A DNA stretch of 64,000 bases from Sparassis latifolia. Lineage: Eukaryota > Basidiomycota > Agaricomycetes > Polyporales > Sparassidaceae. Both the position numbers and the translations under genes were made by a program. The notes under the pieces are model-generated. The model had not been told where the DNA came from and ran no database searches. It saw only the letters and a program-made list of their open reading frames with translations. Each line of letters starts with the position of its first letter. The first letter of the stretch is position 1. Shown here piece after piece: positions 1-64,000 of the stretch. The DNA is taken from positions 1,426,001-1,490,000 of the forward strand of contig CM031563.1 in assembly GCA_018466975.1 (NCBI GenBank), in the 5' to 3' direction.

Positions 1-90
1 ACGTGCCATACATCTGCCTACGGAAAAGCTCCTGGAGATTCAACAGTCTCCCAATTTCGCAATCATGAATATCCGAAAGAACTATGCTCT

Positions 91-1200
91 TCACGGACGT
101 ATCGCCAATGTGCACCAAACTGCCATTCTGAGGGAGATCTGAGCAGGAAGACATCGCAATGACATAAAAGAAGCACATACTGTACGTGCATACCAGGCGA
201 GGAATCGACAGGCATGTGTGTGCACAACTCGTGGGTCTGCCGCCGACAGTGAACGGAGAGATGGATTGGTTACTGCACGGCCTGGCTCCTGCGCGAGAAA
301 TTCGTGTGCAAAGGTAAGGACACACTGGTCTGTCCTCGATGCGCAGTCGAGAGACTTGAGACTAATAGTGAGTGATCTACGAAGGTACAGCCAGAGTGAC
401 TCGTGGTCAGGATATGCCTCGACCAGCAATCTCGCGTGCGCAATGATTGCATGGTCATCCCGGAGCAGGGCGGGGCGTCCTGGGCACGCAGCAATGCTAG
501 GTGTCAAGTATAAGGCTGGAGTGCGGTTGGGGAGATGTGTGTGAATATTGCAGAGATACTGTACCGCCGTATAATCGGAGACATGGCGCTCGACCCACTG
601 CCGCATGGAGGTATACTCGTCGGCCAGCACCGCTGCATACTCACTATGCTGAGGGGACGACGAAGAGAGGAGCGCGACCAATGCGTCAAAGCAAATATAT
701 CGATGGGCCCAGGCATGGTAATTTCGTGGATAGACCTCGCATGCCTGCGAGATGGTTTTGAATTCATGCTGCAATGTTCCAGGAAGTATTGCGACATTTT
801 CCAAGGAACCATCACTCTGAAACGAAGGAGTAGAGACGTCTCCAGGATCTGCGCTTTCTTGGGTAAGACACAAACGCCGAAACAACCATCTGCGATGATG
901 CCACAAGATGGATTGCTTGGCACCCTCACGGACTGTCAGAAGCGCTGCAACGAATCGCATCTCGTGTGCAGGATCTATGACTTGACAGAGAACGAGCCTC
1001 TTTCGCACATTCAACGCAGTTTGATGGGCAGGGTTGGCCAGTAGAAGGACGGCTGAGGAGTGTACCAACGATTCTAAGACTTTCCGATCTCCGTCCAGGA
1101 TGCGTGCCTCCCGCCTGTACTTCGCGAATGACCTAACGGCGAACATGTACGCCTTGTGAAGAACCTTTTGTGGTACTCCAAGGTTGTCCTCTAAGAACAT
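91..1200 (-). CDS. Protein prenyltransferase alpha-subunit repeat protein (PTAR1-like)
   Basis: A single open frame of 369 residues from an ATG at 1200. It carries helical prenyltransferase-alpha (PPTA) repeats: ILWHHRRWLFRRL near residue 100, YPRNYHAWAHRYICFDAL near residue 157, and HESLWLYLRRSL near residue 270. The N-x-x-x-W-x-H-R core of the second is the family signature. The length and repeat spacing suit the PTAR1-like branch rather than a farnesyl- or geranylgeranyltransferase alpha subunit, so the inferred role is scaffolding of a Rab-prenylation-type complex in the cytosol. Near the C-terminus a 42-nt GT..AG segment (139-180) lies in frame and could be an intron; splicing or retention both keep the frame. 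The function is by family resemblance only. Confidence 0.75.
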   Translation of the reverse strand: MFLEDNLGVPQKVLHKAYMFAVRSFAKYRREARILDGDRKVLESLVHSSAVLLLANPAHQTALNVRKRLVLCQVIDPAHEMRFVAALLTVREGAKQSILWHHRRWLFRRLCLTQESADPGDVSTPSFQSDGSLENVAILPGTLQHEFKTISQACEVYPRNYHAWAHRYICFDALVALLSSSSPQHSEYAAVLADEYTSMRQWVERHVSDYTAVQYLCNIHTHLPNRTPALYLTPSIAACPGRPALLRDDHAIIAHARLLVEAYPDHESLWLYLRRSLTISLKSLDCASRTDQCVLTFAHEFLAQEPGRAVTNPSLRSLSAADPRVVHTHACRFLAWYARTVCASFMSLRCLPAQISLRMAVWCTLAIRP

Positions 1201-1663
1201 AAACGGTTTGTGCCTGCTTGTGGTATCGTCCGTTCCGTCGGTATCCTGAACGACCTCATATCCATCTCCGGGGAAAATCTCGACTGAGATTCTGCAACAA
1301 GTTCTGTCAAGTACTGCTGGTGGCTAAACGAATCAGGCTACGCACGGTGGTGTGTTCAGCAGTCGACCCAAGTGTTCCAAGATGTCGGGGATCGTCGATT
1401 CTTCCATGGGAAGTGAGGTACGAGGGAGGCTCAACAAGGGACGATCGACAATCAATAATCGAACATAATCTATTATGGGCCACTAGAGTTACTGTTGTAG
1501 GGAGAAAATCACGAGAGACAACTGATACATTTGATACACGGGTAATTGTGGTCAGAACGGGCGAACGCCAAGCAGTGAGTGTTCAAAATAGCATGGACAG
1601 GTCTAAGGATACACGAGAATGAATGCAATCACGATGCACGAGATGACCAAACGATGTCCGAGT
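1201..1663. other. Intergenic, between the PTAR1-like gene start and the next gene's 3' end
   Basis: This should contain the PTAR1-like promoter and the 3' end of the neighbouring minus-strand gene. A plus-strand open frame here has no recognisable domain, and I see no RNA gene or repeat. Confidence 0.5.
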
Positions 1664-2905
1664 CTAGTTCAGATTTTGGGACTTCGACCACTCCACGTCG
1701 TTCGCGTTAAAGTCCACCCCTTTTCGTTTCCACCACTCCCTTGCTGCCTCACCGCCTCCAATAGCATCCTCCAACGCCTCCTCGATGTCACACATCCGAT
1801 ACTGAATCGGCAATCCGCTCTTGTCCCACCACTCCAGGACTTCTGGCCGGTTATGCCTGGTTGCGCCAGTAAGTGCATCCGGGTCAAAGATCAACTGAAG
1901 CCCACTCCCGAGCCACCACTCTAAGACCTCCACCTTACCATGACAGCTCGCATGGTACAGCGCTTGTCGGTCGTACTTGAACTCCAGTTGCGAACGCGCC
2001 CACCACTCGAGAACGTCTACGTGCCCTGCCGTGCTCGCCATATCCATGACCCGGCCAATCTTGAGTTGCAGGCCGTGCACGACGCTCTGCTGTTTCCACC
2101 ACGCCAACACGGATAGTTGATCCTTGGCGCTGGCCATCTCGAGTGCTGCTTCGGTGTACTCCAGTGGGATTCCCGAGTGTAACCACCAGTCGAGCGAGGC
2201 TACCTGGCCATTGCGCGAGGCACCATCAATCGCGTCTGCGACGGAGCTCGGTTTGGGTAGAGGTAACGCGTCTGAATACTGCTCTCGCGCGTGTTTCCAC
2301 CAAAAAAGCACTGCCGTGCGCCCATGGTGGGAGGCCGTGATGGGAAGGAGATCGTCCTTGAATTTGGACAAGAATATCGGTCGATGCTGCGTGAGGAGAT
2401 ACTCCAGCACGTGCACATAGCCAAACCGGACGGCTAGTTTTGCACCAATGTTGGTGGGTGGGTACGAGGCAGGGTCTGCGGCGCGGATCAGGGGGAGATA
2501 ACCTGTGAGGATCGCGTGGTCGCAAGGACTGGCTCTGGTCCATGCTAATGGTTGAGGTAGAGACGTAGGCACACCAACTGCTTTAGCAAGCTCCCAGTCT
2601 CCTATGTGATCCATTATCTCCGCGAGAAGCTCCACCGGGAGTTCGGGGGCCATGGCCTGTCGGGGCCGTTGCTTCGACTGAACATCAATTGACGAAAGTA
2701 GAGGGGCGGTCCCAGCACCATTTACGGCGGACGGGAAGTGATATGTATGAATGTCATAGTGTGCCAGACGCGATGCCAATTCGACGTCCGTCCCCGTAGT
2801 TGACAAAGATCGAACTTTGAGGAATAAAACGAGTTGATCACGACTGAGACGTCGATATGCATCGTGAACTAGGTCTATAGAGGGATCATAATACTGATAT
2901 ATCAT
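1664..2905 (-). CDS. SAP-like and ankyrin-like 'VLEWW' repeat protein
   Basis: 413-residue frame. Residues about 15-50 look like a SAP DNA-binding motif (LSRDQLVLFLKVRSL then an L-x-x-R-L turn). Residues about 90-115 resemble an F-box helix (ELPVELLAEIMDHIGDWELA). The rest is a run of at least six ankyrin-like units of about 30-33 residues, each ending in a tryptophan pair: VLFWWKHA, SLDWWLHSG, VLAWWKQQ, VLEWWARSQ, VLEWWLGSG, VLEWWDKSG, and finally REWWKRKG. Such units occur in large lineage-specific fungal families and are inferred to be protein-binding. A strong donor (GTAAGTTTG) just upstream on the minus strand, near 2940, pairs with an acceptor (CTATAG) near 2878, so the true start may lie in an exon around 2945-3100. 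No specific function is assigned. Confidence 0.7.
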   Translation of the reverse strand: MIYQYYDPSIDLVHDAYRRLSRDQLVLFLKVRSLSTTGTDVELASRLAHYDIHTYHFPSAVNGAGTAPLLSSIDVQSKQRPRQAMAPELPVELLAEIMDHIGDWELAKAVGVPTSLPQPLAWTRASPCDHAILTGYLPLIRAADPASYPPTNIGAKLAVRFGYVHVLEYLLTQHRPIFLSKFKDDLLPITASHHGRTAVLFWWKHAREQYSDALPLPKPSSVADAIDGASRNGQVASLDWWLHSGIPLEYTEAALEMASAKDQLSVLAWWKQQSVVHGLQLKIGRVMDMASTAGHVDVLEWWARSQLEFKYDRQALYHASCHGKVEVLEWWLGSGLQLIFDPDALTGATRHNRPEVLEWWDKSGLPIQYRMCDIEEALEDAIGGGEAAREWWKRKGVDFNANDVEWSKSQNLN

Positions 2906-3595
2906 AAGTAGAAATGATAGGTGATAGGTGAATCAAACTTACCGGCATACCTCACAGACAGAAGGGAACACTTCGCAGAGAGCTTGAAGGCGTTAGCAGG
3001 TAATGATGGAGAATTTGTCGGTGTTTGGCAAGAGCTTTGGATTCTAATAAGGACAAACAACGCCGTGGCGCCATGTGTGCAGAGCCGAAAGCTCAGAAAC
3101 ACGCAGGTCCAATCTTGCCTTCAACAGCGAGCTGGCAAAGTTCGAGCCCACGCCGATATCAGACATGGTGGATTGTCACATTGTTCAATCAGTCCGGTTC
3201 GAAATAAGGTTTGAAGTCGACGCCGGCCAATGATCACCGCCGTTTTGTCGCAACATTCAATTAGAATGGCGTACATGGTTTATTAAACAACGTATGCATT
3301 TTCAACATGACGAAAGGATACAAGCGCGGAGAGACATACGCCGTGATACGGTTCGAAGTCAGATGTAGGGCATACACTTGGGGGTGCGTCATCTTTTGGA
3401 TCAAGAGCAACGCGCGATAGGATGGGGTGATCTATATGCAGGCAATCGAAGAATTTTCAACATTGTATGGATGAACCTGACGTACCAAACACGAGCAAGC
3501 CTCACACAAGGGCTATGAGACTTGGAGAATGTTGCCCAAGTCAGTTGACGCAATGAATACAGAGGCTTCACAGTCACGGAAAAATATCGTTTAAT
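2906..3595. other. Intergenic, possibly with a 5' exon of the repeat protein
   Basis: On the minus strand about 2945-3102 there is an open stretch ending at the good donor described for the neighbouring gene; it may be a 5' exon or leader. No domain is recognisable. The remainder up to the REX2 stop shows no gene, RNA or repeat. Confidence 0.35.
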
Positions 3596-4738
3596 CTACA
3601 GGCCACGGCTGCTAGGGGACTGCGCCGCATTGGGAGGTACGAACAGGTTTTGGCGATACCATTGCAACTCTAAGATATGACAGTTAAGTACACAGTGCTA
3701 ATGATGCCAAACCAAATATTACCTCGGATAGATCCGCGGATGTCGTCCAAGGCACTGGAAGATCATTAGCTATTGCAGATAGGTAGTAAATACTGCAATT
3801 ACCGGTGATTGCTCTCTTTGTAGATATCTCGTGAAACTTTCAAAGAAGGATACCACCTACGACAAAGTTCCTAGAGAAACATTACTCATGAGATCGGAGA
3901 AGCCCGACAGCGTCAACACACCTTGATTGAAGAGACATCTAATACGTATATGTCACAGCTCAGAATGTCCTTGAGCACACATATTAGCTTACTCACCAAC
4001 AATACTAGTCGACACGTCCAAGTTAGCGAGCCCTTTCATACTATCAGGAGAGTGCAAACATACCGATAATGCAGCCAATCCACAATCTGAGGCATCTCTT
4101 CTGCGAGGAATGCCCGGTCAGCGTGCACCGAGTTCCCGGCCAATACTCCAGTCCGTTCTTTGGGTATCCATTTCTTGATGTATTTCAACACCTCACCAGA
4201 GACATACTCTCTTGAGTGCTGAGACGTTAGGCATGCGTGGGTCAACCCGGACTGGAGCGAGAGCAAGTGTTCAGTTCAGAAGGGTGAGAATGTGAGGAAT
4301 ATTTGAGAGCACATTTCCGTGCTGCCTTGTACACCATTCACCCATGCTTGTGGGATTAAAGTTGGGTTAAATCATTGCACTGGACTCCACCACTAGGACA
4401 ACTACTTACCGGTCTAGCACTGCTTGGTCTGTATGAATGACGAACTCAATTCCTTCGTCTACAAGCTCGAGATTACCGTTGGTTATGAGGACCTGCCCCA
4501 ATAGAATTGACCCTGCATTAAAGCTTCTGCCGATGTAGACACTTACTGCAATCTCGAGTATCTTGTCGGCGCGTGGGTCGAGCCCAGTCATTTCGCAGTC
4601 AATCCATACAAGTGGCCCGGCAGCAAAATCCAATGGTTGCGTTGGAGTCATGTTCTGATGTAACTGTCGAATACGCGGTGAGACAGAAGATCTTCTTGGA
4701 AGAGTCACCCTATGTAGTCGTAGTCTACAGCCGAGCAT
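3596..4738 (-). CDS. REX2: Oligoribonuclease, DEDDh 3'-5' exoribonuclease (REX2/Orn)
   Basis: Degrades 2-5 nt RNA to mononucleotides, in fungi mainly in mitochondria. I reconstruct eight exons: 4738-4547, 4492-4410, 4346-4313, 4251-4064, 3958-3922, 3870-3803, 3754-3723 and 3669-3596. They join in frame to 235 residues. Exo I is LVWIDCEMTGLD (Asp and Glu of DEDD), with LVDEGIEFVIHTDQAVLDR and MGEWCTRQHG following. Exo II is GNSVHADRAFL and Exo III is LHYR...VLDVSSIKELCRRWYP with a late His-x-x-x-x-Asp (HRALDDIRGSI). The protein ends NLFVPPNAAQSP. Starting at 4738 gives an Arg/Ser-rich, acid-free leader that looks like a mitochondrial presequence; an in-frame ATG at 4801 is possible but intrudes on the divergent promoter. 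The acceptor of exon 5 is the least certain junction because it adds about four residues over the family norm. Confidence 0.93.
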
Positions 4739-4878
4739 GGTGACAGGTGTTGTCGTGACCGCGGGAAGTGACTGTAGCGCGAAGCGTGTGACCGCGTGCA
4801 TGTGACACAATTGTGGCCATCTCGTACCGTGGCGTTGTCGTCCCGACCTTGTTTACACCTTCACCTCTGCCACACACC
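4739..4878. promoter_or_regulatory. Compact divergent promoter between REX2 and the acidic orphan gene
   Basis: Only 140 bp separate the chosen ATG of REX2 (minus) and the first ATG of the large plus-strand gene at 4879, so both must be driven from here or from within each other's leaders. I see no clear TATA box. If REX2 starts at 4801 the gap shrinks to 77 bp, which favours the 4738 start. Confidence 0.45.
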
Positions 4879-7800
4879 ATGTCCACCCCCTTTGCGACAC
4901 CCGGAATGTCTGGTATCAGAGAATCACGTCACGAATCCTCATCTCGTAGTATCTTGCGCAAGCTCGGCAGAGCCCCCATCTACAATCCGTACGACAAATT
5001 CACGCAGCCGGAGTTCGACGCGTGGATTGGTGACATTACTAGCGCGTTACGGAGTGCTCTCGGGAAAGAGGAACCTCAGAGTGGCCCCACGAAACAGCGC
5101 GAACACGCTGATCGCGAGTCGTCGTCCCAGGACGAGCGAGAATACGTTGTGGAAGATTCCTTTGCGGAGCTCAGAGCGCGTCGCGAAGCTAAAGGCAAGG
5201 AGAGGGCTCAGGATGTTGGGAGCGAGGAAGAACCAATCGTTTTGTCGGACTCGGAAGAGGAGCAGGGTAATGCTGACCAGTTGGACGAAAATTGGGGGCC
5301 CGTCTTCAATGCAGAGGGTTACCAGGCAGAGTATGACGAAGGGGAGGAACCGGATTCCGACGCCGAGAACGAACATCGGAGCATATCTGCAGAAATTATT
5401 GAGCTGTCGTCCGACGAGGAGGAAATCGCGAAAGACGCCGGCTCTGAGGAGGAAGATTCGGGGTCCGAAAAGGAAATGGCGGAAGTCGAGGACGACGTAG
5501 GCTCCGAGGAGGAAGACGCGGGTTCCGAAGAAGAAGCCGAGCGTGGAGATTTTGCGGAGGATGATGCGGTCGATGAGCGAGCTTACAGTTCCCTCCTTGG
5601 AGTGCATCATGATGGTGAGCCGGTTGCCTTTTGCCTTGGCATCTCAAGGCAGAGCGTAAGACATCACATTGACCTCACAGAAGAAGAAGTTGAAGACGAG
5701 GTCCCCTTGATTGACGACGAAAGTGAAGATGAGCAAGTAGGGGAGGAGGATGAACGTGGGTATTTTGTTGTCTGCCCATCTACTTGTGACAATTGAGAGT
5801 GGCGCCTCTTTCTCAGTGTTCCCACCTGAGGAAAATTCTCATCAACCGGCCGACCTGTCTGACCCGTGGGTCGGTCCCAGCACCTATGCAGAAGACTTCT
5901 ACTCTGGCGGGGATGTGCCGTCGATTGCACTTGAACACGGTGATCCGCATAACCTCCCGACGGAGGAGAACATTGAGTTACTGGAGGAAGATGTCGGCAG
6001 TGATGGTTCGGAGGAAGAAGGCAGTGATACGAACTCAGAGGACGAAAGGTCCAAGTCGGTGGAGGTGATTGATGTGGATGAACCAGACGAATTGGACAAA
6101 GAGATTGAACACAGTAAGCGGTGCTCCCTCTACTTCAACGCTTTACTCTGACACATCTCTAGATGCCCCTCAACACCCTGTTGACTTGCCTGACCCGTGG
6201 AGTGGTCCGAGGACATTTGCGGAAGACTTCTATTCAGGAGGAGAGCTGCGAGAGAGCAATCTTCGCGCTCGGCGGCTGTCCCCGTCACACTTGACGCCAA
6301 TGCTCAGCCGCAAAGGCAGTCCTGCAGCGGTCGGGGCTCCTCAAGCATCTCCGTCCACAATTCAAGAGTCTTACGAAGATGCCCATAAACAGCGTCGGAC
6401 TTCGCCACTCTTTGCAGATACAGAGGCCTATCCTGCTTTAGAGGACGTGCATGACACCGTACCTGATGCGGTAGGTCCTTTCAACGTCGATGAAATGTTC
6501 GACGATCTATACGCAGACCTCGAAAAGGCCGTTCAGGGACCAGATACGCACTGGGACGAATCAGTTGTGTCAGGTGGGTGGAGTCTCTTCAGCGATCTAG
6601 CTTGACTTGACATCTGACTTGAATTTTAGCTGGGACATCTCTTGGCCAGGGCACCCACGAACATGATGCGGTAGTGGATTGGAACGCGCCAATCGCACCA
6701 GAAAGTGCTGATACGAAGAGTGCCCTTGACCATGCTTTCCGGAAACATGAAGTCCTCGAAGTCGATGACGATGAGGCAGACCACACAGCACCGCTTCAGA
6801 AGAGCCAATATGTGACTAATGCTACCAACGTCGAACAGCACAATCGAGAACACCAAGTTCCTACTGAGAATTTAGTAGAATTCACTGCTACACCAGCCCA
6901 AGAATCAGAATCTTTCCCTCGAATCATATCTACAACCCCAGGTGCGTAATCATGAAAGCGGTATATTACCACATTGTGACATTTCCTATATTATTAGCCG
7001 TCGTCCGACCAGAGCCGGTGAAGGATGAAGAAGAGCCGGTGGAGATGTCTTTGCATGACTCAGTAGCCCCCTCAGTTGATACGTGGAACATTCCGGCTGG
7101 CACTGGCTCTGCAGTGCACCCACCACCAGATCTCGCTGCAGGTGCGGATGACCATGACAAGGTCTCCGCTGCAGAAATTCAGCCTGCAGAAGGATCCTTC
7201 CCGAAACAAAGCTCTCCTGAGCTTGTCCCTGAGGCGGAAGAAGGATCCGAGTTCACTTCAGGTTCCAGATTTGGGAAGGACTCTGTCCCTGGCTATTCGG
7301 ATACTTCAGTTGAACACGCAGCGGCGCCACTCTCAGAGGAGTTTGCAGGTATTTATGAGGACGACGAACCGATCATCGCCGTTGTGACGGAAGCGGAGTC
7401 GGATGACGACCAGCATTCTGAGCTTGAAGAATTCGACGCAGAGACTGTCATCGTCGTTGACGAAAGTGGTGCGGCTGAGGTGGAGTATACCGTCGAGGAG
7501 CCTATCACCGATGGCAGGCGAACTGAGGTGAGCTTGACCTTCAGGCGTAATTGGTTATCTGATTATTTTCAGGAACCGGAGGACGTCGAGTTGGGCAGTG
7601 TTGACGTCATTGTAGAGGACGCTCGTGCCTACGAGACCGAAGAAACTCCTCCGCTGCACACTCCCTTACACGAGCAGGACATTGCAGCTTCAGTGGACCC
7701 TGGGCCTCAAGAAGGCTCTGTTACGGGCCTCACAGGAAAAGATAAGGTTGTTCCTGAAGTTGTTGCACAATCATTAGACTCCGGAGAAAATTTTGACTTC

Positions 7801-10473
7801 GCTCAGCTCCAGTATCCGATCCAGGATACTGATGAGCCTGATACATTGGATGCTTTACAGGCACAGCACGACCGGTCTTCTGAACAGCACCTGGATTTTG
7901 GCGTGCCCATGCCTATATACGCGGACCCAAGCGTACCGGACCCTGCCAGTCCGCGTGCCGACAGCGACGCATTGTCAGGGAACGGGAGTCAAAGTGGTGG
8001 TACCCCTGCGGAAAGAGCACTTTCAATCGGTCTTCCCGTAGGATCTGGTCTCACGTCTCGCGGCGATACTCCAGCCGGCCTCTTCACTCCCTTGATTGCC
8101 GATGATTCTCTCCCTGCATCTCCTCGTACTCGAAACGTCGAACTTCGAGATCCCGAAAGAGCCTTCGGGCGCGCGACCGCTGGTTTCGAAGTGTCGACGA
8201 AGTCTGCTACGCTTCAAGCGGTACGCACTACATTGTTCGGACCACCATCTCTATCTGGTCAACCCATACCCGCGGATGTAGGCACGAGCACCAAGGTGAG
8301 CGCTCATGAGCGGCGCAACACTACTGAAGACCACGATATTGTGGAAGGGAATGTCATCGCCTACGACAGAATTTCTGCAGTAGATGCTACTGCAAGTGTA
8401 TCTGCTGTTCCCGAAGGTCCTGATGGCTTTGATAAGGCCGCCTCTCCTCCCTCGGCTGACGACCAGAATGTAGAGGATGTTCCTTCCCTAGCATCTATGA
8501 TTGATTCTAAAAACCTCGGAGTTCCTGCTGGTGTGGAATTGGCGCCTACCCCAGAGGTCCTAAGGCATTCAAGCCCTCAGGAAGGCACGCACGATACAGA
8601 CGCAGAGGGTGAAGTAGATCCGGACTACGAGGGCAGACATGAAGACACTCTTCCAGGTCCCTCTTCACCACACGTGATCCACTACATCCCAGCGGCCGCC
8701 AAAGATGCAGATCCATTTGTACTTGCAAGTAGCAGTAGTCCAAGTGCTCCTGCCATGAATGGCGATAGTTCTGCTGGTGTGGATGTGAAATGTCAAGAGG
8801 CATCGCATGATTTGACTACCCAAAGACAGTGAGTTATTTGTTCGTCCTATTTTAAACATGTCCTAACTGCATTCCTGTATCAAAATAGGTCATATACGGA
8901 CCGTGCCAATGGTGCCCGCGCAAAGACGACACCTGCAGAAGGTACAGAGTCACCAACTGCACAGTCTAATGACTTGTCGCAGAAAGATGAGACTGCAAAC
9001 GCTTCATCCACGGCCAATCCGCGACAATTGAGGCTTCTGAAGCGGAAACGCAAGTCACCGGTTGAAGCGTCAACACGCACGACTCGTTCAATGGCGAGGA
9101 ATATTTCCGATGGCGAGCCACCACCTGCACAGCCCTCAGAGGGTAAGGGAAAGCAGAAGGCGGTGGAAAACGACCACGAGGATGGCTCAAGTCCCACGTG
9201 CGAGAGCGTATCTGGAGAGTCCAAAACCAACGATGATTCGAAAGCACTCGCTGCTTCAAGTCACACGAACTCTCGTGCTTCCTCCATTGCATCGACTGTG
9301 CCCAGCAATGACTGGACAAATCCACCGACCTCACCAGCTACCGTACGGAACGCCAACCCCGCCGGATTTCATCAGCAATACTCCCTACCCTTCATTCATG
9401 CACATGGTGTAATGCGTCACCACCACGGGCGACCGGCCTTGCATGTACAGCTTCCACTGCCGCCTCAAGCAGTCCAACCTTCAAACTCCATTTCCCTTTC
9501 TATTTCTCCTGTGGACCAAGGACCGACAACTGAGACAAATTTCGTTGAACAACTGAGTCCTTCTCAACGAGTTGCGCCCCGACCCGAAACCGGTTCCCCA
9601 GTTACGCGTTCCAACTGTCGTTTTCACAAGATCAGTCTTCCGCGCGAGGAGAATGGCCCACGTATATACTTCGCTGTCCCGGGATGTTCTTTGGGAGATC
9701 GAGATCTTATGGAGCAAGAACACATTGAAGATCACGGACCGGCCACACACGATGCCAATACTCGGTTAGTAGCAGATATCGAATCTGTAGACTTCAGCCC
9801 ATATCTTCTTGGGATTCTGCGGCAGCTCGTTGGCGTGGATCTTCTGCGGGAACAGGAAGTTTTCTACCTGCCACAGCAAGGAGAGCGCTACAAGTTCAAA
9901 CATAAGCGCAAATCCAGAGTTGCGAAAATGCGACTTTCGCAAGGTGGTCCACTTGAGCATGCTGTTTCCCAGTCTCCGCGCCTATCAATGACTCCTCGTC
10001 TCTCTGCCATGAGGCCACCACCTTCTCGAGCCGGCTCCATATCCACCTCAGGAGGTTCAGCTCGTCGTGGTAGCCGCCCCACGACCTCTTCAATTTCGGA
10101 GAGCGGGTTGAGTGACGCGGATGACGGCGACTTGCCTGCAACCAAGCGCCAGAGAGGGTCTTCTAACAGTGTGGAAGTTGAAGTGGAGACGGCCGACTCT
10201 ACCGCAAAAGCGTCAATCGTTGTCAGTCGTCGCCTTGTGCCTCGGCGGGGCAAGAAACTCGGTGCAGACGCTGCTGCTTATAAACCAGAAGAAGATCATC
10301 CAGAGAGCTCTGAAGTGGAGGCGGAAAATCGTCGAACCAAAAGACGGAAAGGTGGAAAGAAGGGTGTGAAGCGCACTCGAGCAGAAGATCCCCCAGATGA
10401 GCAGGCGACCATTCAGCCGAAGAAACGGAAGGTCCGGGCAAGCTCGTCTGAGAAGACAGAAGATCAACGGTAG
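4879..10473 (+). CDS. 1,755-residue acidic, low-complexity orphan protein
   Basis: Seven exons with consensus junctions join in frame: 4879-5755, 5817-6113, 6163-6573, 6630-6941, 6998-7527, 7573-8828, 8889-10473. The intron at 7528-7572 is only 45 nt and in frame, so it may be retained. The N-terminus (SRSILRKLGRAPIYNPYDKF then a short helix WIGDITSALRSAL) looks like a conserved motif. Residues about 100-290 are Glu/Asp/Ser repeats built on GSEEED. Exons 2 and 3 each open with a copy of DPWxGPxTxAEDFYSGG. A second compact region lies near the C-terminus (about 9640-9880: GPRIYFAVPGCSLGDRDL, then FSPYLLGILRQLVGVDLL). It is followed by Arg/Lys-rich tails (KRQRGSS, RRTKRRKGGKKGVKR) that look like nuclear localisation signals. 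I do not recognise the family; a nuclear, chromatin- or pore-associated role is a guess from composition. Confidence 0.8.
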
Positions 10474-10632
10474 CATGTACAAACTCGGGCCCAAGGTATC
10501 TAGCAAACATAGTGTGTACATAATCGTTTGCACATGCTGCAAAATGCATAATAATCTGCTTGTTCTGACGAATCTATGTGGGTGTGGGTGTGCCAGGGAG
10601 GAGTCTACGGTATCCCTTGGTAGGATTCGCGC
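10474..10632. other. Short convergent 3' intergenic region
   Basis: Only 159 bp lie between the converging stop codons of the acidic orphan and the MIF4G gene, so the two 3' UTRs probably overlap. No other feature is seen. Confidence 0.5.
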
Positions 10633-12009
10633 TTATGACCTGCTATAGCAAGTTAGACACAAGGTGCACAAGTACACATTAATGAGATCTTTTCGCGCAC
10701 CTGTTACGACGGTCTCAAATTCGGAGAGAAGAGTCTCTATGAGACCACGCCTGGTTCTGGCTACTCTCAAGACCAAATCCTCGACGACGCTTTGACTCAT
10801 TCCGCAACTATTCATCATGATAGCCACACGGCGATACGCCTTAGGAATGTCTAGGACGGTGGTCCCCAAGCGTGAGATTTCGCCCTCAAAACCCGGGATG
10901 AAAGCGTCCTGGACCGGACAAAGTTCTTGCACGGAGTTCAGCCCAAATAGCGAAGCGACCAATGTAGCGTCTGCTTCATCGCCAGCCTGAGACGACACCG
11001 CAACCGAGACGAGGCTAGCCACGAATAAATGCCGATCTTTCGCTGCTAGCGACCCGAATACGTCCTCTGCCGACGTGAGTACCTTCGACAGCACAAAACC
11101 TTTTGCTGCATCATCGCACATTTGTTGGAGGTCATCTGGATCTCGAGTGCGCAGCTCATTGTCGACGTTGCCAACTGAAACGATGCCATATATCTCGGCC
11201 CTCGGATGTGATGACTCGAATGAATCTTGCGGTTCGTGATCATTAGCCCGTTTCAGCACAGCCTTTCAGCAAGTCAACACGGAAGTCGCAGTGAAGTGGA
11301 AAGCGCCACTTACCATCATCAAATAGCGAACTTTGAGAGATATCGAGCCTTGTCGCAGCAATCGTTCGATTCTTTCTACGATCTCGAGAGAGTCGATAAT
11401 CTCGGGTGCATGCACCAGTCGTGACAAAGATCTGTAAAGGATCACGGCGTAGTCCTCATTACCGTTTTCTGTCTCAGTGAAGAACATGTCGAAGAGGTCG
11501 CCAGCTTTCTCTACGTCCAAAACGTCGTGCATCAGGAGCTCGGTAATGAAATGGGTCAGAGCAGCCAGATCCTGGATATCCCCCTCCTCCAGGATTCGCT
11601 CGGATTCGCTCTGGACAGCAGCCTGCATGGCGGACCTAAATGGATCGTCCAGGAGATACGGATCGGCCTTCCCGCAGCGGACCCGTTCACTTTGCACTTC
11701 GTCCATTATCCTCTGGCACAATTCCCCATATACCTTCGCGCGCATCCTGTCTAAGACGCCCCGCGTTAGCATAACGGATGCAAAGCGAGTGATGCTCGGC
11801 ATGTCCTCCGTCCGCTCCATTGTGAGTGCCCAATCGACAACCGCGTCGGAGATACGATCGAAATTGGACTTTGTGACTTTGTTGAGGAGGCCACAGAGCT
11901 TCCGCTCTGTGTGGAGTGGATCAAGGGGAACACTCCAGGGTCTCCAGGGCTGGCCGGAAAGGTTTCGGGATGGAATGTGATGTGGCGATGAGATTGGGGT
12001 AGGTAACAT
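10633..12009 (-). CDS. MIF4G-domain protein, eIF4G core-like
   Basis: Two exons, 12009-11314 and 11262-10633, join in frame through a GTAAGT..AG intron to about 441 residues. The N-terminal half follows the eIF4G middle-domain (HEAT repeat) pattern: ERKLCGLLNKVTKSNFDRISDAVVDWA, then LTRGVLDRMRAKVYGELCQRIMDEV. It continues through paired helices to MHDVLDVEKAGDLFDMFF. It lacks an eIF4E-binding segment and is much shorter than eIF4G, so it resembles the small stand-alone MIF4G proteins that are numerous in Agaricomycetes. A role in translation or mRNA binding is inferred from the fold. The last 15 or so residues may be altered by a possible donor (CAG/GTGCGC) near 10690. Confidence 0.7.
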
Positions 12010-12797
12010 AGTGAAAGGATGGAGGCAAATAGGAGGGCAGAAAAGAAGAGGCCGTTAACTGACAAGCGGTAGGCATGCATAGCTGCATTATAAAGCGAGA
12101 AAATATGAACGGCCATTGTTTCCAGGTTTCTGAATCTTGAGTCGGACGCCACATGCTCACGAAAATTAATTCGGTCCAACAGCCGCTGTCCCAATGCTAA
12201 AGCATATTGATGGAAAAGCGGGAGGCAGCGTGGAGACGCTCGCAGTGGCGTTCCCTAGCCACTGCACAATTGAGTACAGTCAGCGCCGGAGATGAAATAG
12301 GCCGGCGCTATTGGCGGTTTCATTAAAGTCACGGCTCCCCGTAGTACCAGCTGTGTCTACTTCCGTTGTAGGAATACAGCGTATGAATTCTAGAGAGTAA
12401 CTGCCTGTCAGATGGCGCGGAAGTGAACTAAGTAAAACCCCACCTCATCAGGATGCTAGACCCTGAAAATTATTTGTTCTGTCGGTATGAAGGAAACTGG
12501 AATACTAAGTCAACTGGTCATGATGATAGCCAAACAAACTTCATCGATGGCGTGACATGTTTAAAGAGACGGAACAAGAAGACCGTCTCGTTTGGCAACC
12601 AGTCACTGGCACGTTTACAAAAGCAGGAAATCCAGGACGAAGCAAAGCGTGAGTAAAATCTCACTTTCGGACAGCAGTTAGACGAAATGACGACCGCTTC
12701 ATTCCGAAAGAAAGAGAACAATGAGGAACTACTGTAAATGGGAATACCGCACCTTTCGGGTGCCATACAAGTTCCGTAGCAAGCGATAGAGCAGTCT
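12010..12797. other. Intergenic with no recognised gene
   Basis: This holds the 5' flank of the MIF4G gene and the 3' flank of the DUF1917-like gene. Short open frames at 12453-12656 (plus) and 12518-12766 (minus) overlap each other, lack domains and show no splice support. Nothing else is seen. Confidence 0.4.
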
Positions 12798-14565
12798 TCA
12801 CTTTCTACCAGTAATCAGTCTCTTTTTGGGTCTTTCTTCCACTTCGTTGTCATCATCATCGTCGCTATCCTTGGATCTCTTTGCGACAGGCTTCTTCTTT
12901 GCCGGTACCTTCTTCACAGCAACCTGTGCTTTCCGCGATGCTTCTGCCTCGACCTCTTCGTCGACGTCTGAAACGAAAGCGTCCTCAGACTTCTTCTTTG
13001 GTTGGGGTTTGGCCTTGCTAGGCCCTGCAGAGGCGGGCTTCGCTTCTTTTGCACTGTTCCTCTCACTAGTCTTCGCTTTGTCTGTATCATTATCGTCCGA
13101 TGCAAAGGGATCGTCATCGACAACCTTCTTCTTCAAGGCAGGTTTCGCCTTCACGGGAGCAGGTGTCGTGACCTTATCAGTAGCTGCATCCTTGGGAGTA
13201 TTGAGCTCTGCAAAGTACTTGTCCTTGAGATCCTAAAATCTAGCTGTCAGATAAGACACCCACGGGAAGGATGCACATATCCGACATGCCTTTATTTCCG
13301 AATCTTTGAGAAGAGCGGCGTTCTTCCAAACCTGGAAATGCACGTCATGATTTACAATTAAATGCTTTCCGAAAAATGCTCGCACTGACCGTCGACGGCA
13401 CCCCGCTTGGGTGCTTGCTATCAAGGCCTGGACACACCAACATCCATGTCAACATCGGGAATGACATTTGAGTGGTAATAATATACCAATAAGAGTGTAT
13501 AAGTCGGACTTGACGCCCGTCAGCGTCATGCCGTGCTTGCCCAGCAACACCTTCATAACCTGTATAATGGCGTTGTTGAGCGCGTCTTTGGAATCACGAG
13601 AACAAAATGGACCTCACCTCGGTAACGATGCTCTTGTCATATACATTAGGCATGTACAGACACAACACGTGCGTATGATTTGCAGTCTCATTCTGTGGAC
13701 ACGTAGCCACTTTGGCCGTATCTGCACACGTATCTGACAGAGGCCCCAAAATGAGGGAATCTAAAGAGTGGTTGTACAGCGAATGTATATAAAGGTGTGA
13801 AGCGACTCACTGGCGATCGTCAACCAGATGGCGTCTACCCTCTCCGGAGGGGCAAAGATAAGCCTGCAATGGGCGTGAGAACACAGGCCACCGCGTTTAC
13901 CAGAATAAAAGACCATTTGCCAACCACATAGCTGTGACGTAATGATATTTCTTTCAGTTTCTCAGTTGCTTGGGCTTGAATCTATCGGAAGTAAGTTGAA
14001 GTTAGGAGACAACAGTCCTGGATTGATGTGCGCATACTTCCTCTCGGACTTCCTTCTTGCTCTTTAATCCCTTCTTTTTATTTGAACGTATTGGAACACT
14101 GGGATCGTTCTGTGTGACCATAATCAGCCTTAACAACGATTGAGAGTTTTGATGTAAAACGCGACCCGCCTTGACCACTTCAACCTTCTCTGTCACCTCC
14201 TTCACTGTGAAGAAAATTCAATCAATACGCAACATACGTGGTACCAATAGCCTACAGTATTCAGCAGCTTCTTCGATCGCAGCTTCTGCGTTGTCGTTCT
14301 CCCTGCCTTGCACTGGTTTCCTCACCCACAGCCACTGCAGGGACGTCAGCGATCACACTTATTTGCGCGACTGATGTATTCACTGGCTTCGTACCGTCAT
14401 CTTGCACCATTGACGGTTTGTACTGTCGCGAATTGATCACAATCAATCAAATACAATGTTCGGGCGTACCCATACCTTTGTCAGAAAGTCTGACAAGGGA
14501 ATGTCAGAGTTAGGCGTCCATGCATAGGAGTATGCAGGAGGAATGATATCGTCTCCTGCAGTCAT
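12798..14565 (-). CDS. DUF1917/UPF0696 (Bles03-like) protein with charged C-terminal tail
   Basis: A multi-exon gene starting at an ATG at 14565 (MTAGDDIIPPAYSYAW). The middle exons read KKKGLKSKKEVREE, then HSYVVGKWLIFAPPERVDAI with WLTIA, then MPNVYDKSIVTEVMKVLLGK, and GVKSDLYTLIGIDSKHPSG. This order (GKW, a Trp helix, a cytosolic strand with bound Asp, then YT.IGI) matches DUF1917, whose known human member C11orf68/Bles03 has an eIF4E-like fold. The last exon (12798-13154) encodes a Lys/Asp/Ser-rich tail ending PKKRLITGRK, likely disordered and nuclear. Exon junctions in the middle were not all resolved. The family call rests on remembered motif order; a cap-binding-like role is only an inference from fold. 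Confidence 0.6.
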
Positions 14566-14824
14566 CGTGTGGTGTATACGTTCCACGAAAGGGTGGTTAC
14601 AACTCGTAAGTGTTGGATGAAGTTGAGATGTGTATGTATCTGCCAATGAAACGCGCGACGCGTTATGTGGTTCTGTTTGCGTTGTGGCAGTGCGGATTCA
14701 AGCAAAATCGCCCATAGGAAATGCAAGTATCAGTGGAGACATTACGTCATCTAAATCGACAGAGACATACAACAGTATAACTACAGGAGTGGATAGAATA
14801 TGCAAGCAGTCAATATAAGTAACC

Positions 14825-15686
14825 TCAGATAGGAGCACCCTGGTCGGGCAGCCTCTCTATCGCATATCGTCTTCTGACGATATACATGAGAGGCACTCCC
14901 GGGATTTTGCGAATGCGCCGACGAAGCTCTCGGTCGCAGGTAGCGACAATGTAACATTTGTGCGAAGTGACACGTTGGATAAGACAGTCGTCGGCATAAG
15001 TTCCTGTATGTGAACAAGTAAGCCTCTCAAAGCGTGGATCACGAGCCACTCTGCTCTCTCAGATTAGCATGTGCATTGTGGATTAGCAGAACGTCGACAT
15101 ACCTCAGAGCTACACGGTACCGGTGGCCCAGCTTCTCCAGTTCGGCCATCACACAATCAGTGACGCAAGGTATACCTGAAAATTCTTTGTTTATTCCTGA
15201 GGGTAATCGAGGAGTGAGCGTGCTCACATTTGGCATACAAACAATCCATCATGCCGCTAATCAACTCCAGCTTGTTTTGCAGACTGAAGTTGACGAAATT
15301 CGTATCAATGAGCACACGATATGGCGGCACAAGCGCCTCGTTGTGTTGCAGGAACAGAGAAGAAGCCATTTGAGGACTGTCACACTCAAAAGTGAAGGCG
15401 AAGAACATGCAATGATAGGCAGGACATACACTCGACGGACTGCCTTCTCCTTCTCACTTTCTTCCTTCTTCTTCTGTTTCAACTGGTTCTCCTTTCTGTA
15501 GCATTTCCGACAAGTATGAGATATCCTGCCAATCGTTGCGACATGGACACCACGCACAGCCGGATATCGTTTGGGTTCAACATACGTTTAACCGCAGCAA
15601 ACTTACGTGTTTTCTTTGCTCTGCCCTGGTACAAAATCCGTATAAACGAGGAAACTAATCCAGACGAAGCAGACATAACACACCAT
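14825..15686 (-). CDS. FCF1: rRNA-processing PIN endonuclease FCF1/UTP24
   Basis: Cleaves pre-rRNA at sites A1/A2 in the nucleolar small-subunit processome. Six exons join exactly to 194 residues, the usual family length: 15686-15684, 15625-15558, 15495-15430, 15376-15228, 15175-15103, 15050-14825. Exon 1 holds only the ATG; the intron (GTGTGT..ACCAG, 15626-15683) follows it directly and exon 2 continues [20 protein letters not shown]. The PIN core is [16 protein letters not shown] (first catalytic Asp), [14 protein letters not shown] (Glu), and [11 protein letters not shown] (Asp pair). It is followed by the strongly conserved [20 protein letters not shown] and the terminal [13 protein letters not shown]. 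All catalytic acidic residues are present. Confidence 0.96.
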
Positions 15687-16180
15687 GATGAGAATGCAGA
15701 TCAAAGGTACAAAATTGTAATATTTACGAGACTCCAAGAAGGACGTGGGAAATATGGTTACCTAAGGTTAGGATTGAGACTCTACCTACTATTGCTCAGA
15801 CGATCTCTCAATCGCGAGGTACAGCTCGGTCAGTTTATTGTAAGTGGAATGTTTCGATGTATCCTGCGAGACATCTCAACTTTCAACACTTAGTACTTCC
15901 GATTCCGAGGGCCCGATCAATGACTCGGATGAATCTTCAAAGAGTGTGGCAGAGTCGCAGTTTCGGAGGGCACACACAACACACAGTGGAAATTGAAATA
16001 GGTATACGTAGCTGAGATCAGTAAATTTTAAACGAGCTTAATTCTTTTCAGCCAAAGGAATGACACCCTTGACTGGTGGCTGTAACAGCCATCCTACAAA
16101 GAAAACCCTCAGATTGTCCTCTGAGTGTCAAGTCAGTCAATGCACCACTGGCAGCAGGGAAAAACAAAATGATTGTCAAT
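15687..16180. other. Intergenic, FCF1 upstream region
   Basis: Contains the FCF1 promoter. Apart from short plus-strand frames without domains, I see no gene, RNA or repeat. Confidence 0.4.
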
Positions 16181-16189
16181 CAAGAGTAC

Positions 16190-16790
16190 CTTCACCTTAG
16201 ACCATGCTGTTTGAGGTGCGGGACGCGTTCTCGCAAGGCCTGCTTGCACAGAATGCATGAGAATTCGTTCTCAAGGGGCCTGAGTGCAGCCTGAAGCGAC
16301 GCCACCGATAAATCTGGTATTACAGAGTTGTATCAGTTGATCAGCTACCATGGTGCAAAAATTGGAGTTTGTGTACGTACCAGGTCAGACCTCCCAGAGC
16401 AGATGGGCCGCCTCCAGTGCCCACGCGAGAGCAAGCGTTCGCTGCCGCATGAGACCGCACACATTGTTCGGGGTATGCAGGCGTGGCGGTTCTAAAAGAA
16501 GGCGCTTGAGCTCGTTCATACGGTTCTGATGCATGAAGAAAAGACGCTTGAGGTAGAGCGGTCCGATTCATGCGGCAAGCTTGTCCGACACCGTGGAAAG
16601 CGAAAACGACAGAAGAGTGGCCGATGATTCTGTGAGTTTCTAACAACCGACCAACTCGAAATGTCTCGAACTTGAAGATTAAGATGTTCATAGGCCGCCT
16701 TTGCCACGTGGCTATCAATCTTACACCCGTCAGTACTGGTCGTATTTCAAGTCGCTGAGCGACAAGCCTGCGGTCTGCAGGCTTCAATGT
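16190..16790 (-). pseudogene. Decayed tandem paralogue of the adjacent BTB/POZ gene
   Basis: Minus strand. The stretch GPLYLKRLFFMHQNRMNELK followed by RLLLEPPRLH matches the intact neighbour's GPLYPKRLFFLHYDRMSSLK region. A last exon DLSVASLQAALRPLENEFSC with LCKQALRERVPHL matches its DLSTALLEVALGPLENELSC exon. Just before the first block the frame is closed by TGA where the intact gene has CGG, and a terminal TGA replaces the end of the ALASAQIVWDARP exon. I find no BTB fold upstream. The copy is therefore a truncated, stop-containing duplicate; a short transcript cannot be excluded. Confidence 0.75.
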
Positions 16791-17104
16791 GCAGAGGAGG
16801 GAGATCGCACACCAATCGCACGCTCACGCTTCAGATGAAGCCAAGCACAGAATTGAAACAGCTCAGTCGGAGCCTCTCAGCGCCACGTACTAGCACTCAG
16901 TATGCGAGGAAGTTCAGGATAACTATCGCACTAACCAAGCTACTAGCAGAAGCCCGACGAGAAGAGTGATGACATGAGCATTATGAGAGCCATGTTTGAA
17001 TGGTTTGGCAAAAGAAACGAGGGAGCTCGATGAAGAACCACAGCGAAGCTCCAGAGAAGCACCGAAATGGAGCGTTCCGAACTGAAAAAGTTGAGTACGA
17101 GTCA

Positions 17105-18348
17105 TTAGAAGCTCAGACACAGTTGGAACAGAAACTGCATGAGGGAGATCCAGCAATTTACGCACAAGTGAATACTGCAGCATGAACCAGAGTACGTCAG
17201 ATCGATCTCTGGGTGTTGAATCGGTGTCGTGACCTGGACGACAATTAGCAGAGGAAGAGCGATACGGAGTACCTTTATGGCCGCCCATTCTGAGAGGAGA
17301 TGACCCACTCGCCCTCGCAGCGATTGTTTACACAGGTCGCACGAGAGCTCGTTCTCCAAAGGGCCGAGAGCCACTTCAAGTAAGGCTGTCGATAAATCTA
17401 AGGTGGAGAATGGATACATGCTGAGACTACACTTCCGCAGTCATGGCAAGACGCACTAACTAGGTCTGGCATCCCAAACGATTTGCGCAGAGGCCAGCGC
17501 CCAGAGACGCGTGAGTGTCTTCTGCTCCGGAACATCACACACCGATGTGGGAGCGTGTGGAATAGGCGGATGAAGGAGGAGACGCTTCAGTGAGCTCATA
17601 CGGTCGTAATGGAGGAAGAAAAGACGTTTCGGATACAGTGGACCGATCCGTGCGGCAAGCTCATCTGTCGAGGTCGGGAGAGAGAACGAGAGTAGGTAAG
17701 GGGAGATGGCAATAGCGGCCTCTTCGAGACCATGACGGGCAGCGAGCGCATACGTTTGTATGGGGAGCGTAGGTGCATGCGCGAGTAGTAGGGCAAAAAG
17801 CGGGGATGATCCGGAAGAGTGATATACGGGAGAGACACCATAATTGACCAAGGCAGACAGGGCGGCGGAGAGCGTGTCAAATGAAGGGGCGTATCGGGTG
17901 CAGGAGATGCTGTAGACGTACGACGTTTAAAACATCTGCAGATTCGGTGAGGGTAGTCATCGGGACAAACCCTTCCTCATTCTCCTCGGAACTCGTGCTG
18001 AGTGGGAGCGAACCACCAAAGCCGTTGTGTGACGCCCTAAACAAACGGTAAGCGTGAAAGAAGACGTTATTGGTCGATATCAGGATGAGATCAGACGAAT
18101 GTACGTCAATGTCTGCTGTTGGGTAGAACGTCGTAGAAACAGAAACGGTGAGCGAGCTTGCTGTGTCTAGGTGTTCTGCGGGAGTTCCAACCTAGAGCAG
18201 GCTTGAATATTGATTGGAACGTGAGATTAATATCACTGACTGGGGTAATCGCTAATTGCGTATCCAACGCAGGTGTAAACTGGGTAGGAGGCACTCCTCC
18301 GTCTCCCGTTTGGATGTCTGGCAGACGAAGGAAGTCAAAATAGTCCAT
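17105..18348 (-). CDS. BTB/POZ-domain protein (Agaricomycete family)
   Basis: Starts at the ATG at 18348 (MDYFDFLRLPDI). The BTB strand-helix core is read from DIDVHSSDLILISTNNVFFH with AYRLFRASHNGF, then VPMTTLTESADVLNVV. The distal family region is YALAARHGLEEAAIAISPYL, ARIGPLYPKRLFFLHYDRMS, and, after an intron, DLSTALLEVALGPLENELSC with DLCKQSLRGRVGHLLSEWAA. This architecture defines a very large basidiomycete family thought to supply substrate adaptors for cullin-3-type ligases; that role is inferred. The C-terminal boundary is uncertain: the last exon either ends by splicing after WAAIK or runs on to a stop at 17105. It lies directly upstream of its own decayed duplicate. Confidence 0.8.
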
Positions 18349-18528
18349 GGACTGTGCAGTGGTCCACGGTGCAGCTGCGTTTTATCTTATACTCGCCTAT
18401 CGCTTCATTATGCACAGAATGCGGCTGCGGGATAAAGTATCTCCATGGTAGCATCACTCCTGAGAGAAGCTTTCAGACCTCTGTAACCTGCGGCCGACAC
18501 CGGTAAGTCACGGTTGTACAGACACGGA
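18349..18528. other. Intergenic
   Basis: Upstream flank of the BTB gene; no other feature seen before the TA-flanked miniature element. Confidence 0.4.
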
Positions 18529-18530
18529 TA

Positions 18531-18673
18531 CTGTAGGTTTACGACTAATCCGGATGGTCACAGGTCACACGGATTTTCAACCACCCCGCCAATAATTTTT
18601 TCTCAATTTATGAGATTTTATGAGATTTTTCGAACCAAAAAAGGCAAAGCCTGTCCGGATTGAAAACCTACAG
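18531..18673. mobile_element. 143-bp TA-flanked miniature inverted-repeat element
   Basis: The ends are perfect 10-bp inverted repeats, CTGTAGGTTT (18531-18540) and AAACCTACAG (18664-18673). The similarity continues inward to AATCCGGA on both sides after a small gap. Each end is flanked by TA (18529-18530 and 18674-18675), the target duplication of Tc1/mariner-type transposases. There is no coding capacity; the interior is AT-rich with repeated 'atgagattt'. Superfamily is inferred from the TA duplication alone. Confidence 0.75.
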
Positions 18674-18675
18674 TA

Positions 18676-19441
18676 TGCGAGGTACGAGGTTGAAGCAGAG
18701 TTGTCTACCATCTGCCTTCGGGAGACTAGTAAGTTGGCGCATTGGTCAGATCTATGTCAACCAATGACCTTGCGAATAAAATAATCGTCACCGAATGGCT
18801 GCCATAGTGCTACAACAGACCAACAAGTTACAACTTGGGTCCCGCCGCCGCGGGCTGATATGAACATTAGTCCCAATTTGAACTGAAGAAAGGAGACATG
18901 GACATCATGCACGATGCGACGGATGACACACAGACTTTCTTTAGCATTTACTTACATTTTCAGCAAGCACTGTGGCCTGTAGTCCCTGGCCGGTCGGAAA
19001 TGGGTGCCAGTGGAAGGCCGCAGCATTGATAGTGCTCCAAGCGTCCAGCAGTTGCAGTGACTTGGATCCGGAGCACAACTCGTGCCATCAGCTTGATCTG
19101 AGTCGAACCAATGAATATATTCTCGAGTTCTTCAGAAGACTCGTGGAGCTCGTAGTCATCGTGGTCATTTTTATTCAGCGCGGCTCTGCAAGGAACTTCA
19201 CCTTTTTAACACATCAGTACGCTCCCGCCCCAGATGCTCAGAGTGCTGTTGTGAATAGACGGATACATTGCTATAATACTTATAGGCCGCACAAAGATCA
19301 TGTGGAGCTCAGAGGGTTTACTATTAGTACCATTCGACTGGTTCGAATCACCCAGACAGTAGATATTCACGTCCGAACACTTCACAGCCTACTCTGTGGT
19401 CGTTCGAAATAACATGGCAACATGTACCACAATACTCACCA
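18676..19441. other. Intergenic with no recognised gene
   Basis: A plus-strand open frame (18972-19412) has no start context, splice support or recognisable domain. The region otherwise carries only the 3' flank of the aldo/keto reductase. Confidence 0.4.
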
Positions 19442-21023
19442 TTATCGATATTCCGCCCCGCAGTCTCCAATTGTTGTAATCAATCGTCTACCATTCGAGC
19501 GTTCTAGCACCACTTCGATCGCTGCCTTATCTGCGTTGGTGAGCTGCAAGGCGAACACCTTCTGATTGTCATCGGTGTGTTCAGACAAGCCCATCCGCGC
19601 GCCTGTTGATTCAAAATGGATAAGTAACGAAACTGCGCCTATCAATGAGACGCCCTGGAAGAGTGTGAAACATGCCTATGATAACAGCGCCAACGCAAGG
19701 ATGGTCGAGCACCCAGCGTGTCGCCACATTCGCTATGCTAACACCACCATGTCTGTCGCCAATGTCGCGTAGCACAGATAGCAGGGACTGGAATAAGGAC
19801 CAGTCTCCCCACGCTTTCAGAATCATGTCGAGATACTGAGATGGAGTTGAGAACGGAGTGAAGCCCTTGGAGACACTGAAGAATTGTACCTTGCGTTGGG
19901 ACGGGGTAAGTTTCCCGGAATAGAGATCTGGCTCAGCCTTGTGAAACCATTTGTCTGCGAGGAAACCGCCGCACTAGGTTCCCCGATCAAGACAAACGCT
20001 TAAACGTATGTGACGACTACCACTCACCAGTGTACCATATGTAAGCAGTTTAATACCGTGCTTCTCACAGACGTCCGCCATCCCGTGGAGCGGACGCGTG
20101 TCGATCAGCGAGAACTACAACAATCTCCCGTTTATCCTGAGACCATCGTGGAAGAGAAGAGACCTCAGCTGACCTGAATCTGATTTGATACAATGGATCC
20201 CGGCCCCAACTCCGTGCAGATTTCATCGGTGCGAATTGTATCAAAATTGCACAATCCAATCGTCGCGATTTTACCCTCAGCCTGCAGATCTTGCAAGTAT
20301 CGTAGGGCGGTCAAGTAGCCCTTGTCGCTGTAATCCTGCCAATGAAACTGGAGAAGAATTATGTTAAGATATTTACCGCCATGAAGGAAAAGTTAAAATT
20401 GACCTGCAACAGATCGACGCGCTGTGCTTGCATGCGATCGAGACGCTCTTGTACCGCAGCCTCTACTACGGCGCGCGTTGGATTCGTGGGGCGGAAAACA
20501 CACCACTTCGTGGCGCCAACTACACTCTCAGGATGGGGCAAATTTTGCCGAAATTGTCCCTACGGTGATGTCCTCTTAGTATCAGCAATCTAGGAAGAGA
20601 AGATCAAGAGAATGCGTACAAAGATAATCTCAGAGCTACCATAATGATCAGCTGCGTAAGTGAAGATTTTGCATGAGGTGCACCGCATCGTGGAACAGAG
20701 ACAGTGTGCACACCCTGAAGAGAAGGGGGAGTCCGACTGTAATTAATAAAAGTCACTATGCGGGTACGCTCAGGCTCACCATGTCTATGTAAAGGCGGAC
20801 TGGGTGTCAGAGATGAACAAGGCAGCCGACTGTCCTACTCACCAAATGCGGTGTAACCGAGCTCTGCGTACAGAGCCATTTGGCGGCGAACCTTGGGCGT
20901 CGGAGCGCTTCCCCAGGCATTGCTGGAGAGCTGCCAGAGACCCGTCCAGATGCGGGGGACGACAAAGGGACCAAGGCGGAATGTCCCCTGGCGAGCAGAC
21001 ATCAAAGGGGTGTCCACAGACAT
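19442..21023 (-). CDS. Aldo/keto reductase
   Basis: NADPH-dependent carbonyl reductase fold, cytosolic; substrate unknown. From the ATG at 21023, exon 1 reads FRLGPFVVPRIWTGLWQLSS and ends ALYAELGYTAF. A following exon supplies ADHYGSAE with the catalytic Tyr. Then come VVGATKWCVFRP (catalytic Lys) and ERLDRMQAQRVDLLQVN before the His-containing HWQDYSDKGYL. IATIGLCNFDT, then LHGMADVCEKHGIKLLTYGT, and ANVATRWVLDHPCVGAVIIG complete the barrel, and the frame stops at 19442. Multiple short introns interrupt it; not every junction was worked out. No frameshift was seen. It probably belongs to the TAS/YakC-like side of the superfamily, with no cluster partners here to suggest a pathway. Confidence 0.85.
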
Positions 21024-21264
21024 GTCAGCGTCGATCACGATAATCGAGAGGACTGAAAGTTCAATCAAACTCTGCCAGTGCTACACGAGCTCATATATTG
21101 TCGAATCGGCTCGCATTTCAACACCGGGTCAACAGGAGTGTTTACAGATCGGTTACACTGGATCACGTATGGTCGCCGGATGGCAGATGGCAGTTGGGCG
21201 ATAGGGATGATGTGCTGACCGTCTCGATTGTTGGCCTAACACCAACGCACGGGCGGGCAACATT

Positions 21265-21612
21265 AGGACCCCCGACAATTGGTGAATAGGCCTGATCCGG
21301 AGAGGGGAAAAATGTCCGTTGGGAGAAAAATTTTGGCCCAAAATGTCCGTGAAAAATGAGGCATTTTTTGCTTCCGCGGTCTAACCTTAAAAAGGTAATT
21401 TGGGCGCTTCTGAGGGGGCGGCTAGATGCTGCAGCGTAGACGCCGCCTCCTCCGACGAGGCCCTGTCCGCCTTCCCCCGCCAGGCTGCGTTTGTCCGGCC
21501 CCGGATCAGGCCAACCCCCTGATTTGTCCGTGAAATACCGGCATGAGGCGCTCGAAAGGTCAAAATTTGTCCGTAACTGGCTCAGGGACCTTCCCCAATT
21601 GTCGGGGGTCCT
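21265..21612. mobile_element. 348-bp non-autonomous hAT-type element
   Basis: Perfect 18-bp terminal inverted repeats: AGGACCCCCGACAATTGG (21265-21282) and its complement (21595-21612). They are bounded by an exact 8-bp duplication GCAACATT (21257-21264 and 21613-21620), the hAT signature. The interior has repeated TGTCCGT motifs in subterminal positions, typical of transposase-binding arrays, and no ORF. The ends differ from those of the large hAT element at 52.6 kb, so it belongs to another family. Confidence 0.9.
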
Positions 21613-21620
21613 GCAACATT

Positions 21621-23167
21621 CGCAGTTACATCTCCCCGGCGATCAGAGTGATCGCCGAACTGCACTCACAGCAGAACTCTCTGCAATCCCGGGCAACCTT
21701 AGGCGGCGTGAATGTTTTCGAGAAAAAATTAGTATTCCACGATGACTCAGAATGAGGTGTTTTACTGGCTCAATGGCTAAGACGTAGTATCGATGAGTAT
21801 TGAATATTGAGTGCCGGAGCGCACAAGAGTCCCGCTCGCTCCGAGCGCGGACCAAGATGGTGCAATTTTAACGTATTTGTATGCGGTAGGCCACCAGGTG
21901 GCGGTGCCAATCCTGGGCATCGTCTGGCAGAAAATTGAAACAACGTATGGCGGCAGGTATTTGCAACCCATGAAAATTTCGTCCCTCTTACATACTGTGT
22001 AAGGTATTATCTGTTCCGATCAAATAGCTCGTTGCAAGTTGCTACGTACCTGCAGTCTTTTGTCCAAACAGAGCGTAGATGACGGTGAATAAAGCGGCCG
22101 TGTTCGCGCTCCGCATCTTCCTGCGGGTCAACTCCATATCGGACATGTACAGGTGGTATTGCTGCAACGAGGATTTGTGCGAATGGAATGCGTGGCCCAC
22201 CCTGCTATCCTCGTCATATCAGGGAAGGACAGATAGGTATCTCGGTAGGTACACATGACCAATGTATACGTACACAGTATCGCACGCTGAAGCTACATAG
22301 GACAGGCCCTTGCCAGCTCTGCGGACACCGTGAGTTCATCGATGAAATTTCCCTTCCTGGCTTCTTTGAAGGGAGTACCACTGCTGCATGCTCATGACCA
22401 CCAAATGCTAGTCAAGGTACCGAAGATACCCTCGGGTGCGAGTAATGTGTCCGGCGACCTGATCGACAAGTTCTTGTGGAGGTCAATGGCCGCAGGTCGT
22501 ACACATTTTCGGGCCCGTCAGGTGGTATTCAGATTCACGGTTATGGCAACCTACAGCAGCGCCGAAAAGTTGGGTACCTTGGCCGTATGAAGTCACCCGA
22601 CTTCACTAACTTCGCGATAGTTTGGAAAGAATGGCGGCTAGACCCACATGCTCTTACACCACGATCAAGTTTTCGGTTGACGGGTCATCGATGATAAGTA
22701 GGCGCGTGGAAGGCGCTGCCGGCGTCGCATTCGGAGTGAATGACGCCAAAGATGCAAGCATGATTCACAGGCATACAGCCAAATCGCCGCGATGCAAAAG
22801 CTGCACGCTGGCGGGCCCGTTTCTGAGCGACAGGTGGGTGCTTCGTCCTTATCTTCGGCCAGGGCTCCATCGTCCTCTCTTCCTGAGGCGGTGCAGATCA
22901 CGCGAGCTGGCACGTAGGTGCACGAAGGCTTCTGCCTGTGCGGCAGCACACAAGCAGCTTCGATCCATATCTGTCGATTATCACTCAGTGCGAAGAGCGC
23001 CGCTGACCCTGAAATTTCAATCGGTACTCAAATCGCCAACCTAACAGTTGATGATATGCTCCGGCTATTTTTCCACCGCAAGCGCTGTACCTGAACCGAT
23101 TGCTGACAGATATAGGGAGGCCTGACTTCACAAGTGCATATAACGCTGGAAACGGTCGATAGACCGG
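21621..23167. other. No assignable gene; possible decayed coding remnants
   Basis: There are several short, mutually overlapping frames. Plus-strand 22476-22694 (GGIQIHGYGNLQQRRKVGYL) and a minus-strand stretch near 22060-22180 (YHLYMSDMELTRRKMRSANT) look codon-like but match no family I can name and are not joined by convincing splice sites. Confidence 0.3.
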
Positions 23168-23953
23168 ATGATTCTACAAGGCCGGGCGCGCCATAAGAGT
23201 CTGAGCTATGTCTGCGTACAGACAACATCTCCACTATGCCTGCCCCGGAAACCCGTCACGAAGCCCGACCAATCCTCGGACATGTGTGCGTCCCCTCTTT
23301 CTGCGCTCGGTGGGACTAACCTGAGCTCAGATGGTTCCAGCAACTTGATGCTGGATAGCTTCATTGCCAATGCGACGGCCGATGAGCACGTTACCCCGCA
23401 TTTTACATGCTTGACGCAAGCCTGACGTTGAGTGAACAGTCTACGCGCGGTTGTCCGGACTATGCTGGCGACCTCTCCCCCTGCGGTCACCTCCGCATTT
23501 ACCACTGCCGCGCGTCGTCACTTGGAAAAGGTGAACGCTCGAACCCCTCCTACGCGCGTGAAGCTCTTCGTGAGGCTCAATGACGGGACGTCGCGCCCCT
23601 CGGCCGAGCTACCGCATGCCCTTCGGAGAGCACGCGTCTTGTACGGTGCTGGAATGGGCTTTACCAGTCTCGGCGTGCTGACCGGTTTCGTCCGAGCGAC
23701 GATTGGGCTGCGTTGGGAGGAGGACAGCGAAATCGCAGATGTCCTCGCTGCGATTGATGCAGATATAACGCAGGCGATTCAAAGTTCCAAGGAGGAGATG
23801 GCGGCCGGGAGTGTTACGGACATCGCCGCAGCGCGGACAGCAGTCGGTGAGCTGCATGCGGCGCTGATCGACAGCAGCAGGGATGTGGAGAGTTGGAATG
23901 GCGAGTTTCCGTTCGAGCGCGCGGTGGCTAGCATACAGTACTGGAAGCTGTGA
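23168..23953 (+). CDS. Small unassigned fungal protein
   Basis: The secure part is 23432-23953, encoding a frame that ends in SIQYWKL and a TGA-type stop. It contains a hydrophobic stretch (LYGAGMGFTSLGVLTGFVRA) followed by an acidic helical region (DSEIADVLAAIDADITQAIQ). Upstream, an exon-like segment (about 23330-23425: NLMLDSFIANATADEHVTP) and a start around 23200-23240 (MPAPETRHEARPILGH) probably belong to the same gene, but I could not fix the junctions. No known domain is recognised. It may be a single-pass or amphipathic membrane-associated protein. Confidence 0.5.
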
Positions 23954-24860
23954 TTTCTGATGCGTAACAGGATATCAGCGTGTCCCAAATCCACACCTAC
24001 GTACATTAATTTATTTCTATACCTGTCACTGTTGTTCCTATGAACTCAATCTCGAACGCACTCCTATAAATTTTCCAGACATTAAGAAGTGCCAAGAAGT
24101 GCTCAATATAATTGTGTTTCTCACTAGCATAGTATTTGGAATACCCCATGGCCCATACGGAAGAGCTCTTTTACGGAATTGCGTGGGATGTCGACGATGG
24201 TTATCAGCATAAGTTAAGAGCAGCGGAAGGCAGCACCCGAACTTAACCTAATTCATTACCGCAACTGTGCATATCTCCTCACATGCACGGTGACCTTTCC
24301 GACTCTGCCAGAGGTCTTCAGAACCAAACTGACCGTTAGACGATCGCGACAGCTGATATATATGATAGTCAATGTAGGAGTTTCCGATTTCCGCTTGCCA
24401 GGAGCCCGTCACGATCAGAATGGGCCCCGGCTTCGATCGTTGCCAAATATTCGTGAGTACTTGCGCGTAGTAGTCAGAACCGAGTTGCCTGTTAGCTCAC
24501 TGGACATTTTCTTTGAGATGCGTCCGGGGAGAACTTCACCGCCGTGGAGTTGTAGAATACCGAGAATAACGTGACCTGCATGCACTGGACAACACGATCC
24601 AGCCGAGGACAGGATGCAACCGGCCGCAGTCTGGAGTCAAATGTCTCGGCGCACAGTGTGGCTGCCTGACATCTCTCGGCCAAGTTCGTAACAAAGGGGG
24701 AATAAAAGACTTGCATCCGTCGTCCGCCTATTTCCATCATCTTGCTCCCTACCTTAATTACCTCTCCTATAACGGTTATTGATTCACGCAGCAGCGCTGC
24801 TCTTTGCTCCACGACCCCGCGTTCCACTTTATTCCTGTCTTCACCCTTTGCCATTTCGAT
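23954..24860. other. Intergenic
   Basis: Promoter side of the GPI-type gene. Overlapping frames on both strands (24290-24574, 24492-24878) have no domains or splice context. Confidence 0.4.
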
Positions 24861-25871
24861 ATGTTGTCGGTCAGGCAAATCTCCCTCGGGGCGGTCTTGG
24901 CTGCTGTGGCAGGCGCACAGCTCGTGGCAGCGCAGTCGTAAGTTTTGTAATCCAACTTTTGTTGGGTATGGAGCTTACGAAGGAACTTTGGTAGTCTCTC
25001 ATCGCAGTGTCAGTCGACCCTGGCAAGCCTTGTGACCTCCAGCGATGCAAATTGTCTGGACCTGTCGTCGTTGGCTGGTCTCATCGTTACCAACTCTAAC
25101 ACCTCGGTCATCGGCCCGGTGAACAACTGGTTGACAGGTCTCTGCGCTCAGCCAGCCTGCAACAACGCCACGTTGACCGCGTTGGTCGGCAATGTCACTT
25201 CGGGCTGCTCTAGCGATCTACAGTCCCTTGGCTTGTCGTCTTCGCAGATCGCCCAGCTGCCGTCGGTGGTACAGGAGTTCTATCCGACAGTGCGAAAGAT
25301 TTTGTGTCTATCCGAGTGAGTTCCTAGATATTTCTTCCTTTTGATCCGACTGGCCGATCACGTCTACTCGTGCACTCTTCCTCACACTCCTACGCAGTAC
25401 CTCGAACAACAACACTCTTTGCGCCACGGAGACCCTCACTAATATCCAGCCATACACTGGCACGCTTACGCCGTCCAACATCAAGTCGTTGATCTCGCAG
25501 ATCGCTCAAGGAAGCATTCCCAATGTGCCGAGTAATGTAACCTGCACGGACTGCACACAGGCGGCATTCGATGTCTTCAACGAAGCGTTCCCCAACTTGG
25601 TTACCTCTGGCGTTAACGGAACTATTTCGAACGAATGCGGTGCAAGCTTCTTGAGTGCGCTACATCTCCATATCTTCATGAGTATTCTGTTGTTTGATGC
25701 GTGCCATTCCTAGGTTCCCCACAGCCCGCGACAGTCAGCCAGACGGCCAGCAACGAAGTCTCCAGTAGTACTTCAAACAGCGCGTTTACCACTGTCGTTC
25801 CTGTTGGTTCATTGTTCGCTGTTGCTTCTTGCTCTATTGCTGTGACTACTGTGATCGCGCTCCTCGTCTAA
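24861..25871 (+). CDS. Secreted, probably GPI-anchored Cys-rich protein
   Basis: Four exons, 24861-24937, 24995-25315, 25398-25654 and 25714-25871, join in frame to 270 residues. An N-terminal signal peptide (ISLGAVLAAVAGAQLVAAQ) is followed by two Cys-containing halves: LCAQPACNNATLTALVGNVT and PSNVTCTDCTQAAFDVFNEA, with ISNECGASF after. Several N-x-S/T sites are visible. A Ser/Thr-rich spacer (NEVSSSTSNSAFTTVV) and a C-terminal hydrophobic tail (VASCSIAVTTVIALLV) give the classic GPI-signal layout, so the mature protein is expected on the plasma membrane or cell wall. The pattern resembles common small-secreted GPI families of filamentous fungi (DUF7729-like); function unknown. Confidence 0.8.
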
Positions 25872-26422
25872 ATGGTTCATTCGATGATTGTCGCGTACGG
25901 ACTTGTTATGGACAATCGCTCTATCTCGTTTATTTATCAGAGGCGCTGTATCCGTACTCTGTACGCAATCACTGCGGACTTTTCTACTATTGAACTTTGC
26001 TCCGTGGTCTCGGGGAAAACTTCAACACCTCTCCGACGTCAAACTTTGTATGAAAGCTATGAGAGGGGATGATGAATCAATTAATCATGTGGTGCAAGGA
26101 AGGCACATTGACTGAGTCATTGATTGGCTACAAGTTTACATTGAAGCCATTACCGCCAGCAAAATTAGCACTTGCCATGTAAAGGTGCAATCACTGTAAT
26201 GGTGGTGAGGCAGCGTGACTGTTCTGCCGCATGTCGACTAGCATAGCACCACGGACCACGAACGTCTCCGTTTATCCGATACGATGGCATTGAATTGCTC
26301 GCCATCGTTGATGTGAGAGCCACGAGTAGCGAACCGTACGGATGGCATTAGTCACGAAATCGAAGAGAAGGCTCACTTCCAGCATTTACTCTGAGACAAT
26401 TCCCATGTACTCGTCTAGGTCA
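25872..26422. other. Convergent 3' intergenic region
   Basis: Separates the stop codons of the GPI-type gene and the GH17 gene. Short frames only, no recognised feature. Confidence 0.4.
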
Positions 26423-27856
26423 CTAGCATTCCGTTCGGGGATGGAAGGGAAACTTGAGATGCCCCGACAAATTGTATATACCATAACCAGGTTCCTGGTT
26501 GTCGGAGTAGATATGCGCGAACCAGCCTATCCCTCTACCCTCGACATCCTTGAGGTATTCGCACTTCGAATCGAGCAATTCGAAATACGCCTATAATTGG
26601 TACAGGTCGAACGAAATAATATTTACGTTGAGTGGGAGAACACACCTGCTCGTTTGGAATGTCGGCAACAGCATATGGACTATTGGGTTGCACGCTTGGC
26701 GATGTTACTGAGGGCCAGCCATTCTGCACAGTATTAACCAGATTGTCAGCCTGAGTCCCGTGCGTCAAGAACCAGTGATTGGGTGAAGACGTACCTCATC
26801 AAAGTACATCTTCTTCCCCCCTCCATTGTCAACGAAGAATTCGAGGTTTTCGAGTACGATGGGCCAAGAGTTATTTGCTGTAGTGCCCGCGTAAACGCAG
26901 ATGAACATGTCTGCATGAGCTGATACGTTGAATACGTACCAGTGGAAGCGTTCTGATCAAAGAACGGCAGCATGTGGATATTGATAAAGTCGATAGCGTC
27001 TAGCACATCCTGCGCGCCTCCGCGTTCCTGGTACCCGTACGCGAGCTCGCTCACTGTGACAGGGATATTCAGGTCGGAGAGGTTTGCTTTGGCAAGGAGC
27101 ACCTGCTGGGCAAGTTCTTGATGCGGGAGCACGTTATCGTACAGCGGTTCCGACCCGAACTGCACACCCCGCGTAACAAATTTCGCTTTGGGGTTAGCAT
27201 GCAGCGTTGCTAGGAGCGTGTCGCGTCTGGTCATCCAGATATCGCCTCCGGTGAAACCAAACTATGATAGGCAAAACGGTATGAGCCCGCCCGGCGACTT
27301 GAATGAAAAGTTAACTCTCACCCAGATCAGAGCATGGACGCCCAGTCCATTATCCCAAGCTGCATCAACGATATCATCACTGTGAAACGGCGTTAGCGTT
27401 TGTGGCAAAGAGATTGAAAGATGCGAGCCGGCTTACTAGAATCCATCTCGATCGCATGCGCCGTAGAGGCGGACATAGCGAGAGTTGAAATGATTCCGAA
27501 TGTCGGCAAACTCTTTGTTGAGTTGCGTAGAACTTTGACCTAATTTCAACGGTCATGGAACGCGGCGTCACAATAAGTGTCAATGCGGACGGTATGATCA
27601 AGTCGGTGCAGCTAATAGACGTACAAGCGGTTACTTCGTAACTGAAACCAACAAATGCATATTCCGTACTAGGATCGCACCACCAGTGTGTGTTATCACG
27701 CGGTAAAACCGGAGGCATCGGAAACCCCAAGGCCGGGAAACAGAATGGCGCTGGAAGGGCCGTTTCGTTCAACGCGCGAGTTTGCACCACCGGGTGAGCA
27801 CGACCAGCATGAGCGGCAAAAAGTAAGAGGGCACAGAGCAACGCTCGAATCGCCAT
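26423..27856 (-). CDS. Glycoside hydrolase family 17 beta-1,3-glucanase
   Basis: Secreted or wall-bound glucan hydrolase/transglucosylase. The ATG at 27856 begins a signal peptide (MAIRALLCALLLFAAHAG). The barrel then reads FVGFSYEVTAC, STQLNKEFADIRNHFNSRYV with RLYGACDRDGF, and GVQFGSEPLYDNV. LNIPVTVSELAYGYQERG carries the acid/base Glu in the V-T-V-S-E position, and GKKMYFDENGWPSV carries the nucleophile Glu. The C-terminal part is YFELLDSKCEYLKDVEGRG, GWFAHIYSDNQEPGYGIYNL, ending FPFHPRTEC with a stop at 26423. At least six short introns split it. Both catalytic residues appear to be intact. In fungi such enzymes remodel the cell-wall glucan. Confidence 0.88.
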
Positions 27857-28138
27857 CAAGACCTGCCCGTGATACGAGCTCGAGCCACCAGCAGCTATGT
27901 CTTTAAGTAGTCAGTGTGGAAGAACTAGCTCAACCACGGAGAGGATGCCGGCAGAAAGACTCATGTGTTGAGACAGGCAGCTGACAGTGAGCTTGAACAA
28001 GACGACTCGGGCTTCAAACCATAGAGGCTGACATCGCAGGAAGGGCGGGGTTACGCAAGGACTACTAGAACAACGCTCAGTCGGAATTAGAACAGCGTTC
28101 TTCCAAACCTGGTGGGCCCGAGACCCAAACAAGAAGTA
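27857..28138. other. Intergenic, GH17 upstream
   Basis: A region of less than 300 bp between the GH17 start and the stop of the gelsolin-type gene; no additional feature. Confidence 0.4.
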
Positions 28139-31100
28139 CTAGACTTGTCTTATACACCCAAGAAGCTGCTCACCATCAGACATTGGATACGGAATGTCCA
28201 CGAAGGACACGGGAGAATTGAAGGAGTCCGCATGGAACAGGATCGGCCAGAAGTCACGTGTTCCATCACGCGTTAAGTATGCCTGCGTGAGGGGAACTCA
28301 ATGATAGTCTAACCGACGTCGACATCTCAGCTGCATTTGGCGTCTATGTACTGTGATTCCAGAAGACGAATTATCCAATGAGATACATAGTACATACAGC
28401 AGAGTTTTCAGACGACTAGCTCATATTGGATGAGTGTACACCGAGCGGGAGCATTGCAGGATCTTGAACAGCAGTCCTTTCCCACACAGTTCGCGCAAGC
28501 TGCGACATCAGATGTCAGAGAGTACTGGATAGGGATGACACAGCACTGACGTGTTCTTCTGCTTCCTTCGCAGTGATAATATTCATGTGATCAGGTATAA
28601 TGCCACAGTTCTAAATAGTTTTTCAACTAGATAAATTGACAAGGTCAGTAGTCATTAGAGTATATCTCACCAGCTCCATTTCATCAAGGTCGCGAAAATT
28701 CAGACGGAGATCTGTTGGTATCTGGGTAGGCAAAATTATGACATGTACAGTTGGCGCAAACGGTCTCGAGGAGGCTATTTTGGTAGACATCGCCTAAATC
28801 ATGTCTTAGAGAATGTTTTTGAGGCATTCAATGGCCAACACATACCTGTGCGGTTGACAACGCCAATCGAATGTCCTGGCGCTTCCCGCGGGCTTCGCTA
28901 CCTACTAGGACGTATAACTCCCATACACAGTCAACGATGAACACAGAGTCATGCACTACAACCTCATAGCAAAACGACGATATCGCGCAAATCTTCCGGA
29001 GGCGTTAGTTGATCAAAGATGATAACAGAGCAATGAAACCAAGACTTACGGCTCCACTCCCGTTGCCTGCATCCACGGCCCATAAGCGTGGATATATCGC
29101 AGGCGCCGAAGGTCTCCATTTCCAATAATCTGCCTTGGCGTACTCCCCTTCGCCGAGGATCATCCAAAACATTTCATCATTATCAGATTCGCCTTCTGTC
29201 AGCTCCATCAAATTGGAAGATTGCGACGCAAGACTTTGCGCATACTCGAGAGCTGCGCGGCGCTCGCTCTCTACGGAGCCGAAGCCGTACCAAACGTAGA
29301 ACGTGTCCAGTAATGATAGACAATAACTGAAACCTGAGCAGAGATTCCGGATGCCCTAGATGCCATCACTGTTGAGCCAAACTTGGTACTCATCGTACAA
29401 ATGCACGTACAAATTCGAGTTCGTCAATATAGATCGCCTCGCCAATGGAGCGAACCACATGCATTGCAGTGTTCTCTGCGGTCCAGTGCGTTCGGGCTCC
29501 CTGTGGGAACAGTCAAGGGAAGCCGTTGCGAGAACTACCAAGAACATACTTGACGCGTGACAAACTTGCCACCTAGCACAGATACGAAATCCATAGGTTC
29601 GCAGTATTGGTGCACAGTGATCTGAAGCAACGAAACGTCAACGAACTGATATTCGGTTTACAGAAATATTCATGTCAGGAGAGGTAACGAACCGGAGATG
29701 TTCCATACCGCCTTGCCAGTTCTTGCAGTTTTCTTTCTTCCCTCTCGCCCACCACACAGTGCTTGCCACGCCATGCCCATACTTTCGTTGACACGAGGCC
29801 AGAAGATCGAACCTTTGCACGGTAGACCACTGTCAATAAGTCGTTGTCATAGAATATATACGTGTCGCGTGCGATGGGAGTGGCAGTGTTCCCGATGACA
29901 GACATAACGTCGACGGAAATCGGTTGCAAGTCCCCGTCTTCCGTCGACGGCATTCGCCAGTTGTTCAGAAGAGCATCAAGATCGACCGACGGAATGGCAT
30001 CTTGTGCATGTTCTAGAAGAAAAACAAATTGACATGCGCATCCATGGCATGTCATAATCTTTACATACCTATATGGATGAACTTGTTCTCAGTGGCGAAT
30101 GGCTTCATCTCATACGAAAGGCCAGGAACTGGGGGTCCGACCGGAGAAACAGACACTATGCCAGTTTCGTTCTGCGAGGACTGTTCATCTGGTTTCTCCT
30201 GGTTTCGTTCAGGCGCAGGCTGGACAGCACTTCGCGACATTGTGTTAGCGGGTGAGGGAACTGGCGTCTTCTCTTCCTCCACAGGCGGCATCGTGATTGC
30301 AGAATATCTGTCATAGCTTGACTTGCGCTTCTCCGCATGGATGGCAGGACGTGCGCAGCCATTCCGTTGTCCCAAACTGGCAGCGAGAGATTTAAGTTCT
30401 TCGTCGTTCTCAGGCGAGCGGCTCTGGTTATGTTCTTGGACTGAAGCTTGTGGTATTACCGATACCGATGTTTCAGTCATTGCAGACTCGTGATGAACAA
30501 GTTCATGGAAAGCTTGGGCGACGTCCATAACCGTAGCTCGATTTCCAGTGCTTGGAATACGAGTATGGCGTGGTGAGGGTGGTGATTTTTCTCTTACTTC
30601 GGTAGGCACACCAGAGTGGCTTGTAGGTGAGGCGGAAGGCCTTGTCGATACCTGAGAATCGGAAATAGTATCAAGCGACGATGCTAAAGGTTCTAACACT
30701 GGCGGGGGCTTCCTTCCTATCGCAGGTTTTAGTAGTAGTGCAGGTTTGTCCTTAAGCGGCGAAGGAGGTACAAGGGCGCTGAATATCGGCTCAGAAACAT
30801 CGGGGACCTGTGTATGAACAGCCAAGTCTGCCCTTCGGTTAGTCTGTACTGCTGGCGGTAGCTCCTGGGCACTCTGTGAGAGAAGTGCGTCATTCGCCCT
30901 CGTCGAGATAACTGCCGCAGTATGTGGTTTATCTCCAGCTAATGCTGCGTTCACCTTCCGCGGCTTCTTAGCTCGATCTTTCGTGAGCTATATCACAGCA
31001 TTTGACGACAGTTCAAGCCGCACCGGAAGAAACAGACGCATCAATCTCTGCACGTATATGTTTGGATTACCAAGATGAACCTACATGGCTTAAAGGCTTC

Positions 31101-32936
31101 CCCGACGATGGAGGAAGTCCACCGGACTGCCTCCCGACTTCCTCCCGCACACGCCCATTACTCTTCCCCACACGCATACCCAGCTCATCCACCCCCGGTG
31201 ACGCATCATTGCGATTGACAGACGGAGGGGACGTTGTCACGGCGGGCTGATTGCTGGTCTTCGTAGGTTTGACATATGCAATCATGGTACTCGAGGATCC
31301 AAGTCCGCGGGGACGTGAACTGCCATTCACTCCGACATCACTAGCGGCCTTGGCCGAGGATCGCCTCTCTGTCTCCTGTGTGGACATGGAGGGCAGCGAC
31401 GCCATTGACTTCACAGACTTGCCCGTATAATCGGACTTTGTGGTCATTGGTGGTGGAGGAGAGGTATGAAGAGGCATCGAAGACGGATCAACGGTGCACG
31501 CTTTATGCAGAGGTGGGGGTTTGGGAGAGATGTTGGGTAGAGATGATGAGACACTCCCACTGGCAGTAAACTGCCAGCGATGAAGTACGGGCGTCGATTT
31601 CTTCCCCCCTGAGTCCTTCCGTTCGGTCATCGGCGTGGAAGGAGTGCATGGGGAACTCTTCTCAAGTTCAGTGCTCGCCTTCACCATGCTCTGCACAAAC
31701 CCGCGGCCCTGTAGTTTACTGATACTCGGTGTGGGTTCCTTAGGTGGAGGTGTGCGCAAAAATGCCGGGGAGGGATTAGCTGATGCAGGAATCTGTGGAC
31801 CTAAGGAAAGTCTTGGTGTGGGCTGAATGGGGCGAACAAGTGAGGGGACGGTGATAGGCGGCTTCGGAGAGGACGAAGGTGATACCATTGCGGGAGGAGA
31901 GCTCTGTACGGAGGAGGACGAACGCATAGTAGCAGATGTAGATCCAGGTGGTGGAGTATGTGTGATGGATCTGCGCTGCTCGTGAGGTGTTGTAGAACGG
32001 GGGGCAGGTGAGCGAGATGTTGGGTGGGCGAACTTGTGAACATCGGCGAGCCGAGTTGGTGGAGTGTTAACAACGGGAGACCCTGTCGGCGTACTGATCG
32101 TGCGCTGCCGCGGGGGCTGCGAAACAATAGTCCCCTGCGAAACCATTGCTTGACCTGGCGCTCTTTCCGCATAAGCCTTGACTATAGATGGCGTGCTAAT
32201 CCTACGATCTCGGTTGGAGGTTTGATTCGACACGGCAGACAGTTTATCTCGGTCGCTTTCCTCTGTAGTACCAACAGGGGACGCAGACATCTTCCCTCTG
32301 CCTACCATGCCTGGCACGGCGACGCCACCCCGACCAAACACGGGGTGAGGCGCAGTGATGTGTCTGTGCTGCTCAAACTGTGTCGGATTGCTCCCGTCCT
32401 GCTGAGGTGCATGACGGGTGAGCCGAGGGCCGGTCGCACGTCCGCCGATAAATGCAGCCAGCGATATCGGCGCACTCGTTGTCGGAGGCAACGAGACGGA
32501 AAATCGCGGCTTTGCATCGCGACTCTCTCCCATCAACTTGCGCAACGCATCGTCCTGGTTTCCCTGCCTGCTGGGTGTCCATACCGCAGCGTCCGCGGAC
32601 TGCTGTGGCGTACTATCGTCTGCATTCAGCGCATGGGCATACTCACTACGAGCTTCGAGATTGCATCAAACACGGTCAGCGCTCTAAATGTGAGAAGAAC
32701 AAACGCTTACTGGACAAGTCGAGAGTGCTCGCCTGGCCGTACCCGGTGCTCCTTCGCAAACGCGCAAGGCGAGAGGCAGCGATTTCCTCCTCAAGCCGCT
32801 TGTGTTCCGCCTCCTCATCCGCGTCCACCTGGCGCTGCATTGCCTTGATCTTGCTTGTCCATTCCGCTAGACCTGCTTCCGGTTTGGCTGGAAGATCGAG
32901 GATTCGTCGATTTGCTGTATTCACGGGGTGCTCCAT
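28139..32936 (-). CDS. DUF4045-type protein with gelsolin repeats
   Basis: Begins at 32936 with a charged coiled coil (EWTSKIKAMQRQVDADEEAE and HKRLEEEIAASRLARLRR). A very long Ser/Pro-rich disordered part follows in two large exons (about 32600-31067 and 30985-30061), with VSLPPTTSAPISLAAFIGGR and many SP/TP sites. The C-terminal third is a series of gelsolin-like repeats: ARDTYIFYDNDLLTVVYRAK plus SSGLVSTKVWAWRGKHC, then LLDTFYVWYGFGSVESERRA, and DEMFWMILGEGEYAKADYWK. The end is GTRDFWPILFHADSF and YPMSDGEQLLGCIRQV. DUF4045 followed by gelsolin is a known fungal arrangement. Binding and remodelling of actin is inferred from the repeats; proline-rich parts may bind SH3 proteins. Small exons between 28.3 and 29.7 kb were recognised but not all junctions fixed. 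Confidence 0.82.
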
Positions 32937-34965
32937 AGTAATCGTAGTTGATTAATGATTCACAGCACCATGAACTGAAAGTGTGTATGCAAGTGCTCTC
33001 TCAAGCAGGATGTGAAGCGAGATGGTGCAGCTCTCCGTTCGAGAGTCTAGATACTGTCTAGATCCATTGAGATCAATTTATTTATTTATTTGTTTTGGAG
33101 GAGCAAAGGTTTGGGGCAACGTGGACAAGGTCAGCCCCCCAAACGGCACTCAGGCCATAGATGTAGTGGTCTTCTGGAAATTAATTAAATTAATTTAAAT
33201 TAATTCAAAGAGAGAGGAAAATTTGCCAAACAGTGCATGCTATTATGAACTTAGGCTGTCCAGTGATACTGTAGAGTGTCTATCAGTATGTCTGCACTAC
33301 AACATCAGAGAACATCACATAGGAATTGAGTCATAAAATTAATTATTCACAGCTGGATATGCAAATTCTCCATATGTCAAAACTGTTATTCAACTCAGTC
33401 TCTGATGATGCCCTGTGCATGACCCTTCCTACACTAAACATTATAGTGGTGATGTGCATGAAAATTTTCTTCCTTGCCTTGTGGGCAAGACAATCATTGT
33501 ATGCCCACAAGAAATGCAGAGATTGAAGTCCATGTATGGGAATCAATTCTGCAGGTAAATCCGTCAGACAAAAATCTGCGTACTGTACACCACACTTCCA
33601 CATATTATATTAAGCAAGTTACATGTAGTCCAAAGGTCCAATGAGTGGTATATAGGCAAGGAGTTGAATAGATTCATGGAAATTTTGCAAACTGGTTGCT
33701 GCACAAATTTGGGAGTGAATTACAGGAAGACAAATAAGAAGACAGTATCTTCACTAAGCCCGTACACTGAAATTGCCTACCAGGTAGTATACAGGCATGG
33801 AGAAAGAGCACAAGAGCCGCAATTTGAGCCGCAATATGCTCAAGCCGGTTCCTCAACTTACAGCTTTGTTTGGTTGTGTTACACTGCCGCCATATCAAGT
33901 AAATCCTTCGTCTAAATGCAGTATATCAATTCAAACTCAGTTATGTCCGGGTACACTACATCTATCGTAGGTGCGCCTCTATGTCTCTTAATTTTGGCTT
34001 GGGTATCTGATAACTGGCGGTAATGTGGAATATATACTATATTTCAATGCTACCGACAGTGCATAAAACGGACATGAGGAAGAGGGTGTGCAGCCCAACA
34101 GGAAGCCTGTCAGATATAAGCAAAAGACATCAACGGGCAGAACACTGCCAGCTGTCTCGCCACTCAGCGACATCACCATGCCGGGATTCTGTCGTCGGCG
34201 CGCCCACTTCTTGATGGCCACCCGATACTGTACATCCCGCTTGATGTGTGTGCGATGTCGCCAATGCACCCGCAGATTGCGCCGACCTTTCTGAGCTTCG
34301 AGCGGTCGAAATGCGGAAGGGTCTGGGTGAGTGCAGAGCTTGCGAGCTCCGTGAAGGATCACCGCCGTCGAAGATCAACATGCTAGTATTGATATCCACA
34401 GGTATTAGTTTATTTAACTGAGCTACACTCGCGCACCTTAAATGTTGTAAAAATCAACGCCACGAACCCCCAAAATCCGCCTGTTGACAAGGCCCTGCTG
34501 AGAAAGTGGAAGTCAGTATCGGATGGGCTCTTGATCTGAGTACAGATCAAGGTACTGGTATACATGCACCAGGCGACATATTTGTCACAAAGGAAACTTT
34601 GAATGAATCAGAAAGCCCGACATGATGGGCGCACAAGTCCTCAACGGACTGCAGAGGGGAACATTGAACATGGGGATGAAGGTTGAATGTTGAAGTTCGT
34701 TCGCAACTGATACACAAAATCAACGAGTTCGTGTATCACGTGGCCACGAGTTCGTGCTTCAGGAGACTCGGAAGTGTGGGAGACATGAGCCTGAGGCTGA
34801 CTCTGGCGCAGGTTCACCCAGGGTGGAACCACGGGCCAAGCCAGATTCAAGCGTACTATTTTGCGTTCAAGCTGTCCTCAGGTCCAACCTAGCACATCCG
34901 TGCACTCCACCACAACTTCACAGCAGCCGGGCTAACCGGAGTGCATCTGAACATCTGGCTGTGTA
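32937..34965. other. AT-rich, gene-poor sequence
   Basis: Upstream of the gelsolin-type gene. 33060-33215 is low-complexity with alternating AATT runs (attaattaaattaatttaa). Frames at 33343-33603, 33988-34362 and 34130-34399 have no domains or start context. Probably decayed mobile DNA. Confidence 0.4.
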
Positions 34966-34975
34966 GGTAGGTAGG

Positions 34976-36566
34976 TACACCGCCATTTCTGCTGGAGATC
35001 TGCCGGAGTCTTCGCTGCTGAGATTAGATGACAGCCAGGGTAGATAACCCTGGGGATCACAGGCTGATTATCAGCGTGAGATCTATGAGCAGAGACCTCC
35101 ATAAGAACTGTCAAATATCCCCGTGAGATCCTCAGTGGAATATCAGCAGAGTCTTCAATGGACTCTCTGAGGCTCTGAATGCAGACACCCTCCAGAGCAT
35201 CTGCATCTGCATCTGCAGTCCACTCCTCCTATACGATTCCGACATACTCCGCCGTTGCATCTGTCGACTGGCACGCCACGTTCATCCTGCCGGTATTGGC
35301 ACCACGTTAACTACTGAGCAGCAAAAGTATCATGACTTTGCGGCTGGAGATTCAAACTTGGCACGTGCACGTGAAGTGTGGACTTCAGACCGCTTCAGAC
35401 AGTTCATTTCCTCGGCTGTCACCTTTTTCTCTCAACGTTCTTGACCGCTGCTAGTCCTTCCCTTTTTTGTCTTCTTCAACATCCAACATCCTTTTTCGAA
35501 ACAGGTCTTTTACATTTTTTATGTTAACCTCTCAGTCCTGACCTGCTTTCCGATAACCCTTCGCCAAACCAGAGTCTGTCACCAAGTCCAACATCTGAAC
35601 CGTTGGAGCGCGTGAAGTGCCAGTAGCGCAAGCGGCCTCACGACACAAATGATTCTATTGCTAGGTCCATAGGCAATGATGGCATGCTTGAGGGCATAGC
35701 ATCCGCGGAGTCCATTGCATGGAATGCTCAGGAGGGTCCTGTTCCAGGTATGTCATCATCCGGTATCCTGTCTTCTGTTACTCATCTCATTCTGACCCCT
35801 CAAAGTTCAGAATGAAGAAGCATCACAACAACCTCTTTGCTTGAGCAACCGGTCGACAACCCCCGGCTGCACATGGACATCGAGCTTGTGCACATCGGAG
35901 AACGATGAGGAAAATGTCGAAGTATGTCCTCCCTCCTCGACTGTAGCACTACTCTTAGTCACCTTTGCACAGATTCTGGACAAGGATCAACTCGTGGTGC
36001 ATGGTCATCACCTCTAATACTTACTCCGGCTTGCGTGACTCAAGTCTCAAGCCACTGCAAGCCTGCGCCGCGATGGGCTGACCATTTACCTAGTTCTTGA
36101 GGGAGGAATGACATCATCTAACTGACCTAGCGTTGTTTCAAAATCCTGTAGTTGTCCTTTTCCTTTTTATATTCTCATGTATTTGCACTCTCATGCAGCT
36201 CATGTTTTATACAAACCCTGAATATGCATGCATCCATTGGGTCTTTTGAATGCTCTGAGGCCCTGATCCGAGTGCAATGTCGCAACCACTGCCGGCACCG
36301 ACATTTGAGGATTTGATAGATCACATCGCAAGATCATTCATGCTCTGAGTGAGAGAACAATGGGCTATCCCGCGGAGCTCAGGCTCTGGATATCCGCCTG
36401 ATCTCAGCAGGAGAGCTCTGATAGATATCACGCTCCTGCAAGGGTTCTCGGATTTGACGATTGATCTCCCAAAGAGCTCCCGGCTATATCTTGAAACAGC
36501 CGGTGTGATTTCTCCGGACATCCTGGCTTAGATCTCACACTGTACTCTGGCACAAATGGTGGTGTA
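34976..36566. mobile_element. Candidate non-autonomous Mutator-like element
   Basis: Inverted ends TACACCGCCATTT (34976-34988) and AAATGGTGGTGTA (36554-36566) differ at one base. Each is bordered by GGTAGGTAGG (34966-34975 and 36567-36576), a 10-bp duplication as expected for MULEs, although this sequence is itself a simple tetranucleotide repeat. The interior has no transposase. It includes pyrimidine-rich leader-like sequence and intron-like segments (GTATGT..AAG around 35750-35810), which could be a captured gene fragment. Confidence 0.5.
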
Positions 36567-36576
36567 GGTAGGTAGG

Positions 36577-37436
36577 TTACCGGCATTGGTCCCATTCAGG
36601 AACGCCGGGTTGTTGCACCAAGATCGCAGCTATGTACCTGTGCGCAGTACACTACTGTAATGTAGGATACAACACATCCAGGACAGAGATCGCTCCGATC
36701 AATGCATACTCATCAATACAGCTCAAAATCCGCCAATTAGAGCTGCTTTGACAAGGGCACTGTCCCACGAAATCCATGAAGGATGCATGAGGCTATGTAG
36801 GCTCTCTTGTATGTGGAAGGAGTATGTTTCCTCTGCACCATAGGCTCACACAAAAAGCAAATTGGACATAACCCCATGTAGTACACACTAGGTGCAACAC
36901 CTCCACAGATATGTTTTGGAAGAAGTTCTTCCATAATAGGGTGATCAGACCGTAGGTGAAAGGCAGATTCTTGGAAGCTCTTTCGTACTTTGTCCACTCT
37001 GTACGATGACAGAAAATACATTCGTGGACAAGAGCCACAAGGTTGTCTGACCAAAGGGTAGCAAAGAGCAAGAGAGCTGCACGTCGGTATTTCAAGAGGG
37101 ATAAATGCAGATTGTGTGAACAATGTAAGTACTGTCCCCGTGCAGTACGTGTGCTCAATCACCTTCACCGCGGTACATGACATGTACGAGGAGCATGATG
37201 TAGAAGTGCAGTGTGCATGTCAGACAGTCAGCTGGATGTTGTACAGGTAGCGCGGTGGTGAGGCTCGCCACAGAGGAGCTATGCACAGTTCCGGTACCAC
37301 GGTTGCCACCTGTTCAACAACACCGTAGTCTGAAAGAGGCGAGGCGTGAAAGTGCCCCGAGCATCGAGCAGTGCTTAGAGTCGTACTCGACCTTACTCGC
37401 AAAAAAGGCTATGGGGCACACGGAGTACACTCAGCG
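36577..37436. other. Unassigned, probably decayed element
   Basis: The longest frame is minus 36737-37183 (148 residues, with repeated Cys and His). It has no recognisable domain and no homologue in this window; nothing else is supported. Confidence 0.3.
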
Positions 37437-37439
37437 AGC

Positions 37440-38385
37440 AGTGTGCAAATAGGGGTAGTACGAGATAGTGGTGGTGATGAACAGTGGCAGTAGGTCAACT
37501 ATATGTGCGTCGGAAGGAGACAGAGTCAACAATTGACATCCGCAATGGCACGCAGGCATCGATCGTGGATGGGTATGTGTAGACATCCACGGCCATTGGT
37601 GAGCACCAATGAGCATACATGCTCAAAGGCGGGAAGTAGTGAGCACTCAACGATGTCGCCGAAGATATGCTTGCAACTCATGAGCAGTCTGCAAGGTTAT
37701 ATGTTACGATAGTCGTCGATGTGAGATGATGGTGTTTGCGAATAGGGGTAGTGAGAGATCGCGGTGAGCGGCCAGGCAGGTAATCCTGCACCATCGGTTG
37801 GCATCCACCTTAGCAGGCGGGAGTAGCGAGCATCGTGCATCGATGCTGGACATATAGCTGCCATCTGTAAACACTTTCCCGCAGCATAAGGGCATCCACC
37901 ATCGTTGCTGGGCATCCACCGCCATCAGTGGGCATCCGTGCGAAAAGGCGGGCAGCAGCGGACACTGTGCGTCGACGCTGGACATGGAGTCATCTTCCGC
38001 AAACATATTGTATATGTTACGATAGTCATCAGTGTCCTTTTAGCAGTAGAGAGCAATATTCGTGAAAATCAGGAATAGGGGTAAGCCGAGATGATGGCGG
38101 TCAAAGGTTGCCGCCTGTATTCGAGTCTGTGTAGGGGTGGTGCGGCGGTGAAGTATGTGAACATGATACGCAGGCATCCACAGTAAATTGTGGGCATCCA
38201 CAAGCATTGGTGGGCATCACTGCCATTGGTGGGTATCCACCAGAGCAGCGGGTACTGTGTATGGATGACGACGGGCAGTGCGTGCACTGTGTCTTGATAC
38301 TGACCATAACATCGTGTTCTGTAAACACACTTCTCATGTCACGATAGTCCATGGTGTCATTAGAGTAGCAGAGGACGATATTCGT
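37440..38385. repeat. Three diverged tandem copies of a ~300-330 bp unit
   Basis: Each copy opens with AATAGGGGTA (about 37448, 37741, 38071). Each carries GGCATCCAC-type motifs in the middle, often repeated, and closes with TTACGATAGTC or TCACGATAGTC (about 37703, 38018, 38339). Copies 2 and 3 share blocks such as 'ggcatccacc' more than once. On the minus strand all three give similar short peptides (for example FTDGSYMSSIDARCSLLPP), but stops separate them. Confidence 0.7.
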
Positions 38386-38559
38386 GAGGTGTTCGTTGCG
38401 TAGTGTACCACTCCAGGTTCAGAGGACGCACGAGCATGAGAGCGCTTTGTGTTCAAATTTACGGTTGGTCATGGCTTGGTCAAGTTCGAGGTGTTTATTG
38501 ATTATTTTGATCCATCGTCAGGAGATTTCAGCGTCGGAGTGCCAAGTGTCGGCATCGTT

Positions 38560-39790
38560 TCCTCAGTCAATAACACGCTCACAGCGGATGCACCACGCGA
38601 GGTATGCGGACTCAGAAATAAGTATACGGAAGAGGCGGTTTGCTCCTGGTTGTCTTTTCCCATTGGTGGAGCAGAAATTGGCGAGGCTACAGCCTAGGAT
38701 GGTGCCAAGGGAGATGTTTGGCCAGGATGGATGCTTTTTTAGCCACAGTTTTTTGGCCAGGGACCAGATGATTTCCTGTCCAGGTGCTGAACAGTCATTG
38801 AGAATGTGTTCCATTGATTCCGGGACATCACAGGTAGAACATGTGGATCGGTGGGTGTAATTGGGTATGTTATCCCACCAGGTTCCGCAACGGTGGGCTT
38901 TGTGGATAGATTTCCATAGGAAATCTCGGATTTTGCGGGTTATGTCTTTCGAGCGTATGGAGTGCCAAATTGTGGCGTCCGTCGGTCATTTTCCGGTGTA
39001 AGCTTGTACTGCATGTCACGTGATGTCAAGATTAATGACGGTCAATGTGCGAGTTAGGAGTGGGATGCATTCGCGGAGGCCGCGGTAGGCTAGGCATTGC
39101 GTTAAGGTTGATACTTGAGCACCGGTGAGGTTGAATTTAGAAAGGATGGAGGTATCGAGGGCATCAGGGAGTGGTTTGCATGCACCTTCTCTGGCGAGTT
39201 TGTCGGCAGCTTCATTTCCTGGTTCATGATTGTGGCCTTTAACCCAACGAAAGGTGGTGATGGCTCCTCTTTCACGGAGACGGGCGGCGGTGGCTTGGAA
39301 GAGACGTTTATTGCTTACACCTATCCATCTGCGGGCTTCCCATTTGGCAAGATGTTTAGTTAAGCCATCAATGGCATATCGCGAGTCACTTACAATATGT
39401 AGTGGGGCAAAGCCGCCCACCATTTGGGAAGCTCTGAGAATGGCGGAGATTTCGCCAGCTTGATTGGATTCGGTATCGGTAGGGAGTTGTATAGATGAGT
39501 TGCGTTGGTCGTTTAGGCCAAACCATAGGCCGCTACCGGCCTGTGTGTGGTCTTCGCCGTTGTATAGGGCGGAGCCATCCGTAAAGACAGTGGTTGCCTT
39601 GTCGGAGAGTATGAAGGCTGCCTGTCATCTGAAGGCAGGATCGTTGCATTGTGCATCAGGATCTGCGAAGATGCGGAAATTTGGAGCGAGATCATCAGAG
39701 CTGGTTACTGAGGGGTTGAAGATAATCTCACCATTGTCTTCTCAGGCGAGAATATTTTGTTGACAGCGGTGTGGGGTGAGGGACAGACCG
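38560..39790 (-). pseudogene. RNase H and C-terminal fragment of a non-LTR-type retroelement
   Basis: Minus strand. An RNase HI domain is clear: TTVFTDGSALYNGE (first Asp), TESNQAGEISAILRA (Glu), LHIVSDSRYAIDGLTKHL (Asp), and FRWVKGHNHEPGNEAADKLA (His/Asp). After LTQCLAYRGLRECIPLL, a frame break leads to a Cys-rich tail, STCSTCDVPESMEHILNDC and IIWSLAKKLWLKKHPSWP, as in the 3' parts of LINE-type ORF2 proteins and derived fungal RNase H proteins. In-frame TGA codons at 39625-39627 and again near 39740 cut it off from any upstream reverse transcriptase, which I do not find. It is a truncated relic. Confidence 0.7.
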
Positions 39791-39935
39791 TCAGGTAGAG
39801 GGTTTCAGTTGGGGTGGTATTTGGGGTGCAGTTCATCGAGGAGTTTCTGGGCTGTTATGCAGCATTGGTGAGAGTTGTCGCAGTTTTGCCTGCAGTCGGC
39901 CTTGCAAGGAGTACATGCACAGTTCTTTCGAAGAC

Positions 39936-41015
39936 TGCCCAGAAAATGCACAAATGCAAGACTGCCCAAAGACGCACTAACTGGATGGGATGGGAATGTG
40001 AATGAGGCTTTTGCAAGCGTACCTTCCGGGACGGTCGGTTCTATCCCGACCTCTTCCCCTGCCATCATACTTAACTGGTCCTGACCTTTCCTGCCCTCCT
40101 GATACTGCCAGCCTTTGCTTAACAATTGCTCCGCTGAATCACTGCCCATCACGCCATATCTTGCAATCCCGTCCGCTCACACTCCTACTCATTCCGAGGG
40201 ATCCGCCATCACCGAACCCACCCGAGCGCCTAATAAGGACCTGCCTGTCTTGGAGGCATCTCCCATCCATGGACGCCAGCGTCATCCTTCGCAAATACAC
40301 CCTCACGGAAGCTCTTCTTCACATTGAGATCTTTACCGAGCTCTTCGATCTGATCCTGTGGAAAGCATGGGCAGTCCAGATGCACGTCCTGCTGGTAAAG
40401 CCCCCACGAGCATATGATCCTTCACCATCTGACCCTCACACGTCCCTCAGGTCTTTATGGTCCAAGCCCAGTCTGAAGCGGCCAGCATGGGGATCATCCT
40501 ACCCCTTCCGCGCGATATCCCTGTCCTCGCCCAAGTGGAAATACACCTGGCAACAGCTCGCACTATAGAAGGTGGTTGTCGGATGATACCTCGAATTGCG
40601 GATCACCTTCCTGCAGTCATTCCTCGTGGTTTGACTGCCCGCGTTCTGTATGATGACCCCACTGTCCGCGAGGACTTTGGTTTAGGCCACCCGCCAGATG
40701 GTCTCCCTGACATTGGTGCGCGGTCGTCCTGTCCCTATTTTCCTGGAATCATTGCGCAATGTGGCCCACGAACTGTACGATGTCATGCGTGGAATCACTG
40801 GTAGACGCAAGCTGGCGGATGGTACTTTGAGACAGTTGCAGATCATAGTCGAGGAATTGGAAGTAGCGTTCGGGCTCATAGCGTGCCCTCCTCCGATAAC
40901 CAGCTTTCAACTGTTATCGGACTAGGGTCGGTCGTGTAGCACCCTGTAGTATCTCCAAAATGTGAGACCGCTTCACGGATGTGATTCCCACCTCAGCGCG
41001 CTCTGCGTCCCTTCA
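39936..41015 (-). repeat. Long terminal repeat A (3' LTR in element orientation)
   Basis: About 93% identical by eye to 51623-52603 plus 58721-58891. On the plus strand it starts TGCCCAG and ends CCCTTCA; beyond those points the two copies diverge (TCTCCTCAAC here, ACGGCCATAG there). It holds the uninterrupted site GTTGCAGA at 40835-40842 where the other copy carries the hAT element. Plus-strand coding-like stretches exist (for example about 40269-40450 and 40698-40925). In the first, 6 of 8 differences between copies change the amino acid, so it is not under protein-level constraint. Confidence 0.65.
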
Positions 41016-41376
41016 TCTCCTCAACACTTCAAATACTGACCGTCCACGGTCAGGGTACCTGGGCCCATACACAAGAACGAGCTGTGGATACTACGCGACA
41101 CCAGATTGGGTGCGTGACATTGTCTAAGTCCGCCGCTATACGAGATCCTCTCGGTTGGCGCTCTGCCACTTGATCCAGCGCTCCGCGAGACTTTTTGGTC
41201 GGGCGCTCCACGACACTGGCACTTCATCAGGCATTCCACAGGACTGACTCTGGCACCCGGTCTTCTGGTGCAAGTAGATGTTTGCGCGTAGCACCCACGA
41301 TCTCACGCGTGGGTTCCGCGCATGCTCGGGTCGGTTGCCTTTAGTATAGTCCCCCTTTTGACGATTTCCCGCTGAA

Positions 41377-42564
41377 ATGGCCGAAGTATCCACTGCTTGT
41401 ATTATCACAGAGTACGACCTCCACGACGCCGTGGTGCAAGTGCAAGGTCATCTTGCTAGGGGAGATAGGTCCGCGCAAAATGAGGTGCAGCAGGTGTGGA
41501 TTTATGCACTGTCCGATTTGGTGGTCCGTATTTCATCTTCTTCACTGTCCACCTTTGACCCCTCTTTCCCATCAGGGTGTCCTGGAGGCTCACTTCAAGA
41601 CCCTCACCAATTTCAGGGAGTCAGATTTTGATCCGCGGGAGGTTGACACAATTCGCGCAGCGTTCGTGGACGTGATCGTTCACGCCTGCGCACAGTCGTT
41701 TCCCAATGCCCTCCTTCCGGAGCCTTCGCAAGATGAGATCGATGCCGCCATGGAGCGGCTGGCACTGGGCCATGATTATTTCACCGAGGTTGAGTGTCGC
41801 GCTGCACCGCCTCCATCGATCCATGTTCCTGCTTGTGATGCCTGTCAGATCCCCAAGGTGGATTGCGAGTTTGGCACCTCCACGTGAGGATCTTGTGCCA
41901 GATGTCAGGTGTGGAGGTGCAGGTGCACCTATGTGAAACAGAGGGCAAAATCCCAAAGTGCATCCGTGTCGATATCTCCTTGATCACGCTCTCACTAATT
42001 CCTCCCCCACTAGCAACGTCCACCCACACTGCGGGATCACCAGGACCGCAGATGAAGCGATCCCGTGGCAAGACGGCTACTGCCTTGGAAGCCCGTCATG
42101 TGGCAGAATCGTCATCTATGGCAGATGCAGGTCCTGTCAGAGGCCGCATCCCATATGTCAACGTGCCACCCATGCCTCGCCCTCACCACGATGTGCTCAT
42201 TCGTGAGTCACAGAAGGGCCTAATGCAAGACCTCGAGGCTCGCATTACGAATTTGGAGGAAGAACAAGAGTGCCTGAAGTGGGACAAAAACAAGGCGACC
42301 GCCCTTCTGAACAAACTTCGCGGTGCTCCCACCCCTGCTGCCGATCCTGATGACCTCGCCACCTGCCTCAACGGCTTTGACACGGCATTGTATTATATTC
42401 ACCAGAAGCAGGATCAGATGGCTCCCAACTTTGCGACTATGGCGAACGCGCTCTGCAGAGCTGGAGTGACCATCCTCACTTTGCATGCGGAACAGCCCGA
42501 CTCAGATGCAGACAACGAGGTTCCGGCTGGGTTGGAAGAGAACGACGATGATGAAGAGGTGTAG
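41377..42564 (+). pseudogene. Accessory ORF with zinc-cluster-like Cys motif, interrupted by a stop
   Basis: Plus strand, antisense to gag-pol. Exon 1 from the ATG at 41377 ends QNEVQQ at a GTGTGG donor; the second exon begins GVLEAHFKTLTNF. A Cys pattern C-x2-C-x6-C ... C-x2-C-x6-C follows (CDACQIPKVDC, then CARCQVWRCRC), the spacing of fungal Zn2Cys6 clusters. Between its halves a TGA at 41885-41887 closes the frame, most simply a CGA to TGA change. After a further intron the frame resumes at ATSTHTAGSPGPQMKRSRG and includes a coiled coil (LEARITNLEEEQECLKWDK) and an acidic end. Function unknown; a DNA-binding or Gag-like role is speculative. Confidence 0.6.
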
Positions 42565-42811
42565 ATACTGTGTTCCGCATAACGTCACCGCTTGTATTAG
42601 TATTATTCCTGGCCTTTGAGCTGCCAAGATATTGTCCCCGCCCCGCACTCAATAAATTGTGAATATTTCTGGGAGGTGTGCGATAAGTGCGAGGAGGCGC
42701 TTCTGCCTGCGTTTTCATGCCTATACAGATTCCGGGCCTCCTGGGAATGTTGGCCGCATGTGTTCATTTTCAGCCCTTCAACCTTATCTCCCAAACTCCT
42801 CCACCCACACC

Positions 42812-44202
42812 ATGTCGGAATTCGCTGGTCTGCAAATGAAGAACTACGCAGTGTTCATCATGGAGCTCGTCGCAGCGATGAAGGTCCCATGCACGCGGGA
42901 TCGTGGATGGGCTGAGGGTCTGAGGGATCACATTGTATGTCGCCATCCCTCTCCAGTATTCAATGGTTAAGCTATGGTGGATTGCAGATATGCAGGAGCG
43001 CGCGAGCCATGCACGCGCATTTAACCGTGGAGGGGTTCAAAGTCCCCCTTACACTCGAAAGCCACACCGAAATCGAGGACGCATTGGCTGCGTACAAGTC
43101 CCTCATGGCGTCTCTGCCTGCATCATCCATATCCAAGAAAGAGGGGAAGAAGGTAATCCGCCCACGACCTGTCGCTCTGCCTGCTCCAAAGATCGCAACT
43201 TTGGGTACCCACAGCACGAAAAGTACCAAGCCCACGATCACATCGCCCATCCCGCGGCCTGCGTTGACCAGGTCCGCTTCCCAACTGATGCATCTCTCTT
43301 TGAACTGCGAGATGGGGAGCGCAGGTTCGATCGATCGTGGATCTGTCGCTCTGTCTGCCCTGACCATCGGTATGACTCCTGTTGCACCATCCGCGCAGAG
43401 TCGCCACCTGTCTCCACTGCTGATTGGATCGATCGCGGGTGAGGAGCGTCCAGTGAAGCATCGCACCACCTCTCCGCCAACTGATCCGATGATGATCGAC
43501 GACCCGGCATCGATCCGCACAGCATCAGCCATGCCTCCCCCTCAACTTCAGATGAGTGCGCCCTCGCGCTCGCAATCCGTTGCGGCTGACACAATGGATG
43601 ACACGTACTCCCGTCCTGTGCTATATGTTACCGCCACGCTTCCCAGACACCCGTCTGACTGCTCCATCAGTCGCCAGACCTCTGCGCGGTCCTTGCACAT
43701 TGCACCATCTCCCATCGAGCACACCAGATCGCAGGGAAGTCACGGTAATCCAAGCATCCCTGCCATATCTCTTGATGACCCACTGCACCACGCGACTTTC
43801 CATTCGTATTTTGTGGATGTTCTCCCAGCAAACTTCTGGTCACTTCAACCGAGCGAGCAGATCACGACACTTGAGTCCGCGCTTAGGTGTAACTGGCAAC
43901 GCACACGTGCACTTGAGGATAGCCAACATACGATGTGCTCGCAGCTCGATGCCATCATGGGTGCACTCGGCGGCGACCCCGCTCTCTTCGCCACTCGCTT
44001 TGGTGTCCTCGCCACTCGTGTCGACATGGTTCCTGCCCATCACCGCGAGGTGACGCAGGGTTTGCTTGAGTTGGAGAAACACGTCAGGGATTTGGAGGGG
44101 TCAGATGACGAGTTTCCCTCTGAGGAGGAAGATGAGGTCGTCCACAGCATATCGATGGGCACGGAAGGGGATGAACAGATTGATTTCGACGGGGAAGATT
44201 AG
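42812..44202 (+). CDS. Accessory ORF of the retroelement, function unknown
   Basis: Exon 1 starts at the ATG at 42812 (MSEFAGLQMKNYAVFIMELV) and ends RDHI at a GTATGT donor; the second exon opens at ICRSARAMHAHLTVEGFKVP. The result is about 450 residues with no internal stop. The middle is Ser/Pro-rich and basic. The C-terminal region (FVDVLPANFWSLQPSEQITT, then RTRALEDSQHTMCSQLDAIM and LLELEKHVRDLEGSDDEFPS) is helical and ends acidic. It lies between the pol end and LTR A on the opposite strand to pol, next to the zinc-cluster-like ORF, with which it shares orientation and acidic tail. No known domain is recognised. Confidence 0.55.
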
Positions 44203-44429
44203 GAGATGTGAAGCGAAGGATGGGAGATGCGAAGCGAAGGGGATCGTTAGTCCGGGTGTATGCGGTAGTGTACGATAGCATTGTGGGGTCCCACGAAACT
44301 CTGTTCTGTTATTATGACTTGTACAATATTCATGGTGTCGGAATGCAGTGTTCTCAATAGGAATGTCATGATCAATTAAACAAAGATTAAAATTTCTGAT
44401 GAAACAGCTGGAACGGATACATGCTGACA

Positions 44430-47400
44430 TCAAGCCTCATCATCCGATCCAGCAGCACTGTCCGTCTCATCTGCGTCGGACAATGGGGTGAAGTGGAGAT
44501 CGGCACGAGATCGGTACTTGTAAGGAATGACGCGGAAAGCTGCAAAATGTAGCTGAGATACCGCACCATCCGGTTCTGCAAGGATGTATGATCCGCCCTC
44601 GGTTCATGGAACGACTACCATGGGTCCCAAGTAACGTGGCTTCATCTTACGGTTGAGCTCCATATTAATTCGGGAATTTCGAACCAGGACTATATCGCCC
44701 GGCTTGAAGTTGTAAGACTTAATCGTTGCATGAAACTCTTGTGCAAATTGCTCCATCGACTTGTACCTTGCTCGGATGACACACTTGCGTACTTCCTCCA
44801 AGTCCTCTTCCCGCTTTTGTAACCGATGGCTGAGCCCGGTGTGCCAAAAGTTCAATACGGGTCATCTGCACACCGTCGTATGGAACCAGGTACGTCGCTT
44901 CTGCGATGTTGAAGGGGAACAATGGTTTGGTTCCGTGTGCCATGTAATATGGGGAGTATCCTGTAGATCACTGAATTGTGATGCGCTCTGCCCAGAAGAC
45001 TGCGGGCATAACTATCGGCCACTTCCGCTCATCTCCCAGACACGTTTTCATTGCGGCCTCTCGCACATCCAGATGTCGGCGTTCCACAAGCCCATTTGCC
45101 TGGGAATTGTATGGTGATATTCGGATATGATGAATCTTGTATTGCTGAGCCAAATAGTCTAATGCCTGAACAAAAGCGGAGTCGTTATCGGTGACAATTT
45201 CCGCAACTGCCCCCCAGCGACAAAGGATTTCTTCAAAGATGAATGCGCCAAGGGTCCGCCCATTTTCCTGTCAGAGCATTCGCTATTTGGGATATGATGT
45301 AAGCGAGCAGCGTGCTTGTACAATATATCGGTACCCCCCTGCCCGCGGCATAAGCATCGTGTCCATGTGTGCCTTGTGAAAGAGTGCAGAAGGCAGCACG
45401 ACTGCTGGTGGAATGTGCACCTTCGTCATCTGGCAGACCTGGCATTCGTGGCATGTGCCCACATACCATCGCACATCCTGGTCTAAGAGTGGCCACCAGA
45501 AGCATTCCAGCAAGCGAGTCCGTACTGTGAAAATTCCCTTGTGGCCGAGGTCATTATGCGCCTGTTGGATAAGCGTGTAGCATCTTCCCTCATCGACAAA
45601 TAGTTTGTGCCTGCCACTCGGGTCCTTTCACCAGAGATTTCCATCCCTGAGGAAGAAATCCGATGCATATCTGAGGAATTGATGGCAGTCCTTTATTGGC
45701 ACGCTCATAGCAACCTCGGGATCACGTAGGAAGTCGCAGACTTTGAGAACGCGTCCATTCCTAGCTATGGCCTTTCCTGTTCGCGATATCTCGACATCTT
45801 CTGCGGCCGAGGTGTAGACCGCGACATCTGGTGTCCTAGCACTCAAGGCAGTGAAGACGGTCCCCGGAGTACAGATGCGCCACCCTTCACACATAATCCC
45901 GGAATTCGCGGTATCAATAGTGAAAGTGTTAGCTTTGTCCAACCACTGCTCAAAGTCATTGTCCTCCTCGGGGTCTTCATTCGCACGGGGCTGATGTGAC
46001 AAACCATTGGCCCCCGTGTGGCGTGAACCTGGTACGTGTACAAGGCGAAGTCGAATAGTAGGATACCAGCGATCCAATGGTTGATAGTAGCATTGGGTTG
46101 GATGTCGGGATTATTTAGCATTCCTTTGATGTATTTCGCGTCGACTTCTATGACCAAGTTTGCGACCCCAATGATGTAGATCTGAACTGCGTGGAGAGCG
46201 CGAAAGAGACCATACAATTCAACCTTCGCTTGTGTGTACTGCGACTCGCGCTCGTTCCAAGTGATGGATCTGAAACGGTTTGGGTGACACTTCCCATCTT
46301 CGCCAAGTTGGAAAAGGACAAAACCGACAGCAATTCCGCGGACCTCTGTGACAGTCGTACATGCCGGCCAATCAACGATCTTCTGTATGCGAGATGGCAA
46401 AGGCCACCGACCTTCATAGTTGTACAACCCGCCAAGGTATTCAAGTTCCGGTTCACAGATGTTGCATTTCTTTCCCGAGAGCATCGCACCGGCCATCTCC
46501 AGACGATGAATCACGCGGTTGACATTCTCTGCATGCTCTCAGATGAAGCGACATATTCCGGAGTTCTGGGGGATGACTTCGTATCCTCCATCAGACATCT
46601 CGTATCGCGTTGTCCCATTCTTTACAGGGACGTCGTTGATGTAGGGAATCATGACATGTGGTATCTCATCTTGTAAGATGAAGGTCACGTCGCCATGCAT
46701 GATCTGGACTGAGTTGGTATATCCCATCGGAATGGTGGTCAGGTGGAGTGCTTCGAGCGGGCTCTGGAAGGTTGTCAGGTCATGGGAGTCCGGGTGAAGA
46801 GTTCTTTGGTCAAATGCGACGAACAGGTCGAAGCTCGCATAGTAAGAGCATCCGCTGAACGCCTCCGCTATATCCTCAATCTGTGGCGGTGCTGCCGAAT
46901 CTCAAATCACAATGGCATTTAGTGGCTGGAGATCATGTACCAAACGTAGCGACTTCCCATCCTTCTTCAGGACACAGAACCAGCGTGATTGGTAGGATGA
47001 GTTCGATGGCTCGTATACACCTGATGCGATCTTATCGCGAATAACTTGAATAACTTGCTCGTGGATTCCCGGCAGAATAGGAATGTTGCGCAATGCCCAA
47101 GGGACATGCTGCTGATAGGGAATTTGGATCGGCTTGAAATATTCATCGCTAAATTTCCCTTTTTCGGACTCATCCCAGGCGAACACTTGCTCATGGAGAT
47201 AGAGGATGTGATCGAACAGCTTCACCTCCTCCTCCCAGAGAAACCCGTCGCTGTTGATGTTAAGGTCCCACCGTCATTCCTCTGTATAATGTGATCCGCC
47301 GATGAAGTCTGGTGGGTGAAAGGGGAGTGATGGGAGGTTCTGCATGGGGTCACGGGGAACACGCCACATGATCCAGAACTCGTCAGCCAGTATTCCTGGA

Positions 47401-48533
47401 ACAGACTTGACATGCTTGTCAACCTTTTTATATCCATAACTGTGGACTACGGCCTCGTGCTCTATCTGGAATGCACCAGGGGCCACTGCAGGTGTGGTCA
47501 CACTGCTGACTGCTCCGATACTGCAAAAAAATGAGGAAAGGGTATAAAGAATGCAGGGCTCTTCGATTTGCAATAAAATGATCCAAGGAAATAAGTCTTC
47601 AGAGGGAGGAAACCGGAGCCGCAGAGGATGAGAGAGAGGAAAACGAATCCATAGAGGAAGAGAGAGAGGATACCGCAGCCATAGAGGAAGAGAGAGAGGA
47701 AACTGAAGACGCTGATTCTGGAACATGGGGAACTCTACCATCCACAAGGGACCGCTCCCCGATGTGTCCTGTCATTTTAAGGGTATCGCTAGCACGCTGG
47801 TGCCTGTTCATTGTGGACCCTCCTCGGATCAAGCCTGACTCCTCGAGTCTTGAAAACCCATTCCTGGAGGTGGCATCGGCCGTGGCCTTGGGCGATGCTC
47901 GTGAGTGGGAAGCGTGACTACCTGACGCGTGTTAGGGTTGCACAGAGTAATGTGTTGCTCGCCATTGGTAAAGTCGAGTGTTTTGCATGCCGTCAAGGTA
48001 AAGAATGGCCAGCCCAAGAGTACCTTGAATGGGGCATCATTTAGAACGTGGGCCTGAAGATACAGATCCATCTCGCCGAACCCAAATCGAATGTTAGCAA
48101 GGCGTCCGAGCGTCTGGTTGATACCCATGTTAGCCGATTCCATGTTGAGTGTTTTCTCGGACTGCAGCATGGACCCGATGCATTCCCAGATGTCCCATCG
48201 CATTGCGATGATCTGTGAGCCTTGGTCAAGGATACATTCTGCTGATTCCTTGCCTTCAACCAGGGCGTCAATTGCTCGCAATGGAAGAGAATCGTCGGCC
48301 ACCACAAGTGGTCCGCCGCCATTGCTCACGTCCACTAAGAGAGCCTCCGCAACCTCCTCACCATCCGCAGCCTTGAAGTTTCCTGTTGTTGCTACTCGCT
48401 TTGCAGTAATCTCCTCCTTCTCAAGCTTGCGGATCTCCGGGCACAATGCCATCAGTTCCTGATGTGTAAGCGAGATGCGGACTTCATTTTGGACGCACTC
48501 AAATATATCCCGCACATTCACCTTGTCTTCCAC
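44430..48533 (-). pseudogene. Ty3/gypsy pol: protease, reverse transcriptase, RNase H, integrase (decayed)
   Basis: Minus strand, with frame breaks. The aspartic protease region (48290-47830) has ECILDQGSQIIAMRWDIWE, D-Q-G where most retropepsins have D-S/T-G. RT begins HVPWALRNIPILPGIHEQVI and continues YQSRWFCVLKKDGKSLRLVH with DLQPLN, then TTIPMGYTNSVQIMHGDV. Its active site reads IPYINDVPV; the Y-x-D-D motif has an Asn (AAC, near 46640) in place of the first Asp. RNase H follows (VELYGLFRALHAVQ; VHVPGSRHTGANGLSHQP). Integrase has LIQQAHNDLGHKG and CHECQVC (HHCC zinc site), YNSQANGLVERRH, and a C-terminal chromodomain-less end (KPGDIVLVRNSRINMELNRK) stopping at 44430. The copy cannot be autonomous. 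Confidence 0.85.
47611..47700. repeat. Three 30-bp tandem units inside the gag-pol linker
   Basis: Units 47611-47640, 47641-47670 and 47671-47700 share CATAGAGGAAGAGAGAGAGGA-type sequence (one unit differs at two or three sites). On the minus strand they encode in-frame ten-residue repeats (SSLSSSMAAV, SSLSSSMDSF, SSLSSSAAPV). Because the unit is a multiple of three, copy changes would not shift the frame. Confidence 0.8.
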
Positions 48534-49378
48534 GGCATCTTATAGCTGTATTGCATAGTCTGGTTTCCCGGAGATGCCAAAGATGCCTTCGCACCTCCTT
48601 TCACCGCCACAGATGGATCTGACACTGGCTTGAGAATTGACGTGGGGACCTGGGAGGCCGGTATACCCGGAGGATGCTTCGCTGACTTCCCTGCGGCGTT
48701 GTCATTGAACTGAACAGTCTTTTTCTTCAGAGCCACACCGGCTTCTAGTACTTGGAGTTAAGTGCCTCCTTCGTGATCTCCCACAGGCTGACCATATGCG
48801 GAGGCTGGTCACGCCCATCCCTCGAAACATTGGGTGGAGGCGCTGCAGACGGCCCCAGACCATCACTGAAAAGGTTCCCAGGATACATATCATGCCACGC
48901 ATCAACACGCTCCGCCATGCTACGTCTAGGAAGGTCATGAGGAATGAACCATCCATTTGGGAGGATAATCCTACTGAGTGCATCACAATTAATCTTTCAT
49001 GCCCTGATGTAGTCCTCGATGCATGGACAGTTTTGCATGAAATGATCGATGGCTAGACAGAAGTTACAGGCACGGAGTGCTTGTGGAAGAGGATTTTGCA
49101 CGACCGCTGCCTGAATGTTGGCCTGCATTACCGGTGCCTGTCCCCCCCCCCCCCAGATGTTCACATGGCTTGCTGCAACACATTTGCTAGAACATCTTTG
49201 TCAGTTATGAAAGATAATCTTTTCTATCAATAAGTAGCAAATTTTCATAAGAATTGCTACTTTTAAGTAGACTTATCTGTAGGTGCATAGATTAACTCAG
49301 GATAATCGTAATATAATCTTTCAGATAATCTGAGGATAATCTTCTGAATAATCTGAGAATAATCTGAAGATTAGCAAT

Positions 49379-49479
49379 AAAATACAATTTTAACTTTGAC
49401 ACCAGCCAGGATTGAACCCTGGACCTTAGGTTGATTTTATAGAATATAATTTCAAGTAACACTTTAGACCACTTGACCA
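49379..49479 (-). promoter_or_regulatory. tRNA-like Pol III promoter, left arm
   Basis: Minus-strand A box TGGTCAAGTGG (49479-49469) and B box GTTCAATCC (49417-49409), followed outward by a TTTT run (49382-49379). Mirror copy of the right-arm unit. Confidence 0.65.
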
Positions 49480-50098
49480 TTAGGCCATACATCACAACTA
49501 TCTTATATTAAATTAGACGTCTTTTTCTTGAAAAAGACTTAGCCAAATTCTGTCTATTAGAAAAGAGTAAGTAAAAGACACTTGACTTTTATCATAGATA
49601 GACAAGCCTTATAGACAAACAGTACTCTGCATCTTATTATAGTCTTGTTCTACAGCTTACAGTTTTTGTAAACTATCATGCAGTACTATAGAGTATCTTA
49701 ATATAGTCATCTATAATATATAACAAGTTATTGAGAGACAATATTTTATTTGTTCATTTTAGGCTTATACTCTAGAGTCTATTATATTATAGACTGAGCA
49801 CTTATATATACAAGATCTTTATAGCTATCTTCTAATTGTATAGCAAAGTTCTGTTTTGCTGAAGTAACTGTAGAAACATATATTCTATTAATTACATATT
49901 GTACTACATTATATGAAGGCTGCAAGCATTAGAAAAGACTATAAGACTCAGAGTAATGTTTGTTTATAAGTCTTGTCTATCTATGATAAAAGTCAAGTGT
50001 CTTTTACTTACTCTTTTCTAATAGACAGAATTTGGCTAAGTCTTTTTCAATAAAAAGATGTCTAATTTAATATAAGATAGTTGTGATGTATGGCCTAA

Positions 50099-50199
50099 TG
50101 GTCAAGTGGTCTAAAGTGTTACTTGGAATTATATTCTATAAAATCAACCTAAGGTCCAGGGTTCAATCCTGGCTGGTGTCAAAGTTAAAATTGTATTTT
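50099..50199 (+). promoter_or_regulatory. tRNA-like Pol III promoter, right arm
   Basis: A box TGGTCAAGTGG (50099-50109) and the downstream CTAAAGTG resemble the D-arm of a tRNA-Leu/Ser type gene. B box GTTCAATCC (50161-50169) sits in a perfect 5-bp T-stem (CCAGG/CCTGG). A TTTT terminator-like run follows at 50196-50199. I cannot pair an acceptor stem, so it is tRNA-derived rather than a working tRNA gene. Transcription would run outward. Confidence 0.65.
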
Positions 50200-52838
50200 A
50201 TTGCTAATCTTCAGATTATTCTCAGATTATCCAGAAGATTATCCTCAGATTATCTGGAAGATTATATTAAGATTATCCTAAATTAATCTATGCACCTACA
50301 GATAAGTCTACTTAAAAGTAGCAATTCTCATGAAAATTTGCTACTTATTGATAGAAAAGATTATCTTTCATAACTGACATCACTGGCTAGAAACCGCATT
50401 GCGTCCATCTCGTTCCCTTCCAACTTCACCGTCCCTGCACTTGGCTTCGATACTGCCACTGCACTCAATGCACTCCCGCTCCCACTAAGGATGTGCTGCA
50501 CTGCAGAATGGACTTCCGATATTGCATACAGATCATCCGGATTCTGATCGGGAACCTTAATCGCCAGTCAATTTTTGATAGCATGTAAGGGGGACACTTC
50601 GAACCCTTCAAGGTACAGCCGGTCCCACTCATAGGCCGATAGTTGACCCCTAGACAACAAGAACAATGTGACACGAGTAAAATCCCGATAGTACTGTCCC
50701 TCCTCCGCGCGGCTGGATACTCCTCTCATCCGTGCTGCCCGTACAATCTGGGTCAAGTCAGACTGTGTGTATTGACGGTCATCCTCTGCTCCTGGGTACA
50801 GCGTGATGACTGCAGTCTTGAACTGCTCATACATCTCTCACTCCGTGACACCCATCCAAAGATCCGCCTCATCCAACGACACGTACTTGCAAGCCGCTCA
50901 GATTTTTGCATCATCGTCCAGCTGTACTCGCATCGCCAAATCTTCAAGATCAGTGAAATACCACATCAAGGCTCATGAAGATCCATCAAAGGTCGGCGCC
51001 ATCGAGTGACCATGTGCTGGCATCGAGACTGGTCTGGGGGCTGGTTCCTGGTCCGCCATGGCTGCGGCTTCTAGGCATTGTGGTGATAGAGCTGAGGACG
51101 GGGGATGAGATGGAATGAGTGAGACATCCTCCGGAAGTGGTGACAGGGGCGATGATTTGCAAGATCTCAAGAGCGAGGAAATCGGAAGGCGGGTGTCAAC
51201 AAATGGGTTCTCCGGATCATCGAAGTCGATAGGTGGTCGGTATGCGAAATTGTCAGGAAGTGGACCCATGAACACTGGGGAACCTGGAGTCGGCAGCTGG
51301 GAAGCTGCCAAGGTAAGCTCCTCTTGGAGCGATCTGGAAGCAAGGTGACTGCTCCACCATATCGCATGAAGACCCCTCATGGTGGGCTCCAGTTGACAAG
51401 ATTGTATTTTCATCACAAGTCAGAAAGGTGGAGTACAAGCGGAATCAAGTCCGCGTGGGGTCTGAGATGCAATGGAGGAGAAAAGTCTATTCCAGAAGTA
51501 TGAGATGGGTAGCCTGATAGCGTAGCTAGAAAATCTCTGTAGTCGCTATAGTCGCTGGAAAATGTGTCACAGGTAAAATTGCACTGTTCTAAGGAGAACG
51601 CTAAAATGCAGAAACACAAGACTGCCCAGAAATGCACAAATGCAAGACTGCCCAAAAATGCACAAACTGAATGGAATGGGAATGTGAATGAGGCTTTTTG
51701 CAAGGGTACCTTCCGGGACGGTGGGTTCTACCTGGCCTCTTCCCCTGCCATCATACTTAAACTGGTCCTGACCTTTTCCTGCCCTCCCGATACTGCCCGC
51801 ATCTGCTTAACAATAATTCTGCTGCATCACTGCCCATCACGCCATATCTCACAATCCCGTCCACTCACGCTCCTACTCAATCCGAGGGATCCTCCATCAT
51901 CGGGCCCGCCCAAGCACCTAATAAGCACCCACCTGCCTCGGAGGCATATCTCCCATCCTGAACTCAATCTCCCATTCATGGATGCCAGCATCATCCTTCG
52001 CAAATACACCCTCACGGAAGCTCTTCTTCACATTGAGATCTTTACCGAGCCCTTCGATCCGATCCTGTGGAAAGCATGGGCAGTCCGGATGCACGTCCTG
52101 CTGGTGAGGCTCCCACAAGCATATGATCCTTCACCGTCTGACCCTCACACGTCCCTCAGGTCTTTATGGTCCAAGCCCAGTCTGAAGCAGCCAGCGTGGG
52201 GATCATCCTACCCCTTCTGCATGATATTCCTGTCCTCGCCCAAGTGGAAATACACCTTGCAACGGCTCGCACTATGGAAGGCAGTCGTCGGATGATCCCT
52301 CGGATTGCCGACCACCTTCCTGCAGTCATTCCTCATGGTTTGACTGCCCGCATTCTGTACGATGACCCCACTGTCCGCGAGGACTTTGGTTTGGGCCACC
52401 CACCAGATGGTCTCCCTGACATTGGTGCACCGTCGTCCTATCCATATTTTCCTAGAATCGTGTTCCTTAGCTTTTATTGCCATCAGGAACCTTGCACCTT
52501 CAGGTTGAGACATTGCACGATGCAGCCTGCGGACTGTACTATGTCATGCTCAGAATCATCGGTAGATGCGAGTTGGCAGATGGTACTTTGAGAGGGTTGC
52601 AGATAGGGATGGACACGGGTCACACCAGTGACACCGCACCCACCACCCGCAACACTGACCCTTGTGCGGGTAAGGGTTTAGACCCACGGGCATACACCGG
52701 CGGGTTGTCCAAGTCACCGTGGGTTTCATTACCGCGGGCTGCACCACGGGTCCAACACTAGAAAATTGTTATATACAGGGAATTCAAATATATGTCATGG
52801 CATAATGCAAGATGGAGACATCAGCGGGTCACTTGTGA

Positions 52839-54306
52839 TCATAGATGACAAGAGAATTGGCCACTCAACGACGTTGGTCGAGAAAGCCACAGCTGTGAGA
52901 CTGCTGGACTTGCACTGCCGCTGCACAGGAAGTAGATCATCTTCCGGCCTGGTGCAGAATGCACGATCCAGTAACCAGGAATACACAGACTTGACGAATC
53001 CTGCGCGTGAGGGATAAGCTCTTCTGAGAAAAGTGCGGGTGCAGGATCAACATCAGGAATGGCATGGAGTATCGGCCAAGTGTGAATGCTGCGCACACTG
53101 CACGAATCGTCATAAGTCATGAAGACAAAGATGAATAGAGTGCATGCAGAATGTGAGGGCCTTCGGTCATCGCCACTCTTCCGGCTGCAGACTCTCACCG
53201 CCTTCAGGAGTAACAGAGAGCGAAAGAGCAGGGAATCTGGCGAGCGTGATATGGACCGCGCGTACGAGTCGCGCTTCGCGTATGACTCCGAATATGCCCA
53301 AGACGACTTGTCTGTCACTGACTGTGTCACGAACACCATGTCTGACTCCGAATCATTGCTCCACGTCGATGTGATACCCTCGTCCTGCGCCTCTGGCAGC
53401 TCCTTCAGTTCCGGCTCCGGCTCCGGCTCCTCCTCCTCCAATGACTCGCTGTCCGTCTCGACCTGGATGCCCGCCTGACACGGACAGCGCGTCATGCTAT
53501 TGTCAAACAGGACGTCGGGCGAATAAAAGTTATCAATAACCACGATCGACAGACGCATCTCTCGCAGCACGATCCGGTGTTGCCAATCGACTTCGAGCAT
53601 CCGAGAGAGCAGGAGGTTCACCTCCTAGAGCACAACATTGGCGAAGAATGCGACGAGCACAATGAGAAATGCGAGGAACGCGAGGACGTACATCAGGAAG
53701 GTGATGGTGGGATGTGTGAAAAATGACAAGAGCAGCACGAGAAGGGACACACCCGTCGCTGGGCTAAGGTAAGCAGTACGTGGGTGCAAGGGCTCAGTGA
53801 GCAGACTGCTCACCAATGGGGTGCGTAATGAGCCCACACGTCCAGGAGGATCCAACGGTCACCTCACTAGCCCCGCCATTGGTGCAAAGCATCGTAGTGT
53901 ATCTGTCTGCTGGGAAGTGTTAAAAGGTTCTGCGCAGGAGTGGGAGGCGATATTCCAACATACCTGCGGACGAGCATACACGGTGTCCTGGACACCATCT
54001 CATACCAGCAGTTAGCCCTGCAGGTTCTCAGTGCCCCGACCTTCCGTGATATTTCCCCATACACCACAACCCGAACTGTAATGACCTAAATGGTGAGCGC
54101 GTAAACGGACTGCACCTCGATGAAGCACACACACGAATTTTGGAGATGGCAGTCCCATTCGCTGTAGTCATGACGATGCCATTGTAGATGTACACACGCA
54201 CATAGTCGAGCGGGTCAATGAACGGGAGGGAGACAGAAATGAGGAATAGTAACACGAACGAGCAGAAGAGGACGAAGATGCCGGGAAGGTGGAACGCTCG
54301 CTCCAT
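52839..54306 (-). pseudogene. SUR7/PalI-like membrane protein remnant inside the hAT element
   Basis: Starts at the ATG at 54306 with MERAFHLPGIFVLFCSFVLL and FLISVSLPFI, the typical first membrane segment of SUR7/PalI family proteins. IDPLDYVRV and GIVMTTANGTAISKIR follow, then an intron and FGLWC. Further down are the clustered membrane segments GVSLLVLLLSFFTHPTITFL and MYVLAFLAFLIVLVAFFANV. The joining exons contain stops in every frame I tried (near 54040 and 53630). An acidic, Ser-rich frame (52839-53621: ESLEEEEPEPEPELKELPEA) follows but may be unrelated. In intact form such proteins sit in the plasma membrane (eisosome or pH sensing); this copy looks broken. Confidence 0.55.
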
Positions 54307-54393
54307 ACCAAGTTTGCAGCACAAGTCTCATTGTCAACATCACAAACAATGACAATTTAGCCTTAATCCTTGTTAATGAGCCTCAGAGGATGA

Positions 54394-54953
54394 TTACAGA
54401 AAGCCTTGGCAGAGCCCTACATGTTGCCGGCGCGCCTTCAGCTGGCGATTGGGCCGGACCCTTGACACGATGCACCTGTCTCCCTCAGCAACGTGCTTTT
54501 GGTCTGAATGTTCTAACATCCCAGAGATGGGGAGCATGGTGGGGAGTGCATCAGATCCTAGAGGTATGCCTGAGTGAATCGGGGGTGTCGATGGCGAAGG
54601 CGATGAAGATGACACGGGATTTTGAATAAGACATTGGCCGTAGCCGCTCATACTTTTCCTGGCCACTGCGAACAATAAGCCGGTGGAGCGGGTGGAAAGA
54701 AAAAGACGGGGATGCATGTAGTGTCCCATGGCGCAAGCTGCATGGGCTTGCCTTCGAGGCAGATTTCGGCGACGTAGTTTTCAAAGATGGCTGTGGGGGC
54801 GCGAGGGTAGCTCACAGCAAGGACAGGGCGGGGGAAGGGGCTATGTGATAGAGATTGCGTAGTGGATGACAGGTGGCCAGACGATGGAGTGCGCGCAAAT
54901 GGAGGACTCATACATACGAACTTGAAGGCTGTACGACGTAACGAGATAACCAT
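54394..54953 (-). pseudogene. Rho-type GTPase fragment lacking the P-loop
   Basis: Begins MVISLRRTAFKF before a GTATGT donor. It resumes with PTAIFENYVAEICLEGKPMQ (the effector-loop PTVFENY motif with one extra residue) and LAPWDTT, then after an intron EKYERLRPMSYSKSRVIFIA with FAIDTPDSL. The G1 P-loop (GDGACGKTSLL-type) that should precede PTxFENY is absent. The sequence after TPDSL, including the G4 NKxD and CAAX end, is also missing. Codon-level similarity to Rho1/RhoA-like proteins is good, so the loss looks recent. Confidence 0.7.
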
Positions 54954-55039
54954 AATACTTCCAATTCCAAATGTATTGGCTGCAGCAATATACTATTCTT
55001 CATCTACAATTAAATATAACAATCTGCATCTGTGAGCTA

Positions 55040-58000
55040 CTACGCCTGCTCATCCACCTCCTCTTCTACAACAGCCCACTTGCACTTCTTCGTGTTCACT
55101 GCAGCTATAAGATCAGCGATATGCAGTAGCTCTGATCTACCCCAAGAGCCAAGGCAAAGTGCAGCGCGAATGGATTTTGGAGAAAGTCTGTTCCGAGTGA
55201 AATGTAGCAATTGCCGTCCTTGCGAGAACGCGCATTCAACTGCGGTGGAGGTAGCTATACATTGGAATGAGTATCATCTCTATGATATTAAGACAGAGAA
55301 AGACTCATCAGGCACAGAGAGATAATCGAGAGCCATGCGATGAAGGTGCGGGTAAGCCTTCCGAGAATCCCACCACCACTGCAGCGGATCCCTGACCTTC
55401 TCGAGGGGAGCTGCAAGGTATTCTTCTAGTTCGTTCCTCGCAGAGGGCTCCATGGTGACTGAGATGTTAGCGAAATCACCAAATTCGTCGTCAGAAGGCT
55501 GGATGAAATACGTTGAGCTCGCGGATTAATTGTTGAGCTCGCGGATTAATTGTTGAGCTCGCAGATTAATTGTTGAGCTCGCGGATTAATTGTTGAGCTC
55601 GCAGATTAATTGTTGAGCTCGCGGATTAATTGTTGAGCTCGTGGATTAATGCGGAAGAAATACGGGCTTACCACAGCTTCATTGTGAGCATCGCCTTGTG
55701 TGCCATCAGTGTTCTTCTCATAATGCTTATGGTATTCTTCATGTGTCAGCCGTTTTGCTTCCTCGATCCAATCGGCCTCCCATGCATGCTGACAGAAGTA
55801 TTCTAACTTAAGGCCTGGGTGGAGCACTATCACGAATATGTTAGCTGGCATAGGTCGAGTCATGGATGAGAAGCGTACCCATGGTGATCCTGTAAACATT
55901 CGAAAGGTCGGTCTTCGAATAATACCTGTTCATGATCGCCTTTCCGAGCTTCATAGCGGCCTGAATCGCAGGATGGTATGTTCATGAACCTATCCCGGGT
56001 TTAAGCATTTCGTCAATGGTATCCATACTTGGTATAACATTGGCGATGGTTACGACGGCATCTTGTGAGTAAAACAATGTCGCTTTTTTGAATTTCTACA
56101 ATACTACTTAGTACATGTGAAATGCCAAGATTACGAAGCATCAGCACACCTCTAAAACGTGAACGAGGTCTTCCAGGATCCTCCAGTCATCGTTGTGAAG
56201 CTCATACTTGCATAGCTTGAGTGCCTTGTTGCCCATGATATCATCGATAGGATGACGGTATTTGAGTGCAAACGCGATCATAGTGTGGGTGGAGTTCCAT
56301 TGCGTAACAACATCACGAGGGATGAGGCAGCTCGGGACTCCGTGAGCCTTGCACGCTCTGTACCATGCAGGTAGTGCAACGATCGTAGAGTGTACGATTG
56401 CATAAGCGAGACCCCGGAGCTGTCCACCACAGGGTAAACACACAATCTTATACATCGAAGACAGGCACTTACCTTTACTAATGTTGATCGCACTGCAGCA
56501 GTGTCTGCAAGAAGTATACTCTTCTCCTCAACATCGAGCTCCTCCAGTTCATCCACTTCTTCAGGATCGTCCAAGTTGCTGAGGTCCCATGACTCCCCTT
56601 CATCGTCGCCACCATCGTCGCTGTCGTCCGAGTCTGACAAGAGATCTGGCAGTTCGTCATCATCGTTTTCATCGCTCAGCTCACTAGAAGCCCCCTGGTC
56701 CTTCGTCTTGTGATTGAACGGCTTCAAAATCGATTTGACCACAAGATTGAGGGTATGATTGAAGCACCGTACCCGATTAGCTTCCTCAAAGGAATTTGGC
56801 AGCTCATCGAGCTTAGTGGACTGAGTGTCGTTTGATGTCACATTGTCCCCGGTAAAAGCAAGTATCTGGAGTGTGATGAGTTCCCGAGAAGCTGAGGCAC
56901 ATTCATAACAGAGAGACTCACTCTCTCTTCAATGCCCAGGTCAACCAGCATATTATGAAAAGCTTTTCCGAGAGCATCCCCCGTGTGAGACTACAGTGCC
57001 CAGAGTCAGTACGACAATATGTGAATACAGCCGAGGAACGTACTTCAGGAACTTCGATGATATCTAACACAAACGACAGCAGGCAGCCTTCATATTCCAG
57101 ATGGACTGTCCAGGCAACGAACGCACGATGATTCGGCGAAGTCCAGGCGTCAGTTGCGAAATTAAGTCTACCCGGATGCTCCTGCAAGTACACGTCAGTG
57201 CACAAAGAGCAAAATAATTCATATCAAATGCACCTTTAGCAGTTTTTTGATCCGTTCCTGACATCGATCAAATGATGCATGTATATCACGTGACACAGTC
57301 CTGCAAGAGGGAATATCAAGATTTGGACGACCTGCCATCATGAGTTCAACGAACTCGCGATCCTCCACAATAGTGCTTGGACGATTGCTCTCCGTGAGCC
57401 ACTTGACAAGGTGAGCCCTGCAGCATTGTGAGTGCAAATAAAAGGGCATATTAGTGTGACGCACCGGACTTCGGCATTGCTGTGGTTGCGATGTGAGACT
57501 GTAACGGGACACTGACCTTAACGCGCAAAGGCGGCAAAGATTGACCCATCCTTGCCTGTATCGGACTTCCCTTGAATAGCGGCCGCCACTGCTGCCGTGC
57601 CAAAGCACTTCATAGCATGAGTCTTCAAGTTTGATGTTGAAGACTTGTCCTTGGAATCCTGGTAGCGACGCACGCCTTTGTACTTGTTCTTGCACTGCCG
57701 AGCGGCACACGGGAAGAAGTGGTACTTCCTGCCTTCGTCATCGTAGTCAATTGAAACCTCTGCAAGTTTGAAGAAGGAGTAGACCGGGGAGCGCCATGAA
57801 GCTTGCAGACGAGCTTCGAATAGGTGAGCATGGCTTGGAAGATAATAAGAAAGCCAGAGCATACCAAGTTCCGCTTCAGGTGATTCTTCATCATTAGCCA
57901 CCTGGGATGATGCCGCTTCAGTGACATCATCTAGGTCAATGTCGATAACGGACACAGGCTTGCTCGAGGTCTCGTTGATCAACATTGCACTAGATGAGGA

Positions 58001-58186
58001 GTGAGATCGAAGGCTCACTCTGCTCTTCGAAAGAGCAGAGCGAGCCTTTTTGAGAGGCCGCATGAGTGCTTTTGCACCAGCCTTGACTGACTTCGTGACC
58101 TTGGACACCTTTCGCGATACCGAAGAGGCCGCTGAGGCGACCGATGCTCGGCTTGCTGATGCACGAGGCTTTTTCTTAGAGCCCAT
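55040..58186 (-). CDS. hAT-superfamily transposase (possibly disrupted)
   Basis: Multi-exon minus-strand gene from the ATG at 58186 (basic leader MGSKKKPRASASRASVAS). A BED-type zinc finger lies at FFPCAARQCKNKYKGVRRYQ with LKTHAMKCF. The catalytic RNase H fold has LNFATDAWTSPNHRAFVAW (first Asp), ILAFTGDNVTSNDTQS (second Asp), and RCFNHTLNLVVKSI (C-x2-H). The inserted helical domain contains an Asp/Glu run. The C-terminus is LQWWWDSRKAYPHLHRMALD with YLSVP, then STAVECAFSQGRQLLHFTRN and RLSPKSIRAALCLGSWG, ending EEEVDEQA at 55040. This C-terminal dimerisation region is diagnostic. A seven-copy 20-bp repeat at 55511-55650 falls in the coding path and shifts frame, so the protein may be inactive unless it is spliced out. 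Confidence 0.85.
55511..55650. repeat. Seven-copy 20-bp minisatellite in the hAT transposase
   Basis: Seven head-to-tail units of CGTTGAGCTCGCGGATTAAT-type sequence, varying at one or two positions (CGC/CGT/CAG). Twenty is not a multiple of three, so each copy changes frame. On the minus strand the first unit continues the transposase as INPRAQQLIRELNN before a stop. Confidence 0.9.
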
Positions 58187-58891
58187 GGTTGAGATGGAAG
58201 TGGAATTTGTGTTCAGATAGAGAGTAGGTTATGTATGTGAGAGTTGGAGGAACAGGATGATTGGGATTGAAGACGGGGTAGCATGGGGCTTTATATACCT
58301 CAGGGTGGCAGGCTCAACGGCACGGGGAAGAAGAAATCAAAGCACATACCAGAGAATGAAAGCACTGGTAAGCATCAAAGCAATAGGTGAAAGAGGCAGT
58401 AACTATGATGCAATGGCAACCGTAACCATAAGTTACCAAAACCGAGGTGGCAAAGCGTGCAGTGGACACAAGAAAGGCGCTTGTACATGGTAATTGCCAA
58501 AAGCGTGACGTAGCAAAGTGTGCTTGTAGAAGATGCAAACATGACATGCATACCTGAGAAGTTAACCCGCCGCAAACCCACCAAACCGTATGAACCCGCC
58601 CAACCACAGGTCAGTGGTATGACAGAGGGTTGACATCATGTAACCTGTACCCGTCACCACCAGACCCATTAAGCAAAAACCGTGGGCTAACCCTAACCCC
58701 TGTCCTTCCCTAGTTGCAGATCGTAGTTGAGGAGTTGGAAGTAGCATTCAGGCTTGTAGTGTTCCCTCCTCCAATAACCAGCTTCCAATTGGTGTCGGAC
58801 TAGGGTCTGTTGTGTAGCACCCTGGTATCTCCGAAATGTGAGACCACTTCGCAGATGTGATTCCCACCTCAGCGCACTATGCGTCCCTTCA

Positions 58892-60361
58892 ACGGCCATA
58901 GTTTGAGGGTGGCCAAGAACAAACAAGCAACAGCAATGCAATTGCAACCCAATTGGCCATTTTCATGCATTTCTTGTCTTCTGAATGCCATACTCATGAG
59001 TTCTGGACCGGAAAAGTTGGTAGGATGAGTAGCTTTGCAATCGGCTCTGAATCAGCCTCTGATGTGTACTAAATCTACTGATTCACCTCTTGTCTCATTC
59101 ATGCTGCCTGTGGTCATTATCAAAATTCACAACTCTGTCCCACAAGTATATTAGTATCAACAGTGATGTATTCACATTTCCAGTTTGTGCCCCGCATGAG
59201 TTACAGCATATACTCTGAGTTGACAGCATAAAGCAGCCTCCGTAACATCTCAACCTCTGCCATTGCACTGCATGATATTCAATCATGCTGGTTGTCAGTA
59301 TATATGCCAGAAAACCAATTCAAGTGGAATGATCAACATCTTTCATCAAAGAAGTCTGGTAACGACTAAGTGTGTGGCCGATCTCAGTAAGCGCCCCTGG
59401 GTTGCCGTATCGAGAATCCATGATCGAGATCTGAAGCTCCCACCCACGGCGAGCGCGGTTAGGCATGCATGCTGAATACGAGGAGTACACGACATATGTC
59501 TGTCATGCGCGTGCGGACACGGGATGGTACGGACATGGGAAGGATGGGCAGAACGAGGGAGAATGGGCATAAACTTACGGATGCAGGGCCGATCGGAACA
59601 TGCACGCGCGCTCGTGTGTGGCTGGCCGACAGATGCACGGGCGACAAACGAGATATCGGAGCCACACAGCGACCGAAAGTTCCCGGCATGTGTGAAACAC
59701 CTTAGAGCGAGAAACACGGTTGGAATAGGGCGGTGAATGCGGTGGAGAGTGAAAGCGAGCTTCTGCAGAGCACCTCAGCGAATTGCGGTGGATGCCCTGA
59801 AATAATGGGTTTGGTTCGTTCGCCGACGTTAAATGATGGTCTTAGGGAGAGTCACCGGACGAAGCGGGTGCCCTGATGGCGGGCGGTAGGGTTCTGTCAG
59901 CAACATGTGAGGTCGAAGATCCTCAAGAAGAGGTGTGTAGGACATATATTGGGCGTGGCTGAAATGGAACTGTCGTCGGACGAGAGAGAATGTTTCTCGG
60001 CAGGGAATGGAGGCGTGGGCTAAGTCAGCATGAGAATGGACATATGGAAGAGTGATGCGCACAGTGCCTGCCATTCCGGGAAGTTGGTGAGTGTAGATGC
60101 CATCGATGCATGTTTTCGTAGCTTCCGAGAGGAAATAAAAGAGAAAGAAAGCAGGAGAACGAGCAAGGATAAAAGAAAGAGAAAGGAATAAAGAAATGCG
60201 GGAGCCACCTCGACGAGTCGACGAGGACCCGAGGTAACGGATGTTCAAGCGCTCAGGCGCTGTGGCCTTCCGCCGACTTCACGCCATCGTTGCACTCCGT
60301 ACGTACCGCCTTGGCCACTCTTTCTTTCCTACCACCACCATCTCCTCCGCCACGCCGTGCT
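58892..60361. other. Intergenic with no recognised gene
   Basis: Host sequence resumes after the LTR end. Overlapping frames on both strands around 59346-59736 and 59829-60248 lack domains. The last stretch is presumably the promoter of the next gene; its leader is pyrimidine-rich. Confidence 0.4.
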
Positions 60362-62069
60362 ATGCATCGTGCCACCCCTTCCTCATCCTCTTCCGCATCC
60401 TCGTCCTCTTCAACGATGTCTTCCAAGGAACGGTGAGCCGCATCGCCTCGTGGTCGTCCACCTTTCCCAGTCGCTCATTCTCCTTCCAGTAAACTCACTC
60501 GAGAACAGCTCTTGCAAAGTCTGGAGGTTTGCCATACTATTCGTCAACATGATCTGTTCTGACGCTCGGTTTCTAGATCCTTGGTCCGCTCACCGTCCCA
60601 CTATCCCCATACCTTCCGCCATCGCCTCCCGTTTCTCGCGACAACTCACCCAATCCACTCAAGCGCCGCCTCGATACTGACTCTGACGAGAGTCAAAGAA
60701 AGAAACCTCGCGTCAACTCGTCAGCCAAGCCATCTAACTCCGACCCGTCTGCCTCGCACCCGACACCTTCTACGTCTCGCTCTTCCCGTCAGCACGAGCC
60801 TTCAGAAGATGGCGAAGTCCGTGAAGAGACTTCCAATCCGATCACGGCCATCCCACATTATGTTCCTGTGCGTCGCCCTCGTCGGGGTAATAGACTTCCG
60901 TACGACGACATCTACGTGAAGTACCATTCCCTTGGGCGTACGTTGAAGTACTCCGGCGAGACTCGTCTTTGGTCCACATACCCTCCGACCTACCCGGATT
61001 ATCAACCTTTGGTTACTCCGATTCCCGTCACTTCTCCGTACCACAAGTACGGATCCTTGCTTGCGCGTATCGAGCTGGTTGATGCTCTCATCAACTTCGT
61101 TTACGCGATATGGGCAAAGGATTACAGCCGCCCCGGGTACATCCGGGCATGGAGTACGGTCGATGGATATCTTAACTTCACGAAGGATAAGTGGATCAAG
61201 GAGGACTGTGATGAGCGGGAGAAGGTTTTCCTGGGACTGATGTATGTCCGTCGTGTGTTGTCCTTACAAGCTCACCTCATGCGCCCCGCAGTTACATGAT
61301 TGAAGGTTTTATTCGCGGGCGCGAGTCGACCCACGGATCAAAGCAGATCGACGAAGGGAATGAATGGATCATGAAGCGACTTAAGATACAAGCCGCTGCT
61401 GAGGTCGCCCGTGAGGCTGCGGCTGCTGAGGCGGCCCGTGCAGCTGTTACCGCGTCGCAGCTGACTCCCCCCATGCTCCCTTCTCCTGTGAGTGTCACTT
61501 CTGGCAGCAGTAGCAATTCCACGCCCACCACGAAGCAAGAGCCTACGTCAGCACCTTCGTCTGCTACCAGCGCAAAATCCCAGGGGAAGCCTACTCGCCA
61601 GGAAGATCCTCTTCCGCCAAAGCATATCACGGTACCGGTGCATTCACATTTCATACAGGACCGCAAGACGCAAAGCAACGGCGTACATGGTGCAGTCGTT
61701 GCGTTCGACCACGCGCAGCGCTTCTTGACACTCCCGATCCTCGCTAAGCATTATCCACGCACTTTCGCGCGCACGGTCTACACCAGCTTGACCGCCACGG
61801 ATGAGCACGAGCCCGACTTCGATGATGATGAATGCGAACTGTTCTGGCCGGGTCAGGCCCTGGCCGGTCGGGGCCTCGGGTGGGTGTGCTTGATGGGCAA
61901 GTCATTGATCAACGAGTTCAGCAAGCCCTATGGGTACCGCGGGATCGACGGTGTAATTCTCAAATTGGACGGGGACAGCGGCGTGGGTGACGGGACGATA
62001 CCCGCATCTACTCCGCCATCGCAGCGTAAACGCATGGCCGCTGCCGCCGATCCGTCTGCACCGCGGTAG
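60362..62069 (+). CDS. 516-residue unassigned protein with nuclear-signal-like motif
   Basis: Exons 60362-60432, 60490-60526, 60577-61241 and 61292-62069 join in frame. A Ser-rich start (MHRATPSSSSSASSSSST) leads to KLTREQLLQSLEILGPLTVP. A bipartite basic motif (LKRRLDTDSDESQRKKPR) suggests nuclear import. The central region LPYDDIYVKYHSLGRTLKYS, then KYGSLLARIELVDALINFVY and YIRAWSTVDGYLNF, is compact and probably the conserved domain. It is followed by an Ala-rich coiled coil (KIQAAAEVAREAAAAEAARA), a Ser/Thr-rich linker, and a second compact part (FARTVYTSLTATDEHEPDFD, then GLGWVCLMGKSLINEFSKPY). I do not recognise the family. Junction consensus is good. Confidence 0.75.
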
Positions 62070-63784
62070 TTACCCTAGGTGCTTGAAGTCCCGCCACCTC
62101 GCCTTCTGCAGTATCCTCGCCCCGGTGATTGGTCGCTATCGCCTCATCGTGGGGTGCATCTACCCGCGATAATATTACAGTGAAACCGTGCATGGATATT
62201 CCTGTGCATGCACTGTTATTTCAATATGATTATTCACTGTCTATCGAACCTCGCTCGCCCTCCTCTGACACGACAGCCGCTGTTTCTTCGCATCGACCGC
62301 AACCCTGTATTACACGCTTCCTCGTCGGCACTGTACCCCCTGGATCTCGCTTGCCCATTCGACTCAATGTTCATCGTCACATTTGTAATCTACCGACTCT
62401 GTATCAACACCATCCTAACTCCGGGATTCGTCACTCACATACATTGCAACGTATCAAAAGCATATCCTTGCCTCCGCTTCCTCACGCCACGCCCGGTCTA
62501 ATACTCGCATTGATCCTAGCAGAGACTGCTGGCAGAAGGCGCGTCTGCGTACGTATACTCCACGACATGGGATATCCTAGAAGACGGTGACAGATGGGGG
62601 CGCCGAGATAGTCCGCGCAGGACACCTTCGCTCCCCATACCCCACCGCACGCGTTCACGCACATCCTCATCATCTCGCTCTCAAACTCATCGCATATCTA
62701 CATTTATTTTCTTCGCATTCCCCCTGTGATGATACATAGGGCTAGGATGGATTGGCTCCTGCCGGGCACACTCTATATCTTACATCGTGCATCGGCGTTG
62801 TTTTTTCTTGTTTTAACTTAACTAGTCGGAATGGATGGATACGCTTCTGCGTGTCGTTCGTGATTGAAGTACGATTGTTTGATGATTGATATTCTTGGCT
62901 CGGCCGATGGTGCGTCTTTTTTGTCTTTTTTTTGACTAAGTGTAACGACACAGGGGTGCAACTGGGTGCGTGTTTTCTTGCACGTACTTGGGATGGATAT
63001 CCAAATAGAACTACTATCAGTGACCCCGATATGCCATATGGCCCAGAAGTGCCATACTTCTTTCTACAGTTTGATCCCCCTCACCGATTGCCTCGAAATT
63101 ATTCAGAGATGCTCTCATTCATTGCACTTCAACATGTAAAAGTTTGAGAATTAAATGTGGCCAACTTGGGTCCCATGAAAATCCGGATTGCAGGAGTGCA
63201 TTTGGCTGATCGGCATGTCTCTAAAATGTTCAACGTTACTAGAAAATTCTGAAAAAATAGTCTCTAATATTCTATATGTTACAAAAACAATCTCTGCCAG
63301 AAGTGCCATATTATGGTCATCGATGGCAGCGGGTCACATGATAGTTCATTACGGAGCGGGCGTCTATTTGCAATAACGCATTCCCACTGAGTTCACGATA
63401 GTTACAGCCACAAATAATCTGCTGGGCCGTTAAAAAATACCAGTAGCTGGCTGCAACGCTGACGGTGAGATACCTTTAAAGCGTCTCAGTGTTGCCAGGT
63501 TAAATTTTAGGAATCAGGAGAAGTGGTGAAGTCGAGTGTTCAGACACAGATTTCACGAATTGCCTATGGGGAGTCCATGATCACTTCCGTACTCGACTAG
63601 CAGAATATAGTATGTGGCTGTGCCTTATGCAGTTCGACGGAACCTGACGTATTTCCATCGCCTGCTCACCGCTATGATCGCGTGCGAACCGTGTTATTAT
63701 TTTTTTACAATACATATCAGTCCCTTTCAACCACGGACCTGTATCCTAGGTTTCACCACTCAAGGGATTACTCCCTGTAGCCAC
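62070..63784. other. Intergenic with no recognised gene
   Basis: Contains the 3' UTR of the preceding gene and the promoter of the MED12-like gene. Small frames (62129-62590, 62932-63376) have no domain or splice context. AT content rises after 62.7 kb. Confidence 0.4.
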
Positions 63785-64000
63785 ATGTCGAAGGATGACA
63801 ACGAATCCATCACCGTATATGAGTCCCGCCCTCCTGAGTGGCTACCCAAGACTCATGCATCCGCTGATCTAGGTATGTTCTCTTGGAGTTCGCTTCAAAC
63901 TTACCTCATTGCAACGTTTTGCTCAGGATATGTCGGATACTTTCCTCCTCGCGGCAATGAAGATGAAGAGATTTTATCGGAGACAAAGGTCAAGAATGGT
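63785..64000 (+). CDS. Mediator subunit 12 (MED12/SRB8)-like, N-terminal fragment
   Basis: The ATG at 63785 begins MSKDDNESITVYESRPPEWL and PKTHASADL, with a GTATGT donor after 63872. The second exon starts at 63927 and gives GYVGYFPPRGNEDEEILSET and KVKNG to the window edge. The pattern RPPEWLP ... ADLGY.G(F/Y).PPR....E.(V/I)L(S/T)ET.VKNG is how fungal MED12 proteins of the Mediator kinase module begin. Only about 54 residues are visible, so this is a motif-level call; the gene continues beyond the window. Confidence 0.6.
   Translation, partial: MSKDDNESITVYESRPPEWLPKTHASADLGMFSWSSLQTYLIATFCSGYVGYFPPRGNEDEEILSETKVKNG

What the first reader, a model, noticed from the sequence alone, without database searches (positions are those of the whole stretch)
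49197..50376. 1.2-kb near-palindromic element with a tRNA-like Pol III unit in each arm
Two inverted arms of about 470 bp each contain an A box, a B box in a perfect T-stem, and a TTTT run, oriented to transcribe outward. It sits between a 5-bp duplication (ACATC), and excising it restores a gag reading frame. It matches neither a normal SINE (single unit, tailed) nor an ordinary MITE. It may be a new class of foldback element built from two head-to-head tRNA-derived units.
Basis: partly seen in the sequence, partly recalled or inferred. Interest (0 to 1): 0.85.

Follow-up and report, generated by a model that had tools for sequence, protein, structure and literature searches.

The report
Palindromic fungal transposon with tRNA-like promoters
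A palindromic jumping-DNA element in a mushroom-type fungus carries a tRNA-gene-like promoter in each arm, and its tips match a large transposon of the same genome that probably moves it.

Summary
The element is 49193-50385 (1193 bp): two arms of about 460 bp and a 257-bp loop. It is flanked by a 7-bp duplication, GCTAGAA, not the 5-bp ACATC; four natural empty sites agree. It is not a one-off: about 40 copies of this family were found, nearly all paired, and families B, C and a fourth (E) share the plan. Of 48 loci with both tips, 35 have perfect 7-bp duplications, against 0 of 2256 control pairings. Tips, duplication length and subterminal GATWATC repeats match a 13.4-kb element of the same genome that encodes a KDZ transposase. 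So it is most likely a non-autonomous, MITE-like foldback transposon of the KDZ superfamily, nearest to Kyakuja. Each arm carries host-tRNA-like A and B boxes pointing outward: 18-, 16- and 14-nt exact matches to host tRNA genes in families A, C and B, boxes 60-61 nt apart. There is no tRNA fold, and the KDZ ends examined lack the unit. Pol III transcription is inferred, not shown. New variant of a known kind.

The parts
49186..49192 (.). Left 7-bp target-site duplication GCTAGAA
   Evidence: single copy at four empty paralogous sites L077-L080 (L080 with a base change)
49193..50385 (.). Whole foldback element, 1193 bp (family A)
   Evidence: Ends defined from 40 loci and tip-pair scan
49193..49198 (+). 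Non-palindromic tip CATCTT
   Evidence: differs from CAGTGA at the other end
49199..49662 (+). Left arm (464-column alignment, 95.5% complementary to the right arm)
49379..49382 (-). T4 run downstream of the left-arm B box (reads TTTT on the minus strand)
   Evidence: Sequence; T4 is the longest run within 40 nt for 13 of 35 host tRNAs
49396..49554 (-). Conserved core of left arm: upstream motif, A box, B box (outward)
   Evidence: nhmmer, (the window arms were among the sequences the profile was built from)
49408..49418 (-). B box GGTTCAATCCT, left arm
49477..49487 (-). A box TGGCCTAATGG, left arm (a second, overlapping A box TGGTCAAGTGG starts 8 nt further on)
49663..49919 (.). Loop between the arms
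49920..50379 (+). Right arm
50024..50042 (+). Upstream motif GACAGAATTTGGCTAAGTC, shared by families A, B, C; role unknown
50091..50101 (+). A box TGGCCTAATGG, right arm
   Evidence: inside a 16-nt stretch identical at 15 positions to host tRNA L115 in register
50099..50109 (+). Overlapping A box TGGTCAAGTGG, the one that aligns with the A box of families B and C
50160..50170 (+). B box GGTTCAATCCT, right arm
   Evidence: its first 10 bases end an 18-nt exact match to host tRNA-Arg L110
50196..50199 (+). T4 run downstream of the right-arm B box
   Evidence: a T4 lies in the same alignment columns in families A, B and C
50380..50385 (-). Non-palindromic tip CAGTGA (reads TCACTG on the plus strand)
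50386..50392 (.). Right 7-bp target-site duplication GCTAGAA

Best explanation
It is a non-autonomous, palindromic (foldback) DNA transposon moved by a KDZ transposase encoded elsewhere in the same genome; among described KDZ groups Kyakuja is the nearest. The transposase would recognise two different tips (CATCWT-TGTCAGTTATRA and CAGTGA-TGTCAGTTATRA) plus subterminal GATWATC repeats, cut out the element and insert it with a 7-bp staggered cut. Each arm carries a promoter module resembling host tRNA genes (A box, B box 60-61 nt on, T4 run), placed so that TFIIIC and Pol III would act outward from both arms. Likely benefit: arms bound by TFIIIC stay accessible, or outward Pol III transcripts are made, so that a palindrome the cell would tend to silence or delete stays mobile. 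Shown: structure, copy number, ends, duplications, empty sites, tips shared with a KDZ-coding element, host-tRNA-matching boxes in several families. Inferred: mobilisation by KDZ, Pol III activity and its benefit.
For: KDZ link: 35 of 48 tip-paired loci have a perfect 7-bp duplication and 7 more have one mismatch; control 0 of 2256. A 13,386-bp element (C11:2834640-2848025) has the same tips, a perfect 7-bp duplication ACGACGC, and ORFs matching KDZ PF18758 (2.2e-29) and CxC2 PF18803 (2e-27). Family A matches its ends over the outer 30 bp (90%), family B over 97 bp (90%). GATWATC occurs 12 and 15 times in the two KDZ ends and 3-5 times in each of 6 foldback arms tested, against means of 0.05-0.26 in shuffles, and 0 times in 2 kb of KDZ interior. 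7-bp duplications and CA..TG ends are reported for Kyakuja-1_LB and -2_LB (PMC12730594). Promoter module: longest exact matches to 35 host tRNA genes are 18 nt (A), 16 nt (C), 14 nt (B); maxima in 200 shuffles 12-13; three other parts of the arm 7-10. They lie in A-box or B-box register. The B box keeps 10 of 11 columns across A, B, C versus 123 of 304 elsewhere, P=0.001. A-to-B spacing is 60-61 nt in families A, B, C and E.
Against: No expression or mobility data. Family A shares only 30 bp with the KDZ tips. The host KDZ element has 103-bp inverted ends, 95% identical, whereas the published Kyakuja-1_LB and -2_LB have none, so the Kyakuja subgroup is less sure than KDZ. Family C is tied in by tips and core only: the one C locus with a tip pair (L071) has 3 mismatches in its duplication. 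The A box first picked in family A is not conserved across families (5 of 11, P=0.49); the overlapping second one is what aligns. Family B and E promoters score weakly (shuffles scoring as high: B_L053 25 of 200, B_L056 3 of 200, E 2 of 200). No tRNA fold: z-scores -0.79, 0.31, 0.86, no T-stem covariation. The KDZ ends examined lack the module, so KDZ transposition as such does not need it.
Confidence: 0.8

Rival explanations
1. Same KDZ foldback, but the tRNA-like units are passive relics: a tRNA fragment or SINE head landed in an ancestral foldback element, was duplicated when the palindrome formed, and now does nothing. (This rivals the promoter part only, so its odds do not add up with the rest.)
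For: No tRNA fold; B boxes of families B and E are weak; a foldback type without the unit also has copies (L074, L075); A-box columns as first defined are not conserved.
Against: B box 10 of 11 conserved across families that agree at 123 of 304 other columns; spacing constant at 60-61 nt; different families match different host tRNA genes in register.
Confidence: 0.45
2. A P-superfamily element like Galileo of Drosophila, with long foldback arms and 7-bp duplications.
For: Galileo has long terminal inverted repeats, 7-bp flanking sequences and copies made of two arms (passages of PMC3573991).
Against: A KDZ-coding element with the same tips is in the genome. The P transposase model found nothing, but its control rang nowhere either, so that search is uninformative.
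Confidence: 0.04
3. Two SINEs inserted head to head, moved by LINE machinery.
For: tRNA-type A and B boxes in each half.
Against: 7-bp duplications in 35 of 48 loci, fixed tips on both ends, no tail seen, pairs at near-constant distance (35 of 38 pairs 758-767 bp apart).
Confidence: 0.01
4. A chance rearrangement or assembly artefact producing one palindrome.
For: None found.
Against: About 40 copies, most at different sites with different duplications, and natural empty sites.
Confidence: 0.01

Closest known systems
Kyakuja transposons of the KDZ superfamily (Kyakuja-1_LB, Kyakuja-2_LB)
   Same: 7-bp target duplication and 5'-CA..TG-3' ends (PMC12730594); the host genome has a KDZ element with the same tips
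   Different: The published ones encode proteins and have no terminal inverted repeats; the host KDZ element has 103-bp inverted ends, and this one is non-coding and almost wholly palindromic with promoter modules in its arms
Galileo (P superfamily, Drosophila)
   Same: Long foldback arms, two-arm copies, 7-bp flanking sequences, some copies with mismatched flanks (passages)
   Different: Different transposase and, as far as I know, no tRNA-like promoter in its arms (recalled, not tested)
MITEs
   Same: Non-coding, inverted repeats, fixed duplication, a likely parent element in the same genome
   Different: 1.2-1.5 kb in families A and B, almost all arm; carries tRNA-like promoter boxes in each arm (typical MITE size recalled)
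tRNA-derived SINEs
   Same: A and B boxes close to host tRNA genes
   Different: Two units pointing outward, fixed ends, fixed 7-bp duplication, no tail seen

Membership tests
Kyakuja / KDZ (as non-autonomous derivative) | 7-bp target-site duplication | tested here: met
   35 of 48 perfect, 7 with one mismatch; control 0 of 2256; empty sites. By family: A 29 of 38 perfect, B 6 of 9, C 0 of 1
Kyakuja / KDZ (as non-autonomous derivative) | 5'-CA..TG-3' termini | tested here: met
   46 of 48 tip-paired loci have CA at both ends, L041 and L046 have one mutated end; the scan pattern itself asked for CA with at most 2 mismatches, but the ends were first seen without it
Kyakuja / KDZ (as non-autonomous derivative) | Ends shared with a KDZ-coding element | tested here: met
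   Outer 30 bp at 90% (family A), 97 bp at 90% (family B) with the 13.4-kb KDZ element
Kyakuja | No terminal inverted repeats, as stated for Kyakuja-1_LB and -2_LB | tested here: not met
   The host KDZ element has 103-bp inverted ends at 95%; whether other Kyakuja have them was not checked
Kyakuja / KDZ (as autonomous element) | Encodes a KDZ transposase | tested here: not met
   None of the KDZ matches listed (capped listing of 164) falls in the 1193-bp element
Kyakuja | Position in the Kyakuja clade of the transposase tree | not tested
   No tree built; Kyakuja rather than Zisupton/Dileera rests on 7 versus 8 bp duplications as given in PMC12730594
MITE | Non-coding element with terminal inverted repeats and fixed duplication, derived from a DNA transposon | tested here: met
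   longer than a typical MITE
SINE | Single tRNA-headed unit, tail, variable duplication | tested here: not met
   Paired units, fixed 7-bp duplication
tRNA gene | Cloverleaf recognised by tRNA models | tested here: not met
   RF00005 rings on 44 host places, none of them in these elements (63 of 1131 candidates scored)
Pol III type 2 promoter | A box, B box at tRNA-like spacing, T run | tested here: met
   Families A and C score inside the host tRNA range; B and E weak
Pol III type 2 promoter | Transcription by Pol III | not testable with these tools
   No RNA or ChIP data
P superfamily (Galileo-like) | P transposase | tested here: inconclusive
   PF12017 found nothing and its control genomes did not ring

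The most novel reading that the evidence does not exclude
A lineage of KDZ-moved foldback transposons in a polypore-like fungus uses paired, outward Pol III promoters as a working part of its life cycle: TFIIIC/Pol III at both arms keeps the palindrome open, insulated or replicating in a way that helps transposition. The module was kept while the rest of the arms diverged, and it may have been renewed from different host tRNA genes in different families.
Probability: 0.35. Interest if true: 0.75.

Novelty: new variant of a known kind. Interest (0 to 1): 0.55.

Why it matters
DNA transposons are not known to me for carrying tRNA-type promoters in their terminal arms (recalled; the listings of the searches showed no title or abstract start describing one). 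If the promoters work, this is a cut-and-paste element borrowing Pol III, which I know chiefly as a mark of SINEs. It would make testable how palindromic elements escape silencing and deletion. It also offers the KDZ superfamily short, defined substrates with two different tips.

Tried and rejected
P-element family search gave nothing, and its controls did not ring either. The 4749-bp relative L050 looked autonomous because of a DDE_3 transposase. Reading the sequence suggests that this gene belongs to a separate, apparently TA-flanked element nested in the left arm, so I dropped it as the partner. Rfam gave only hits to unrelated families below their gathering scores. RNA folding and T-stem covariation gave no support for a tRNA fold. 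Literature searches: 9. I read passages of PMC12730594 (plus its section 19), PMC3573991 and PMC5014426, and saw only the listings of the others. Whether foldbacks prefer KDZ neighbourhoods was looked at only against uniform random positions, which does not allow for transposon clusters.

Full report
WHAT IS THERE. The window lies on contig C12 of a 41.4-Mb, 22-contig genome. A protein piece of a KDZ element in this genome is closest to proteins of Sparassis latifolia (84% identity), so the host is probably a Sparassis-like polypore; that is inference. At 49193-50385 there is a 1193-bp near-palindrome: arms of about 460 bp at 95-97% complementarity and a 257-bp loop. The outermost 6 bp are unlike at the two ends (CATCTT and CAGTGA) and lie outside the palindrome. 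The element sits in a Ty3/gypsy-like retrotransposon on the minus strand (integrase, RNase H and protease domains in 4 of 8 ORFs given).

DUPLICATION AND EMPTY SITES. The flanking duplication is GCTAGAA, 7 bp. A search with the left flank found 10 other copies of the retrotransposon region. I fetched 4 of the 10; all 4 run through the site with a single copy of that heptamer, one with a base change. Of 53 loci examined, 48 had a recognisable tip pair: 35 with perfect 7-bp duplications, 7 with one mismatch, 2 with two, 1 with three, 1 with four and 2 with six. Pairing the left flank of one locus with the right flank of another gave 0 perfect matches in 2256. By family, perfect duplications are 29 of 38 (A), 6 of 9 (B) and 0 of 1 (C). 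Caveats: where several tip pairs were possible the script kept the best one, which the control did not do; L029 and L031 are two copies of one insertion (3.2 kb at 99%); L013 and L014 share their left flank. Copies without a duplication (for example L010, L016) recall the chimeric copies with mismatched flanks reported for Galileo (passages of PMC3573991).

SINGLE OR PAIRED. A 25-base pattern from the family-A B-box region, with up to 3 mismatches, matched 85 places, 0 in the reversed control. 38 inverted pairs account for 76 of them, 35 of the pairs at 758-767 bp. Of the 9 left over, 5 have a diverged partner found by a profile (L046, L069-L072), 1 has a truncated partner (L025), 2 are lone arms in the stretch fetched (L081, L082) and 1 was not examined. 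A profile of the core found it on both strands in 52 of 66 fetched loci, on one strand in 5 (L025, L045, L058, L061 and L076, the last a short slice) and not at all in 9; some of these loci supplied the sequences of the profile. So the unit is mostly paired, with a few lone arms.

MORE FAMILIES. Relatives with other arms but the same plan exist. Family B is about 1.5 kb when uninterrupted, with arms up to 661 bp at 99.5% (L056). Family C is about 1 kb (L069-L072), and L073 represents a further one, here called E. The 9 loci without the core are the KDZ element ends (L067, L068), other tip-bearing loci (L059, L062-L065) and a different foldback type (L074, L075, 98% alike; related at 70-72% to stretches inside L049 and L055).

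WHO MOVES IT. The tip pattern with one mismatch matches 182 places in the genome, 18 in the reversed control. One pair brackets a 13,386-bp element, C11:2834640-2848025, with a perfect 7-bp duplication ACGACGC. Its ORFs match the KDZ transposase (PF18758, 2.2e-29) and the KDZ-linked CxC2 cluster (PF18803, 2e-27). Family B shares its outer 97 bp, family A its outer 30 bp. Both of its ends are packed with GATWATC (12 in 400 bp, 15 in 640 bp; shuffle means 0.16 and 0.26); 6 foldback arms carry 3-5 each (shuffle means 0.05-0.15); 2 kb of KDZ interior has none. The genome gave 164 KDZ domain matches, a lower bound. Published Kyakuja-1_LB and -2_LB make 7-bp duplications and end in CA..TG, whereas Zisupton and a Dileera-lineage family make 8 bp (passages and section 19 of PMC12730594). 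Against a plain Kyakuja label: those two have no inverted repeats, while the host element has 103-bp inverted ends at 95%. I therefore file it as a non-autonomous KDZ element, nearest to Kyakuja. Mobilisation in trans is inferred.

TWO UNLIKE TIPS AND A FLIPPING LOOP. Of 48 loci, 45 have exactly one CATCTT/CATCAT tip and one CAGTGA tip, 2 more have one mutated tip, and 1 (L052, without a duplication) has the same tip twice. In 35 family-A copies the loop lies in one orientation to the left tip in 25 and in the other in 10; one of the 10 (L043) is rearranged and showed CAGTGA at both nearest ends. Bases near the loop follow the loop side and bases at the tip follow the tip, as expected if recombination between arms inverts the middle.

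THE tRNA-LIKE UNITS. Neither ARAGORN nor Rfam recognises a tRNA, though RF00005 finds 44 matches in this genome. Predicted RNA folds are no better than shuffles (z -0.79, 0.31, 0.86), and the T-stem shows no covariation. So it is not a tRNA. As a promoter it is convincing in families A and C. Against 35 of the 44 host matches, the A unit has an 18-nt exact match, C 16 nt and B 14 nt; dinucleotide shuffles reach at most 12-13 and three other parts of the arm 7-10. The best matches lie in A-box or B-box register of genes that ARAGORN calls tRNA-Arg, tRNA-Glu and tRNA-Ile; one further match, L115, is an Rfam hit that ARAGORN did not call. A matrix trained on host boxes gives A 23.6 and C 24.4, inside the host range 15.2-33.8 and above all 200 shuffles; B_L056 15.1 (3 of 200), B_L053 9.3 (25 of 200) and E 14.5 (2 of 200) are weak. 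A-to-B spacing is 60-61 nt in all four families; host tRNAs span 43-88 as computed from gene lengths. A T4 run follows the B box, and for 13 of 35 host tRNAs T4 is the longest run in the 40 nt downstream. Across families A, B and C the B box keeps 10 of 11 columns against 123 of 304 elsewhere (P=0.001), and the tip 17 of 24 (P=0.004). The upstream motif keeps 16 of 19 but was chosen after seeing it. The A box chosen first in family A keeps only 5 of 11 (P=0.49), and both boxes together 15 of 22 (P=0.01); the overlapping A box is what aligns with B and C.

MECHANISM AND VERDICT. Best supported: a KDZ-moved foldback transposon, structure and ends shown, mobilisation inferred, with outward Pol III-type promoters in both arms whose activity and benefit are unproven. 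I put about 0.55 on the boxes being functional in some families and 0.45 on their being relics. The new part is the tRNA-like promoter in each arm. I saw no precedent in the listings of 5 searches of an open-access library, which is not proof that none exists.

Noticed in passing
L050, about 642-3045 (G000 C5): A DDE_3 (PF13358) transposon, apparently with a TA duplication, seems nested in the left arm of a family-B foldback; it made the foldback look autonomous.
   Followed up: partly
G000 C11:2834640-2848025 (L067, L068): A 13.4-kb KDZ element with perfect 7-bp duplication, 103-bp inverted ends and GATWATC-rich ends; a 97% identical stretch of its left end lies at C8:1635914-1636554.
   Followed up: partly
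Window 50024-50042 (+) and its mirror in the left arm; arms of families B and C: A 19-bp motif GACAGAATTTGNCTAAGTC, about 50 bp upstream of the A box, is as conserved as the B box; role unknown. Not found with up to 2 mismatches in L059, L062-L065, L067, L068, L074, L075.
   Followed up: partly
40 family-A copies genome-wide: 15 of 40 lie within 8 kb of a KDZ match, against 2.0 expected for uniform positions (KDZ starts typed from part); may reflect transposon clusters. L033 lies between a KDZ match and a KDZ-end-like stretch on C14.
   Followed up: partly
L029 (C11) and L031 (C10): The two 3.2-kb loci are 99% identical in opposite orientation: a segmental duplication that includes the foldback.
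   Followed up: partly
L074, L075; also inside L049 and L055: Another long-armed foldback type without the tRNA-like core; 70-72% related stretches lie inside two family-B loci.
   Followed up: partly
L043 (C4): A foldback with an extra terminal fragment and inverted flank sequence, apparently a local rearrangement.
   Followed up: no
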